Assembly: GCA_002748835.1 (NCBI GenBank)
Contig: PDTL01000026.1
Location: 1-64,000, forward strand
Direction of reading: 5' to 3'
Origin: Deltaproteobacteria bacterium
Lineage (GTDB): Bacteria; Desulfobacterota; Desulfobacteria; Desulfobacterales; GCA-2748835
Length of the DNA: 64,000 nucleotides
The notes under the pieces are model-generated. The model searched no databases, had not been told where the DNA came from, and worked only from the letters and a program-made list of their open reading frames with translations. A program made the translations under genes and the position numbers. Every line of letters begins with the position of its first letter. Position 1 is the stretch's first letter. Positions 1 through 64,000 of the stretch are shown here, in pieces.

Positions 1-264
1 ATAAATATCAACATCACTTCAAAAAGCGATGCATTCATCGAGAGACCCGTTCTCTGCTTCCTTACTTGCTGTCACTATTCAGTTTTCAAAGATCAAATGG
101 GGTTGCAATCTGTTGATTGCGTTTTTGCGAGCCGCTCAGGTTGTTTTCCTCAGCGACTCGGCGAAGATATCCAAGCGCGGCTTATCCGTCAAGCAGTTTT
201 TTCAAAAAAATTGCTTAAAAACCAGAGAAGGAAAAATCTTCTTTTATTTCAGACTTTTTTTATT

Positions 265-933
265 TTATTTTTTAACGGTTGAAAGTCTGGTCCCTTCGGC
301 AGCCTCGTCAAGGTAGGTGCGAAGGGCCTCCAGGCCCAGGCGATTCATCACTCCTGCGGAGCGCTCCCGTTTCTTTGCATGATTCGTGTAAAACGTCATC
401 ACACGCGTCACCCATGCGATGAGGGCGTCATCGGAAAGGTCTTCAGCGATCACATCACCAATACGCGGACGGCCGCCGGCATTGCCGCCAAAGATAAGCG
501 TCCACCCGTTTTTTTTCCCGAAAATTCCCACATCCCGCACGTACCCCTCACAGCAGTTGAATCCGCAGCCGGAGATTCCGATCTTCACCTTGCCGGGAAA
601 CACATGATCGGAAAGCGCCTCGGTGACTTTCTTTGACAGCTCCAGCGAGTTCTGGCGCGCAAATTTACACCCCCATGTTCCGGGACAGGACTGTACGGAA
701 TGGGCGCCTTTTTTTACACCCAGCGGCTGGGGCAGGCTCCCGCCCAGTTCGGTTATGGCGGCTTTTGCATCTGCGGCATCGATGCCGTAGAGCTTCAGCC
801 GCTGGGCTGCTGTGATTTTGATGGTTTCCACATGGTATTTTTTCGCAATGGCCGCGACTGCTTCCAGTCGTTCGGGTGTGGTCATGCCCAATGGTGAGCC
901 AGGTACCACCAGACTGACTTTCGAATCCTTCAT
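265..933 (-). CDS. small nitrite/sulfite reductase-like siroheme [4Fe-4S] protein
   Basis: 222 aa; siroheme/Fe-S cysteine motifs CPGTWGC (C-x5-C) and CGFNC (C-x3-C) followed by YVRDVGIFG; size fits low-molecular-weight sulfite reductase-like proteins. Confidence 0.8.
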   Translation of the reverse strand: MKDSKVSLVVPGSPLGMTTPERLEAVAAIAKKYHVETIKITAAQRLKLYGIDAADAKAAITELGGSLPQPLGVKKGAHSVQSCPGTWGCKFARQNSLELSKKVTEALSDHVFPGKVKIGISGCGFNCCEGYVRDVGIFGKKNGWTLIFGGNAGGRPRIGDVIAEDLSDDALIAWVTRVMTFYTNHAKKRERSAGVMNRLGLEALRTYLDEAAEGTRLSTVKK

Positions 934-1127
934 GGTTTCTCCTGTATGTGTATAAATCGGTTGTTAACGTGTATCAACAGTGAAACGATCACATACGAAA
1001 TTTGAAACGATTTTTCAATACGCCAAAACCCTGGAAGGTCAAAATGCGGATTTCCGACTTGACAACAGAACCCATGCGCTTATTAAATGATCACACCACC
1101 GATAAACCAGAACGCGCAGGTGAATAT

Positions 1128-2201
1128 ATGTCAACTGATCTGATTTTTCTTGCCGGCCCCAGGGCCTTTGAAAAAATAGGCGACAGGGGATTGTCGCCGG
1201 ATGATGTGGATGTGGTGGTCGGCGCTTCCGGTGCCGCCAAGTGGTTGGTTCTGCATGGCCTTGAATCCGCAATATTCGGCACCTGGTTTACGGGTAGACA
1301 GAAACCGCTTCACCTGTTCGGGACGTCCATCGGCGCGTGGAAATCTGCGGCGGCAGCCCGCCAGGATCCGGTCCAGGCCTTTGATGACCTGGCCCATGCG
1401 TACATTCACCAGTATTATGAAGGGAAAATCACGCCGGCTCAGGTCTCGCGGGAAGGCAACCGGATATTAAACAGCTTTCTCCAGTTAGAGCAAATAGACG
1501 AAGTGTTGAACCACCCGTATTGCCGTTTGCATCTGTCTGCCGTGCGGTGCCGTGGACTGATGGCGTCTGACCTTAAACTGCCGCTGCTTGGCGGGTTGAT
1601 GCAAGCCTGGGCCATCAATCAGGTCTCCCGGCGTCTGTATCAAACCCAATGCTGCCCCACACTCTTTTTTGATCCCCGGACACCGCCTCCCTTTTCCAGA
1701 GATGACGAGTTTGTCGGCGGCAAAGCGGCCCTGAACAGGGAAAACCTCAGACAGGCACTACTGGCCAGCGGCTCCATTCCGTTTATCATGGAAGGTGTCC
1801 GTAATATTCCCGGTGCGCCGGACGGCACCTACCGCGACGGCGGCCTGTATCACTATCACCCGGCATTTGATTTTCTAGGCGGCCAGGACGGGATCGCCCT
1901 CTATCCCCACTTTTACCCGGATGTCACTCTGGGGTGGTTTGACAAGAACCGGAAAAGCCGCATGGCAGACGGAAGGATCCTCGCTGACACGCTCCTGATT
2001 GCCCCGTCTCCTGCCTTTGTCGAAACCCTCCCCTTGGGCCGTATTCCAGACCGTCGGGACTTTACCCGCATGGCTGGACGCGATAAAGAGCGGGTTGCCT
2101 TTTGGGAGCAGACCGTTGCCATGAGCAAACAGCTGGGAGATCAGTTTCTTGAGGCAGCTGCATCCGGAAAAATTCGAGATCAGATGCAGCGGATTCCCTG
2201 A
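1128..2201 (+). CDS. patatin-like phospholipase family protein
   Basis: ORF 1002..2201; probable start at ATG 1128 (MSTDLIFLAGPRAFEKI); GTSIGAWK fits G-x-S-x-G; late DGG motif (YRDGGLYHYH). Confidence 0.6.
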   Translation: MSTDLIFLAGPRAFEKIGDRGLSPDDVDVVVGASGAAKWLVLHGLESAIFGTWFTGRQKPLHLFGTSIGAWKSAAAARQDPVQAFDDLAHAYIHQYYEGKITPAQVSREGNRILNSFLQLEQIDEVLNHPYCRLHLSAVRCRGLMASDLKLPLLGGLMQAWAINQVSRRLYQTQCCPTLFFDPRTPPPFSRDDEFVGGKAALNRENLRQALLASGSIPFIMEGVRNIPGAPDGTYRDGGLYHYHPAFDFLGGQDGIALYPHFYPDVTLGWFDKNRKSRMADGRILADTLLIAPSPAFVETLPLGRIPDRRDFTRMAGRDKERVAFWEQTVAMSKQLGDQFLEAAASGKIRDQMQRIP

Positions 2202-2234
2202 TTTATTTTTACCGATCCGGTGCGACCGGCGTTA

Positions 2235-2330
2235 TTCAGGCAATCGGACAACCCGTACCGGAACCCGGGTGTGCTTGATCATCGTTTCGGCCACATTGCT
2301 GTTCGTTTGATTTTCAAGCGTGCATGCGGT
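2235..2330 (-). pseudogene. possible C-terminal remnant of a universal stress protein (UspA family) gene
   Basis: minus-strand translation ...TNSNVAETMIKHTRVPVRVVRLPE* resembles the UspA C-terminus (GS/N-x-AE-x-hTxxPVxVVR); no upstream Usp body. Confidence 0.4.
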
Positions 2331-2533
2331 ATCATTATAGTTGACAAGGTGCCTTTCTTGACTTGTTTTTTGGGGGGTTGAACATCGCTTATCAGAATAG
2401 GGTTTTTTGTCCATTAATACTTTATTTTCAAATGATTAAAAATTAATCAATGCGTCAAATTAACTCCGAAAGTTGAGATGGTAATTTATCAATTTAACCC
2501 GATTCAGATCAGGCTAGAGGGAGCCCTTGTTGC

Positions 2534-3301
2534 ATGGATGAATGGATACGCCGCATTCGAAAGCACGCTCGGGATATTGCCGCCACCCTGCCTGCGGCGG
2601 ATTTTTATCAGGATCATCCGGGTGCAGTGACTCGGTCCCGCTGTTTTTTTGATGGCAGCCCGCTTGTTCAGGGCCTTGCCGAGACCATCACCGGCCCCAT
2701 GGAGTACAACATGGGTCATGGCATGGATCATGTCAAGAAAGTGGCATGGGATGCCGGGGCTCTGATCGTCATTGAAGGGGAAAAAGCCGGTTTTTCGGAT
2801 GCAGTCATCGAACGGTGCCTGTTTCTTGTCCAGTGTGCGGGGCTGCTTCATGACATCAAACGGAAACACCAGCAGCACGCGATCAAAGGTGCAAAAGCGG
2901 CACCGGGGTTTCTTGAAGGACTGGCCATCACCTCCCAGGAGATGGACGATATCTGCCTTGCCATCCGGAACCATGAAGCGTTCCAGGAGCCGACAGCAGC
3001 CGGCACCCGCTTTGGCGCCTTGCTGTCAGACTGCCTGTATGATGCGGATAAGTTCCGCTGGGGGCCTGACAACTTTACCCATACCCTCTGGGATATGATC
3101 GCGTTTTCGGGTATTTCCGTATCGGAATTTATCACGCATTACCCCCGGGGTATGGCGTCCCTGGACCAGATTAAGTCAAGCTTCAGAAGCACCACCGGTA
3201 AACACTACGGCCCCCAGTTCATCGACCTCGGCATCCAGATCGGCAAGGCGCTGATGGGCATTATCCGAACCGAATTCGATCTGGGTTTGTATGCGCATTG
3301 A
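2534..3301 (+). CDS. HD-domain phosphohydrolase family protein
   Basis: 255 aa with GHGMDHVKKV ... GLLHDIKR ... IRNHE, typical HD-domain metal ligands. Confidence 0.7.
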   Translation: MDEWIRRIRKHARDIAATLPAADFYQDHPGAVTRSRCFFDGSPLVQGLAETITGPMEYNMGHGMDHVKKVAWDAGALIVIEGEKAGFSDAVIERCLFLVQCAGLLHDIKRKHQQHAIKGAKAAPGFLEGLAITSQEMDDICLAIRNHEAFQEPTAAGTRFGALLSDCLYDADKFRWGPDNFTHTLWDMIAFSGISVSEFITHYPRGMASLDQIKSSFRSTTGKHYGPQFIDLGIQIGKALMGIIRTEFDLGLYAH

Positions 3302-3304
3302 AGG

Positions 3305-4177
3305 GTGCTAAAGGCATCATCAATCATGGATCACGAACTTGACCCAACCATTCCCGGCAGCGTGTACCTTTGCCAGGGAACAACTTACGCCTGCGGTGCC
3401 TGCTGCGGTCTTTACAATGTACCCGATCCCTCAAAGGCCTATCTTTCGTCCCTGCTCACCGTCCGGACACGGCGATTCCGGGACCTGGATCGGCCCCTCA
3501 CCCTGGAAAGCCTGGATCGGTTCCGCCTGGAAACTGAAACAGCTGAAAACCAGGACCGCCCCTACGATGAATTTCATCACTGTCCGTATATCGGTTTCAT
3601 CCGGTTTCCCGAAGACCCGTGTGAGATGGAGCGGGTGGGATGCCTGCTCCATCCTTTAGGAGACGGCAATGACGGCATTGACTGGCGGGGGCTCAGCGAT
3701 TATGGGGGCATGGCCTGCCGGACTTACTTCTGCCCCACCTGCGACGGGCTGCCTGCGCGGTACAAACAGCTCATGCGCATGGCTGCTGATGACTGGTATC
3801 TGTATGGATTGATGACAACAGAAACAAAAATGGCGGACGCGTTTTTCAGTCAGGTGGAAGCGCAGCTTGGACGGGAACTGACGCCAGACGCCTGTTCCGC
3901 AGAAGGGATTAACGCCATCCGCCGGTTCTTCCGGCTCAAAACCGAGTGGCCCTGGCGGGCCCCGTCAGACCGCCGGATCGGCAATTATTTTTTCAACGAC
4001 AATCTTTATCCGCTGCCCGAACCCAGACTGGCCGAACCTATCAGCGATAGGCATCTTTTCACCCTGATAAAAACCTTAAGGTCCGTATTTACATCGGCAC
4101 CGGATCAGGACAACGCGGTAAAAGCGCTCGAAGCAGCCGTCCGGGCTGTTGCCAATGGATTTATTGACAGCCACTAA
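3305..4177 (+). CDS. cysteine-rich protein, YkgJ-like cysteine cluster
   Basis: 290 aa; C-x8-C-x2-CC near the N-terminus and later CRTYFCPTC; directly downstream of the HD gene. Confidence 0.45.
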   Translation: MLKASSIMDHELDPTIPGSVYLCQGTTYACGACCGLYNVPDPSKAYLSSLLTVRTRRFRDLDRPLTLESLDRFRLETETAENQDRPYDEFHHCPYIGFIRFPEDPCEMERVGCLLHPLGDGNDGIDWRGLSDYGGMACRTYFCPTCDGLPARYKQLMRMAADDWYLYGLMTTETKMADAFFSQVEAQLGRELTPDACSAEGINAIRRFFRLKTEWPWRAPSDRRIGNYFFNDNLYPLPEPRLAEPISDRHLFTLIKTLRSVFTSAPDQDNAVKALEAAVRAVANGFIDSH

Positions 4178-4230
4178 TGGCCGGCTAGGTGTTCGAATAA
4201 ACGGTTAAACGCCATCGGCGGGGAATGGGG

Positions 4231-4494
4231 TCACACCCGCTTGGCACTGAGAATCGGGGTGTTGAAGACAAGCGCTGACGTCTCTTCGTCCCGCTGGATA
4301 TCCAGCTCAAAGGCAGATCGGTCAATTTCAAAGTATTTTGAAATCACCTCAATGATATCCGTCTGCAAATCCTCAAGAATTGTATCAGACACTTCAAGTT
4401 TATCGTATACCAGCGCAAACTTGAGCCGCTTTTTGGCTTCCTGGCTGCTGGGCGGCGTTTTTCCAAAGACTTTATGTATGATTCCGTTGAGCAT
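4231..4494 (-). CDS. minE: cell division topological specificity factor MinE
   Basis: 87 aa; AKKRLKFALVYDKLE...LQTDIIEVISKYFEID; next to minD/minC. Confidence 0.93.
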   Translation of the reverse strand: MLNGIIHKVFGKTPPSSQEAKKRLKFALVYDKLEVSDTILEDLQTDIIEVISKYFEIDRSAFELDIQRDEETSALVFNTPILSAKRV

Positions 4495-4503
4495 GGGTCC
4501 CCT

Positions 4504-5304
4504 TTATTTTGAAAGGCCCAGACGCTGACCCAGTTTGGACCATAATCCTTTTTGTGTTTTCGGAACCTGAACCGGCAGGTCCGGCTGACCGTTCAACCGG
4601 AGGGCAATCCGCCGAAACGCCTGCCCGGCATCGGAATCACGGTTCATGACCAGCGGCATTCCCGTATTGGTGCTTACCACGACCTGATCGTCCATGGGAA
4701 CCAGTCCTACCAGATCCACGGAAAGCACATCCATCACGTCTTCATGACTGAGCATGTCGCCCTTTTCCACCATTTCCGGTATGATCCGGTTGACCACCAG
4801 CTTGGGGGAAATGGAACGGGCATAGAGCAGCCCGATAATCCGGTCCGCATCCCGGACAGCGGAAACTTCCGGTGTACACACCACCACCGCTTCGTCGGCT
4901 GCTGCTACGGCGTTTTCAAATCCCTGTTCAATACCTGCCGGGCAGTCCATAAGGATCACATCGAATTCCTTGCGGAGTTTTTTACTGAAGCGGACCATTT
5001 CCTCCGGATTCAGGACGTTTTTGTTGTCGCTCTGGGATGCCGGGATCAGAAACAGGTTGTCGATGCGCCGATCCTTGATGGCGGCTTGCCGGATCTTGCA
5101 CTTTCCCTTTACCGCATCGACCACATTGAAAACGATCCGGTTTTCGAGGCCCATAACAACATCCAGGTTTCGGAGGCCGATATCCATGTCCACCACAGCG
5201 ACACGACTCCCGTCCATCGCTAGCGCTGCACCGATGGAAGCCGTGGCTGTTGTTTTGCCAACGCCGCCCTTGCCTGACGTGATGACAATAATTTTCCCTT
5301 CCAC
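4504..5304 (-). CDS. minD: septum site-determining ATPase MinD
   Basis: VEGKIIVITSGKGGVGKTTATASIG deviant Walker A; ORF extends to 5505 (overlapping minC) but the GTG at 5304, preceded by GAGGTGG, gives a canonical MinD start; ATG at 5367 is an alternative. Confidence 0.92.
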   Translation of the reverse strand: MEGKIIVITSGKGGVGKTTATASIGAALAMDGSRVAVVDMDIGLRNLDVVMGLENRIVFNVVDAVKGKCKIRQAAIKDRRIDNLFLIPASQSDNKNVLNPEEMVRFSKKLRKEFDVILMDCPAGIEQGFENAVAAADEAVVVCTPEVSAVRDADRIIGLLYARSISPKLVVNRIIPEMVEKGDMLSHEDVMDVLSVDLVGLVPMDDQVVVSTNTGMPLVMNRDSDAGQAFRRIALRLNGQPDLPVQVPKTQKGLWSKLGQRLGLSK

Positions 5305-5464
5305 ATCCACCTCGTTCTTAATTGGTTTTATATGAAAGAACGAAATTAACCGATTCGTTTCTTTCATAAGTTGTTGTGGGCAAACCTCGGCGAAAACCCA
5401 GGTCAGCCCATGGCCGTTATTGCCGCCGTACCGGCGCGAAGATGCTGCTCCGGCTCGGTTTTCG

Positions 5465-6166
5465 CTATCGCACTTCCGGCCACGGAATGCGGCCGAACGG
5501 GTCACTGTTTAAGTAATCGTCCACCACAATACCATCTTCTGACACCCTTGCAACTTCAGCCCGGCCTTTTTTCTTTGGCCGCACACCTGCGGCCAGAATA
5601 TCTCCAATCTGGATCTGGGTAGGCCTGAAGTCAAGCGCCAGAACAATGGCTCCCGTGTCGCCCATGCACCCGGCATGGACCATACCGGCCAGTTTTCCCA
5701 TTACAAGGACGTCGCCGCCGGCAATCACTTCCGCACCCGGATTCACATCTCCCAGAATAACCAGATGCTTTCGGGTGCTCACCTTCTGGCCCGAGCGCAC
5801 CCGGCCGTAAAGCATCAGCACATCACTTTTTCGGTAATCCCAGGATTGGTCCACATCCCGCCGCCGTTTCTCTTCAACCGCTGCAGACCGCGGGCGACCC
5901 GGCCCCGTGACCTGGCCCACATCGTATTCGGATTTCAAAAAACGGCTCAGGGCCTCGATCAGGTATTCATACCCTTCAGTGCCACCAGGATCAATCACCA
6001 CCTTTGCATTGATTGTGAGATGCCTGAGCCGGTCAAAAATTTTACGGATCTCTGCTTCGAGCACGTCACGCGATTGTGTCGGATCCACGGTCAAGCGAAA
6101 TCCCTCACCGACCCCTTTTAATTTTACAGGACCGGCAGTTGACTGGCTAAAATCATCCATACACAC
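5465..6166 (-). CDS. minC: septum site-determining protein MinC
   Basis: 233 aa; C-terminal GQKVSTRKHLVILGDVNPGAEVIAGGDVLVMGKLAGMVHAG typical of MinC; upstream of minD. Confidence 0.92.
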   Translation of the reverse strand: MCMDDFSQSTAGPVKLKGVGEGFRLTVDPTQSRDVLEAEIRKIFDRLRHLTINAKVVIDPGGTEGYEYLIEALSRFLKSEYDVGQVTGPGRPRSAAVEEKRRRDVDQSWDYRKSDVLMLYGRVRSGQKVSTRKHLVILGDVNPGAEVIAGGDVLVMGKLAGMVHAGCMGDTGAIVLALDFRPTQIQIGDILAAGVRPKKKGRAEVARVSEDGIVVDDYLNSDPFGRIPWPEVR

Positions 6167-6364
6167 AAACTCGCTTCAATTCTATATCTGCTGTGATGCC
6201 CGTTGGAAATAGGGGTGGAAATGAACACGTTATCAATATTGGAAGGACTATAGTGAAAACAGACTTGGGTGTCAAGCCAGAAACAACCACAAGATATATG
6301 GAAAAGAAGGTTGCAGGAGCGGTGTTACCCGCCCGTTAACAGGGTATACGGCACCCTGGAACCC

Positions 6365-7666
6365 TTATCTTGTTTCCGCGCTTCGGTCCTGCAGTTGGGC
6401 CTCACGGCCATGCTGTTTGACGTCTGCCGCATACCAGTCAAGTCCCTGCTGCCGGCACCGGTCACAGGCAAACCGCGGGATGTGGGTGCCCACCACATGC
6501 CCGCCCCAGGAGGATGACGAGTCGATCCGCAAGGCACCCGCACAATCATTACAAATGGTCAGCCGTTCCTGCTGGGTCTCTGAGATGCCGTCCGTATCGT
6601 AATAGATCTGCCGTCGGCGTTCAGCCAGTGTCTGATGTCCCTGAAGCTTTTCCCGGTATTCATCCCGCCGATCCCAGATGCCCTGCACGGTTGCCATCAC
6701 CTCGGCAATGTGCCGTGTGACGGATGCGGACTGTTTCAGTTTCTCCGGACGATAGTCCGGTTCTTTCACATGGGAAAAATCAAGCCCGGCCATGGCCAGG
6801 ATAATACCCGCATTCACGTAGGGAAGAGCCCCTTCGATGGAATATCCGCCCTCGAGCACTGCGATATCCGGCTTAAGCAGGGCGTTCAGCCGTGCATACC
6901 CCTGGGCGGAAAAATGCATATTGGTCAAGGGATCTGTATAGTGATTGTCCTGGCCTGCGGAGTTGATGATCAGGTCCGGCTGGAATTCATCGAGAATCGG
7001 CAGCACCAGCCCGTCAATGACATCCAGATAGCCTTCGGTGCCCGTCTGGGGGGGCAGGGGGATGTTCAGCGTGGTGCCGGCCGCATTGGGGCCGCCTAAC
7101 TCGTTGGGAAACCCGGAACCCGGGTACAGGGTCCGGCCGTCCTGGTGCAGAGAGATAAACAGCGTATCCGGGTCATGCCAGTAGATATCCTGGGTGCCGT
7201 CACCGTGATGGCAGTCCGTATCCACAATGGCCACACGCCGGATGCCGTACTGCGCACGCAGGTATTCGATCATGATGGCTTCGATGTTGATGTTACAGAA
7301 GCCTCGTCCCCCGTGCACCACCCGCATGGCATGATGACCCGGCGGGCGCACCAGGGCAAACCCGCAGTCAATGGTTTTGTCCATCACCGCTTTTCCAATG
7401 GTTTTCGCCCCGCCCGCGCTGATGAAGTGGGATTCGGTGGTCACGGCCCTGACATCGGGCACACAGAAATGGATCCGACGCACATCCGCTTCCGTGACCA
7501 GATCTGGTTTGAACTCGGTGATGCCGGGGATATCCAGAATCCCTTCCTCAAAGACCTGGTCTCGTGTATACAGCAGCCGCTCTTCCCGTTCCGGATGTGT
7601 TGGGTCGATGGCCCAGTCAAATGCCGGGAAAAAAACCAGTCCCATATTGCGTTTTGCACGTATCAT
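6365..7666 (-). CDS. histone deacetylase family protein with C-terminal CxxC...CxxC extension
   Basis: FALVRPPGHHAMR, VDTDCHHGDGTQDIYW, NSAGQDNHYTDPL typical of the HDAC/AcuC/acetylpolyamine amidohydrolase superfamily; C-terminal CNDC...CDRC. Confidence 0.88.
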   Translation of the reverse strand: MIRAKRNMGLVFFPAFDWAIDPTHPEREERLLYTRDQVFEEGILDIPGITEFKPDLVTEADVRRIHFCVPDVRAVTTESHFISAGGAKTIGKAVMDKTIDCGFALVRPPGHHAMRVVHGGRGFCNINIEAIMIEYLRAQYGIRRVAIVDTDCHHGDGTQDIYWHDPDTLFISLHQDGRTLYPGSGFPNELGGPNAAGTTLNIPLPPQTGTEGYLDVIDGLVLPILDEFQPDLIINSAGQDNHYTDPLTNMHFSAQGYARLNALLKPDIAVLEGGYSIEGALPYVNAGIILAMAGLDFSHVKEPDYRPEKLKQSASVTRHIAEVMATVQGIWDRRDEYREKLQGHQTLAERRRQIYYDTDGISETQQERLTICNDCAGALRIDSSSSWGGHVVGTHIPRFACDRCRQQGLDWYAADVKQHGREAQLQDRSAETR

Positions 7667-7731
7667 AGCCGTTTCTCCTTTGCCGGTTCCCTGCTGTCAC
7701 ACTCAGATCGGGTACCGGAAGCGGCACGGTT

Positions 7732-9408
7732 TCAGTGTCCGCCGGTCAGGTTTTCATATCCGTTGATCAGCCCGGGTTTCACCTGCACCTTTACCCGAAT
7801 ATTTTTCCCGCTCGTTCGGAATCCCCGGACCATGTTGAAGCTGGTTTCCTCAAGCAGATCGACATCAATATCCCCATCGTCCGCACCGCTCTGCGCCGCC
7901 TTTTCCATGAGTAGCCGGCCCGCCTGGGCTTTGGCATCTTCCATGGTGTAGTTTTTCGCCACCGTTTCTTCCAGATCGGCTTCAGGGATCACCACGCGGC
8001 CATACTCGGTATCGGCAAACAAACTCACCTCACAGGTGGTCCGGGCAAGACCCGCGCCTATGGCATTGGCCACATCCCATTCCGGTACAGCCGCTGCCGG
8101 AAGGCCGCAGGCCGCTTCAAGACCGGGTGCAAACAGCCGGGCCGGCGCCCCCAGCACCACGATGGATTCTGGTGAGACCTGGTATCCTTCGATCATTTCA
8201 TGAATCGTATAGACCGGCCGGCAGTTGATGGCATCGACCATGGCAGCCACATGCGACCCAATGGCCGTACAGGTGGCTGAAAATACCCGGTCTGCCGCCT
8301 CGGCAAGATCACAGCCCATCGCTGCGGCCAGTGTTTCCATCCCTGCGGTGGCCGCGCTCAGGTCGCCTTCTGCCAGATCCCCGCGGACCCGCAGGGCATC
8401 GGTTGGTGTGGGATGGTCGCCGCCAAAGGTCATGGCCGGCCCCAGACGATCCGGCCCGATGGTCAGGTTCCCTCCATCCCACCGGACAGCGCTGTCTCCG
8501 CCAATACCCACGGACACCGTGCGCAGGGCCCGGATCAGGGTCTGGTTACCGCTGATTTCAATGCCCAGGGGTTCGAGCACTGGCACGCCGTCGATCAGAA
8601 TGGCCATATCTGTCGTGGTCCCGCCGATGTCAAGGACCACCACATCTCCTGTTGCCGGGGCAAATGCCAAGGCGCCCATGACGCTGGCCGCAGGCCCGGA
8701 AAGGATGGTCTGCGCCGGATAGGCCAAGGATGCGTCAAGTCCCATGGTTCCCCCATCCGCTTTCAGAATATGAATGGGGACAGACAGGCCGAGTGTATTC
8801 AGTGACGCCGCAACGGCCTTGAAAAAATCCGTGTGAAGGGCATGCACCGATGCGTTCAGCCAGGTGGTGGCGATCCGCCGGGGAAAGTTCAGATTTCCGG
8901 AGACCTGATGCCCCATGAACACATTCTGGAAATCCGGTTTCAGCCATTCGGCGATTTTGATTTCATGGGCCGGGTTCCGCGAGGAGAATTTACCCACCAC
9001 CCCCACATGCTGAATCCCTTCGGCCTTCATGGTCGCCGCTGCCTGTCTGATCTCCGCTTCATTCACCCCGGTCATGGCCCGGCCCCGGTGATCCACAGAG
9101 CCGCTTACCGGGTAATAGTGATGGCCGGTTCGAAACCATTCTGGGGGAAGACCCGGTCCAGCAGATACGATCATCCCCACCGGCGGCACCTTGTTTTGAA
9201 CCACCGCATTGGTGGTGAGTGTGGTGCTGAGCACCACCCGTTTCACCTGTGAGGGATCTATCTGTGCCAGCATCTGCTTCAGCCCGGTGAAGACTGTGGT
9301 ATACAGATCCGACGCATCCGTGGGAACCTTGACTTTACCCATCGGCGCGCCGGCCGACAAGGCCACCACATCTGTGTGGGTACCGCCTACATCAAGTCCG
9401 ATTATCAT
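7732..9408 (-). CDS. hydantoinase/oxoprolinase family protein
   Basis: 558 aa; MIIGLDVGGTHTDVVAL, VLDIGGTTTDMAIL, VSVGIGGDSAVRW typical of the hydantoinase A/oxoprolinase family. Confidence 0.85.
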   Translation of the reverse strand: MIIGLDVGGTHTDVVALSAGAPMGKVKVPTDASDLYTTVFTGLKQMLAQIDPSQVKRVVLSTTLTTNAVVQNKVPPVGMIVSAGPGLPPEWFRTGHHYYPVSGSVDHRGRAMTGVNEAEIRQAAATMKAEGIQHVGVVGKFSSRNPAHEIKIAEWLKPDFQNVFMGHQVSGNLNFPRRIATTWLNASVHALHTDFFKAVAASLNTLGLSVPIHILKADGGTMGLDASLAYPAQTILSGPAASVMGALAFAPATGDVVVLDIGGTTTDMAILIDGVPVLEPLGIEISGNQTLIRALRTVSVGIGGDSAVRWDGGNLTIGPDRLGPAMTFGGDHPTPTDALRVRGDLAEGDLSAATAGMETLAAAMGCDLAEAADRVFSATCTAIGSHVAAMVDAINCRPVYTIHEMIEGYQVSPESIVVLGAPARLFAPGLEAACGLPAAAVPEWDVANAIGAGLARTTCEVSLFADTEYGRVVIPEADLEETVAKNYTMEDAKAQAGRLLMEKAAQSGADDGDIDVDLLEETSFNMVRGFRTSGKNIRVKVQVKPGLINGYENLTGGH

Positions 9409-9749
9409 GGCATGTTTCCTGATTCGTTTTTACGGGACATTGGCGTTCCGGCACCGTCGGCAGGGGTACGACTGCCAGGGGTGACCGTTTCAGGCGTGCG
9501 TCAGTCCAGGGCGGACCGCTCGACGTCCACCGGACGTCTGCACACGTTCACTCTGTCATGACGGCGCAATGATTCACGCTAACCAAATTGTCTTCACTTG
9601 TCAATCTGGCGCTGGTTTCCAAAAACACCGCCCCCAAGGTAACTGAGCCCGTTAAAAGAGACCGTCCCAAATTGAACAGAAATGATATGATAAGGGTTCT
9701 GCATAACTGCAACTGGAATCAGCGCCTTGAGCAGAGACGGAGAGGCAAA

Positions 9750-9781
9750 AACCTGGGGGTGCAGGGGGATCATCCCCCTGC
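9750..9781 (-). terminator. putative intrinsic terminator downstream of typA
   Basis: perfect inverted repeat GCAGGGGGAT-c-ATCCCCCTGC (9761-9781); on the minus strand followed by ...CAGGTTTTT. Confidence 0.6.
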
Positions 9782-9800
9782 CCGCCGGAGGCAACTGGTT

Positions 9801-11630
9801 TTAATTTTTGGGTTTATTCATTTTTCGTTTCTGGATGTTCAAAATGGTTTTCCGCAGGCGGATGGATTGGGGGGTGACTTCGACGCGCTCATCGTCCCTT
9901 ATGAAGTTGAGGGCCCGTTCCAGGGTCATGGGCCGGACCGGGGAGCAGACGGTGTTTTCGTCTTTGCCGGATGCCCGCATGTTGGTCAGTTTTTTTTCCT
10001 TGCAGGCATTCACGTCAATATCGGTGCCGCGGTTGTGTTCGCCGATGACCATTCCTTCATACACCGGTGTGCCTGGCGTGATAAAGAGTTCGCCTCGGGG
10101 TTCTAAGTTGAAGAGGGCATAGGGCACCGCCTTACCCTGACGGTCGGAAACAATGGAGCCGGTAAACCGGCTGGGGAAATCGCCCCGATAGCTGTCATAC
10201 CCGTCAAAAATGGAGTTGAGGATCCCGGTTCCTTTGGTATCGGTGAGAAATTCGTCCCGGTAGCCGATAAGGCCGCGGGAAGGGATGGAAAAGGTCATGC
10301 GGACCCGGCCTTTGCCGTTATTGGTCATTTCCATGAGCCGGCCTTTTCGTATGGCGAGTTTTTCCGTGACCACGCCCATGAAGGGGTCGTCGCAGTCGAC
10401 GAGGAGTTGTTCGATGGGTTCTAACTTTTCCCCGTTTTCACCATACTGAAAAATGACCTGGGGACGTCCCACGCAGAGCTCGAATCCTTCACGGCGCATG
10501 GTTTCGATGAGGATGGCCATCTGGAATTCGCCCCGGCCTTTGACCAGAAACGCATCCCGGTCATCGGTGGATTCCACGGTAATGGCAACGTTTTTAAGGG
10601 TTTCTTTGACCAGCCGATCCCGGATGCGGGCAGACTGGACATACTTTCCTTCCCTGCCCGAGAACGGAGAATCGGAGATGGAGAAGGTCATGGATACGGT
10701 GGGATCATCAACCCGCAGCCGCGGGAGCGGCGTTTCCAGATCCGGGCTGGACAGGGTGTCGCCGATGCTGACCCCTTCTACGCCGGCCAGCACCAGGATA
10801 TCGCCTGCCGTGGCCTGGGTTGTTTCGGATAAAGAGAGCCCGTCATAGACCTGGAGCTTGGAGGATTTGAGTGAGGTGCGGCTGCCGCCGGCTTGGATGC
10901 AGACCAGGCTGTCGTGTTTTTTCAGGGTGCCGCCGGCCACTTTGCCGATGGCCATGCGGCCCAGGTAATCGGAGTAGCCGAGGTCGCTGACCAGCATGTG
11001 AAAGGGGGCCTCAATATGGCTTTTCGGCGGCGGAATGGTGGCGATCAGGGTTTCAAAGAGGAGGCTCAGGTTGCCGTCTTCATCATCCGGGTCTGCCTTG
11101 GCAATGCCGTCGCGGCCGATGGCGTAGATCACGGGAAAGTCGAGCTGGTCTTCGGTGGCATCCAGATCGATGAAGAGGTCGTAGATTTCATCCAGTACTT
11201 CGGCGGCCCGGGCATCTTTCCGGTCGATCTTGTTGATCACCACAATGATGTTGAGTCCGGCTTCCAGGGTTTTCTTGAGCACAAACCGGGTCTGGGGGAG
11301 CGGGCCTTCGGACGCGTCCACGAGCAGGATGGCTCCGTCCACCATGGAGAGCGCGCGTTCAACTTCACCGCCGAAGTCGGCGTGGCCCGGGGTGTCGATG
11401 ATGTTGATTTTAATGTCATCCCAGGTGACGGCGCAGTTTTTGGCGGCGATGGTGATACCCCGTTCCCGTTCAAGGTCCATCTGGTCCATGATCCGCTCAT
11501 CCACGACCTGGCCGTCTCGAAACAGACCGCTCTGACGGAACATGGCATCGACAAGGGTGGTTTTGCCATGATCGACATGGGCGATGATGGCCACGTTGCG
11601 GATGGCGGCATTGACTGCGTGTGTTGACAT
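9801..11630 (-). CDS. typA: translational GTPase TypA/BipA
   Basis: RNVAIIAHVDHGKTTLVDAMFRQSG, DTPGHADFGGEVERAL and C-terminal LTNMRASGKDE; ATG at 11630 gives the canonical start. Confidence 0.95.
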   Translation of the reverse strand: MSTHAVNAAIRNVAIIAHVDHGKTTLVDAMFRQSGLFRDGQVVDERIMDQMDLERERGITIAAKNCAVTWDDIKINIIDTPGHADFGGEVERALSMVDGAILLVDASEGPLPQTRFVLKKTLEAGLNIIVVINKIDRKDARAAEVLDEIYDLFIDLDATEDQLDFPVIYAIGRDGIAKADPDDEDGNLSLLFETLIATIPPPKSHIEAPFHMLVSDLGYSDYLGRMAIGKVAGGTLKKHDSLVCIQAGGSRTSLKSSKLQVYDGLSLSETTQATAGDILVLAGVEGVSIGDTLSSPDLETPLPRLRVDDPTVSMTFSISDSPFSGREGKYVQSARIRDRLVKETLKNVAITVESTDDRDAFLVKGRGEFQMAILIETMRREGFELCVGRPQVIFQYGENGEKLEPIEQLLVDCDDPFMGVVTEKLAIRKGRLMEMTNNGKGRVRMTFSIPSRGLIGYRDEFLTDTKGTGILNSIFDGYDSYRGDFPSRFTGSIVSDRQGKAVPYALFNLEPRGELFITPGTPVYEGMVIGEHNRGTDIDVNACKEKKLTNMRASGKDENTVCSPVRPMTLERALNFIRDDERVEVTPQSIRLRKTILNIQKRKMNKPKN

Positions 11631-11939
11631 GCTGCTGTTCCTTTCACGCCGACGGCGCAGCCGGCGGGGATGTGTATGTACAGATGTGTTCGGGTTCGGT
11701 CGGCCGGGGATATCCGGGTGGTTTTTCAGCACGGTTTGCTCAGGCGAAAACAAAAAAGAACCCGTTTCCAGAGGAGAGTTTTTATGGGATTTCGCGCAGA
11801 AAGGCAAGTCTGTTTTAAGTGCGCCCCTCTGTTTCGGAAAGCGAAATTCACGCTTAGCACTGGTTTTTCCGTTTGTCTGGAGGGATGAGGGTTGGTATAA
11901 GTAACGACTTGACGGGATAACCTGTTTGAACAGAAGGGG

Positions 11940-12860
11940 ATGGACGCGCGCATGAAGAGGATGCCGGATCTGCTGTGGCCCTTTCGGGGGACAGGGGGCG
12001 CGGTGTTTTTTTCCCTTCTGGCCGTCGCGTTGTGGGGCAGCTCGTTTGCCGTATTTAAAATGACCTTTGCGGTCTATGACCCGGTGGTTGTGGTTTTCTG
12101 CCGGATGGTACTGGCATCGCTTTGTTTTGTCTGCTTACGGCCCTTTACCTTGCAGGTGCCGCTTGAAGGCTGGAAAGACCGGTTCCTCGTCTTATTCATG
12201 GGACTGTGCGAGCCGTGTCTGTATTTCGTGTTTGAAGTCAAGGCCCTGCTGTATACCACCGCAGCCCAGGCCAGCATGATTCTCGCTGTACTACCGCTGC
12301 TGGTGGCCGTGGCGGCCGCTGTGATCTGGCGGGAACCCCTGCCCTGGCACCGGGTGGCCGGATTTCTGACCGCAGTCGCAGGCGTATGGCTCCTGACCCT
12401 GGTGGCTGCACCAACCCAGGATGCGCCGAATCCGGTGTTCGGAAACCTGATGGAGTGCATGGCCATGCTCTGCGCCGCCGGATATACCCTGATCCTGAAA
12501 AAACTGTCCGGGAAATATCCGGCGTTCATGCTGACCGGATATCAGTCAATGGTGGGGATGGCCTTTTTTCTGCCAGGGTTGGCGCTGCCGGGGGTTGTGC
12601 TGCCGACACGGGTTGACCGTTTCGGGGTCTGCGCGATATTCTATCTGGGCGTGGTGGTATCACTGGGCGCTTACGCCCTTTTCAACACGGGGTTGAGCAG
12701 GTTGCCGGCCAGCCGGGCGGCCGCGTTTCTGAACCTCATACCCGTGGTGGGTGTCTTTATGGGCTGGGTGCTTCTGGATGAGCGGCTGATGGGCTGGCAG
12801 TGGAGCGGCGTGGCATTCATTTTTGCCGGGGTCTGGTTCAGCCAGCGGGTGCGGCAGTGA
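11940..12860 (+). CDS. EamA/DMT-family transporter
   Basis: 306 aa, multiple hydrophobic helices, ALWGSSFAVFK start and duplicated DMT architecture. Confidence 0.8.
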   Translation: MDARMKRMPDLLWPFRGTGGAVFFSLLAVALWGSSFAVFKMTFAVYDPVVVVFCRMVLASLCFVCLRPFTLQVPLEGWKDRFLVLFMGLCEPCLYFVFEVKALLYTTAAQASMILAVLPLLVAVAAAVIWREPLPWHRVAGFLTAVAGVWLLTLVAAPTQDAPNPVFGNLMECMAMLCAAGYTLILKKLSGKYPAFMLTGYQSMVGMAFFLPGLALPGVVLPTRVDRFGVCAIFYLGVVVSLGAYALFNTGLSRLPASRAAAFLNLIPVVGVFMGWVLLDERLMGWQWSGVAFIFAGVWFSQRVRQ

Positions 12861-12873
12861 AAGGGAACGCAAG

Positions 12874-14193
12874 ATGGAATACGTAAAAAAACTGTCTGGT
12901 ATGCTGGAGATCTGGATCTGGCAGGAACGACCGGAGGATTCGGGTCTCCTTCAGTTTGCCCGGCGTGCGGTGCGGGTGCTCCTGATGACGCTTCAGGTGT
13001 TTCGGGGAAATGTCCTCATGCTGCGGGCGTCGTCTCTCGCCTACAAAACCATTCTGGGGATCGTACCGCTCCTGGCCATTGCCTTTTCTGTCTTGAAGGG
13101 GTTCGGCGTGCACAGCCGGATCGAGGACCTCCTCATCAAATACGTCTCTGTGGGAAAACAGGAGATCGCCTCCCATATCATCTCGTATATCTCGAATACC
13201 AATTTCAAGGCCATTGGCAGCCTGGGGCTCGTGTTTCTCCTTTATATTTCCATCAACATGATGAGTCAGGTGGAAAAGACTTTCAACGACCTGTGGGGGG
13301 TGACCCATCCGCGGACCTGGGTCCGGAAGATCACCGATTATCTGAGCGTTCTCTTTATCAGCCCGGTGCTCATGATGATCTCCCTGACCATGATGGCGAC
13401 CTTCTCCTCCAATGCCGTGGTCGTGCGGCTGATGGAATACCCCCTGTTCGCCCAGTTCTGGGTATTGTTCAACAACATTATTCCGCTGATGGGCATCTGG
13501 GTGGCGTTTACCGCCCTGTACATCATCATTCCCAACATCCGGGTAAAGATGGTGCCTGCACTGATCGCCGGTGTGGTGACCGGTACTGCCTGGGAAGGGG
13601 CGTTCCGCATCTATGCCCACCTGAATATCGGAGTGACGAGTCATAACAAGATCTATGGTACCCTGGCCGCATTTCCCGTGCTATTGGTATGGATTTATAT
13701 CAGCTGGGTGGTGCTGCTGATGGGGGCGCGGCTCACCTGGGCCATTCAGCATGCGCGGACCCTGTCGCCGGATATCGGTGATGAGGATGTCAGCGCGGGG
13801 GTGCGGGAGCACCTGGCCGTGCATGTGATGCAGCTGCTCAGCGCGGCGTTTCATGACGGAACCGGCCCGCGGACGGCCGAAGCGATCTCCAGAGAACTGG
13901 GCGCTTCCATGCCGTATGTGGTGGAGGTGCTGGCGATGCTGATGCGCAGCGGGCTTGTTTCCGAAGTGGCAGGGGAGGTGCCGGCATTTCAGCCGGGCAG
14001 GGATATCCACGGGATTACCCTGAGAGATGTGCACGCCGCGGTCCGGGATGACGGGGGCGGGATCTGGAACCCCCCGGGCAGTATCCAGTCCGGCCATACG
14101 GAGACAGAATGGGACCGGGTGCAGCAGCATCTGTCCGGGACCCTGGAAAGCATCCGGATGATTCATCTGGTGGATACGCAGATCAAAGGGTAA
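12874..14193 (+). CDS. YihY/BrkB (RNase BN-like) family inner membrane protein
   Basis: LRASSLAYKTILGIVPLLAIAFSVLKGFG, ISINMMSQVEKTFNDLWGV, YKTIYG-like HNKIYGTLAAFPVLLVWIYISW; C-terminal winged-helix-like tail; start at ATG 12874. Confidence 0.85.
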   Translation: MEYVKKLSGMLEIWIWQERPEDSGLLQFARRAVRVLLMTLQVFRGNVLMLRASSLAYKTILGIVPLLAIAFSVLKGFGVHSRIEDLLIKYVSVGKQEIASHIISYISNTNFKAIGSLGLVFLLYISINMMSQVEKTFNDLWGVTHPRTWVRKITDYLSVLFISPVLMMISLTMMATFSSNAVVVRLMEYPLFAQFWVLFNNIIPLMGIWVAFTALYIIIPNIRVKMVPALIAGVVTGTAWEGAFRIYAHLNIGVTSHNKIYGTLAAFPVLLVWIYISWVVLLMGARLTWAIQHARTLSPDIGDEDVSAGVREHLAVHVMQLLSAAFHDGTGPRTAEAISRELGASMPYVVEVLAMLMRSGLVSEVAGEVPAFQPGRDIHGITLRDVHAAVRDDGGGIWNPPGSIQSGHTETEWDRVQQHLSGTLESIRMIHLVDTQIKG

Positions 14194-14306
14194 CCTTGCG
14201 ATGCCCGTGGGGGGCGCAGGGGGGATAACGAACAAAAACAGGGTGGAATCAGGGCCGGCACCCGGGGTATGGCCTCTGATGAACGGGAACAAAGGAGATG
14301 TGACGC

Positions 14307-15761
14307 ATGACTGTTCAAAACGGCGGCGACGGCTTTACCAGCGAAGAACGATTTGAAGACCTGTTTGAGGCGTACAACCGTGAATCTGCGGATATGCTGT
14401 GTGCAGGTGACACGGTCGAGGGCAAGGTTATCGCTGTAGGCGCCGATACTGTTTACGTGGATACGGGCACGAAAATCGACGGGGCAGTTGACAAAAAAGA
14501 GCTCCTGGATGATGACGGAAACTGCACCGTGGCAGTGGGCGATACGGTCAGCCTGTACGTCGTGTCCGCAACCGAAGATGAAGTGATTCTGTCAAAGGCC
14601 CTGTCCGGCAGGGGGGGGACGGATGCCATCGCAACCGCCCATGCCACGGGCACACCTGTGGAAGGGCGTGTCGCGGAGGTCTGCAAGGGAGGCTTTCGGG
14701 TTCGGATTGCAGGGAAACTGGCCTTTTGCCCCATCAGTCAGATGGATGTCGCGTTTATCGAGCAGGCCGAAGATTATGTGGACAAGTCGTTCACCTTTAT
14801 TGTGAAACGGTTTGAGGAAAATGGGCGGAACATAGTCGTTTCACGGCGCGAGCTTTTGGAAGCTGAGCGGAACGCCGCCCGGGCGGCGTTTTTTGACACC
14901 CTTGAGATCGGCGCGGTAATGGATGGCCGTGTGGCCAAGGTGATGCCCTACGGTTTGTTTGTGGAACTGGTGCCGGGTGTGGAAGGCATGGTGCATGTGT
15001 CCGAGATCAGCTGGAGCCGGGTGAGTGATCCATCGGAAGCGGCCGCTGCAGGCGATGCAGTGCGGGTCAAGGTGCTGAGCGTGGGCCAGGCGGAAGGCGG
15101 CAAAGCTCCGCGGATCGCCTTGTCCATGAAACAGACCGAAGACGACCCCTGGAGCCGGGTCGCTGATACGCTGAAGGCAGGCATGCAGGTGGAAGGAACC
15201 GTTGCCCGATGTACGGATTTCGGTGCGTTTGTCGAAGTGATGCCGGGTGTGGAAGGCCTCGTGCATATCAGTGAGATAAGCTATGTCAAACGGGTGACCC
15301 GGCCGGAAGATGAGGCCCCTCCGGGAACAACGGTCTTTGTGTCCATCAAGGATGTGGACCTGCAGAAAAAACGTCTTTCCTTAAGTATTCGAGATGCCAA
15401 GGGCGATCCCTGGGCTGATGCGGCGACCCGGTATCCGGCGGGAAAACCGGTCCGCGGCACGGTGGAGAAAGTGGAGCGCTTTGGCCTGTTTGTGTCTCTG
15501 GAACCCGGTGTCACCGGTCTGCTGCCCAGGCGGCGGCTTCAGGACCGTCCGGAAGGGGCTGCGGTGGAGCGTCTGAAACCGGGGGCGCAGATCGAAGTGA
15601 CGGTTCTGGCCGTGGATATGGCAGCCCGGAAGATGGAACTCGGTCTTGCAGAGGCGGATGCCGAAGGGGAGATGACCACCTGGAAGGAGGCGCCGGCATC
15701 GAACGGATTCGGTGATCTGGGTGAAAAATTGATGGCAGCCATGCAAAAACAGAAACCGTGA
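14307..15761 (+). CDS. S1 RNA-binding domain protein (ribosomal protein S1-like, multiple S1 repeats)
   Basis: repeated G-x-V-x-GxFVE-PGVEGLVHISEIS motifs. Confidence 0.88.
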   Translation: MTVQNGGDGFTSEERFEDLFEAYNRESADMLCAGDTVEGKVIAVGADTVYVDTGTKIDGAVDKKELLDDDGNCTVAVGDTVSLYVVSATEDEVILSKALSGRGGTDAIATAHATGTPVEGRVAEVCKGGFRVRIAGKLAFCPISQMDVAFIEQAEDYVDKSFTFIVKRFEENGRNIVVSRRELLEAERNAARAAFFDTLEIGAVMDGRVAKVMPYGLFVELVPGVEGMVHVSEISWSRVSDPSEAAAAGDAVRVKVLSVGQAEGGKAPRIALSMKQTEDDPWSRVADTLKAGMQVEGTVARCTDFGAFVEVMPGVEGLVHISEISYVKRVTRPEDEAPPGTTVFVSIKDVDLQKKRLSLSIRDAKGDPWADAATRYPAGKPVRGTVEKVERFGLFVSLEPGVTGLLPRRRLQDRPEGAAVERLKPGAQIEVTVLAVDMAARKMELGLAEADAEGEMTTWKEAPASNGFGDLGEKLMAAMQKQKP

Positions 15762-15915
15762 TCTTATGTCAAATCGCGTACACGAATTTGCATTCAAAAC
15801 ACAGGCGGCTTCCGTTTTGAGGTATCCGAAACCCGGCCGCGTTTATGTGTTGGGGTTCGGACCTGCTCCTCGGGGGGAGGTATGCAGGTGTGGGTACACG
15901 GAAAGGGACGGATAG

Positions 15916-16506
15916 ATGAACCGGAATCATGGGGCAGATATGCCTGCTTCACTGCCGCGGCCGTCGTTAAACGACCTGCGCGGCCGTCAGTCAGTGCGCG
16001 CCACGTTCAAACTGACCAGCCGGGCCATTGATGCCATCCGTGTGGTCTCCGTTCACCTGGGAATCAAAAAAAAGTCGCTGTTTGATCACCTGATCGAGGA
16101 TCCGGATGCGCTCTCCTCCATTGCCGACACGGTGGACAGCGGCGATTTTTGCCAGCTGAAGCGGGTGCAGAAAACGTTTGTTCTGAGCCGCAGTACGCTG
16201 GATTTATTAGACCGGATCTCCAAGGGACGCAATACGCCCCGGGACGCGCTGGTCGAGTATTCCATTCGCAGGCTGCACGATATCATTGAAACAGAAAAGA
16301 TTCGGCACCGCACGCGCAAAGCGCTTCTGGCAGAAGGGCACCCCCAGCTGATTCAGACGGAGCAGCTGTTCCGCGATGCCCTCGACCGTCTGGGGCCGGA
16401 TGATCCGGTGACGCGGCATTTCCAGAGCCTTGCGGAATGCGCGCGTGCCACGTTTTCAGCCGTTGCTGACTATGTTGAAAAGGGCGAAGTGATCGAGTCT
16501 TTTTGA
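15916..16506 (+). CDS. conserved hypothetical protein
   Basis: 196 aa ORF in a coding-like GC-rich context; no family recognised. Confidence 0.5.
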   Translation: MNRNHGADMPASLPRPSLNDLRGRQSVRATFKLTSRAIDAIRVVSVHLGIKKKSLFDHLIEDPDALSSIADTVDSGDFCQLKRVQKTFVLSRSTLDLLDRISKGRNTPRDALVEYSIRRLHDIIETEKIRHRTRKALLAEGHPQLIQTEQLFRDALDRLGPDDPVTRHFQSLAECARATFSAVADYVEKGEVIESF

Positions 16507-16521
16507 TTTGACCACCCTCCC

Positions 16522-16824
16522 ATGAAACGGAGCTGTATGATTGTTGGATACGGCCGGATGACGTTTCACCTGCATGGTGTCCGGTCTCTGAAAGAAAAGC
16601 GGAAAATTGTCAAAGCCCTTATCAGTCGGCTGCAGCGTCAGTTTAATGCGTCTGTGGCGGAAGTGGGTGACAATGACGTGCACCAGCGGGCTCAGATCGG
16701 GTTTTCGCTGGTGGGTAACGATGCCGGCGTGATCGATTCCAAAATGGACAAGTTTTTGAATATGGCAGAGAACCTTGGCATCGCGGAAATGACGGATGCG
16801 GAAACTGAGTTGATGACACTCTGA
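16522..16824 (+). CDS. DUF503 (YlxP-like) family protein
   Basis: 100 aa; LHGVRSLKEKRKIVKALISRLQRQFNASVAEVGDND. Confidence 0.85.
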   Translation: MKRSCMIVGYGRMTFHLHGVRSLKEKRKIVKALISRLQRQFNASVAEVGDNDVHQRAQIGFSLVGNDAGVIDSKMDKFLNMAENLGIAEMTDAETELMTL

Positions 16825-16876
16825 CAGCGCAGCGGGTGAATCGCGGTTCTGAGAGGCAGTCAACCCGCGATTTCTC

Positions 16877-16913
16877 AACAAAAAAGGCCGGAGGCAAACC
16901 CGGCCGATTTTGA
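16877..16913 (+). terminator. putative intrinsic terminator after the DUF503 gene
   Basis: aaaaaaGGCCGGaggcaaacCCGGCCgatttt. Confidence 0.55.
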
Positions 16914-17233
16914 AGAGGAGAAAAAAATGAAAAAGTTATTAGGCTGATTTTTGTTTTTGCAAATCATGTGCCAATCCGCTTCTGTTTTTTATATTTTATT
17001 TTTATTATTTATTTCAATATGTTGAGAAATGAAGGCAAGGTCTGTTTTCCTGTGGTGATCAAAGGGGTTCATCATTTTGAACCGCCGGGCAGGGCTGGCT
17101 GGCAGAGATCACTGGAAACAGGGGCCATGACCGGTAAAACGGGCTGATTGCTGATTCATAATTATGAATACGTGTGCGTCGCCAATCGGTAAGCAGTTTT
17201 TTAATCTTTTGATTTTAATATATATGTTGTAGT

Positions 17234-18616
17234 TCATTTTTTTGAACTCACACGGATACCGTATTTTTTAATCTTTTGATTCAAACCACTTTTAGTGATC
17301 CCCAGGCGCTCGGCCGCATGGGACTGGATCTGGTCGGCCGCATCCAGGGCCTGGAGAATCATTTCCTTTTCAACCGCCGCCAGGGTGGCGGTCAGGGTCT
17401 GGCCCGGACGAATGCCGGACAGGTGGAATCCTTCGGCATCGGTCTGGCTGATCTGCAGGGGAAAATCCGCCGGTGTCAGCTGGGGGCCGGACGCAAGCAC
17501 CATGGCCCGTTCCATGACATTTTCGAGTTCTCTTACATTCCCGGGCCAGGCATAGGCATAGATCAGTCGCCGGGCTTCCGGAGAAAGACCGGTAATCGGC
17601 GTGTTGCCGGCCCGTTCGCCTTCGTATTTGCGGATAAAATGCATGGCCAGCAGATGGAGGTCTTCGGACCGGCTCCGCAGGGGCGGCAGGTTCAGATGCA
17701 CCACATTGAGGCGGTAAAACAGGTCTTCCCGGAACGTGCCCGCCGCCACATCATCGGCAAGATGACGGTTGGTGGCGGCAATGAGTCGAAAATCGACAGG
17801 AAGGGTCTTCACGCCGCCCACCCGCTCCAGATTCCGTTCCTGGAGCACGCGGAGCAGTTTTACCTGAAGGCTGCTGGAAAGCTCCCCGATTTCATCTAAA
17901 AACAGGGTGCCGCCGTCTGCCAGTTCAAACCGGCCTTTTTTCAGGGTGGCCGCACCGGTGAACGCTCCTTTTTCGTGACCGAAGAGTTCGCTTTCAAGCA
18001 GGCTTTCGCTTAAGGCTGCGCAGTTCACGGCAACAAAGGGCTGCTCACGCCGGGGGCTGTTGAAGTGGATGGATTGGGCCACGAGCTCTTTACCGGTGCC
18101 GCTTTCCCCTTCAATGAGGATGGACGCGGATGCCGGCGCCACTTTCCGGATGGTGTCAAACAGCAGCTGCATGGGCTGGCTTTTACCCACAATATTGTCA
18201 AAATGAAACTGGGACGAGACGGCATCACGGAGCCGCCGGTTTTCCCGGACCACCCGGGAAAGGTCCATGGCTTTTTCCACATGGATGATCAGGCTGTCGT
18301 TGTCAAAGGGTTTGAGGATATAGGTGTAGGCTCCCTTTTGCATGGCTTCCACGGCTTTTTCAATGGTGCCGTAGGCGGTCATGAGGATGACCGGTACGTC
18401 CGGAGCCAGTTCCTTCGCTTCCTCGAGCAGGGCAATGCCGTCCATGCCGGGCATTTTCATGTCCGTGAGAATGAGGTCGATGTCTGCCCGGGAGAGGATG
18501 TCCAGGGCGGCCCGTGCATCGTTTGCGGTCAGGGTTTCATACCCTTCTTCTTCAAGTACGGCGCTCAGGATCAGGGGGTAATTCTTTTCATCGTCAACAA
18601 TGAGGATGGTGTCCAT
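17234..18616 (-). CDS. sigma-54-dependent response regulator (NtrC/AtoC family)
   Basis: REC domain ([10 protein letters not shown]), AAA+ [18 protein letters not shown] motif, C-terminal Fis-type HTH. Confidence 0.93.
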
Positions 18617-18621
18617 GATGG

Positions 18622-20079
18622 CTATCCTTCGGCGATGGGCAGCTTGACCACCACCCGGGTGCCGCCGATCTGGCGATTCTGGATCTGGATGCTGCCCTGA
18701 TGGGCATCGATGATGTTCCGGACAATCCCGAGGCCCAGTCCGGTTCCTTTGTCTTTGGTGGTGAAAAACGGATCCCAGATCTTTTCAACGAGTTCTTCGG
18801 GGATGCCGGTTCCCTGGTCTTCAAAACGGATACGGACCGTGTCTGCATCGCAGGTGAGGTAAATCCCCACGGTCCCGCCGTCGGGCATGGCCTGCATGGC
18901 ATTGAGCAGCAAATTCAGGAAGGCCTGGTAGAGCATATCCGTATCTGCCCATACGGGGGGCAGGGATTTTCGATTGCCGGATTCGGTGTGTTTCCGGATG
19001 GTATAGCCCTGGGTGTCGATGGTTGGGGCCAGAAATTTCAGGTTCTGCTCGATCACGGCGTCCACGTCGCAGTGGGTGCGGTTTGGTACTTGAGGACGGG
19101 CATAGTTGAGGAAATCCTGAATGATGGTGTCCAGCCGGGTAGCTTCGGTCACAATGATTTCCGGAATGGTGGATGCCGCATCCAGCCGTTTCATTTTTTT
19201 CTGGAGCAGCTCTGCGGAGCTGCGGATAATCCCCAGGGGGTTGCGGATCTCATGGGAGATGCCGGCTGTCATTTCACCTAGGGCAGACAGATGTCGCGCT
19301 TTTGCCAGCTCTTCTTTCAGCTTGAGGCGTTCCTGGGCGCGGTTTTCAATAATGCGTTCTCCGCGCTTGACTGTATAGCGGAGCACCAGAAACAGGCCGC
19401 CCATGACCAGAATGCAGGTGCCGAGCACCAGCAGCTGGAGCCGGAAAATCTCCCGGTAATCATCAGACACATTTTCAACCACCTCCACCACCCCGAGTAC
19501 AGGTCCTGAAATTTTGGACAGCGGCTGCTCGGCCCGGAGCGGGGCCAGGGTCACGATTCGGCTGTCCGCAGGGACACCGAACAGGATTTCCCAGAAATTG
19601 CCGGTCTGTACGAGAATGGTGGTCACCTCTCCCTTGACCGCCTTTCGATATCCGGAACCGCCCAGGTCGCGCATGCCGATCCGATCACGATCCATGCTGT
19701 AGGAGACAATGTTGGACAGGTCGTAGATGGTGACAGACTCTACCTTGAAACTGTGCAGGGTGGATCTGACCACCTTGTCCATGCGGGCAAACTGATCCGG
19801 TTCCCGCAGACGGATTTTCCCCAGGGTCATGGCCACGGGAATCACGAACTGCATGAAGACCTGATGGTTCAGGTTCTCGATGAGCACCCGGGCATAATCT
19901 TCCCGGTTTTTGATGAGCATGCTGCGGACCCAGTGCGTGTTGAGTCCGGAAAGAATCAGGGTGCCGATGAACATAACCGTCAGGCTGGTAAAGGTAAAGT
20001 ACTTGACAAGCCTGAACGGCTTTAACTTTTCTTCCGTGGCGTTCGGTGAGGGCTGTGACGGAGGTAGGGATGTATTCAT
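18622..20079 (-). CDS. membrane sensor histidine kinase
   Basis: [28 protein letters not shown]-box, N/G boxes, two hydrophobic segments; the ORF extends to 20262 over a tRNA so ATG 20079 is preferred; adjacent to its NtrC-type partner. Confidence 0.9.
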
Positions 20080-20137
20080 AAACGATTCAATATCATTTAT
20101 CAAAACCGTCCATGCCGGAAATGATGCGATGAAAAAA

Positions 20138-20213
20138 TGGCTGGGGCGGAAGGATTCGAACCTTCGAATGCTGGAATCAAAATCCAGTGTCTTTGCCACT
20201 TGACGACGCCCCA
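20138..20213 (-). tRNA. tRNA-Gln (TTG)
   Basis: acceptor TGGGGCG/CGCCCCA, anticodon arm CTGGA-TTTTGAT-TCCAG, GGTTCGAATCC T-arm, encoded CCA. Confidence 0.93.
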
Positions 20214-20535
20214 GCAGGATTCCGGGGGATGCCGGAAACTGACGTTTACGGGGGATCATCACCGGACGCGGGCCTGAAGGTTTACCGCTGCAGGCGGGGA
20301 ATCCGGTTTATCCGCAGTTAATACAGCCGTTTTTACCATTGACGCTTCCGGTAGTCAATACCCTTGCCTGCGCTTTAAGGCAAAAAAGACCCTGTGTTCC
20401 GGTAAATCGTGGAATCGGGTTGACCGATCCCCTGTTTGGATGTATGGGCGTTCTTTCGTACGCGGTTCCGGAAAGGATTGCATACGGATAAAGAAAGGGA
20501 TATTGTATTGATACACTATAAGGAAAGCAGGACAT

Positions 20536-21924
20536 ATGAAACCGATCATCGCACTGGTGGGCCGACCCAATGTGGGAAAATCGACCCTGTTCAACCGGAT
20601 TACCCGCCGAAAAGACGCCCTGGTGGACAATTTCCCCGGCGTGACCCGGGATCGGCATTATGGCGATGCCGAGTGGGAAGGACGGGCATTCACCCTCGTG
20701 GACACGGGCGGCTATCTGGGCACGGACGCAGATGCCTTTGCCGGTGAAATCCGGTATCAGGTGGAACAGGCCATGGAAAATGCCGATGCCGTGATTCTGG
20801 TGCTTGACGGCAAATACGGGATTTCTCCCTTTGACAGCGAATTGATCGATCTGCTCCGGTGCGTGTCTCGGCCGGTCTACTATGCGATCAATAAAATCGA
20901 CGGCATTGAACAGGAAGAGCTGCTGGCCGATTTCTATGCCCTGGGCCTTGATACCCTGTTCCCGGTTTCCGGAGAACACGGTTATGGGGTGCCGGATCTT
21001 CTGGACAGCCTGATGCACATGCTGCCGGAACCGGATGATACGGCAGCCGACGATGCCGCGATCAAGGTGGCGGTGGTCGGTCGGCCGAACGTGGGAAAAT
21101 CCTCTCTGATCAACCGGATCCTCGGCGAAGACCGGATGGTGGTGAGCGATGTGTCCGGCACCACCCGGGATGCCATTGACAGTGAATACCGGGTGGGGGA
21201 CCGGACCTATACCCTGATCGATACGGCCGGTATCCGGCGAAAGGGGCGGGTGAACCGGAAAATTGAAAAGTTTTCCATCTTAAAAGCCCTCAGAGGCCTG
21301 GAACGCTGTGATGTCGCGCTCATTCTGATCGATGCCGTAGAAGGGGTGACAGATCAGGATGTCACCATTGCCGGCTATGCCTATGATCGTGGGTGTGGAT
21401 GCATTTTCATTCTGAATAAATGGGATGCCATTGAAAAGGATGATAAGACGATGAAACGGTTTGTGGAGCGGCTTCGGCTGGAATCGAAATTTCTGAGTTT
21501 TGCGCCGGTGCTCTCCATCTCCGCCCTGACCGGCCAGCGCGTGAACCGGATTTTCCCTCAGGTGGATGCGGTTTTTCGTCAGTATGCCACCCGCATCGGA
21601 ACCGGCGCGTTGAACCGGATTATGGAACAGGCCATGGAACGAACCCCGCCGTCTCTTCACAAGGGAAAACGCCTGAAATTTTATTATTCCGCTCAGGTGA
21701 GCGAAAAACCGCCCACCGTGGTCAGCTTTGTCAATTATCCGGAAGCCGTCCATTTTTCTTACAAGCGCTTTCTGATCAACCAGATCCGGGAGCATACAGG
21801 GCTGGAGTTGACGCCCATCCGGCTGTTGTTTCGTCAGCGGACCGGACGCATCGACTTTGCTGAAAAGAAACCGAAGCCCCCGCTGAAAACCAAACGGGGA
21901 CTGAACCGGAAACGGAAGCGGTAA
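20536..21924 (+). CDS. der: ribosome biogenesis GTPase Der (EngA)
   Basis: two GTPase domains: [22 protein letters not shown] and [34 protein letters not shown]. Confidence 0.96.
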
Positions 21925-21926
21925 CC

Positions 21927-23291
21927 GTGGACCTGTTTTCCTATGCGGAGCATGACACGGATCCTAGGCGTTCGCCGCTGGCAGACCGCCTGCGTCCCGA
22001 GTCCCTTGCGGATTACGAGGGCCAGGACACTGCCGTGGGGGATGGCTCCCTGATCCGGAATGCGATTGAGGCGGATCATCCGTTTTCCATGATCCTCTGG
22101 GGGCCGCCGGGGTGCGGGAAAACCACCCTGGCCAAGATCATGGCAAAAGAGACCGCCTCGCATTTTGTAGAAATATCTGCGGTCTTATCCGGGGTCGGGG
22201 ATATCCGGAATGTGATTGATGCCGCCCGCAAGCAGCGCCGGCTGCATCAGAGGCAAACCCTTTTGTTTGTCGATGAAATTCACCGGTTCAACAAGGCCCA
22301 GCAGGACGCGTTTCTGCACCATGTGGAGAGCGGGCTGATCACGCTCATCGGTGCTACCACGGAGAATCCCTCCTTTGAAGTCATTCCAGCCCTCTTATCC
22401 CGGTGCCGCGTCATTCAGCTGGTGGCGCCGGACGCAGCCGCCATGAACCGGATTCTGGACAGAGCGCTCGCCGATGAGCACAAGGGGCTGGGGGCACTCC
22501 GGCTGTCTGTTTCAACTGAGGCCCGGATGCATCTGATCCATCAGGCGGACGGGGATGTGCGCATGCTGCTCAACAACCTCGAGGCAGCCGCGTTCATGGC
22601 ACTGAAAAAACGGCCGCCTGGTGCGGATGGAGCGCGGGAGATCGCCCTTGATCTGGTCGAACAGACGCTTCAGAAAAAAGCACTGCATTACGACAAAAGC
22701 GGTGAAGAACACTATAATCTGATTTCCGCGTTTCACAAAAGCCTGCGCGGCAGTGATCCGGACGGTGCCCTCTACTGGATGGAGCGGATGCTTGCCGGCG
22801 GTGAAGACCCGCTTTACATTGCCCGCCGCATGGTGCGGTTCGCATCCGAAGATGTGGGCAATGCCGATCCGCACGCCCTGACCATGGCCCTGAATGCCGT
22901 GGAAGCGTTTCGTCTCCTTGGCCATCCAGAGGGTGAACTGGCCCTTTCTCAGGCCGTCGTCTATCTGGCCACCGCGCCCAAGAGCAATGCCGTGTATGCG
23001 GCCACTCAATCGGTACGGCAGTTTGTTGCATCCACAGGCTACCTGCCAGTCCCCCTGCATATCCGGAACGCGCCCACGGGCCTGATGCAGGACATGGGAT
23101 ACGGCGAGGGGTACCGGTATGCCCATGATTATGAAGGCGGGTACGCGCCCCAGGATTATCTGCCTGACGGTCATGAAACAAAACGGTTTTATTTTCCGGT
23201 GGACCGGGGCTACGAGCAGGCCATTGGCAGGCGGCTCAGCCAGTGGCTGGAATGTCGCAGGCGGTCAAGAAAAGCGGCAGGGCGGTCGTGA
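21927..23291 (+). CDS. rarA: replication-associated recombination protein A (RarA/MgsA-type AAA+ ATPase)
   Basis: [66 protein letters not shown]-type C-terminal region. Confidence 0.93.
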
Positions 23292-23506
23292 CCCGTAAAC
23301 AGCAGGCAGATGCGCGTCATGACATCAGTCAGGAGCGGCTGATGCGGGTTTAGGGATTTCTGTGCCGGCACGGGTGGGCCTGCGCCTTGAGATGGCAGGC
23401 GAAGGCAGGCGTCAGGGACGTGCCGATGCCAGTCGGGATATGATTGCCGACTGCCGGGGGAATGCTGCCGGTATCATGATCCGAGTCTTTTGCGGATTGA
23501 AGTGAA

Positions 23507-23535
23507 TTGACAACCCAGCCCAAGGGGGCTATTGA
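23507..23535 (+). promoter_or_regulatory. putative sigma70-type promoter of LRR copy 1
   Basis: TTGACA (23507) - 17 nt - TATTGA (23530). Confidence 0.6.
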
Positions 23536-23563
23536 TAAATATATATCGTTAAAAGAACTTTCT

Positions 23564-23601
23564 GGGGAGCATAACGCTGACAGACATACGCTCCCCTTTT
23601 T
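23564..23601 (+). promoter_or_regulatory. terminator-like hairpin in the 5' leader of LRR copy 1
   Basis: GGGGAGC (23564-23570) ... GCTCCCC (23590-23596) followed by TTTTT. Confidence 0.6.
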
Positions 23602-23628
23602 CTGGTAACGCTTCTTATGGAGGCTGAT

Positions 23629-24291
23629 ATGTTTCGCTTAAATGTTTGTGATTGGTATGGTGTTGACTGTAACAGCGACAGAACTGCTGTTACACGTCTT
23701 GACCTTAATCATAACAGCCTCACAGGTCCAATTCCTGAGTCTATTGGAAAATTAAAAAATCTAGGATATCTTAACCTTGAGAGTAACAGCCTCACAGGTC
23801 CAATCCCTGAGTCTATTGGAAACTTAACAAACCTAAGCGGTCTTGACCTTGAGAGTAACGGCCTCACAGGTCCAATCCCTGAGTCTATTGGAAACTTAAC
23901 AGGTCTAATAGGCCTTTACCTTTTGAATAACAGCCTCACAGGTCCAATTCCTGAGTCGATTGGAAAATTAACAAACCTAATATATCTTCACCTTGACAGT
24001 AACAGCCTCACAGGTCCAATTCCTAATTCTATTGGGAATTTAACAAAATTAAGAATATTCGATCTTGATTCGAACAACCTATCAGGAGTCATTCCCACCA
24101 CCATCACATCGTTGACCTATTTATTAAGTGGAGAATTACGTCTATATGAGAATTGCAATTTAACTACCCCGAATCAAAACGTGATAGACTTTATAGACAG
24201 TAAAAGCGACGGCGGTTATCAGAAAATTCTAGACACAAATGGACATTGCGGCGTCACCCTCAGTCCTATCTATCATTTGTTACTCAATTAA
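23629..24291 (+). CDS. leucine-rich repeat protein, copy 1 (plant-type LTGPIPESIGNLTNL repeats)
   Basis: ATG 23629 preceded by GGAGG (23619-23623); about six 24-aa LRRs; no signal peptide left; ends CGVTLSPIYHLLLN. Confidence 0.8.
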   Translation: MFRLNVCDWYGVDCNSDRTAVTRLDLNHNSLTGPIPESIGKLKNLGYLNLESNSLTGPIPESIGNLTNLSGLDLESNGLTGPIPESIGNLTGLIGLYLLNNSLTGPIPESIGKLTNLIYLHLDSNSLTGPIPNSIGNLTKLRIFDLDSNNLSGVIPTTITSLTYLLSGELRLYENCNLTTPNQNVIDFIDSKSDGGYQKILDTNGHCGVTLSPIYHLLLN

Positions 24292-24305
24292 AATATGGGA
24301 AGAAA

Positions 24306-24335
24306 AAAGCCGGCAGACACGCGTCTCCCGGCTTT
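24306..24335 (+). terminator. hairpin after LRR copy 1
   Basis: AAAGCCGG-c-AGAC-acgc-GTCT-c-CCGGCTTT; repeated after copies 2 and 3. Confidence 0.5.
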
Positions 24336-24611
24336 CAGCATTAGGGGTCAAGAAAAGGGGCAGGGCGGTCGTGACCCGTAAACAGCAGGCAGATGCGCGT
24401 CATGGCATCACTCAGGAGCGGCTGATGCGGGTTCAGGGATTTCTGTGCCGGCACCCGCTCACCGATGGAGATCCGCTGAATGGACGGGTGACGGAACGGG
24501 TGGGCCTGCGCCTTGAGATGGCAGGCGAAGGCAGGCGTCAGGGACGTGCCGATGCCTGCCGGGGGAATGCTGCCGGTATCATGATCCGAGTCCTTTGCGG
24601 ATTGAAATGAA

Positions 24612-24640
24612 TTGACAACCCAGCCCAAGGGGGCTATTTA
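24612..24640 (+). promoter_or_regulatory. putative sigma70-type promoter of LRR copy 2
   Basis: TTGACA - 17 nt - TATTTA. Confidence 0.65.
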
Positions 24641-24668
24641 TAACTGAATATCGTTAAAAGAACTTTCT

Positions 24669-24706
24669 GGGGAGCATAACGCTGACAGACATACGCTCCC
24701 CTTTTT
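24669..24706 (+). promoter_or_regulatory. terminator-like hairpin in the 5' leader of LRR copy 2
   Basis: GGGGAGC (24669-24675) ... GCTCCCC (24695-24701) TTTTT. Confidence 0.6.
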
Positions 24707-24733
24707 CTGGTAACGCTTCTTATGGAGGCTGAT

Positions 24734-25474
24734 ATGTTTCGCTTAACGGCACTTGTCGATCTCTACAATGCGACCCATGGTGTTCAGTGGGAGAGTCAAG
24801 ACAATTGGAAAGTGCCAGGCACGCATGTTTGTGATTGGTATGGTGTTACCTGTAACAGCGACAGCACTGCTGTTATAGCCCTGGAGCTTCCTGAAAACAA
24901 TCTCACAGGTGACATGCCTGAGTCTATTGGAAACTTAACAAATCTAACAGGTCTTGACCTTCAAGATAACAGCCTCACAGGTCCAATTCCTGAGTCTATT
25001 GGAAACTTAACAAATCTAACAGAGCTTTCCCTTTGGATTAACAGCCTCACAGGCCCAATTCCTGAGTCTATTGGAGACTTAACAAATCTAACATCTCTTG
25101 ACCTTGGCTGGAACAGCCTTACAGGTCCAATTCCTGAGTCTGTTGGAAAATTAACAAATCTAACATATCTTTACCTTGATAGGAACAGCCTCACAGGTCC
25201 AATTCCTGAGCCTATTGGGAATTTAACAAAATTAGATGGACTCTATCTTGATTCGAACAACCTATCAGGAGTCATTCCCACCACCATCACATCGTTGACC
25301 TATTTAGTAAGTGGAGAATTAACTCTATATGAGAATTGTAATTTAACTGCCCCGAATCAAAACGTGATAGACTTTATAAACAGTAAAGGCAACGGCGGTT
25401 ATCAGAAAATTCTAGACACAAATGGACATTGCGGCGTCACCCTCAGTCCTATCTATCATTTGTTACTCAATTAA
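24734..25474 (+). CDS. leucine-rich repeat protein, copy 2
   Basis: GGAGG-spaced ATG 24734; LRRNT-like cap (ALVDLYNATHGVQWESQDNWKVPGTHVCDWYGVTCNSD) plus about six LRRs; signal peptide absent. Confidence 0.82.
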   Translation: MFRLTALVDLYNATHGVQWESQDNWKVPGTHVCDWYGVTCNSDSTAVIALELPENNLTGDMPESIGNLTNLTGLDLQDNSLTGPIPESIGNLTNLTELSLWINSLTGPIPESIGDLTNLTSLDLGWNSLTGPIPESVGKLTNLTYLYLDRNSLTGPIPEPIGNLTKLDGLYLDSNNLSGVIPTTITSLTYLVSGELTLYENCNLTAPNQNVIDFINSKGNGGYQKILDTNGHCGVTLSPIYHLLLN

Positions 25475-25569
25475 CATGGCGACGCAGTGATCGCTTCGAT
25501 TGTTGAGTCTCGTGTGCGGATTTCAACCGCATCGCATGAATGATTCCAGTTTGCGCGTATGGGAAGAAA

Positions 25570-25599
25570 AAAGCCGGCAGACAAGCGTCTCCCGGCTTT
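25570..25599 (+). terminator. hairpin after LRR copy 2
   Basis: AAAGCCGGcAGACaagcGTCTcCCGGCTTT. Confidence 0.5.
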
Positions 25600-25616
25600 C
25601 AGCATTTAGAGATAAG

Positions 25617-25660
25617 GGAGATAAGGGGACAGTCAAATGGAGATAAGGGGACAGTCAAAT
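25617..25660. repeat. perfect 22-bp tandem repeat (x2)
   Basis: ggagataaggggacagtcaaat at 25617-25638 and 25639-25660; followed by AAATAAT-ac-ATTATTT (25657-25672). Confidence 0.85.
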
Positions 25661-25737
25661 AATACATTATTTCTTGTTGAAAATCGTGAACCTTTGATTT
25701 CCAAATGTGGCTACCCTGGCACACAAACACAAATGAA

Positions 25738-25766
25738 TTGACAACCCAGCCCAATGGGGCTATTTA
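25738..25766 (+). promoter_or_regulatory. putative sigma70-type promoter of LRR copy 3
   Basis: TTGACA - 17 nt - TATTTA. Confidence 0.6.
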
Positions 25767-25877
25767 TAAATGCATATAAATGCATATAAATGTATATCGT
25801 TAAAAGGACTTTCTGGGGAGCATAACGCTGACAGACCTATGATCCCTTTTTCTGGTAACGCTTTCATGGAGGCTGAT

Positions 25878-26583
25878 ATGTTTCGCTTGACTGTGTTGGT
25901 TTCAGGTTTACTGTTTGCATTGTGTGGTAATGCGTTTGGCGATTTAGCGACTGACAGAGCGGCGCTTGTCGATCTCTACGATGCGACCCATGGTGATCAG
26001 TGATCTCACAAGCTCAATTCCTAATTCTATTGGAAACTTAACAAATCTAACAATTCTTTTTCTTTACTATAATAACCTCACAGGTCCAATCCCTGAGTCT
26101 ATTGGAGATTTAACAAATCTAACAGATCTTAGGCTTTACGGTAACAGCCTCACAGGACCAATTCCTGAGTCTATTGGAAACTTAACAAATCTAACCGATC
26201 TTTTCCTTTGGAAAAACAGCCTCACAGGTCCAATCCCTGCGTCTATTGGAAACTTAACAAATCTAAAATGGCTTTGGCTTAATCGTAACAGCCTCACAGG
26301 ACCAATTCCTGAGTCTATTGGGAATTTAACAAAATTAAAAAGCTTCCATCTTTATACGAACAGCCTATCAGGCGTCATTCCCACCACCATCACAGCGTTG
26401 ACCGATTTAAATAGTGGAAGCTTAGGTCTATATGAGAATTGCAATTTAACTACCTCGAATCAAAGCGCGATAGCCTTTATCAATAGTAAAGCCACCGGCG
26501 GTTATCAAAAAATTCTAGACACAAATGGACATTGCGTCGTCACCGTCACCCTCAGTCCTATTTATCATTTGTTACTCAATTAA
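25878..26583 (+). pseudogene. leucine-rich repeat protein, copy 3: signal peptide followed by premature stop and frameshifted LRR body
   Basis: MFRLTVLVSGLLFALCGNAFGDLATDRAALVDLYDATHGDQ* (25878-26003), then LRR body ORF 25966-26583 in another frame with only a TTG start and no clear SD. Confidence 0.7.
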
Positions 26584-26678
26584 AAGGACGACGCAGTGAT
26601 CGCTTTGATTGTTGATTTTCGTGTGCGGATTTCAACCGCATCTCATGAATGATTCCAGTTTGCGCGTATGGAAAGCAA

Positions 26679-26708
26679 AAAGCCGGCAGACAAGCGTCTC
26701 CCGGCTTT
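26679..26708 (+). terminator. hairpin after LRR copy 3
   Basis: AAAGCCGGcAGACaagcGTCTcCCGGCTTT. Confidence 0.5.
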
Positions 26709-26784
26709 CAGCATTAGGGGTCAAGAAAAGCGTCAGGGCGGTCGTGAACCGGAAACAGGGGCCGTCATCTATCACCGGTCAGCG

Positions 26785-29706
26785 TCAATGAGACAGATTA
26801 CGGCTGACCACTTTTTTGAATTCTTCCCCGGAATAGACCGTTTTGGCCCCAGACGATGATGCGGGGCAGGCCTCTGACTGGGAAGCAATGAGCGGTCTGA
26901 ATCCTGTTGAAAACACAATCCCGGAACGGGATGCGTTCAGGGGGATGGAAATGGGCTGGTCATAGAGCAGGTAGGCCCCGAACGCTTCTCCCGCATCACC
27001 AATGTACCCGTCATTATCCAGGTCACTCCCTGCGTAAATCCGGTAGAGCCCGCCTGTCAGCCCGGTGAAATTGAAGGTGTAGGCACCGTCTTCGGGCGCC
27101 TGGTTCTGCTGGGAGACAACCGCATTGGTTTCATCATCCACAAGTAGAATATAGTGATAGGAAGCATTGGAAGCCTTGCTGGCCCTGAAATACTGCAGGG
27201 CCACCGGGATCGTCATCGTTTCAGCAGAACTGGTGATCCGGATACTTGTGGAATGCGCGCCTTCGGAGAGACCGCTCCGGTCTGCGATGACCGTATAAAC
27301 CCCAAGCCCGGTATCTGGATCCGTTGCATTGGATGTCACCTGGAGCCAGGAGTCCTGTGGGGAAACGCTGGAGATGCTTAAGGGCGAAGCACCTGCATTG
27401 GCAAGGGTCAGAAACAGGCGGTCTTCCGTGAGGCCGAAATTGAGGGACGATGGCGACACGCTGAGCCGGGCCGGTGTTTCAAGATCACCGGTGCCTCGGA
27501 GCACCATGAGGGTTTCCGCTGCCCGTTTGCCGTTGATCAGGCCATAGCCGAACAGGGCATCTTTTCCCGGTTCTCCGATATCTTCCGTGAGCCGGCCGTC
27601 TTGCAGGAGCTCATCTGCGAGCGCCGGTGTCAGATTAGGATACCCCGCTTTCATCAGGGCGAAAAAACCTGTGACATGCGGGGCTGCCATGGAGGTGCCC
27701 TGCTCAAAGGTGTAGACATGCTGGATAGACCCGGTGCTGTCGTCCCCGGCGGTGCTGAGGATTCCGTCTCCATATCCGTCACCGTTCACATCTGTGGCGG
27801 TCACTCCTCCGGGAGCGGCCACATCTATCCAGGATCCGTAATTGGAGTAAAAGGCAGATGCTTTCTGCAGGGTAACGGCAGATACGGCGGTCACGCCTGG
27901 ATAGGCAGCTGGATATGCCTGGATCCGTGTGGCTTCGTTTCCGGCAGCGGCCACCACATGGATACCAAGGCTTCGGATCTGCTCGTAAAGGGCGGCTTCG
28001 GACTCCGTATAGCCGGCGCCACCCAGGCTCATATTGATGATATCCGCAGGCGGATCCAGGATCCGTCCGGAGTCATTGGAGAGTCCCGCCGCATAACGGA
28101 CCGCCTGAATGATGTCATAGGTATATCCTCCCTCTTTTCCGAGTACCCGCAGGGGGATGAGGGTGGCTGACGGTGCCACGCCGGCAATGCCGGTGCTGTT
28201 TCCCGTCACACCAGCAATGGTGCCGGCCACATGGGTGCCGTGAAAGCTGCTATTCCCGTTGATGCTCTGGTCTCCGGGGTCTGACGGGTCCGCATCTATG
28301 CCATCGCCGTCAAGGGCGTTTTCCGGATCGCTGATGAAATCATATCCTGCCGTCAGCTGTCCGGCAAGGTCCGGGTGGTCGGTCAGCACGCCGGTATCAA
28401 TGACCGCGCACCGGACACCAGACCCGTCCGTGAGTGACCAGAGCGAGGAGAGCTGGATCATGTCATAGTGCCACTGGTAGGTGTAGAGCGGATCATCCGG
28501 AGCCACTGCACAGGGTTTGCGGATGAAGTTGGGGCTTGCATAGCGGACACGGGGAGAGTTGTTGAGTGATTTTACGGCGTACAGGAGCGAGAGCTTGCGT
28601 GCCTGAAGCGGCGCCAGCGCGCATGGAAACGCGGTGATCAGGTCCGTGTTTTCAGTGTCTGACAGGTATGCCCGGGCGGTTTGCCTTTGTTTAGCGCCAT
28701 CCGTACGGTACAGAAGGGTCGGGCACCCAGGCGTGGATGCGCCTTTCAGCTGCCACCCGGTCGGAATCGCGGTGAAGGTACTGGCGGTTGCCGCATCGGT
28801 TTCGGCCTGGCTGCTTTCATCGGTATATTCGGTAATGATGGTATCTGGATCAAAGGCGGTGTTGAGGGTAGGTCCTGTTTTTTTAGCAAGGCCGGCATCC
28901 CCGATAAACCGGCTGATGATGAGGTTGTAGGCAGATGCACCGCTGTACGGATGTACGGCAATGTAAAAGGTGCCGGCTGCCGGTGCATCCAGAACTTCAG
29001 CATCGGTTTCTCCGACCGCGCCATCGACCAGGTTTTCGTCCGCATCGAAAATAAACAGGTCCAGATCCGCATGAGGATCGGCTATGATTAGCTGGATCAC
29101 TTCATCGCCAGTAAAGTCCACGGCAAAGAAATCAAAGATATCTCCGGACAGAAACGAGCTCCCCTGGGACCCGTTGAGCGGCTGATTGACATACCCGCCC
29201 AGCACCACCGGACAGCTGATCGTCTGGGCGTTACGAATTGTATTGTTGGTCGTGTCGGCCACATTGGGATCATTGACATCGGCGTCCGTGAGTGTGGCAC
29301 CGGGTATCTGTACAGTGCCGCTCAGGGAGAGGTCTCTGGCCGGGGGCGTCACCTGAATGGACAGGGTCGCGGTGCCTGAGGATCCTGCTGCATCCGTGAT
29401 CGTGAGCGTTGCATCGTAGGTACCGGACTGGGTGTAAATATGACCGGTTGAGACGTCTACGGCAGAGGTGCCGTCTCCGAAATTCCATGCGTAGGAGAAC
29501 GGTTCACGCCATCCGGTCTCTTGCGCGTCGGTTGCGTCAAAGGTAACAGACAGCGGTGCGGCACCGGACGCCGGAGAAGCCGTAAACCGGATGGCAGAAG
29601 GGGGAGGGCCGTCGTTATCAGAAGCATCACTTCCACCGCCGCCACCGCAGCTGATGCAGAAGAGAAGCAGGACAAGGACGAAACAACAGGAAATGGCATG
29701 CCGCAT
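26785..29706 (-). CDS. S8 (subtilisin-like) serine protease lipoprotein with PKD and pre-peptidase-like domains
   Basis: catalytic VIDTGVLTDHPDL / HGTHVAGTIAG / GTSMAAPHVTGF; PKD YAWNFGDGTS; lipobox-like LLFCISCGGGGG; start ATG 29706. Confidence 0.9.
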   Translation of the reverse strand: MRHAISCCFVLVLLLFCISCGGGGGSDASDNDGPPPSAIRFTASPASGAAPLSVTFDATDAQETGWREPFSYAWNFGDGTSAVDVSTGHIYTQSGTYDATLTITDAAGSSGTATLSIQVTPPARDLSLSGTVQIPGATLTDADVNDPNVADTTNNTIRNAQTISCPVVLGGYVNQPLNGSQGSSFLSGDIFDFFAVDFTGDEVIQLIIADPHADLDLFIFDADENLVDGAVGETDAEVLDAPAAGTFYIAVHPYSGASAYNLIISRFIGDAGLAKKTGPTLNTAFDPDTIITEYTDESSQAETDAATASTFTAIPTGWQLKGASTPGCPTLLYRTDGAKQRQTARAYLSDTENTDLITAFPCALAPLQARKLSLLYAVKSLNNSPRVRYASPNFIRKPCAVAPDDPLYTYQWHYDMIQLSSLWSLTDGSGVRCAVIDTGVLTDHPDLAGQLTAGYDFISDPENALDGDGIDADPSDPGDQSINGNSSFHGTHVAGTIAGVTGNSTGIAGVAPSATLIPLRVLGKEGGYTYDIIQAVRYAAGLSNDSGRILDPPADIINMSLGGAGYTESEAALYEQIRSLGIHVVAAAGNEATRIQAYPAAYPGVTAVSAVTLQKASAFYSNYGSWIDVAAPGGVTATDVNGDGYGDGILSTAGDDSTGSIQHVYTFEQGTSMAAPHVTGFFALMKAGYPNLTPALADELLQDGRLTEDIGEPGKDALFGYGLINGKRAAETLMVLRGTGDLETPARLSVSPSSLNFGLTEDRLFLTLANAGASPLSISSVSPQDSWLQVTSNATDPDTGLGVYTVIADRSGLSEGAHSTSIRITSSAETMTIPVALQYFRASKASNASYHYILLVDDETNAVVSQQNQAPEDGAYTFNFTGLTGGLYRIYAGSDLDNDGYIGDAGEAFGAYLLYDQPISIPLNASRSGIVFSTGFRPLIASQSEACPASSSGAKTVYSGEEFKKVVSRNLSH

Positions 29707-29766
29707 GGTGCCTCCTTGTTGAAAAGTGGTTTTTTTAACAATAAATACAATGCTCAAGGAACTGTG

Positions 29767-30555
29767 TCAAGGCGTTATGGTGAACTGCTCCCGGCGGCTG
29801 CCTGTGGGTATGGGTGACGGCGGCCGGGTGGGATAGGTCCATTCGGTAACCCGCAGGGTTCCGGATGTATCGAGTTGCAGGAGGCTTGCAGAACGGGTTC
29901 CGTAACAGTCGCTCCGGATAAATATCGGGCTGAGGATTTGTTCCCATTCAAGGCCCATTCCGGTGTCGGGCAGTGCCGCGTCTTCGGGCCGGGTCTCATC
30001 ACAGAGCAGGGTCTGGATGCGTGCTTCTGAAATCCTGCCGGTGGCAGCTTCTCTTTGTAGCTGCGCTGTGGCGCGGGTGACTTTTGGCCACGGTGTATCC
30101 AGCAGGTGGTTGCACAGGCCGTGGACACCGGGGGAGACGGGCATCGGGCGGTCTGACTGGTTGGAGTAGAACCACAGCCGTTCCGGGGAACGGATATCGT
30201 CAGAGACCAGCAGGTTAAATGGGTTGTAGGTGGCGGCAGTGGCTGCCAGCTGATCGAGATACGATTTACCGGAGCCGGATGCTTCGAGGAACCGTCGGAC
30301 CAGATGTCCCCGGGAGGGGGCGCCCGTCTTTAGTAAATGGGGCGCGCGGAAATTGGTCAGGGCGGCAAACCGGCCGGAACGGGTGATTCCCATCCAGGTG
30401 CCCCTGTCCTTTAGATCCCGCCCGGCGAGCAGCGACGGGTTGTCTTCCCAGAAGTGAAGCGGCGCTGAAGGCCGTTGGTAGCATTCGTCCCGGTTTGCGG
30501 CCAGAATGAAGGGGATGTCTGGATGAAGGTGGTAGCCAAATAAAATCAAACACAT
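29767..30555 (-). CDS. NRDE (TANGO2-like) family protein
   Basis: MCLILFGYHLHPDIPFILAANRDECYQRPS ... GRDLKDRGTWMGITRSGRFAALTNFR. Confidence 0.88.
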   Translation of the reverse strand: MCLILFGYHLHPDIPFILAANRDECYQRPSAPLHFWEDNPSLLAGRDLKDRGTWMGITRSGRFAALTNFRAPHLLKTGAPSRGHLVRRFLEASGSGKSYLDQLAATAATYNPFNLLVSDDIRSPERLWFYSNQSDRPMPVSPGVHGLCNHLLDTPWPKVTRATAQLQREAATGRISEARIQTLLCDETRPEDAALPDTGMGLEWEQILSPIFIRSDCYGTRSASLLQLDTSGTLRVTEWTYPTRPPSPIPTGSRREQFTITP

Positions 30556-30871
30556 AATTCTTCATTCCCATGCAGACTTATAGGGGCGTCTAATCCATGC
30601 CGCCATGTACAACCGTGTATACCATGGAGATCTCTGGTGTTCAAGAAACGAAAAAAACAGGGATGAGCTTTTCCTTTACTTATCTGTCTTCGGCCTGTAA
30701 AATATCTATGTCGTTGGTGATTTCTTGATTTGTGAAGACCGTTGGTCTTCTGGTTACGGCCGCCTGTCCGGTGAATTCTGACGTATATTGCCATGAAAAT
30801 CGAATGCCTGATTCCGGAAAGGATATTCCGGTTTCTTCTGCTGAAATCCGCAACCCGTGAAAGAGGTAAAC

Positions 30872-31027
30872 ATGACCCTGAGCAGAAAACTGGGTATTCT
30901 GATTCTATTCGGAATTCCTGCGATTGTGGGGGGCGGTGTTGTGTATGGGGTTTTTCGTGGGTATCCGGCGGTGGCAGTTTATGAAGTGCTGTTATACATC
31001 ACAGCAGCAGCCATTGTAAGGAAATAA
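30872..31027 (+). CDS. small hydrophobic protein (51 aa)
   Basis: read by eye, below the ORF-track length cutoff: MTLSRKLGILILFGIPAIVGGGVVYGVFRGYPAVAVYEVLLYITAAAIVRK*; AGAGG upstream; directly before the AI-2E transporter. Confidence 0.5.
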   Translation: MTLSRKLGILILFGIPAIVGGGVVYGVFRGYPAVAVYEVLLYITAAAIVRK

Positions 31028-31038
31028 GGTGGTAGAAA

Positions 31039-32229
31039 ATGCGCATGGCCGGTGTGCCGGATGCGTGTGACGGGGCGGATCCGGATACGGGGGGAGTGAG
31101 GATGCGGTCAAGTGGTTCTCCGGATATGATCCTCTGGTTTTTTCTGGGACTTTTTCTGATCTCTATCTACCTGGTCAGTAAACTCCTCTGGCCGTTTGTG
31201 TCCACGATCGTTATGGCCATGGTGATCATGGGGCTGTTCCGTCCCGTCTACGCCTTGCTAAATCGGAAGATGGGTAAGCAGTTAGCATCGTTTTGTGTCT
31301 GCTGTTTGATTTTTATTCTGATTTTTATTCCCATTGCTTTCCTGGTGGGGATCCTTGCCAGGGAAGCATACGGTTTTTATCTGGCGGCAAAAGGGGCGAT
31401 TCTGGAAAAGGAGGTGATCCGCTTTCTCGAAGCCAGCCATCTGCTGGGTAAAATCAACGCGTTTCTGAGGAGCGTTGATATCACCCTGACGCTGGAGGAT
31501 CTGCTGGCGCCGGTGACGGATCTGGGGCGGTTTGCCGGGCTGTTTTTGTTTGAGCAGGTCAGTGCTGTAGCATCGAATGTGTTCAGTTTTCTGGCAAATT
31601 CTTTTTTTATGCTGCTGATTGTTTTTTTTCTGTTCATGGATGGCGGCGAACTGCAGCAGTTTTTCATGGACCTTTCTCCGCTGCCGGCGGATCAGGACGA
31701 GAAACTGCTGAGGAAATTTGAGGATATGCTGGGGGCCGTGCTCATTGGAAACGGTGCTGCCGGTCTGATTCAGGGCGTCCTGGGGGGGATCCTTTTTTCG
31801 GTGCTGGGTGTGAATTCCCCGTTTCTCTGGGGGGTGATCATGGGCTTTCTCGCGTTTCTTCCCATTGTGGGTATTGGTGTGGTGCTGGTGCCCACTGTCG
31901 TGATTTTTCTGGTGAAGGGACGCGTTGTCACCTGTATCGGTATTTTGATTTTTTATGTTGTTGTATCGGGCGGAATTGACTATATCTTCAAACCAAAACT
32001 GGTGGGAGACCGCGTCAAAATCCATACCCTTCTCGTTTTTCTGTCCATCATCGGCGGGCTGCGGTTGTTCGGGATTCTGGGCATCATATACGGCCCGCTT
32101 GTGGTGACATTTTTTTTGACATTGACGGATATCTATCTCGCCAATTATCAGCGAGTGGTGGAAAACAAGGATGCCAGTAACATGGCTGAAAAACTGGCGC
32201 CGGAAGGGGCGGACGGCCGGCAACTGTGA
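31039..32229 (+). CDS. AI-2E family transporter (PerM/YhhT-type)
   Basis: about 8 TM helices; NGAAGLIQGVLGGILFSVLGVNSPFLWGVIMGFLAFLPIVG; a later start is possible. Confidence 0.85.
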   Translation: MRMAGVPDACDGADPDTGGVRMRSSGSPDMILWFFLGLFLISIYLVSKLLWPFVSTIVMAMVIMGLFRPVYALLNRKMGKQLASFCVCCLIFILIFIPIAFLVGILAREAYGFYLAAKGAILEKEVIRFLEASHLLGKINAFLRSVDITLTLEDLLAPVTDLGRFAGLFLFEQVSAVASNVFSFLANSFFMLLIVFFLFMDGGELQQFFMDLSPLPADQDEKLLRKFEDMLGAVLIGNGAAGLIQGVLGGILFSVLGVNSPFLWGVIMGFLAFLPIVGIGVVLVPTVVIFLVKGRVVTCIGILIFYVVVSGGIDYIFKPKLVGDRVKIHTLLVFLSIIGGLRLFGILGIIYGPLVVTFFLTLTDIYLANYQRVVENKDASNMAEKLAPEGADGRQL

Positions 32230-32299
32230 ATAGGCACTGCCGGGCGGAGTGGTATAAAACAGGTGTTGAACCGGCGGGATAGGCGGGCAAAGGCAATAC

Positions 32300-34834
32300 A
32301 TGGAAATGGAACAGGAAAAACAAGCCAAGGTTACAATTGAAAATGAAATGAAACGCTCGTACCTTGAGTACGCCATGAGCGTTATCGTGGGCCGAGCCCT
32401 GCCGGATGTCCGGGACGGACTGAAACCGGTGCACCGGCGGATTCTGTTTGCCATGCGGGAGCTTCGGAACGACTGGAACAAACCGTATAAAAAATCGGCC
32501 CGGGTTGTCGGGGAGGTCATTGGTAAGTATCACCCGCACGGAGATTCTGCGGTCTATGATGCCATTGTCCGGATGGCGCAGGATTTTTCCCTGAGATATC
32601 CACTGGTGGACGGCCAGGGAAACTTCGGGTCAGTGGACGGGGATGCGCCGGCGGCCATGCGGTATACGGAAGTCCGTATGATGCGCCTTGCACATCATCT
32701 GATGGCGGATCTGGACAAAGAGACGGTGGATTTTTCCCCTAACTACGACGGCACGCTGGAAGAGCCGTCGGTCATGCCGTCCAGGATCCCGACCCTGCTC
32801 GTCAACGGGGCATCGGGCATCGCGGTGGGGATGACCACCAATGTGCCGCCGCACAACCTGTCTGAGGTGATTGACGCGATCACGGCCCTTATCGACAATC
32901 CGGCGCTGGAGTGGACCGACCTGATGCGCTATATCCCGGGGCCGGATTTTCCCACGCGGGGGATTATCTACGGCCGCCAGGGAATTATGGAAGCCTATCA
33001 GAGCGGCCGCGGCATAATTCAGGTCAGGGGGCGGGTGACCATTGAGGACGATGAAAAGTCCGGCTATGCCACTGTGGCGGTGACCGAGCTTCCCTATCAG
33101 GTCAACAAGGCGCGGCTGATTGAAAAAATCGCAGAGTTGGTGCGGGACAAGCAGATCGAGGGGATCCGGTTTGTCAGAGACGAATCGGACCGGACCGGGA
33201 TGCGGATTGCCATCGGGCTTAAGAAAGATCAGTTCCCTGAAGTCGTGATCAACCAGCTCTACAAACATACCCAGCTGCAGACCAGTTTCGGGATTATCTT
33301 CCTGGCCATTGTCGATGGCCGACCTCGCCAACTGTCGCTCAAGGAGATTTTAGAGCAGTTTATTCTTCACCGGAAGGATGTGATCATCCGGAGAACCCGG
33401 TATGAATTGAGAAAAGCGGAAGAACGGGCACATATTCTCGAAGGCCTGCGCATTGCACTGGACAACCTGGATGCGGTGGTCGCACTCATCCGCAGGGCCG
33501 CTTCTCCCCAGGAAGCCAAAACCGGTCTCATGGAAACCTTCCGTTTGAGCGAAATCCAGGCTCAGGCCATTCTTGATATGCGTCTGCAGCGGCTGACCGG
33601 GCTTGAGCGTGACAAAATTGTGGCAGATCATGACCAGGTGCTCAAAGATATTGCCTGGTACCGGGAGATCCTCGGCAGCGATCAGATTGTGCTGGGGCTG
33701 ATCAAGGATGAGCTGGCGGAAATTCGGGATGGCTTTGGGGATAACCGGCGCACGGAGATTGTGGACCGGCTCCGGGAGATCACCCTGGAGGATATGATCG
33801 CCGAAGAAGATATGGTGGTGACCCTGACCAATTCGGGGTATATCAAGCGGAATCCCATCTCCATGTATCACAGTCAGCACCGGGGCGGAAAAGGGAAAAC
33901 CGCCATGGGGATTAAGCGGGATGATTTTGTCTCCCAGCTGTTTGTGGCATCCACCCACCATACCTTCCTCTTTTTTACCAACCTGGGGCGGGTCTACTGG
34001 TCGAAAGTCTATGAGCTGCCCATGGCCAGTCGATCCAGCCTCGGAAAAGCCATTGTCAACTTTTTGAATCTCTCGGAAGGCGAACAGCTGACCACCGTGC
34101 TGGCGGTACCCGAGTTCGAGCAGGGCAAGCAGATTGTCATGGCCACCCGTAACGGTCTGGTGAAGAAAACGGACCTGATGGCCTACAGCCGTCCGCGGGT
34201 CGGGGGGATTATTGCCATCAATCTGGTGGAAGGGGACGAACTGATCGCCGCACGTATATCCGATGGTGAGATGGATGTGCTCCTCTGCACGGCTGAAGGG
34301 CAGGCCATTCGTTTTGCGGAATCCGATGTACGGTCCACCGGCCGTGTGGCCCGGGGGGTGCGAGGGATCCGTCTGTCTGAGACCGATCATGTGGTTGCCA
34401 TGGAGATGGTGTCTCGGCCGGCCACGCTGTTTACCGCAACGGCAAACGGATACGGGAAACGGACGGACATCACGGCCTATCCGGTCCGGTCTCGCGGCGG
34501 GAAAGGGGTGATCACCATCAAGACCAGCCAGCGGAACGGACCTGTGGTGACATCGATCATGGTGGATGATACCGACGACCTGATGCTGATGACCAACAAG
34601 GGAAAACTGATCCGGATATCGGCTACCAGTATGTCGGTGATCAGCCGAAACACCCAGGGGGTCAGGCTCATCCACATGGATGCGGATGAAACCGTCATCG
34701 GTGCGGCGCGCCTGGATGAAGAAGAACAGATGGATGAAGGGAATCTTACGTCGGAGGCAGACGGAAAGACCGCCGAAGAAACGCCGGATGCAGCAGACGG
34801 TGATGCGGCCGAATTTCCTGAAGACGACGAATAG
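32300..34834 (+). CDS. gyrA: DNA gyrase subunit A
   Basis: [71 protein letters not shown], GyrA-box region [11 protein letters not shown]-like. Confidence 0.97.
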
Positions 34835-34905
34835 GACCCAAGCGATGACTGCCCGCTGGTATTTCTAACAGATGATACGGGTGGCTATTTCTTTATTAAG
34901 GTATA

Positions 34906-35958
34906 GTGATCATGACACAAACGATGAAGGTGGACACAAACGCTTTCCGGATCGGTGTGATCGGAGCCGGAAGCTGGGGAACCGCCCTTGCCGACCTGCT
35001 TGGAAGAAAAGGGTTCAGCGTTCAGCTGTGGGTGCATGAGCCTGAGGTATGTGAGGAGATTCGTGGGGTACGGGAGAACCGGCCTTTTCTCCCCGGGTTT
35101 ACTCTGTCAGAGCGGATCCTGCCCACAACCGATCTGAAAACAGCGGTGACGGATCAGGATATGGTGGTGCTGGTGGTTCCCTCTCACGTGATGCGGGAGA
35201 CGGCTGAAAAGCTCAAACCGATTCTGTCGTCGCAGACGGTGCTGGTAACGGCATCCAAGGGAATCGAGAACCGGACGTTTCAGACCATGACCGGTATTCT
35301 TCAATCCGTGCTTACGGACCACCCGGTGTCGAACCTGGCGGTTCTGTCCGGCCCGAGTTTTGCCAGAGAAGTGGCGCAGCGAAAACCCACGGTGGTCACG
35401 GTGGCGGCAAATGTGGAAGAGACGGCTGTCACGGTTCAGCATGCGTTTGCCACACCAGAATTCCGGGTATACACGAGCGATGATATGATCGGCGTGGAGC
35501 TTTCCGGGGCCTTGAAAAATGTAATTGCCATTGGGGCTGGTATATCCGACGGGCTTGAGCTGGGTTTGAATTCCCGGGCTGCGCTGATCACCCGGGGCTT
35601 AAACGAAATCCGGCGGATCGGGAACCAGATCGGCGCCAATCCGCATACGTTTTCCGGGCTGGCTGGTGTGGGTGATCTGATGCTGACCTGTACCGGTAAT
35701 CTGAGCCGGAATTACACACTGGGACTTCAGGTGGGCCAGGGGCGGAAGGTCAAAGACATCCTGGATGAAATGAAGATGGTCGCCGAAGGGGTAAAAACGG
35801 CCCGGTCGATTCATAACTGGGCCCGGAAACTGGGGGCGAGTGTGCCCATCTGCGATGAAGTCTACCGGATTCTGCACGAAGATGCCGCTCCCAGTGGGTC
35901 GGTTATTCGCCTGATGACCCGTGATCTGAAGCCGGAACTGGATCTGGTGCAGGTGTGA
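34906..35958 (+). CDS. gpsA: NAD(P)H-dependent glycerol-3-phosphate dehydrogenase
   Basis: IGVIGAGSWGTALADLLGRKG, LSGPSFAREVAQRKPT, GLAGVGDLMLTCTGNLSRN. Confidence 0.95.
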   Translation: MIMTQTMKVDTNAFRIGVIGAGSWGTALADLLGRKGFSVQLWVHEPEVCEEIRGVRENRPFLPGFTLSERILPTTDLKTAVTDQDMVVLVVPSHVMRETAEKLKPILSSQTVLVTASKGIENRTFQTMTGILQSVLTDHPVSNLAVLSGPSFAREVAQRKPTVVTVAANVEETAVTVQHAFATPEFRVYTSDDMIGVELSGALKNVIAIGAGISDGLELGLNSRAALITRGLNEIRRIGNQIGANPHTFSGLAGVGDLMLTCTGNLSRNYTLGLQVGQGRKVKDILDEMKMVAEGVKTARSIHNWARKLGASVPICDEVYRILHEDAAPSGSVIRLMTRDLKPELDLVQV

Positions 35959-36701
35959 AGACCCAAGGGGACAGCGGTGGCAACGCGGTGAATGGAAACG
36001 CTGCTGACGGACACCGGGCGCGGCTCCGTGAACGCTTTCTTCAGGGTGGCCTGGACGGTTTCCATGACTATGAAGTCATTGAACTCCTGCTCACCCTGGG
36101 AACCCCGAGAAAAGACTGTAAACCTTCAGCCAAAGCAGCCATGGCCCGGTTTGGAACCTTTCAGGCGGTGCTGGAGGCTTCACCCGAGGACCTGAATCAG
36201 GTTCCGGGGATCGGGAAGACCAACATGATCGCCCTCCGGCTGATCAAGGCGGTGACAGACCGATATCTGCAGAAAAAGCTAACGGCAAAAGAGACCATTC
36301 GTGGAACCACTGATCTTCTGGATTATCTTCGCCTTCACATCGGGGAAAAGGGCCGGGAATGGTTTCTGGTGATTCTGCTCAATGCCAAAAACCAGGTCAT
36401 CCGGACGGAAACGCATTCCGTGGGCAGTGTGTCTGCAAGCAGCGTCTATACCCGGGAGGTGATTCAGCTGGCGCTAAAACACGATGCGGCTGCCATGATT
36501 CTTGCCCATAATCATCCCTCGGGCGATCCGGCGCCGTCTGCAGAGGATGTGGCTGTCACCCGGCGGTTGGTTTTTGCCGGAAAGATTATGGGGATATCGG
36601 TGCATGAGCACCTGATTATCGGAAACCCCGATTACTACAGTTTTGCCGAAAACGGCTATGTACGGCGGTTTGAACGTGAGTACGAGAGCAGCTCTGTCTA
36701 G
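35955..36701 (+). CDS. radC: RadC family JAB-domain protein
   Basis: N-terminal HhH GIGKTNMIALRLIKA; JAB motif ILAHNHPSGDPAPSAEDVAVTRRL; GTGA overlap with gpsA. Confidence 0.93.
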   Translation: MKTQGDSGGNAVNGNAADGHRARLRERFLQGGLDGFHDYEVIELLLTLGTPRKDCKPSAKAAMARFGTFQAVLEASPEDLNQVPGIGKTNMIALRLIKAVTDRYLQKKLTAKETIRGTTDLLDYLRLHIGEKGREWFLVILLNAKNQVIRTETHSVGSVSASSVYTREVIQLALKHDAAAMILAHNHPSGDPAPSAEDVAVTRRLVFAGKIMGISVHEHLIIGNPDYYSFAENGYVRRFEREYESSSV

Positions 36702-36734
36702 AACCGGAAAGTCCATTGACTAAATCCTGCTGGA

Positions 36735-37040
36735 ATGCATATGCGACATGTGGACCATCAATATCCGAACTGTTTCGGTGATCTGGAGCAGGTGTTCCCT
36801 CTGACCGCTTCTGGTCTCAGGGAAAGCCCGGAGGCCTGCCGTATCAGCTGCCAGTTTAAAACCGACTGTTTGAAAAAAGCGCTGGCAGGAGAACAGGAAG
36901 GACGGCAGACCCGTGAGGAACTGGTGGATCGGCAGTATGAAGCTGGTATGATCGGGTTTCTAGAGCGGTGGTCACGAAAAAAAATGCTCAATCCGTCAGG
37001 TGGCAAACCAAAGTGGAAAGGAACAAAGGAACGGAGATGA
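36735..37040 (+). CDS. small cysteine-containing hypothetical protein
   Basis: 101 aa; YPNC...[11 protein letters not shown]; overlaps the start of pgk by 4 nt. Confidence 0.5.
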
Positions 37041-38227
37041 AGTCGATCAAGGATGTGGATCTGAACGGAAAACGGGTGCTGATACGTGTGGATTTCAACG
37101 TGCCCATGGACGAGTTGCAGAACATTACCGATGATGTGCGGATCCGTTCGGTACTGCCGACTATCCAGTACTGTCTGGACAATAATGCCAAACTGATTAT
37201 TACATCACATATGGGACGCCCGGAAGGAAAAGTGGTCCCGGAGATGAGTCTCAAACCGGTAGCCAAACGGCTGGCACGCCTCCTGGAGCACGATGTCCGG
37301 ATGCTCGGCGACTGCGTAGGTGCGAATGTGGCAGCGGCTGTGGATGCCATGAAAACAGGCGACATCATTTTGCTTGAGAATCTTCGGTATCATGCTGAAG
37401 AACAGAAGAACGACGAGACATTTGCGCAGGCCCTGGCCAGCCTGTGTGATGTGTACGTCAATAATGCGTTTGCCGTTTCCCACCGGGCCCATGCATCCGT
37501 GGATGCCATCACGCGGTTTGCGCCGGTTTCTGCAGCGGGCTTTCTGTTGCAGAAGGAGATTACCTATTTCGGAAAAGCCATGGACGAACCCCAGCGCCCG
37601 CTGGTTACCGTGATCGGCGGAGCAAAGGTGTCCAGCAAACTCGGTGCCCTGGAAAATATGCTTCAGCGGGTTGACAAGATGATCATCGGCGGGGCCATGG
37701 CCAATACGTTTTTAAAGGCCCTGGGATATAGTGTGGGTGTCTCCAGGATCGAAGATGATCTGATTGACAAGGCCGCCAGCATCATGGCCAAAGCCCGCAA
37801 GCGGGGTATCAAATTCTATCTGCCCGTGGATGCCGTTGTGGCACGGCGTATGGAAGCCAATGCCGAAACCAAAATCGTACCGGTTCAGGAGATCCCTGAA
37901 TACCGGATGGTGCTGGATATCGGGCCAGCAACATCTCTCTTGTACCAGGAAGCCATGTACGATGCCAAAACCATCGTGTGGAACGGTCCCATGGGTGTGT
38001 TTGAAATGGATGCCTTCAGCCGGGGAACCATTGCCATGGCCCATCATGTGGCCAATTCCTATGCCCTGACCATTGTGGGCGGGGGGGATACGGATGTGGC
38101 CATCCACAAGACCGGTGAAACCGACCGGATCACCTATATATCGACAGGCGGGGGGGCGTTCCTCTACCTGATGGAAGGAAAGGAACTCCCGGCTGTGGCG
38201 GCACTCAAGGCGGCGGCCGGAAAATAA
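37037..38227 (+). CDS. pgk: phosphoglycerate kinase
   Basis: [51 protein letters not shown]; start ATG 37037. Confidence 0.97.
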
Positions 38228-38340
38228 GCCGAAATGAAGCGTGTGATACCGGGCGATGGCATTTGTGCGATCTCACGGTATCCCACCTGCCGGATGACGG
38301 TTTAGATGTGCAGAGGGGTGCGCGAGGATAGGAGCCGGAT

Positions 38341-39402
38341 GTGGCATACTGGAAATACCGCGAAGATTTGAGCTTGTCGGACCGACTGCGTCGATCCTAT
38401 TATGAACTGCTCCGGGATGATTTGGATCAGTTTGTGCTGCAATATGCACTGGTCGATTCGTATCAGAATTTCATTGATGCCGGTCTGCCGTATCCGTTTG
38501 TGGAACGCCGGGAGTTGAAGCCCCGTGCCCGGATTCCGGATGTGGAATATGAACACCAGAACTCCATGCTCCTGATTTTTCTTGAAGACCAGATCGAGTC
38601 CGCGCATAAAAAATATGTCCGTTTTTTTGATGCGAACAAATCAACTAAAGCCAACCTGATCAAGTCTGAAGTTTTTTCCCTGATGGAAGAAGATTTTGAC
38701 CGATCGTGTAAGTTTCTGGATGCCGTCAGTTTTTACGATTTTTTGCGTTCTCTGCTTCCGGTGGATTATGCCCTCTTGATCCAGCCGGATCCGAGCGTGA
38801 AAAAAGCCCGCTACGCACTCACTCATTTCCATGTCCGGATCGACTGGCCCATTGCAGAAGCCGCAGAGGAACTGGCGCGTTCGCTCCGCTATATTTCAAA
38901 GGACCTCTACGAAAAAGGCGATAAATACGCCGAAGATATTCAGAAAAAATTTTTTGAGTATTACAATCTGACCAGCATGGCCGGTGGCCGGCGGACTGCG
39001 GCCATTGTGGCTGCCCAGTATCTGCGGAAAATTCACTGCATCCACACCGTTTATGTGGGAAGCAGCGAATCCCGAACCCTGAACCGGATATCTGAACGGG
39101 GCAATACCCGCTTTGTGCTGGTGAAGTTTACCCGGAAGGAAATGCGCCAGCTTGCTGAAAACAACAACATGCCGCTTGAAACTGTGCTCGCAGACTACCC
39201 TGTTGCCTGGGAAGGGCAAGAGGCGGTTTTGATTTTTCAGGTTATCTACGCCAATACCTCTCACTCTCAAGTTCCGGAGGATGGTAAACTCCGGGAACTC
39301 AACCCGGACCGGAACTGGCTGACCGTCTCCCAGGAGCGGATACTCCCCAAACCCGGATCCTGGTCAAGCCCCCCCCTTGCCCTGAACCTGGTCTATGCGT
39401 AA
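38341..39402 (+). CDS. conserved hypothetical protein
   Basis: 353 aa, GTG start; charged soluble protein, no family recognised. Confidence 0.55.
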   Translation: MAYWKYREDLSLSDRLRRSYYELLRDDLDQFVLQYALVDSYQNFIDAGLPYPFVERRELKPRARIPDVEYEHQNSMLLIFLEDQIESAHKKYVRFFDANKSTKANLIKSEVFSLMEEDFDRSCKFLDAVSFYDFLRSLLPVDYALLIQPDPSVKKARYALTHFHVRIDWPIAEAAEELARSLRYISKDLYEKGDKYAEDIQKKFFEYYNLTSMAGGRRTAAIVAAQYLRKIHCIHTVYVGSSESRTLNRISERGNTRFVLVKFTRKEMRQLAENNNMPLETVLADYPVAWEGQEAVLIFQVIYANTSHSQVPEDGKLRELNPDRNWLTVSQERILPKPGSWSSPPLALNLVYA

Positions 39403-39456
39403 CTCAATACCCTTAAAATCGTTTTGCTTCCTGGGAGGGACACAGGAGGAAGTGGA

Positions 39457-41415
39457 TTAAGGTGCTGCTTCTGTTGCGAAAAGAACGTTGATAGTGCGGG
39501 GGGTATGGGCGGGGACGGGTTTGCCGGTTTTAGGATTGACGGTGATCAGTTCCACGGAGTCGGGGATGGGGAAGTGACGGTAGGGTCGTGATTCCAGGAC
39601 TTGCGCCATATAGTCAATCCAGATGGGAAGGGCGGCGCGTGCGCCGGTTTCCCCTTTGCCCAGGGGACTGTGGTCATCATTACCCACCCAGACGCCGGTG
39701 ACAATATCCGGAGAGAACCCCACAAACAGGGCATCCCGGCAATCGTTGGTGGTGCCGGTCTTGCCGCCGACTGGCCGGCGGATGCGTTTGGCCTGTCTTC
39801 CGGTGCCTTCCTGGACCACGGCGGTTAGCATGTCACAGACAATGGCCGCAGTTGCCGGTGTGACGGCCCATGATGCGTCCGAGTGAGGGGGGGAGGCTTG
39901 TATCGGCATGATCTGGGTTTGATCGGGTTTCCGGATACTGATCACGCTGGTGAGATTCAGCCGCTGGCCGCCATTGGGAAAGACGCCGTATGCCTGTGTG
40001 AGGTCAATCAGGGTCATTTCAGATGTGCCCAAGGCCAGGGAGAGCGTTGGTTTCAGGCGAGCGGTGATTCCTAATTTTTTGGAAAAGGCGATAATCGCTT
40101 CGGGAGTGTAGCGGTCGATGAGCCGGACAGCTGGGATATTTTTTGACAGGCTCAGCGCTGTTCTGAGGGTGATTATACCTTTATAATCGCGAGAATAATT
40201 CTGGGGCTGCCAGTCATTGCTGTTGCCCGGAATTGAAAAACTGACCGGCGCATCCAGCACAGGGGCCATCTGGGACAGGCCTTGTTCAATGGCATAGGCA
40301 AACACAAAGGTTTTGAATGCTGAACCGGGCTGGCGCCGGGCCTGTGTCGCCCGGTTATAGGGACTGCGCGCATAGTCCAGTCCTCCGATCAGGGCCAAAA
40401 TACGGCCGGATGAAATCTCAATGGATACCAGGGCTGCCTGGACACCGGCGGTTTCCAGATCGGCGGATGCCATCCGCTGTTTCAAGCGGGAAACGCCTTT
40501 TAAAACAGCTGCCTCCGCGACCTTCTGACAGTTCAGGTCAAGGCTGGTTTGGATGGAAAGACCCCCTTTGTACAAAAGGGTGTCACCCAGAGACGGTTTC
40601 AGGGTGCTCAGCACATAATCCGTAAAATAGGCGGCTGGCTGTACTTCAGACACCGTCGTCCGGTCAGGCGGCATATAGGGAATGGTGACAGCGGTGTCAT
40701 AAGCTGCTTCAGATATCATCTTCTGGTTTCTCATGAGCGTCAGGACGATATTACGTCGTCGGATGGCTGCTTCGGGGTGAACGAGAGGGGAATAATAAGA
40801 CGGTGCTTTGGGGAGACCGGCCAGAAGGGCGCATTCATGAAGGTCCAGCGCATGGACCGGTTTGCCGAAAAAACGTTCCGCCGCAGCAGACACCCCGTAA
40901 ACACCGCTGCCCAGATAGACCTGGTTCAGGTAGAGCTCCAGAATTTCTTTTTTTGTGTAGCGACGTTCCAGTTGAAAGGCCAGAAACATTTCCTTGAATT
41001 TTCGGGAGAGTGATTTTTCTGGGGTGAGAAACAGGGTTTTTGCCAGCTGCTGAGTGAGCGTGCTGGCACCTTCCACAAATGCGCCCGCCTGAATATCTCG
41101 TGCAATGGCCCGCAGAATGCCTTTGAGGTCGATTCCGCTGTGCTCCCAGAACTGCCTGTCTTCGGTTACGATCAGAGCATTGACCAGATGCGCGGGAAAG
41201 GTTGGGTAGGGAACCGGGGTCCGGCGTTCCGCATAGATTTCTCTGAGAAGCTGCCGGTCATAGGTGTAGATCCGGGTAACAGCCGGATGCCGGAAATCTT
41301 TCAGCGCCCGAATGGACGGCAGGTCGACGATGAGCATGCGGACAAAAGCGACACCGAGACCGGTTCCCACAGCTAGGAACAAAAACAAGACGGCTGTTAG
41401 ATAACGCGGCTTCAT
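39457..41415 (-). CDS. PBP1A-family penicillin-binding protein (bifunctional transglycosylase/transpeptidase)
   Basis: TEDRQFWEHSGIDLKGILRA, GASTLTQQLAKTLFL, RRYTKKEILELYLNQVYLG, SKNIPAVRL, KTGTTNDCRDALFVGFSP. Confidence 0.95.
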   Translation of the reverse strand: MKPRYLTAVLFLFLAVGTGLGVAFVRMLIVDLPSIRALKDFRHPAVTRIYTYDRQLLREIYAERRTPVPYPTFPAHLVNALIVTEDRQFWEHSGIDLKGILRAIARDIQAGAFVEGASTLTQQLAKTLFLTPEKSLSRKFKEMFLAFQLERRYTKKEILELYLNQVYLGSGVYGVSAAAERFFGKPVHALDLHECALLAGLPKAPSYYSPLVHPEAAIRRRNIVLTLMRNQKMISEAAYDTAVTIPYMPPDRTTVSEVQPAAYFTDYVLSTLKPSLGDTLLYKGGLSIQTSLDLNCQKVAEAAVLKGVSRLKQRMASADLETAGVQAALVSIEISSGRILALIGGLDYARSPYNRATQARRQPGSAFKTFVFAYAIEQGLSQMAPVLDAPVSFSIPGNSNDWQPQNYSRDYKGIITLRTALSLSKNIPAVRLIDRYTPEAIIAFSKKLGITARLKPTLSLALGTSEMTLIDLTQAYGVFPNGGQRLNLTSVISIRKPDQTQIMPIQASPPHSDASWAVTPATAAIVCDMLTAVVQEGTGRQAKRIRRPVGGKTGTTNDCRDALFVGFSPDIVTGVWVGNDDHSPLGKGETGARAALPIWIDYMAQVLESRPYRHFPIPDSVELITVNPKTGKPVPAHTPRTINVLFATEAAP

Positions 41416-41436
41416 TGGGCTGCGGTGCCAGAGACG

Positions 41437-42321
41437 CTAAATGGTTCTTCGGTTTGACTGTGTTCCGGGAAGGGGCGCGTTTTGTTTCTGATAAAATGTG
41501 GAACGCAGGTAGCGTTGGGGGGCAAACCATTTGCTGTCATTGGTCAGTGACTCCGTTGCGCCGATGACCAGATAGCCGTCATCTTCCAGTAGGTCGTATA
41601 GTTTTTTGTACAGCGTCTGACGGGCTTCCGGTGTAAAGTAGATCATCACATTCCGGCAAAAAATGATATCGAACTTGCCTAACCCAAGCAAGGGCTTCAT
41701 CAGGTTAATCTGACGAAAGGAGACCATGGCGCGCAGTTCATCATTCAGTTTCCAGTGATCCCCGTCTTGATAAAAGTAACGGCGCCGCCGGTTCTCGTCC
41801 ATGCCGCGGGAGACTTCAAATTTATTGTAGCGCGCGTAACTGGCTTTGGAGATGGCCTGATTGGAGATGTCGGTTCCCATGAGTTTCACCCTGTACTGGG
41901 GTGCTACAATGGACAGTTCCTTTAAGATCATGGCGATGGAATAGATTTCCTGGCCGGTGGAACAGGCCGCACTCCAGATCCGGAGGGGGACGGGCATCCG
42001 GCCGAGGCCGCTTTTCTGGATGCGATTGTCGATGAGATCCGGCAGGATTTTATGCTGAAGCAGATCAAAAGGGGCGTTGTCCCTGAAAAAATAAGTCTCA
42101 TTGGTTGAAATGGCGTCGATGATTTCCTTTTCAAGTTGCTTTTTCGGATCCTGGACCGCTTTTCGGTGCAGCTCGGTGAAGGATGCAGCCTTGGTTTTCT
42201 CCAGTATTGATGCCAGCCGTGTCTCGATCAGATACTCTTTTCCAGGCTGCAGGGAAATACCTGATATATCCAGAATGTACTTCGATAGTGTCTTGAATTC
42301 ATCAGGAGCGATTTTAATCAT
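41437..42321 (-). CDS. cheR: chemotaxis protein methyltransferase CheR
   Basis: NETYFFRDNAPFDLL, RIWSAACSTGQEIYSIAM, FDIIFCRNVMIYF. Confidence 0.95.
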   Translation of the reverse strand: MIKIAPDEFKTLSKYILDISGISLQPGKEYLIETRLASILEKTKAASFTELHRKAVQDPKKQLEKEIIDAISTNETYFFRDNAPFDLLQHKILPDLIDNRIQKSGLGRMPVPLRIWSAACSTGQEIYSIAMILKELSIVAPQYRVKLMGTDISNQAISKASYARYNKFEVSRGMDENRRRRYFYQDGDHWKLNDELRAMVSFRQINLMKPLLGLGKFDIIFCRNVMIYFTPEARQTLYKKLYDLLEDDGYLVIGATESLTNDSKWFAPQRYLRSTFYQKQNAPLPGTQSNRRTI

Positions 42322-42338
42322 TGCAACACCGTATGGAG

Positions 42339-43487
42339 TTATAGGTTGATCGGTCCGTTATATCGGTGTTTGCGGACAGATTTGACAATTTCACCGGAAA
42401 TCGACGTCAGCGGACAAACGGCGTCAACAATACCCGATGCAATGGGTTCTTTGGGCATACCGAAAACCGTACATGTGGCTTCATCTTGCGCGATAATGTA
42501 GGCGCCGCTTTGTTTCATCTGTTTGAGGCCTTTGCTGCCGTCGTTACCCATACCGGTCATGATAACGCCGGTGGACCGTCCGAGGTAATATTCCGAAACA
42601 GATCTGAACAGATAGTCTGCAGATGGTTTACAGCTGTTTTCGGGTGGATCGTCGGTAATTCTTATGAGGCGGTTCTGGCCGTCATTGCCGGCAATGACTT
42701 TCATCTGTTTGCCACCTGGCGCGATATAGACGGTATTGGCGGTAAGTGCTTCACCGTTTTCCGCCTCCTTGACCCGGAGGCGGGATTTGGCGTCAAGGCT
42801 TTTAGCCAGGGACTGTGTAAACACCGGCGGCATGTGCTGAACAATGAGAATGGGCACATTTAGGGTATCTGGCAGCGCTGGAATGAGTTGAGCCAGCGCG
42901 TTGGGACCGCCGGTGGAAATACCGATGGCAACGATCTCCGATGATCCAGGGGGGGTGGGCCGAGGGACAGGAGGAGCCGATGCCGCTTTAGGCGCTGGCG
43001 GCTCCGGGGGGTATCTGAAAGGGACAGACGGTCTGGCCGCAGGGAGGGGGGTGGGGCGAAAGCCGGGGCGGACAATGGCACGTCTTCGTGTAAACGCCTT
43101 GACAATGGGATTCAGAAGCGTTCTGATGCTCTGAAGGTTTTCCCTCATGGTTCCGGATTGGGGCTTGGGGATGAAATCAAACGCGCCCAGCTCTAGCGCA
43201 CGGATGGTCATATCGCTCCCGTCGTGGGTCAGGGTGCTGACCATGATCACACCGATATGGGGATGCTCCCGGTTCACGGCTTCAAGGGTTTCCAGCCCGT
43301 TCATCTCCGGCATTTCAATATCCAGGGTAATGAAGTCGGGCTTCAGGGTGTTGATTTTATGCAGGGCTATTTTCCCGTTGTTCGCTGTTCCGACCACTTC
43401 GATGTCAGGGAATTCGGCAAGCACATCTGACACAATTTTTCGATAAACGATGGTATCATCCACCACAAGGGCGCGTAGCTTACTCAT
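42339..43487 (-). CDS. cheB: chemotaxis response regulator protein-glutamate methylesterase CheB
   Basis: REC domain plus methylesterase: IGISTGGPNALAQL, VQHMPPVFTQSLA, GMGNDGSKGLKQMK; Pro/Ala-rich linker. Confidence 0.95.
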   Translation of the reverse strand: MSKLRALVVDDTIVYRKIVSDVLAEFPDIEVVGTANNGKIALHKINTLKPDFITLDIEMPEMNGLETLEAVNREHPHIGVIMVSTLTHDGSDMTIRALELGAFDFIPKPQSGTMRENLQSIRTLLNPIVKAFTRRRAIVRPGFRPTPLPAARPSVPFRYPPEPPAPKAASAPPVPRPTPPGSSEIVAIGISTGGPNALAQLIPALPDTLNVPILIVQHMPPVFTQSLAKSLDAKSRLRVKEAENGEALTANTVYIAPGGKQMKVIAGNDGQNRLIRITDDPPENSCKPSADYLFRSVSEYYLGRSTGVIMTGMGNDGSKGLKQMKQSGAYIIAQDEATCTVFGMPKEPIASGIVDAVCPLTSISGEIVKSVRKHRYNGPINL

Positions 43488-43627
43488 AACTGTCTCTTGC
43501 CATATTGAATCAGGAAATCCGGGTTGCCAGAAAACGGTTCTGTTGAAGTGTCGTTCTGCAGTGACCGTCTTTCGTGCATAGAACGCAAGGGATCGGCCTT
43601 ACTGTCAGCTGTTCATTTCAGGCACTA

Positions 43628-44074
43628 TTATTCCTGAAGGACTTCTTCCGTATTCAGGATGCCGATTAGGCTGTTTTTTGTTTTATACACCCCGCTAAAA
43701 AAACGGCCTTGGACGCCGCCGATATTTGCGGGCGGGTTCTCAATGCCATCGGCATGCGCAATCATGACATCGCTGATCCTGTCAACTAACAGCCCGATAT
43801 GCTCATCATCCGAGTTGACAATGATATTTCGGCTTTCCTTATCCACCTCAACCGGTGAAAGTCCGAGTTTTTTTCCTAGATCAATGATGGTGACAATACG
43901 CCCGCGAAGGTTCAGTACGCCTCGGACATAGTCGGGAGCCTGGGGGACCAGGGTGACTTCCGTCTGTTTGTTGATTTCCTGGATGTTCAGGATGTTCAGG
44001 CCGCACAGGGCGTCACCAATATAAAAAGTTGCCAGTTCAATGACAGGTGATCCGGATGTGTTTTGTTCCTGCAT
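43628..44074 (-). CDS. cheW: chemotaxis coupling protein CheW
   Basis: NILNIQEINKQTEVTLVPQAPDYVRGVLNLRGRIVTIIDLGKKLGL. Confidence 0.92.
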   Translation of the reverse strand: MQEQNTSGSPVIELATFYIGDALCGLNILNIQEINKQTEVTLVPQAPDYVRGVLNLRGRIVTIIDLGKKLGLSPVEVDKESRNIIVNSDDEHIGLLVDRISDVMIAHADGIENPPANIGGVQGRFFSGVYKTKNSLIGILNTEEVLQE

Positions 44075-44143
44075 GTGTGTAGTCCTCCGGTATACGCGTG
44101 CTTTGAAGTATGAAACCGCCGCAGCAGGTTGCCTTACTTAAAG

Positions 44144-47100
44144 TCAGATGATGCCGAGGTAACGCTTGGTCGATTCAACGAGTTTTTCACGATCGAGTTT
44201 GATCTGGTAATCGTCGATACCTACGCGCTGTCCGCGATCAATATCTTCCTGGCCTGCCAGGGATGTAAGAGCAATCACTGACAGGTGGTTGAATTTCGGG
44301 TTGCTTTTGATTTTATTTGTCAGTTGAAATCCGTCCATGCGCGGCATTTCAAGGTCCGTTACAACGATGTCAATGGCCTCCGGTTGCTCTTCGAGAATTT
44401 CCAAGGCTTCCTGCCCGTCCGCAGCCGGAATAACGGCAAAACCTTCTTCTTCCAGGAACCCTTTGACTTGATTCCGGAAGAATGCAGAATCTTCCGCAAA
44501 AAGAATTGTATATTCCTTGGTTTCACCGTTATCCTGGTCCGCTTGCGTTTCAGCGGTAAACCAGTCTGGATGAACGGTGCGCACCACGTCGAAAATGTCA
44601 ACCATCAGGGTGGTGTGATCACCCACAATAAGAGAGCCCATGATACCGGTCTGCCTGAGCGTTGAGTCGTCAATTTCAAGGGCCACTTCAACAGCATCCA
44701 CCGGCGGTGTGACAATGAGTCCAATTTCACGGCCGGCTACAGTGAAGACGATGACATCTCGTTGATCCTTTTCCGGAAGCGGCTTGACATTGGTGACCTC
44801 GCTCAGGTCGATGAGGGGAAGGCTGCCGCCCCTGTACTGAACAACTTTGCGACCACCAAGTGTTTCAATGTCAGCGGAATTGATACGCTCAATGCGTTCC
44901 ACCAGATTGAGCAGGGCGGCAAAATGTTCATTTTCAGCCACGCGGAACAGAAGCAAGGAAGCACGGTCTTTTCTGGCATCCTCAATTTCCCGGGCTTCTC
45001 TAGCCTTGCGCAGTTTGGATTCGGCTGATTCGACCGTGGTGAGTTGCGCCATCTGGGCAAGGTTGGCCACATCCAGGATCAGGGCAACTTTGCCGTCTCC
45101 CATGATGGTGGCACCGGCGTAGCCTTTGCAATCCTTGAGATGGCGTCCCAAGGGCTTGACAACGATCTCTTCAGAATCGTTCAGGTCGTCGACAACCAGG
45201 CCGTAACGGAAGGTGCCGGCTGAAACCACGGCAATGTTGATGGCACTGCTGGCATGGTACCGCCGGTCATGCAGGCTTCGTTCATTCTGGTTTGCGGTTA
45301 CATCATCAGATGGAACCGGATCCGCGTCATTTTTGGAACGTCTGTCTGCAATACGGGTTCGCCTGTCAGGCAGAATGTCGCCTGTTTCGGGATGGACAAA
45401 GGTGCGCTCGATGCCGAGCACTTCAGACAGGTTAAGCAGGGGCAGGAGATTTCCCCGAAGCCTTACGACTTCAGCACCGCCAACTTTTTCGATTTTATCC
45501 TTGACTTGGGCCGCAGGAATGCGAAGCAGTTCGTTCAGGTTCACCTGGGGAATGGCAAATCGCTCCTGACCCACGTTAATGATTTGACTGGGGATGATGG
45601 CCAGGGTGAGCGGGAGCTTGATATGGATCGTGGTCCCGGAGCCGACTTTGGAATCCAGCTCGACAATCCCACCCAAGTTATCTAGATTGGTTTTCACCAC
45701 ATCCATCCCCACACCGCGGCCGGAAACATCCGAAATCTCTTTGGCGGTGGAAAACCCAGGAAGAAAGATCAAACCGATTTTATCTTGTTCGGAAAGGTGC
45801 CGCGCCTCTTTTTCGGTGATCAGCCCTTTGGAAAGGGCGGACTGCATCAGCTCGTCACCATTGAGCCCTTTACCGTCATCGGTGATTTCAATATTAACCT
45901 GACCGGCCTGGTGAAACGCACGCAGCCGGATTTGGCCGATCGGGTCTTTCCCCATGGCCTTGCGGACATGGGGAGGCTCAATGCCATGATCTACGGCATT
46001 CCGGACAAGGTGGGTCAGCGGGTCGCTGATGGATTCAATAATGGTTTTATCCAGCTCAACCTCTTTACCCTGCATGGACAAATCGACCTGCTTGCCCAGA
46101 TTCCTGGCGAGATCTCTAACCACCCGGGTAAATTTATTGAAAATATTTGAAATCGGCTGCATGCGTGTGTACATGACCGCTTCCTGGAGCTCGGAAGTGA
46201 TCATGTCGATACGCTGGCTGGCGGTTTCCAGGGTGCGTGTATTGTTTGATGTCAGGCTCTGGAGGAGCTGATTTCGGCTGAGGACCAGCTCGCCAGCCAG
46301 ATTCATGAGGGTGTCCAGAAGATTCACATTTACCCGGAGGGAGGTCTGCTGGTTTTTGGACGGCCTACTGTCTTGAAGTACGGCAGCTTCCATCCAGTCT
46401 GCTTTGTTTTTCTGGGGAGCTGGGTTGGCAGCATTCGCCTGTGACAACGGGGCAGAGGGCGCAGCTGTAACACCCGTTTCTGCCACGGGCGGAAGGTCGG
46501 GTTCCGGATCCGGAAGGATCGGGTCGGGGATGTCCGTCACGTCCGGCGGCATGTCCTTTGTTGCCTCAACCGACAGCGTTGTATCCGATTCCGGGATCTC
46601 ATCCTTGGTGGCCTCTTCGATCGCTTCCAGCGAGGGAATGTCGTAGCGCGCGGTGTCAATCTGGAAAATTTGCTTTTCGTCTAATTCTACGAGCGCATGT
46701 GCCATATCCGGCTCAATGATCGACGCGAATACCACAAGAAACGGGATGTTGACAGGATCTGGGGTCTCCAGTGTGCCGACAGCCTCAAGGTCGACCCTGG
46801 CATCAATGATGATACCGCTGGAGAGGAGGACGGCAATGACATCCAGGGGCGTTTTATTTTTCTGGTGGATGTCGGCGATCAGATCATATTCAATGATATA
46901 GACAAATTTCCCCTGCTTCACCGCCTGTTGAAGGTCAAACTGCTTCACGGAAAAGACAGTTCCGGTGGGCGGATGAATCACGTCCACGTGCGTTGAGACG
47001 CTTTCTTTGTCTGATTCCGAGGGGACCGTGAGGGCCTCAAGGGATGTGACATACGCGGCAATGTCGATGTCATTGCTTGTCTCAATGGCGTTGATCAGTT

Positions 47101-47404
47101 CTCTAAGCTTGTCAAAACTGTTTAAGAGGGTGCTGATGATTTCAGGGCCCGGCACCAGCTCGCGGCTGCGAATCAGCCCGAGAATATTTTCAAGATGATG
47201 CGCAAGATCCTTTATGGTGGTCAAACCCATAAATCCGGCGCCGCCCTTGATGGAATGCGCGGCCCTGAACACATTGTTCACAAGGTCTTCATCAATATTG
47301 GCGCCAGCACCTTCAATGGCAAGCAGATCGGTTTCGATATCTGCGAGGTGCTCCAAGGATTCGTCCATGTACATGCGCAAGGTTTCGTCATCTTCAAAAA
47401 TCAT
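44144..47404 (-). CDS. cheA: hybrid CheA: HPt, kinase, CheW-like domains and C-terminal receiver
   Basis: AAHSIKGGAGFMGL; LVRNAVDHGIEPP; SGRGVGMDVVKTNL; two CheW-like regions; REC ILFAEDSAFFRNQVKGFLEEEG; start ATG 47404. Confidence 0.93.
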   Translation of the reverse strand: MIFEDDETLRMYMDESLEHLADIETDLLAIEGAGANIDEDLVNNVFRAAHSIKGGAGFMGLTTIKDLAHHLENILGLIRSRELVPGPEIISTLLNSFDKLRELINAIETSNDIDIAAYVTSLEALTVPSESDKESVSTHVDVIHPPTGTVFSVKQFDLQQAVKQGKFVYIIEYDLIADIHQKNKTPLDVIAVLLSSGIIIDARVDLEAVGTLETPDPVNIPFLVVFASIIEPDMAHALVELDEKQIFQIDTARYDIPSLEAIEEATKDEIPESDTTLSVEATKDMPPDVTDIPDPILPDPEPDLPPVAETGVTAAPSAPLSQANAANPAPQKNKADWMEAAVLQDSRPSKNQQTSLRVNVNLLDTLMNLAGELVLSRNQLLQSLTSNNTRTLETASQRIDMITSELQEAVMYTRMQPISNIFNKFTRVVRDLARNLGKQVDLSMQGKEVELDKTIIESISDPLTHLVRNAVDHGIEPPHVRKAMGKDPIGQIRLRAFHQAGQVNIEITDDGKGLNGDELMQSALSKGLITEKEARHLSEQDKIGLIFLPGFSTAKEISDVSGRGVGMDVVKTNLDNLGGIVELDSKVGSGTTIHIKLPLTLAIIPSQIINVGQERFAIPQVNLNELLRIPAAQVKDKIEKVGGAEVVRLRGNLLPLLNLSEVLGIERTFVHPETGDILPDRRTRIADRRSKNDADPVPSDDVTANQNERSLHDRRYHASSAINIAVVSAGTFRYGLVVDDLNDSEEIVVKPLGRHLKDCKGYAGATIMGDGKVALILDVANLAQMAQLTTVESAESKLRKAREAREIEDARKDRASLLLFRVAENEHFAALLNLVERIERINSADIETLGGRKVVQYRGGSLPLIDLSEVTNVKPLPEKDQRDVIVFTVAGREIGLIVTPPVDAVEVALEIDDSTLRQTGIMGSLIVGDHTTLMVDIFDVVRTVHPDWFTAETQADQDNGETKEYTILFAEDSAFFRNQVKGFLEEEGFAVIPAADGQEALEILEEQPEAIDIVVTDLEMPRMDGFQLTNKIKSNPKFNHLSVIALTSLAGQEDIDRGQRVGIDDYQIKLDREKLVESTKRYLGII

Positions 47405-47625
47405 GGGAGGCCTCCTAAGAAATGCGCATCCAAATGCGTCAGGGTGAAATCCGCTGAGTGAAAGCATGCAAAAAGAATGAGTTGCGGGAACTAAAACATA
47501 CCTATCTTATCAAAGGATTTGGTGAAAGTCAAATATAGCTTGCGGTTTCAGACAAAATTTGGCGGATAGTCCGGGCCGTGCCGGCGTTCTGTCGAAAAAG
47601 GGGCGAAATTGCCGAGCTTATCCCG

Positions 47626-48849
47626 TCAACTGCCGGCAGCAGCTGTGCGGATGAGGTCGTTTTCAGATACCGGCGAATGAAACCTTATCCGTGCAAACGT
47701 GTTGGGCTGAGCTGCTTCAACCGGGGTTCCGTCATCCGAGAGGAGTTGCTCGACCCGGTCGGTGCGGGATGGCCCGTCAACGCCGAGGATGTTGACCGCC
47801 ATGCCAGGAGAGATTTTGTTGCGCACCTGGACCCGGGCCTGGTTGTCTGCGAGGGGGGTGATCACTTTTCCGAGAAAGGTCAGCACAGAATTGGGTTTTT
47901 TGTTTTCGATATTGGCGTCAACAGCCTCTGTTTCGTTGTAGTAGAAGCCCGTACTGTAAAGTCGGTGCTGCACATGGCTGAGTTCTTCGATCCAGGCGGG
48001 ATCGGTCTGATACGTGTCTGGGGCCGCCTGGTAACGGTCAAGGGCTTCTCTGTAAACTTTGACGGCGGAAGCCAGGTAATTGATCCCTTTCATCCGCCCT
48101 TCGATTTTCAGGGCGCGAACCCCTGTACGAACCAGCTCCGGGATATGGGCAATCATGCAGATGTCACGGGTGTTGAACAGGTAAAGACCTCGGTTATCTT
48201 CGGTGACAGGTATATATTCTCCGGGCCGCTGCGATTCCACTAGGTAGTATTGCCAGCGGCAGGGATGGGCGCACATGCCGCGGTTTCCGTCGCGGCCGGC
48301 CATGAAGCTGCTGAGCAGGCAGCGACCCGAATAGGCCATGCACGCGGCGCCATGGACAAACACTTCCACGTCAATATCCGACTGACGGACACAGTCGGTA
48401 ATTTCGGCTAGTGATAACTCCCGGGCCGCATTGATGCGTGAAATCCCGGCGTTCTGCCAGAACTGGATGGCCCGCCTGTTTGTGGTATTGGCTTGGGTGC
48501 TCAGGTGGAGGGGGATGTGGGGGGCAATGCGCTGTGCCTCCAGAATGATGCCGGGATCCGCGACAATCAGCGCATCGGGACCGATGTCGGCCAGTGCGGC
48601 AAGATAATCTGAAATGCCCGCGAGATCTGATTCCCGCGCGTAAATATTGCAGGCCACATAGACAAAAACGCCTCGATCATGTGCATAGGAAACGGCGGTT
48701 TCGATCTGGTCAAGGCTGAAATTGCCGGAATAATTTCGCAGGGAGAAATCGGTTCCTCCGAGGTAGACAGCATCCGCACCGTAATGGACAGCAATCTGGA
48801 GTTTTTCCATATTGCCGGCAGGCGCCAGCAGTTCGGGGCGTTTATGCAT
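47626..48849 (-). CDS. peptidase U32 family protein
   Basis: RPELLAPAGNMEKLQIAVHYGADAVYLGG; EVFVHGAACMAYSGRCLLSSFMAGRDGNRGMCAHPCRW. Confidence 0.93.
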   Translation of the reverse strand: MHKRPELLAPAGNMEKLQIAVHYGADAVYLGGTDFSLRNYSGNFSLDQIETAVSYAHDRGVFVYVACNIYARESDLAGISDYLAALADIGPDALIVADPGIILEAQRIAPHIPLHLSTQANTTNRRAIQFWQNAGISRINAARELSLAEITDCVRQSDIDVEVFVHGAACMAYSGRCLLSSFMAGRDGNRGMCAHPCRWQYYLVESQRPGEYIPVTEDNRGLYLFNTRDICMIAHIPELVRTGVRALKIEGRMKGINYLASAVKVYREALDRYQAAPDTYQTDPAWIEELSHVQHRLYSTGFYYNETEAVDANIENKKPNSVLTFLGKVITPLADNQARVQVRNKISPGMAVNILGVDGPSRTDRVEQLLSDDGTPVEAAQPNTFARIRFHSPVSENDLIRTAAAGS

Positions 48850-48867
48850 TATCTATACTTTCAGCAG

Positions 48868-48942
48868 TGGTGCCCCCGGCAGGAATCGAACCTGCGCACA
48901 AGGATTAGGAATCCTATGCTCTATCCACTGAGCTACGGGGGC
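48868..48942 (-). tRNA. tRNA-Arg (CCT)
   Basis: GCCCCCG/CGGGGGC acceptor, anticodon loop TTCCTAA, encoded CCA. Confidence 0.92.
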
Positions 48943-49178
48943 AAGAATACGGGAGTTACTTAACAGAGACCCTGAAAAAAAACAAGTGGGAATCGATTCC
49001 GGGTCAGTGCGGAAAGGTATTTTCAGGTTGTTTTTGGTTGCTGTTTGATGGTACATAGCTTAGATACAAAACAAAACACAGGCCAGGCGTTTGCGCGCTG
49101 GATCGGATATGAACAGGGGGAATATCTGCTAGACAGGTAACCGATTTTCATAATGGCTGGAACCGCCAGGGAGAAGCG

Positions 49179-49424
49179 ATGAAGTTAGCAAAGGAAAGTC
49201 GACGGATCGTTGTAAAAACCACCGATGGATCGACCATCACCGGAAATGTGAATCTGAACAGCGAAACTCGGCGGATTGACCGGGTAAGTGATCTGCTGAC
49301 AAAGGGGCAGTCTCCGTTTCTGGTCATGTACGAAGCCATGTTTGAAGGGCGACTGAATCCGTATATGATCGTAAACAAGATGCAGATCGTCTGGGTCACC
49401 TCGGATGAAGTATTTGACGATTGA
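49179..49424 (+). CDS. small conserved hypothetical protein
   Basis: 81 aa; KLAKESRRIVVKTTDGSTITGNVNLNSETRRIDRVSDLLTKGQSPFLVMYEA. Confidence 0.6.
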   Translation: MKLAKESRRIVVKTTDGSTITGNVNLNSETRRIDRVSDLLTKGQSPFLVMYEAMFEGRLNPYMIVNKMQIVWVTSDEVFDD

Positions 49425-49512
49425 TCTGAAGTGGGGCCGCGGGCTGGCCTGCGCCGTTTAGCCGTGTAATCAAGGCAGGGGCAGGGTGACGCATGTGCGT
49501 CGCCCTGCCTTT

Positions 49513-51351
49513 TTATTTGATATGGAGTTCCTGGCCGGGATAAATCGTGCTCGATTTGGACAGGTTGTTAAGTCTGAGCAGGCGTTTGAGGGGGATGTTG
49601 TGTGCTTTTGCAATGGAATACGGACTGTCTCCCTGTCTGACCGTATAGCGGGTATGGGCGTCGATGTCTGCCGAGGGGATACGGAGCTTCTGGCCAACGC
49701 GCAGGGCGGAGCTGCGCAGACTGTTGAGTTCCTGTATCCGCCTGACGGTTGTATGGTACTGCTTGGCGAGCTGCCAGAGGGAATCTCCTTTGCGTACCGT
49801 ATGGGTTTTGGGGTTTTGTCTCGGGGGGATGGGGTGTGCCGTGTGGGCCGCTGTGCGTCCGGGTATTTTCAGCAGCTGACCGGCGACGATCAGGTTGCGC
49901 CGGGTAATGTTGTTGGCGCGTGCCAGCGAGGCGGCGCTGACGCGGTACTTCCGGGCAATGGTCGAGAGGGCTTCACCGGATCTGACCCGATGGTAGCGAA
50001 AGGATTTTTGTGGTGGCCGGGAGGTTGGAATCGCGGCAATGACCTGTTCCAGGGTGGCTTTGGTGCCAGTGGGAACGCGGAGCCGGTATTCCGCGTCCGG
50101 AAGAATATCATAGCGTAATTCCGGGTTCAGGTTCTTGAGGGTGCGCAGGTCCGTGTGCAGCGCAGACGCAATACCGTTGAGGTGCACCTGTCTGTTTACA
50201 GTGACGTTGTCAAAGGACCAGGGTGTGTCTGGCTGAATTTCGGAAAAACCGTATGCACCAAGATCGGAGACAATGTGAAGGGTGGCGATGAACTTCGGGA
50301 CATACTGGGCGGTTTCCCGTGGCAGACGGGAATAGAGGTCCCAGAATCCGTCTAAGTAATTGATGTTCTGGGAACGGATGATACGGAGAACGCGATTTTC
50401 GCCGCAATTATAGGCTGCCAGCGCCGTAAACCAGTCCCCAAAAATTTGGTGGAGTTCTTTCAGGTAGGCGATAGCGGCGCGTGTGGCCTTCTCGGGATCC
50501 AGACGTTCGTCAACCAGCAGATCCCGCTTGAGTCCGTATTTATAGCCGGTGGACGGAATAAACTGCCAGATTCCGAGGGCCCGTGCCTTGGAAAGTGCCG
50601 TTGTTTTGAATCCGCTTTCGATCAGGGGCAGCCACGCGAGTTCTTCAGGCAGGCCGGCTGCCTTGAGTTCCTTTAATATATAGGGACGAAATTGCCCGGA
50701 CCGTTTGAGAGACTGCGCAAAAAAAGATCGCTTCGGTCCGGTGAACCGCTTGATTTCCGCTTTTACAAACGCGTTCATCACCCGTGGAATTGGGGTATGC
50801 GTGCCGTTCGCGCCCAGGTTGCGGGAGGCATAGATCTCCATGATTCGTTTTGAAATCATGAAGCGCAGATCCTCTTTTTGCTGGGAAATGGCTTCCGAAT
50901 TTTTTCCTGTGGTTTTCAGGAGGGCCGCATAGGCCTGGTCAAGAACCTGAAGCGCACTGTCCACATCACCGTTTTGCCAGTAGGTCTGGGAGATCTGGCA
51001 GAGGTCAATGGCCTGGTCGCAGAGGGCCTGAAGGTCGTCGATGGATGGTTCAGGTTCGGGTGCAGGATCCTTTACCGGTTCAGGTTCAGAATGAGCGGCA
51101 GTCGGGGGAATGGGGGCTGCCGGTTGAAGATAATCTGGTCGCTCAGTCGGCATGGGTGCGTCGAGCGGTGCTTCAGCAGACGTCGGCGAGGACGGAGCCG
51201 TTGTCGGCGGTTGAAGGAGGCGTGTGATGGGCAGGCAGCCAGTGAGGATGATAAAGAAAAATATGGCGGATGGCAGCAAGCACTGCCATAGGGGCGTCGA
51301 TTGATTCGGATGTGCGGGTAAACGGTATAAATAGATACGGGTAATACGCAT
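49513..51351 (-). CDS. MltD-like lytic murein transglycosylase with three LysM repeats
   Basis: GLPEELAWLPLIESGFKTTALSKARALGIWQFIPSTGYKYGL; AAYNCGENRVL; LysM repeats YHRVRSGEALSTIARKY, HTVRKGDSLWQLAKQY, YTVRQGDSPYSIAKAH. Confidence 0.92.
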   Translation of the reverse strand: MRITRIYLYRLPAHPNQSTPLWQCLLPSAIFFFIILTGCLPITRLLQPPTTAPSSPTSAEAPLDAPMPTERPDYLQPAAPIPPTAAHSEPEPVKDPAPEPEPSIDDLQALCDQAIDLCQISQTYWQNGDVDSALQVLDQAYAALLKTTGKNSEAISQQKEDLRFMISKRIMEIYASRNLGANGTHTPIPRVMNAFVKAEIKRFTGPKRSFFAQSLKRSGQFRPYILKELKAAGLPEELAWLPLIESGFKTTALSKARALGIWQFIPSTGYKYGLKRDLLVDERLDPEKATRAAIAYLKELHQIFGDWFTALAAYNCGENRVLRIIRSQNINYLDGFWDLYSRLPRETAQYVPKFIATLHIVSDLGAYGFSEIQPDTPWSFDNVTVNRQVHLNGIASALHTDLRTLKNLNPELRYDILPDAEYRLRVPTGTKATLEQVIAAIPTSRPPQKSFRYHRVRSGEALSTIARKYRVSAASLARANNITRRNLIVAGQLLKIPGRTAAHTAHPIPPRQNPKTHTVRKGDSLWQLAKQYHTTVRRIQELNSLRSSALRVGQKLRIPSADIDAHTRYTVRQGDSPYSIAKAHNIPLKRLLRLNNLSKSSTIYPGQELHIK

Positions 51352-51594
51352 GTCGATCTCTGGTGTCTTTGATTGAAAAGTTAATAAAGCTAATAAATTT
51401 AGATAGATGCGCTCTTATCCTTCGCTGTTTAAAGATGAGAGTATGCTTGCGTTGCAGGATCTGTCAAGTGTTTCTTGAGGCTGGATTTGCAGGGACGCAT
51501 GAAAAAAAATGACGTGCGGTAAAAAAATGCTTGTAATGGAAGATGAATCGGGGTATACAGCAGTCTCGTTTGAGGGCGCGACGTCAAATATATG

Positions 51595-51623
51595 TTGACA
51601 ATGTGCTTTTTTTTTGATGTTAT
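51595..51623 (+). promoter_or_regulatory. putative sigma70-type promoter of the tRNA-tuf-rpoBC operon
   Basis: TTGACA (51595) - 17 nt - TGTTAT (51618), about 10 nt before the first tRNA. Confidence 0.55.
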
Positions 51624-51633
51624 TTAAAAATTA

Positions 51634-51710
51634 TGCCAACGTAGCTCAGCTGGTAGAGCCACTGATTTGTAATCAGTTTGTCGGGGGTTCGAATCCCTTC
51701 GTTGGCTCCA
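51634..51710 (+). tRNA. tRNA-Thr (TGT)
   Basis: GCCAACG/CGTTGGC, anticodon loop with TGT, encoded CCA. Confidence 0.95.
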
Positions 51711-51727
51711 TTAGCAAAAAAAAATGC

Positions 51728-51812
<85 letters not shown>

Positions 51813-51881
51813 GTCATAAGGCGCTGCATGTAGGAGGCAACTGCCGACGCGACTACATGTTAGGCTGTGTATATTGGCGAT

Positions 51882-51957
51882 GCGGGAGTAGCTCAGTTGG
51901 CAGAGCTTCAGCCTTCCAAGCTGAAAGTCGCGAGTTCGAACCTCGTCTCCCGCTCCA
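51882..51957 (+). tRNA. tRNA-Gly (TCC)
   Basis: GCGGGAG/CTCCCGC, anticodon TCC, encoded CCA. Confidence 0.95.
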
Positions 51958-52011
51958 GTGAATGCTGATTGTGCGAATCGCGGATCAAGCAGCGCACGAA
52001 ATGACCCCTAC

Positions 52012-52088
52012 GCCCACGTAGCTCAGTCGGTAGAGCGCATCCTTGGTAAGGATGAGGTTCATCAGTTCGATTCTGATCGTGGGCTCCA
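52012..52088 (+). tRNA. tRNA-Thr (GGT)
   Basis: GCCCACG/CGTGGGC, anticodon GGT, encoded CCA. Confidence 0.95.
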
Positions 52089-52198
52089 TTCATTTCGGAA
52101 ATGAAGACGTGTTGGCAGCGCTGAAAAACGATTGACCGTGTCATTCGCAATTTTTTTTGAAACCGATCAAAAAACAATAAGGGTAGGAGGATGAGGAG

Positions 52199-53389
52199 AT
52201 GGCGAAAGAGAAGTTCGAACGAACGAAGCCGCATGTGAACGTTGGTACGATTGGGCATATCGACCACGGTAAAACCACGTTGACTGCTGCGATCACAAAG
52301 CAGAACGCTCTGAAGGGTCGCGGTGATTTCGTTGCGTTTGACAAGATTGACAAGGCACCGGAAGAACGTGAACGCGGCATCACCATCTCAACCGCTCACG
52401 TCGAGTATGAAACTGACAATCGACATTACGCCCATGTGGATTGCCCTGGTCATGCTGACTACATTAAGAACATGATCACCGGCGCAGCCCAGATGGACGG
52501 TTCCATTCTGGTTGTGTCTGCTGATGACGGCCCCATGCCCCAGACGCGCGAACACATCCTTCTGGCCCGCCAGGTGGGTGTTCCCCGTATCGTTGTCTTT
52601 TTGAACAAGTGTGACATGGTCGATGATGAAGAGCTGATTGAGCTCGTTGAAATGGAGCTGCTCGAACTGCTGGAAAGCTATGAATATCCGGGAGATACAC
52701 CGATCATCCGCGGCAGCGCCTTAAAGGCCCTGGAATCTGATGATCCCGCGTCACCGGAAGCCCAGTGCATCTTTGAACTCATGGATGCCTGCGACTCCTA
52801 CATTCCGGAGCCGGTGCGCGACGTTGACAAGACCTTTTTGATGCCCATTGAAGACGTGTTCTCTATCTCCGGTCGGGGTACCGTCGTTACCGGACGTGTC
52901 GAGCGCGGTGTCATCAAGGTGGGTGAAGAAGTTGAGATCGTCGGTATCCGCGAAACCGCCAAGACCGTATGCACCGGTGTCGAGATGTTTCGGAAGCTGC
53001 TGGATGAAGGTCAGGCCGGTGACAACGTCGGTCTTCTGCTCCGCGGTACCAAGCGTGATGAAGTTGAACGCGGCCAGGTCGTTGCCAAACCGGGCAGCAT
53101 TACCCCGCACAAGAGCTTCAAAGCGGAAATCTATGTACTGAGTAAGGAAGAGGGGGGGCGTCATACGCCGTTCTTTACCGGTTATCGTCCCCAGTTTTTC
53201 TTCCGGACCACAGACGTTACTGGTGTTCTGAATCTGCCGGAAGGTGTGGAGATGATCATGCCGGGTGATAACGTCACCATCACAGCTGAACTGATTGCAC
53301 CGATTGCCATGGAAAAAGAGCTCCGGTTCGCTATCCGTGAAGGCGGCCGTACCGTCGGCGCCGGTGTTGTCGGTGAAATCATCGAATAG
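52199..53389 (+). CDS. tuf: elongation factor Tu
   Basis: [33 protein letters not shown] ... [47 protein letters not shown]. Confidence 0.98.
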
Positions 53390-53400
53390 GGAGGCGGCAA

Positions 53401-53550
53401 GTGAGGGTCAATATCACGCTTGCGTGCACAGCATGCAAGCGACGCAACTATACCACGACCAAAAACAAGCGGACCACGCCGGATAAGCTTGAATTTAAAA
53501 AGTATTGCCGGTTTTGCGGTAAGCATGTTGTTCACCGGGAAACCAAGTAG
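53401..53550 (+). CDS. rpmG: 50S ribosomal protein L33
   Basis: read by eye (not in ORF track): [52 protein letters not shown] start. Confidence 0.93.
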
Positions 53551-53586
53551 GTCGTTGATCAGTTCATTGGCAGGAGTTGACGACGT

Positions 53587-53663
53587 AGGCCAGTAGCTCC
53601 AATTGGCAGAGCGCCGGACTCCAAATCCGGATGTTGGGGGTTCGACTCCCTCCTGGCCTGCCA
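53587..53663 (+). tRNA. tRNA-Trp (CCA)
   Basis: AGGCCAG/CTGGCCT, anticodon loop CTCCAAA, encoded CCA; between rpmG and secE. Confidence 0.95.
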
Positions 53664-53730
53664 CAGATAATAAGTTGAGCCGATTGCGTTTTGCGGTCGG
53701 CTCAACTTTAGTTTAGCGATTGGGTAAACT

Positions 53731-54120
53731 ATGGCGCGAATGCAACGGAAAAAAACTGAGGCTGAAAAGAAACGCAAGAAGAAGGCGCCTCTATCTGACA
53801 GTAATGCTGCAGCATCAGATACATCCCATTCAGAGGCTGTCGTTTCGAACCCTGTGGCGCCGTCTGAAAAACGCAAACCGATTCAGCCGTCGAGGCCTGC
53901 TGCATCCGCTACTACCTCGATTTTTGAAGGTGACGGAAAGATCGCGCAATGGGTTGAATTTCTGCGCGAAGTGAAGATCGAGCTGGGAAAGGTGGTCTGG
54001 CCCACTCGGAAACAGACGGTTGGATCAACGGTTGTGGTCATTATACTGGTGATGCTGCTGTCGGCTTTTTTAGGCGCGGTCGACGTGTGTCTGTCGTGGG
54101 CGATGCAGTTGTTCATCTAA
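53731..54120 (+). CDS. secE: preprotein translocase subunit SecE with basic N-terminal extension
   Basis: EFLREVKIELGKVVWPTRKQTVGSTVVVIILVMLLSAFLGAVD. Confidence 0.93.
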   Translation: MARMQRKKTEAEKKRKKKAPLSDSNAAASDTSHSEAVVSNPVAPSEKRKPIQPSRPAASATTSIFEGDGKIAQWVEFLREVKIELGKVVWPTRKQTVGSTVVVIILVMLLSAFLGAVDVCLSWAMQLFI

Positions 54121-54133
54121 CTAGGGGGCGGGC

Positions 54134-54664
54134 ATGTCACGAAAATGGTATGTGGTCCACGTCTATTCCGGTTTTGAATCCAAGGTGAAGATCAGTTTGG
54201 AAGATCGGATCCGTAACTCTCCGCATCCGGAAAAATTCGGTGAAGTACTGGTGCCGACCGAGCAGGTGGTCGAGTTGGTAAAAGGGAAGAAAAAAGAATC
54301 TTCCCGGAAGTTCTATCCGGGCTATATCCTGGTGAATCTGCATCTGGACGATGAGACCTGGCATATTGTGACCAATACCGCCAAGGTGACCGGATTTCTT
54401 GGGGGCGGAAACCGCCCGACACCCATAACGGAAGAAGAGGCGAACCGGATTCTCAACCGGATGGAAGAGGGGAAACAGAAACCGCAGCCGAAATACTTTT
54501 TTGAGACCGGTGATGAAGTTCGCGTGATAGACGGCCCGTTCACCAATTTCAACGGAACTGTTGAAGAGGTGAGCCCGGAGAAAGGGAAAATCAAGGTACT
54601 GGTGAGTATCTTCGGCCGTCCCACACCTGTGGAGCTTGAGTTCGTTCAGGTTACTAAATTATAG
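54134..54664 (+). CDS. nusG: transcription termination/antitermination protein NusG
   Basis: [43 protein letters not shown]. Confidence 0.97.
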
Positions 54665-54689
54665 GATAAGGATCAGGAGCGTTAGACTG

Positions 54690-55112
54690 ATGGCAAAAAA
54701 AGTAATGGCAATGATAAAACTGCAGGTCGCAGCTGGTAAAGCGAATCCGTCGCCTCCGATTGGTCCGGCATTGGGTCAGCACGGCGTGAACATCATGGAT
54801 TTTTGCAAGGCGTTCAATGCCCGTACGCAGAATGACGCGGGTATGATCATTCCTGTTGTGATTACCGTTTATCAGGATCGTACGTTTACATTTGTTACCA
54901 AAACTCCGCCGGCAGCGGTTCTTTTGAAAAAAGCGGCCAAGATCGAATCAGGTGCTCATGATCCGAAGCGCGAAAAGGTCGGCAAGGTGACCCGTGCACA
55001 GGTTGAAGAGATTGCCGAACTGAAGAAACCGGACCTGAACTCGAACGATCTGGAAGCAGCTGTGAAGATCATCTCGGGAACTGCCAGAAGCATGGGCATT
55101 GAGGTCGTTTAA
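54690..55112 (+). CDS. rplK: 50S ribosomal protein L11
   Basis: [46 protein letters not shown]. Confidence 0.97.
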
Positions 55113-55136
55113 CATATAAGGAGCGAGTGGGTTAAA

Positions 55137-55841
55137 ATGCCGAAACGGGGGAAAAAGTATTTAGAGGCGCAGGGCCGGATTGACCGGGAAAAGCGCTATG
55201 AGCTGGAAGAAGCCATTGATATGGTACTGTCGTCATCATTTGCTAAGTTTGATGAAACTGTCGATGTCGCGGTCCGCCTGGGTGTTGACCCGCGGCATGC
55301 GGATCAGATGGTTCGCGGTACGGTTGTGCTTCCCAACGGCTTGGGTAAAGAGGTCCGTGTCCTTGTGTTTGCAAAAGGCGAAAAAGAAAAAGAAGCGCAG
55401 GATGCTGGTGCTGAATTTGTGGGTAACGATGATTTGGTTGAAAAGATCAAGGGCGGCTGGTTTGATTTTGATAAGGCCATTGCCACGCCCGATATGATGG
55501 GCACCGTTGGTAAAATCGGTAAAATGCTCGGTCCGCGTGGCCTCATGCCCAATGCGAAAACCGGTACGGTTACCTTTGATGTGGCAAAAGCTGTCAATGA
55601 GTTGAAAGCGGGTAAGATCGATTTCCGTGTGGAAAAAAACGGAATCGTTCATGTGCCGGTCGGTAAGGTCTCCTTTGGTACGCAGAAACTGGTTGAAAAC
55701 ATCAATGCCTTCCTTGAGACAGTTCAGAGATTGAAACCCTCGGCAAGTAAGGGGACGTACCTGAAAGGAATCGCCGTCTCTTCAACCATGGGCCCCGGAC
55801 TTCGTGTCGATACGGCATTCGCTCGCTTATTGAAGAAATAG
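55137..55841 (+). CDS. rplA: 50S ribosomal protein L1
   Basis: [44 protein letters not shown]. Confidence 0.97.
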
Positions 55842-55854
55842 ACGGATAGCCGAT

Positions 55855-56060
55855 TCTTATTACAAACTGTATTTCAGCAGTTCCGTGTGCAAACCGGTAG
55901 ATACGCGACTGTGTTTGCACGCGTTGATCCGTGGGTGAACCGCTTTTCGGGTCATTGTCATAGACAGCAGGCACCCGTTGCCACCGGGTTTAATTGAGTG
56001 ATCAGCCTGCCGAGGCAACGCATTGTGAAATGCTGGGCCTCCGTTATTAGAACGTGGAAG
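55855..56060 (+). promoter_or_regulatory. ribosomal protein L10 leader region (putative)
   Basis: structured 230-nt intergenic between rplA and rplJ, the usual position of the L10 autoregulatory leader; called from position, fold not computed. Confidence 0.5.
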
Positions 56061-56073
56061 GGGGTGTTTTCAT

Positions 56074-56595
56074 TTGAACCGTACTGAGAAACAACAACTT
56101 GTTCAGGATTTGCATGAACGTTTGTCTCGCGCAAGCATTACTGTTGCGACTGACTACAAGGGGCTTGATGTTGAGAAGCTGAACCAGATGCGTCGGGAAC
56201 TGCGAGAGGCGGGTGTCGAGTATCAGGTTGTGAAGAATACGCTTCTGAAACTGGCTTCACAAGGTACTGACGCCGCAGCGATGCAGGACGTCTTTACGGG
56301 TCCGACAGCGATCGCGTTGAGCTACGACGATCCGGTAGCGCTGGCAAAAGTCATCAGCAAATTTGCTTCAGACTACGATCATCTGGACATCAAGGCGGGT
56401 GTCCTTGAGGGTAAATCCCTTGATGTAAAAGAGATCGAAGCGCTGAGCAAGCTGCCGAGCCGCGAGGTACTCCTTGCTCAGGTGCTGTCGGCAATGAACG
56501 GCGTGCCGAGAGCGCTGGTGACTGCGCTCAGCGATGCACCGAGACAGATGGTCAACGTACTTCAGGCGATCAAGGATCAGAAAGAAGCGGCCTGA
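56074..56595 (+). CDS. rplJ: 50S ribosomal protein L10
   Basis: LNRTEKQQLVQDLHERLSRASITVATDYKGLDVEKLNQMRRELREAGVEYQVVKNTLLK; TTG start. Confidence 0.95.
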   Translation: MNRTEKQQLVQDLHERLSRASITVATDYKGLDVEKLNQMRRELREAGVEYQVVKNTLLKLASQGTDAAAMQDVFTGPTAIALSYDDPVALAKVISKFASDYDHLDIKAGVLEGKSLDVKEIEALSKLPSREVLLAQVLSAMNGVPRALVTALSDAPRQMVNVLQAIKDQKEAA

Positions 56596-56664
56596 TCGAA
56601 TGCATTCATTTTTTGTAAGTGGTATTGAAAACCCGCATATCATAATGTGTTTTTGGAGGATTAA

Positions 56665-57054
56665 ATGGCTGATATTACTAAAGAAGATGTAATTGAGTTT
56701 ATTGCGAACATGACCGTTCTCGAGCTGTCTGAACTGGTCAAGGAACTCGAAGAAAAATTCGGTGTATCCGCTGCTGCACCGGTTGCCATGATGGCTGGTA
56801 TGCCCATGGGTGGTGGCGATGCAGCACCGGCTGCTGAGGAAAAGACGGAATTTGACGTTATTCTTGAAGCTGCCGGAGATAAGAAGATCAACGTGATTAA
56901 GGAAGTCCGCGCCATCACCGGTCTGGGTCTGAAAGAAGCCAAAGCCCTGGTTGACGAAGCGCCGAACCCCGTGAAAGAAGGTATCGCCAAGGAAGAAGCT
57001 GAAAAAATCAAGGCTCAGCTGGAAGAAGCAGGCGCATCTGTAGCGCTGAAGTAG
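56665..57054 (+). CDS. rplL: 50S ribosomal protein L7/L12
   Basis: [42 protein letters not shown]. Confidence 0.98.
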
Positions 57055-57061
57055 TGCGTTT

Positions 57062-57085
57062 TGTGCCGGCATTGAGGCCGGCACA
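57062..57085 (+). promoter_or_regulatory. hairpin in the rplL-rpoB spacer
   Basis: TGTGCCGGC-attgag-GCCGGCACA, 9-bp perfect stem. Confidence 0.55.
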
Positions 57086-57189
57086 CTGTATCGTCTTTTC
57101 TTCATTCTGATGATATTAACGCGGTCGGGCCGACTCCCGAATCGAGAGGGGAGTCGTGCGCGTCCGCGATAACTTATATGGGAGAGACT

Positions 57190-60100
57190 ATGTCCGAAAG
57201 CCCTCTGGCATTAAAGCGAATCAGGAAGAATTTCGGAGAAAAACGCAAAATTATTGACATGCCGAATCTGATTGGCATGCAACGGGATTCCTACGATCGT
57301 TTCCTGCAGGAATCCACCCCGCCTGACAGACGCAGGGACATAGGCTTACAGGCTGTATTTAATTCCGTATTCCCCATTACCGATTTTACAGGAAGCGCGT
57401 CGCTCGAGTTTGTTTCCTACAGTTTCGGTGAAGTCAAACACTCCATGGAAGAGTGTATTCACCGGGGCATGACCTACGAGATTTCCGTTCATATCCGGGT
57501 CCGTCTGGTGGTTTTCGATGTGGACAAGGATGCCGACGTCACCAAGAGTATTCGGGATATCAAGGAACAGGAAATCTATTTCGGCACCATCCCGCGAATG
57601 ACGCCCAAAGGGACTTTTATTATCAACGGAACCGAGCGCGTTGTGGTCAGCCAGCTGCACCGGTCATCCGGCGTTTTTTTTGACCATGACAAGGGGAAAA
57701 CGCATTCGAGTGGAAAGTTGATTTACAGCGCCCGGGTGATCCCTGTGCGCGGTTCCTGGATTGATCTTGAAATTGACCCGAAGGATACGGTTTATATTCG
57801 TATCGACCGGCGACGCAAGTTTCCCATTACCATTTTGTTCAAGGCGTTCGGTTACACCACTGAAGATCTCTTGTCCTATTTCTATCAGAAAGAAACCATT
57901 CATGTACATGACATGAATTATTTCAAGGTGTTCAATGAGGAGCACCTGAAAGGTCAGCGCGCCAGTTTTGATGTTGTAGATCCGGAAACCTCTGAGATCA
58001 TTGTTAAAAAAACACGGTTATTCACCAAACGGGCCATTCGTCAGCTCAAGACATCCGGGATCCGGGAGATTCCCATTGCAGTGGAAGACCTGGAAGAACG
58101 CGCTTTTGCCACCACCATCCGGGACGAATCCACCGGTGAGGTTCTGGCCAAGGCAGGCAGTCTTATCGATCAGGACTGCCTGGACCGGATCAATGCTGCC
58201 GGTATTGAAAAATTTGATATTCTGTTTGTCGAAGGTGCGTTCAGCTCCGATTCTATCCGAAAAACGCTGGCCGTTGACAAGGTGGATTCCCGGGAAGAAG
58301 CGCTCATCGAAATATACCGCCGGCTCCGGCCCGGTAACCCGGCGACACCGGAAGTGGCGCAGGAATTTGTCGATCACCTGTTTTTCAAACCGGCCTATTA
58401 TGATCTGTCCGGTGTCGGACGGCTCAAGCTGAACCACCGTCTGGGCATCTCAACGGAAATCGACGTACGGACCCTCCGGAAAGAAGATATTCTGCTGACA
58501 ACCCGGACCCTGGTGGAGCTCAGAGATACCCAGGGTGTTGTGGATGATATCGACCATTTGGGCAACCGGCGGGTCCGTGCCGTGGGGGAACTGCTGGAAA
58601 ATCAGTACCGGATCGGTCTGGTGCGCATGGAGCGTGCGATTAAAGAACGGATGAGCATGCATGAGGTCGATTCACTCATGCCCAATGATCTGGTCAATCC
58701 CAAGCCGGTTTCCGCCGTGGTCAAGGAATTTTTCGGCACCAGTCAGCTGTCCCAGTTCATGGACCAGACCAACCCGCTGTCAGAGACCACCCACAAACGG
58801 CGTTTGAGCGCACTGGGACCGGGCGGCTTGACCCGTGAACGCGCCGGGTTTGAGGTCCGTGACGTCCATCCTTCGCATTATGGACGGATCTGCCCCATCG
58901 AAACACCGGAAGGCCCGAACATTGGGCTCATCGTTTCGCTGTGCACCTATGCCCGGGTGAATGACTTTGGCTTTATTGAAACCCCATACCGGGTGGTATC
59001 TGATGCGTCGGTTACCTCTGAAATTCGCATGCTCAGCGCGTTTGAGGAAAAGGAGCATCCCATTGCCCAGGCCAATGCGCCGCTCAATGATAACAATGCC
59101 TTTATCCGCCCGGATGTAGCCTGCCGTGTGGCCGGTGAATCCGAAATGGTGCGCCGGGAAGATGTGGAGCTGATGGATATTTCGCCGAATCAGCTGGTGA
59201 GTGTGTCTGCCTCTCTGATTCCCTTTCTTGAAAACGATGATGCCAACCGCGCACTCATGGGCTCGAACATGCAGCGGCAGGCGGTTCCGCTGATTCAGGC
59301 ACAGGCGCCGCTGGTCGGTACGGGTGTGGAAGCGGTGGTGGCCCGGGATTCGGGTGTGGCTATTGTGGCGCAGGCAGACGGGGAAGTGGTGTTTGTCGAT
59401 GCTTCCCGGATCGTGATCAAGCACAACACCATGGATCATCCGGTGAGCGTGCACGCCCTGTCGAAGTTTACCCGGTCAAACCAGAATACCTGCTTCAACC
59501 ACCGGCCCATTGTTCAAAAAGGCCAGCACGTGAAGGCCGGCGAAGTCATCGCGGATGGCCCGTCCACGGAAAAAGGTGAATTGGCCTTGGGAAAAAATGT
59601 GACGGTCGCCTTCATGCCCTGGGGGGGGTACAACTTTGAGGACTCCATCCTGGTCAGTGAGCGGCTGGTTCAGGACGGGGTCTACACCTCGATCCATATC
59701 GAAGAGTTTGAGGTGGTTGCTAGGGACACCAAGCTCGGGAAAGAAGAGATTACACGGGATATCCCCAATGTGGGCGAGGAAGCGTTAAAAGATCTGGATG
59801 ACAGCGGTATTATCCGGCTGGGTGCGGATGTACGGCCCAGTGATATTCTCGTGGGTAAGATTACACCGAAGAGTGAAACCCAGCTGTCACCGGAAGAAAA
59901 ACTGCTTCGGGCCATCTTCGGGGAAAAAGCCGGTGATGTGAAAGATACATCCCTCCGGGTGCCGCCCGGTGTTGAAGGCGTGGTCGTTGATGTGAAGGTC
60001 TTTTCCCGCAAGGGGGTCGATAAGGACGACCGGACCCGCTACATCGAAGACCTTGAGATCATCGCCATGGAACAGACCCGCGATGATGAGATTCGGATTA

Positions 60101-61383
60101 TTGACGAGACGGCCAAAGATCAGCTGAAGAATCTGCTTGTGGGCCAGCCCTGCGCGGCGCCGTTGAAAAAGGGCCGCAAGCAGCTCCTGGAAGAAGGGGA
60201 GACCCTCACAGCTGAACGCATCGATGCTTCACCGGTCGGGCATTTGGAAGGCCTGGTGCTGAAGGATCCTGAGCTTACCCGCAAGGTGGATGAAATCATC
60301 GACGCCTATCGTGATCAGGTGGACAAGTGCCGCCGTAAGTTCGAAGATCAGGTGTCCCGGTTTGAGAAAGGGGATGACCTGCCACCGGGCGTGATCAAGA
60401 TGATCAAGGTTTATGTGGCCATGAAGCGGATCTTGTCCGTGGGTGACAAAATGGCCGGCCGTCACGGAAACAAAGGGGTCGTCTCCCGCATCCTGCCCGT
60501 GGAAGACCTGCCGTACTTTGAAGACGGTACGCCGGTGGACATGGTGCTGAACCCGCTGGGGGTGCCCTCCCGTATGAACGTGGGCCAGATTCTCGAGATC
60601 CATCTGGGTCGGGCTGCCAAGGCGCTGGGAACGCAGATTCAGCAGATGATCGACGACCAGAAGGCCGAGGCGCTGCGGGAAAAACTCAAACGCATCTTCA
60701 CCACCCCGCGTGTTATTAAGATTGAAAATGACATCAGCGGTGAAGTCAAATATGACTATGCCGCGCAGTATACGGAAACCATTCCCCTGGATCCGGAAGA
60801 AACGGTCGACAAAGAACTGGTCTCCATGATCGACGGGTGGGATGATGAAACTCTGTTTGCCTTTGCCGGATTCTACCGCAATGGCGTTCACATGGCCACA
60901 CCGGTATTTGACGGTGCCAGGGAAGATTATATCAAGTCTCTCCTTGCCTATGCCGGCGTGTCCAGGACCGGTCAGGCCGTCTTGTATGACGGTCGTACCG
61001 GCGAGCCGTTTGACGGCAGGATCACTGTGGGGACCATGTACGTCCTCAAGCTTCACCACCTGGTGGACGACAAACTGCATGCCCGTTCCATCGGTCCCTA
61101 CTCACTGGTGACCCAGCAGCCGCTCGGCGGTAAGGCCCAGTTCGGCGGCCAGCGTCTCGGCGAGATGGAGGTTTGGGCTATGGAAGCCTATGGGGCCGCT
61201 TATGCCCTGCAGGAGTTCATTACCGTGAAGTCGGATGACATGGCTGGTCGTACCCGAATGTATGAAAAGATCGTGAAGGGACAGAACGTTCTGGAACCCG
61301 GGCTGCCTGAATCTTTCAAAGTACTGACCAAGGAACTGCAGGCCCTGGGCTTGGATGTCAACCTCATTGAAGGCGATCAATAA
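57190..61383 (+). CDS. rpoB: DNA-directed RNA polymerase subunit beta
   Basis: [79 protein letters not shown]. Confidence 0.98.
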
Positions 61384-61390
61384 GGAGAAC

Positions 61391-64000
61391 ATGTTGGAAA
61401 CCTTATACGATTTTTTTGCCAAACCGATTGATCCGAAAAAATACGCCGGTGTGCAGATTGCACTGGCATCCTCAGAGCAGATCCGGACCTGGTCCCATGG
61501 TGAGATTACCAAGCCTGAAACCATCAATTACCGGACGTTCAAGCCGGAACGCGATGGTCTGTTCTGCGCAAAGATATTCGGTCCCACAAAGGACTATGAG
61601 TGTAACTGCGGTAAGTATAAGCGTATGAAACACCGCGGTGTCGTGTGTGAAAAATGCGGTGTGGAGGTGATTCAGTCAAAGGTGCGGCGCGAAAGGCTGG
61701 CACATATAGAACTGGCTTCTCCGGTTTCCCACATCTGGTTTTTGAAGAGTCTTCCAAGCAAGATTGGCAACCTTCTCGACCTTACCCTGAAGAATCTCGA
61801 ACGGGTGCTCTATTTTGACAGTTATATTGTCATGGATCCAAAAGAAACCGGGCTGTCAAAATATCAGCTGCTGTCAGATGAAAAATATCACGATGCCCTG
61901 GAACTCTATGGCCCCACCTTCACTGCGGGTATTGGCGCCGAAGCCATCCAGGTACTTCTTGAAGAGCTGGATCTGGAAGCCATCTACGTGGAGCTCCGGG
62001 AAGAGCTTCAGAAAACCAATTCCACGGCAAAACGTCAGAAGCTGGCAAAACGCCTGAAGATCGTTGACGCCTTCAGAAATTCGCCGGTGGATCCGGTCTG
62101 GATGATTATGAGCACGGTCCCGGTACTGCCGCCGGATCTTCGGCCCCTGGTACCGCTGGAAGGCGGCCGTTTTGCCACATCTGACCTCAACGACCTCTAC
62201 CGCCGGGTGATTAACCGGAACAACCGTCTGAAACGGTTGGTCGACCTGAAAGCCCCGGATATCATTGTCCGCAACGAAAAACGGATGCTCCAGGAAGCCG
62301 TGGATGTGCTCTTTGACAATGGCCGCCATGGCCGGGTGGTGACGGGTACCAACAAGCGGCCGCTCAAGTCGCTGAGTGACTCTCTGAAAGGCAAGCAGGG
62401 GCGTTTCCGGCAGAATCTCCTTGGTAAACGTGTGGATTATTCCGGTCGTACCGTTATTACCGTCGGTCCGAATTTGCGCCTTCATCAGTGCGGGATTCCG
62501 AAAAAAATGGCCCTTGAGCTGTTCAAACCGTTCATCTACCATAATCTGGAGCAGAACGGGTTTGTCTCCACAGTAAAAAGCGCCAAGAAAATGGTCGAGC
62601 GGGAAACCCCCGAGGTCTGGGATGCCTTGGATCAGGTGGTACGCGAATATCCGGTGCTTCTGAACCGTGCGCCGACCCTTCACCGGCTGGGGATTCAGGC
62701 GTTTGAACCGCTCTTGATCGAGGGAAAGGCGATCCAGCTGCATCCCCTGGTCTGTACGGCATTTAACGCGGACTTTGACGGTGACCAGATGGCGGTCCAT
62801 CTGCCCCTTTCCATTGAGGCTCAGATCGAAGCCCGGGTGCTCATGCTGGCCAGTAACAATATCCTGTCACCGGCCAATGGCCAGCCAATTATTGTACCGA
62901 CACAGGATATCGTTCTTGGCATTTACTACATGACCCGGTCACTGGACACACCGGAACCGGAACGCCGCCGGTTTTCCAGCTGTGCCGAGGCCCGTATCGC
63001 GTTTGACGCCAATGAAGTTTCCCTGCACAGTCAGGTCTATGTCCGTATCGAGGGTGAGCTGGTGGAAACCACCATCGGCCGCATTCTGCTGTGGGAGATC
63101 ATTCCCTCTGAGACCCTCTCCAATTTCGAGCATATCACGGTCGATACCCGTGCGGATGCGGAACAGGTGTATGCGGACCTTAAAAAGGGGATGAGCTTCA
63201 AATCGGCTGTCGAAAAATACGCTGTGTCTGATGACAAGGCGATGGCCGGCGCCATCGGCTGGCTGAAAAAGAATGAACTCCGCGCCGTGTTCGGTTTCAG
63301 TGAAATGGATGCGGAGGCCCTGCTGGCTATTGCCCCCAACCGACTGAGTTCGATCCTGAAAATCAGGGGAAAATATCATATTTTCCGGGTGGTTGAGACA
63401 AGAAATGAGATCCCGTTCAAACTCGTTAATCAGGTGATGGACAAGGGTGCGCTTCGTAAGCTGGTTGACTATGCCTATCGTGAACTCGGCCCGAAATCCA
63501 CGGTGATCCTGGCCGACCGCCTGAAAGATCTCGGTTACCTGTATTCGACCCGGGGCGGTTTGTCCATTTGTATTGATGATATGATCATTCCGGAAACAAA
63601 ATGGGATATTGTCGCATCTGCCCGTCAGAAGGTGTCTGAAATCGGTCGCCAGTATGTGGAAGGCCTGATTACCCAGGGGGAAAAATACAACAAGGTGATC
63701 GATATCTGGGCCAAGTCAACAGATGACATTGCCACTGAAATGATGAAGGGGATGGAAAATCCGCCGATGCTTAACGAAGCCGATGTCGACGCGGACCGGC
63801 CGGTTCAGCTCCGGGATTCCATCAACGCGATTTTTATGATGGCAGACTCTGGGGCCAGGGGAAGTAAGGACCAGATGCGTCAGCTGGCCGGGATGCGCGG
63901 CTTGATGGCCAAACCTTCTGGTGAGATTATCGAAGAGCCGATTACCGCCAACTTCCGTGAAGGACTCACGGTTCTCCAGTATTTCGTCTCCACCCACGGG
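61391..64000 (+). CDS. rpoC: DNA-directed RNA polymerase subunit beta' (3' end outside window) with inserted parvulin-like domain
   Basis: read by eye (absent from ORF track): [65 protein letters not shown] ... [16 protein letters not shown] ... [54 protein letters not shown]. Confidence 0.97.
63113..63409 (+). other. in-frame insertion in rpoC encoding a parvulin/PpiC-type (rotamase-like) domain
   Basis: [99 protein letters not shown] between conserved [15 protein letters not shown] and [18 protein letters not shown]. Confidence 0.8.

Follow-up and report, generated by a model that had tools for sequence, protein, structure and literature searches.

A homogenised framework combined with a selected binding face has already been documented in fungal and brown-algal recognition proteins. 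The ROCO genes of brown algae carry LRR exons of 72 bp in which four sites of the concave face are positively selected (Teng et al. 2024, PMC11378527; on the same exons, Zambounis et al. 2012, as cited in PMC11378527). In Podospora, the WD40 repeats of the NWD genes (het-d/het-e) show concerted evolution plus positive selection, and NWD pseudogenes keep their repeats intact, an effect attributed by the authors to exchange with active loci (Paoletti et al. 2007, PMC1805685). A like combination has been proposed for ANK and TPR repeats of fungi, where no LRRs were found (PMC4986451), and in LRR genes of Tetrahymena exons are shuffled by unequal crossing-over (PMC6564038). The literature that we searched held no bacterial LRR precedent for a homogenised framework with a selected face, an absence which is not proof. 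A clear case among bacterial plant-type LRR proteins would offer a simple model, free of introns, for the making of diversity in LRR binding.

The locus described here was found in a window of 64,000 nt (positions 1 to 64,000 of contig PDTL01000026.1, Deltaproteobacteria bacterium), on an 82-kb contig of a 2.43-Mb, 85%-complete assembly. A first-pass annotation had taken positions 23629-26583 for a single array of roughly 16 LRR units. The 72-bp units are indeed present, but they belong to three separate tandem genes (A, B and C), each with promoter, leader and terminator and with spacers between them, which together hold 17 full units plus one truncated unit. The three modules, of about 1.1 kb each, lie between rarA (21927-23291), on the side of module A, and a convergent subtilase/PKD gene on the reverse strand (26785-29757), beyond module C. 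GC content is 39-43% over the LRR genes vs 55-61% outside the cluster, which thus forms a 40%-GC module inside a 57-60%-GC region; this AT-rich module beside rarA was probably acquired horizontally. Elsewhere in the 85%-complete assembly, neither a further LRR gene nor another copy of the module was found.

Modules A and B share the same order of elements, all on the forward strand: spacer, leader (a TTGACA-like box and a hairpin), LRR gene and terminator-like hairpin. Both spacers begin in the last rarA codons or in a copy of those codons. The spacer of A (23264-23503) is repeated before B (24347-24608), where the alignment gives 213 matches and 6 mismatches plus indels, and is found truncated after C, its start being copied at 26667-26758. 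The leader of A (23507-23601), read from the sequence and not flagged by a promoter scan, contains a TTGACA-like box followed by a terminator-like hairpin with a T run, which precedes the ribosome-binding site (23564-23596, -19.4 kcal/mol, z -2.8), and the module closes with a terminator-like hairpin at 24299-24342 (-17.9 kcal/mol, z -4.4). The corresponding hairpins of B are found at 24669-24701 (leader, z -3.1) and 25562-25606 (terminator-like, z -3.5). Module C resembles A and B in leader, gene and terminator and differs in its spacer; its leader hairpin is degraded (25815-25846, z -0.05), and its terminator and the beginning of a truncated spacer copy, the fourth, lie at 26669-26758. The T-run hairpins just 5' of the ribosome-binding sites of A and B could be attenuators. 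A riboswitch was dropped as a candidate, since the leader has no Rfam match above threshold, and an ORF in the spacer (24239-24610), with no Pfam or PHROG match, was rejected as a gene because it looks like repeated spacer.

Gene A (23629-24291) encodes a plant-type LRR protein with six 72-bp units, A1-A6 (23692-24123), and a C-cap tail (24124-24288) that carries a Cys pair and the sequence GGYQKILDTNGHC. Gene B (24734-25474) is the most complete copy, with N-cap, units B1-B6 (24875-25306) and C-cap tail (25307-25471). The original start of gene C (25878-26003), with a signal peptide and the beginning of the N-cap, is separated from an LRR frame (25990-26583) which could start only at an internal ATG (25990) or at a non-ATG codon; this frame holds units C1-C5 (26050-26409), a truncated unit just upstream of them, and a C-cap tail with a 6-nt insertion (26410-26580). 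All three genes are on the forward strand. Pfam models LRR_1 (2.7e-21) and LRR_8 (4.4e-19) match the proteins, and the 17 units follow the plant-type (PS) repeat LxxLxLxxNxLxGxIPxxLGxLxx. The last units A6, B6 and C5 form a separate class of capping unit and differ from the other units at 22-28 of 57 framework bases. In B, the N-cap matches LRRNT_2 at 21.5 bits (cut-off 20.7); no Pfam model matches the C-cap, and the Cys pairs of N-cap (CDWYGVTC) and C-cap (NCNLT...NGHC) were found by eye. The type III effector families XopAE, XopAC and XopL scored 66, 51 and 35 bits against cut-offs of 600, 450 and 500, through the LRR part only. We rejected a phage origin (no relative in viral_contigs; the sole PHROG match, of unknown function, is through the LRRs) and membership of a defence family (no PADLOC match for the LRR protein).

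The predicted structure of B has a mean pLDDT of 71, with the LRR core (residues 71-160) at 88-98 and poorly modelled caps. In this model, the best fold matches are polygalacturonase-inhibiting proteins (PGIP) and plant receptor ectodomains (PGIP 8ikw, E 3.5e-14; 1ogq, E 3.2e-13; also FLS2 and MIK2). These plant proteins share with ours the 24-residue LRR, the Cys N-cap and the overall fold, whereas the array here is shorter and bacterial, and the likeness is one of fold, not evidence of shared function. Predicted strands at residues 77-79, 101-103, 125-127, 149-151 and 173-175 correspond to the x-L-x of successive units, so that, judging from residue numbering, the variable residues would lie on either side of the buried Leu in the concave sheet, where the first-pass annotation had placed them.

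To quantify the divergence of framework and exposed codons we used the 14 non-terminal units, leaving out the capping units A6, B6 and C5. Mean pairwise codon diversity is 0.91 at exposed codons vs 0.26 in the framework (permutation P 4e-5), which confirms the earlier reading of a near-invariant framework with codon changes concentrated at exposed sites. The codons of LxLxxN that had been pointed out are variable, but the variable set is x x L x L x x N and thus extends to the two codons that precede the first Leu of LxL. Exposed codons have a pN of 0.61 (bootstrap 0.53-0.67), and the framework a pS of 0.19 (0.14-0.23) and a pN of 0.07, so that the ratio of exposed pN to framework pS is 3.2 (2.6-4.2); variability is therefore not spread evenly over framework and face, nor does synonymous divergence equal nonsynonymous divergence, either of which had been named as grounds for giving up the idea. 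When neutral change was simulated on the framework tree, with scaling to framework pS, exposed pN came out at 0.16 ± 0.05 with a maximum of 0.38, and none of 500 runs reached the observed 0.608. The contrast is also present between A6 and B6, units locked in position, which differ at 1/57 framework and 6/15 exposed bases (P 2e-4), and between penultimate units (A/C, P 1e-5; B/C, P 2e-5). Since A6 and B6 are position-locked, fast change of exposed codons needs no exchange of units. By sequence comparison, then, the residues of the predicted concave β-strand face differ between nearly all units, beyond neutral change, while the framework is homogenised in DNA, and a diversified binding face is well supported. 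Part of the low framework pS could reflect constraint at the DNA level. Host codon bias is an unlikely source of the synonymous conservation, given that the codons of the units are AT-rich and the region around them has 57-60% GC.

We compared these values with those of other bacterial plant-type LRR arrays, from the same order, from a Desulfobulbaceae MAG (L022) and from a Hymenobacter plasmid (L037). They belong to the same LRR class, and many of the matches span the N-cap too (query residues from 3-9 on), but their open frames are mostly longer and their frameworks are not homogenised: framework pS is 0.44-0.79, exposed pN 0.45-0.69 and the ratio 0.67-1.23. The faces of the relatives are thus equally variable, and what is special here is homogenisation of the framework and not variability of the face. 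A consensus-unit query (E 1e-22) of 396 genomes sampled from the phylum found no comparably homogenised array elsewhere. The proposed combination of homogenised framework and diversified concave face is in this way upheld: it lies far from the neutral expectation and sets the locus apart from all related arrays examined.

How the framework became uniform can be approached from the order of the units. Among inner units, the mean framework difference is the same for units at the same position (4.3), in the same gene (4.2) or elsewhere (4.3), while the last and penultimate units differ from their counterparts by 3.3 and 2.7 framework bases. Between A and B, exposed bases differ at 29/45 in inner units vs 10/30 in end units (P 0.01), and A1 is an inner-type unit, with 2 framework differences from B2 and 9 from B1. 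As judged from these alignments, it is the end units, not the inner ones, that retain positional orthology from gene to gene, a pattern that points to turnover of units by unequal crossing-over or gene conversion. With a single genome, few framework differences and small counts, we can only infer this turnover. Selection and shuffling seem to have acted together. The claim of a recombining array is supported indirectly, and active recombination goes beyond this evidence.

The first-pass annotation had also drawn an analogy to variable lymphocyte receptors. In lampreys these receptors are assembled somatically from flanking cassettes by cytidine deaminases. A diverse LRR concave face is shared with them, but we found no flanking cassettes here, and an operating repertoire of that type is not supported for a locus whose copies have lost signal peptide or frame, in an 85%-complete assembly with no donor cassette or reverse transcriptase. 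While the reasoning of that annotation was largely sound, a working recombining repertoire is more than the evidence carries. Brown-algal ROCO LRR exons and Podospora NWD repeats are the better analogues. The former share the 72-bp unit, the conserved framework and the selected concave sites, and have shuffled units, to which unit turnover here would correspond, but are eukaryotic, with one exon per LRR, and fused to a ROC-COR GTPase, whereas the genes here are bacterial and intron-free and encode small PGIP-like proteins. NWD genes share selected codons on the interaction surface and pseudogenes with intact repeats, and show a concerted evolution of units within and between paralogues that is probable here too; they differ in having WD40 instead of LRR repeats (69 repeats in about ten fungal genes) and an NLR architecture. 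An active LRR locus, the counterpart of those in Podospora, was not found in the 85%-complete assembly.

Every copy has lost signal peptide (judged by eye) or reading frame, through separate deletions, so secretion is a feature that none of them retains. In B exactly 69 nt, corresponding to the signal peptide, have been lost cleanly in frame; in A an in-frame deletion took the signal peptide and the first half of the N-cap; in C the signal peptide, MFRLTVLVSGLLFALCGNAFG, is intact, but it is cut off from the LRRs by a TGA at 26001-26003 that results from a frameshifting deletion. The three deletions (23629-23660, 24734-24760 and 25990-26015) are different, all fall between start codon and first LRR, and by eye their microhomology amounts to 0-1 bp. 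There is no sign of purifying selection in the C-cap tail (7.0 nonsynonymous and 1.0 synonymous changes between A and B; pN ~ pS between A and C), while the LRR arrays of A, B and C are free of stops. Given the loss of signal peptide or frame and a tail without purifying selection, the signature of framework and face may be historical.

We consider it probable that these genes are a secreted PGIP-like family whose framework was homogenised by turnover and whose face was under diversifying selection, and that the copies have since lost secretion. The ancestral product would have been a secreted plant-type LRR binding protein with signal peptide, Cys N-cap, about 6 LRRs and Cys C-cap. Its gene would have been duplicated as a whole module, giving a small tandem family, in which the near-identical 72-bp units may have undergone unequal crossing-over or gene conversion with one another, so that the framework stayed uniform and the units were reassorted. 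By analogy with ROCO LRRs and NWD WD40 repeats, the exposed codons may have been driven by diversifying selection, the targets of binding being protein or surface partners that change. The copies in this strain would later have lost secretion, and are probably non-secreted remnants, or donors for a copy outside the assembly. The pattern suggests a molecular arms race or a partner-matching interaction in the bacterium or in the donor of the genes. A less likely account, though one to be taken seriously, is that the face was diversified elsewhere before horizontal transfer and that the genes are now decaying pseudogenes without selection. Three independent N-terminal lesions, the degraded leader hairpin of C, the pN ~ pS of the C-cap tail, the GC content far below that of the surroundings and IS-like debris between B and C would all fit decay. 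It is harder to reconcile with three LRR frames that are open and stop-free, with A and B deletions that are in frame and with promoters, leaders and terminators retained in A and B; moreover, the exposed codons of A and B differ though their leaders differ at just 4/115 bases, so that the faces diverged at or after the separation of the two copies, or units were exchanged.

Other explanations for a homogenised framework with a secretion-deficient set of copies fare worse than the family with turnover and selection. A simple expansion of repeats in the recent past, with exposed positions loosely constrained and neither recombination nor diversifying selection, could appeal to the concave positions being variable in every LRR array, the relatives included, but neutrality predicts that exposed pN equals framework pS, against what the simulation and the observed value show, and the same contrast appears in the position-locked terminal units; we regard it as improbable. 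The copies are headless or frame-broken while arrays and caps are intact, as the NWD pseudogenes of Podospora likewise keep their repeats through exchange with active loci (PMC1805685), which would suit a role as silent cassettes, donors in the gene conversion of a full-length, expressed copy that lies outside the assembled sequence. No such full-length copy is present in the 85%-complete assembly, however, and each copy has a leader, ribosome-binding site and start codon of its own, unlike typical silent cassettes, which makes this very improbable. It would likewise be a long shot to see in the locus a headless donor bank whose 72-bp units are recombined into an expressed, secreted PGIP-like receptor, changing the binding repertoire of the population. 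A number of LxL codons have C as their third base (GAC, TAC, AAC, CAC, TCC, TTC), as targeted hypermutation by a diversity-generating retroelement might leave them, yet the assembly, at 85% completeness, has no reverse transcriptase (RVT_1), there is no template repeat, and the A-rich stretches of framework that adjoin variable codons (TTAACAAATCTAACA) are unmutated; with no reverse transcriptase and framework adenines untouched, we reject this source as highly unlikely.

The surroundings of the genes offer some further observations. Between B and C, in the region 25617-25720, there is a perfect direct repeat of 22 bp (GGAGATAAGGGGACAGTCAAAT, two copies), and about 54 bp following it recur, at 93% identity, at G000:C34:122372-122425, next to an apparent IS transposase remnant (judged by eye). 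In the promoter and leader of C, 3.3 copies of a 10-bp repeat (TATAAATGCA, 25765-25797), absent in A and B, form a possible slippage site that could alter promoter spacing. Beyond the cluster, the product of the reverse-strand gene at 26785-29757 has a lipobox-like start and PKD and subtilase domains, and is probably a surface protease; beside it, also on the reverse strand, 29767-30555 encodes a full-length protein of the TANGO2 (NRDE) family.
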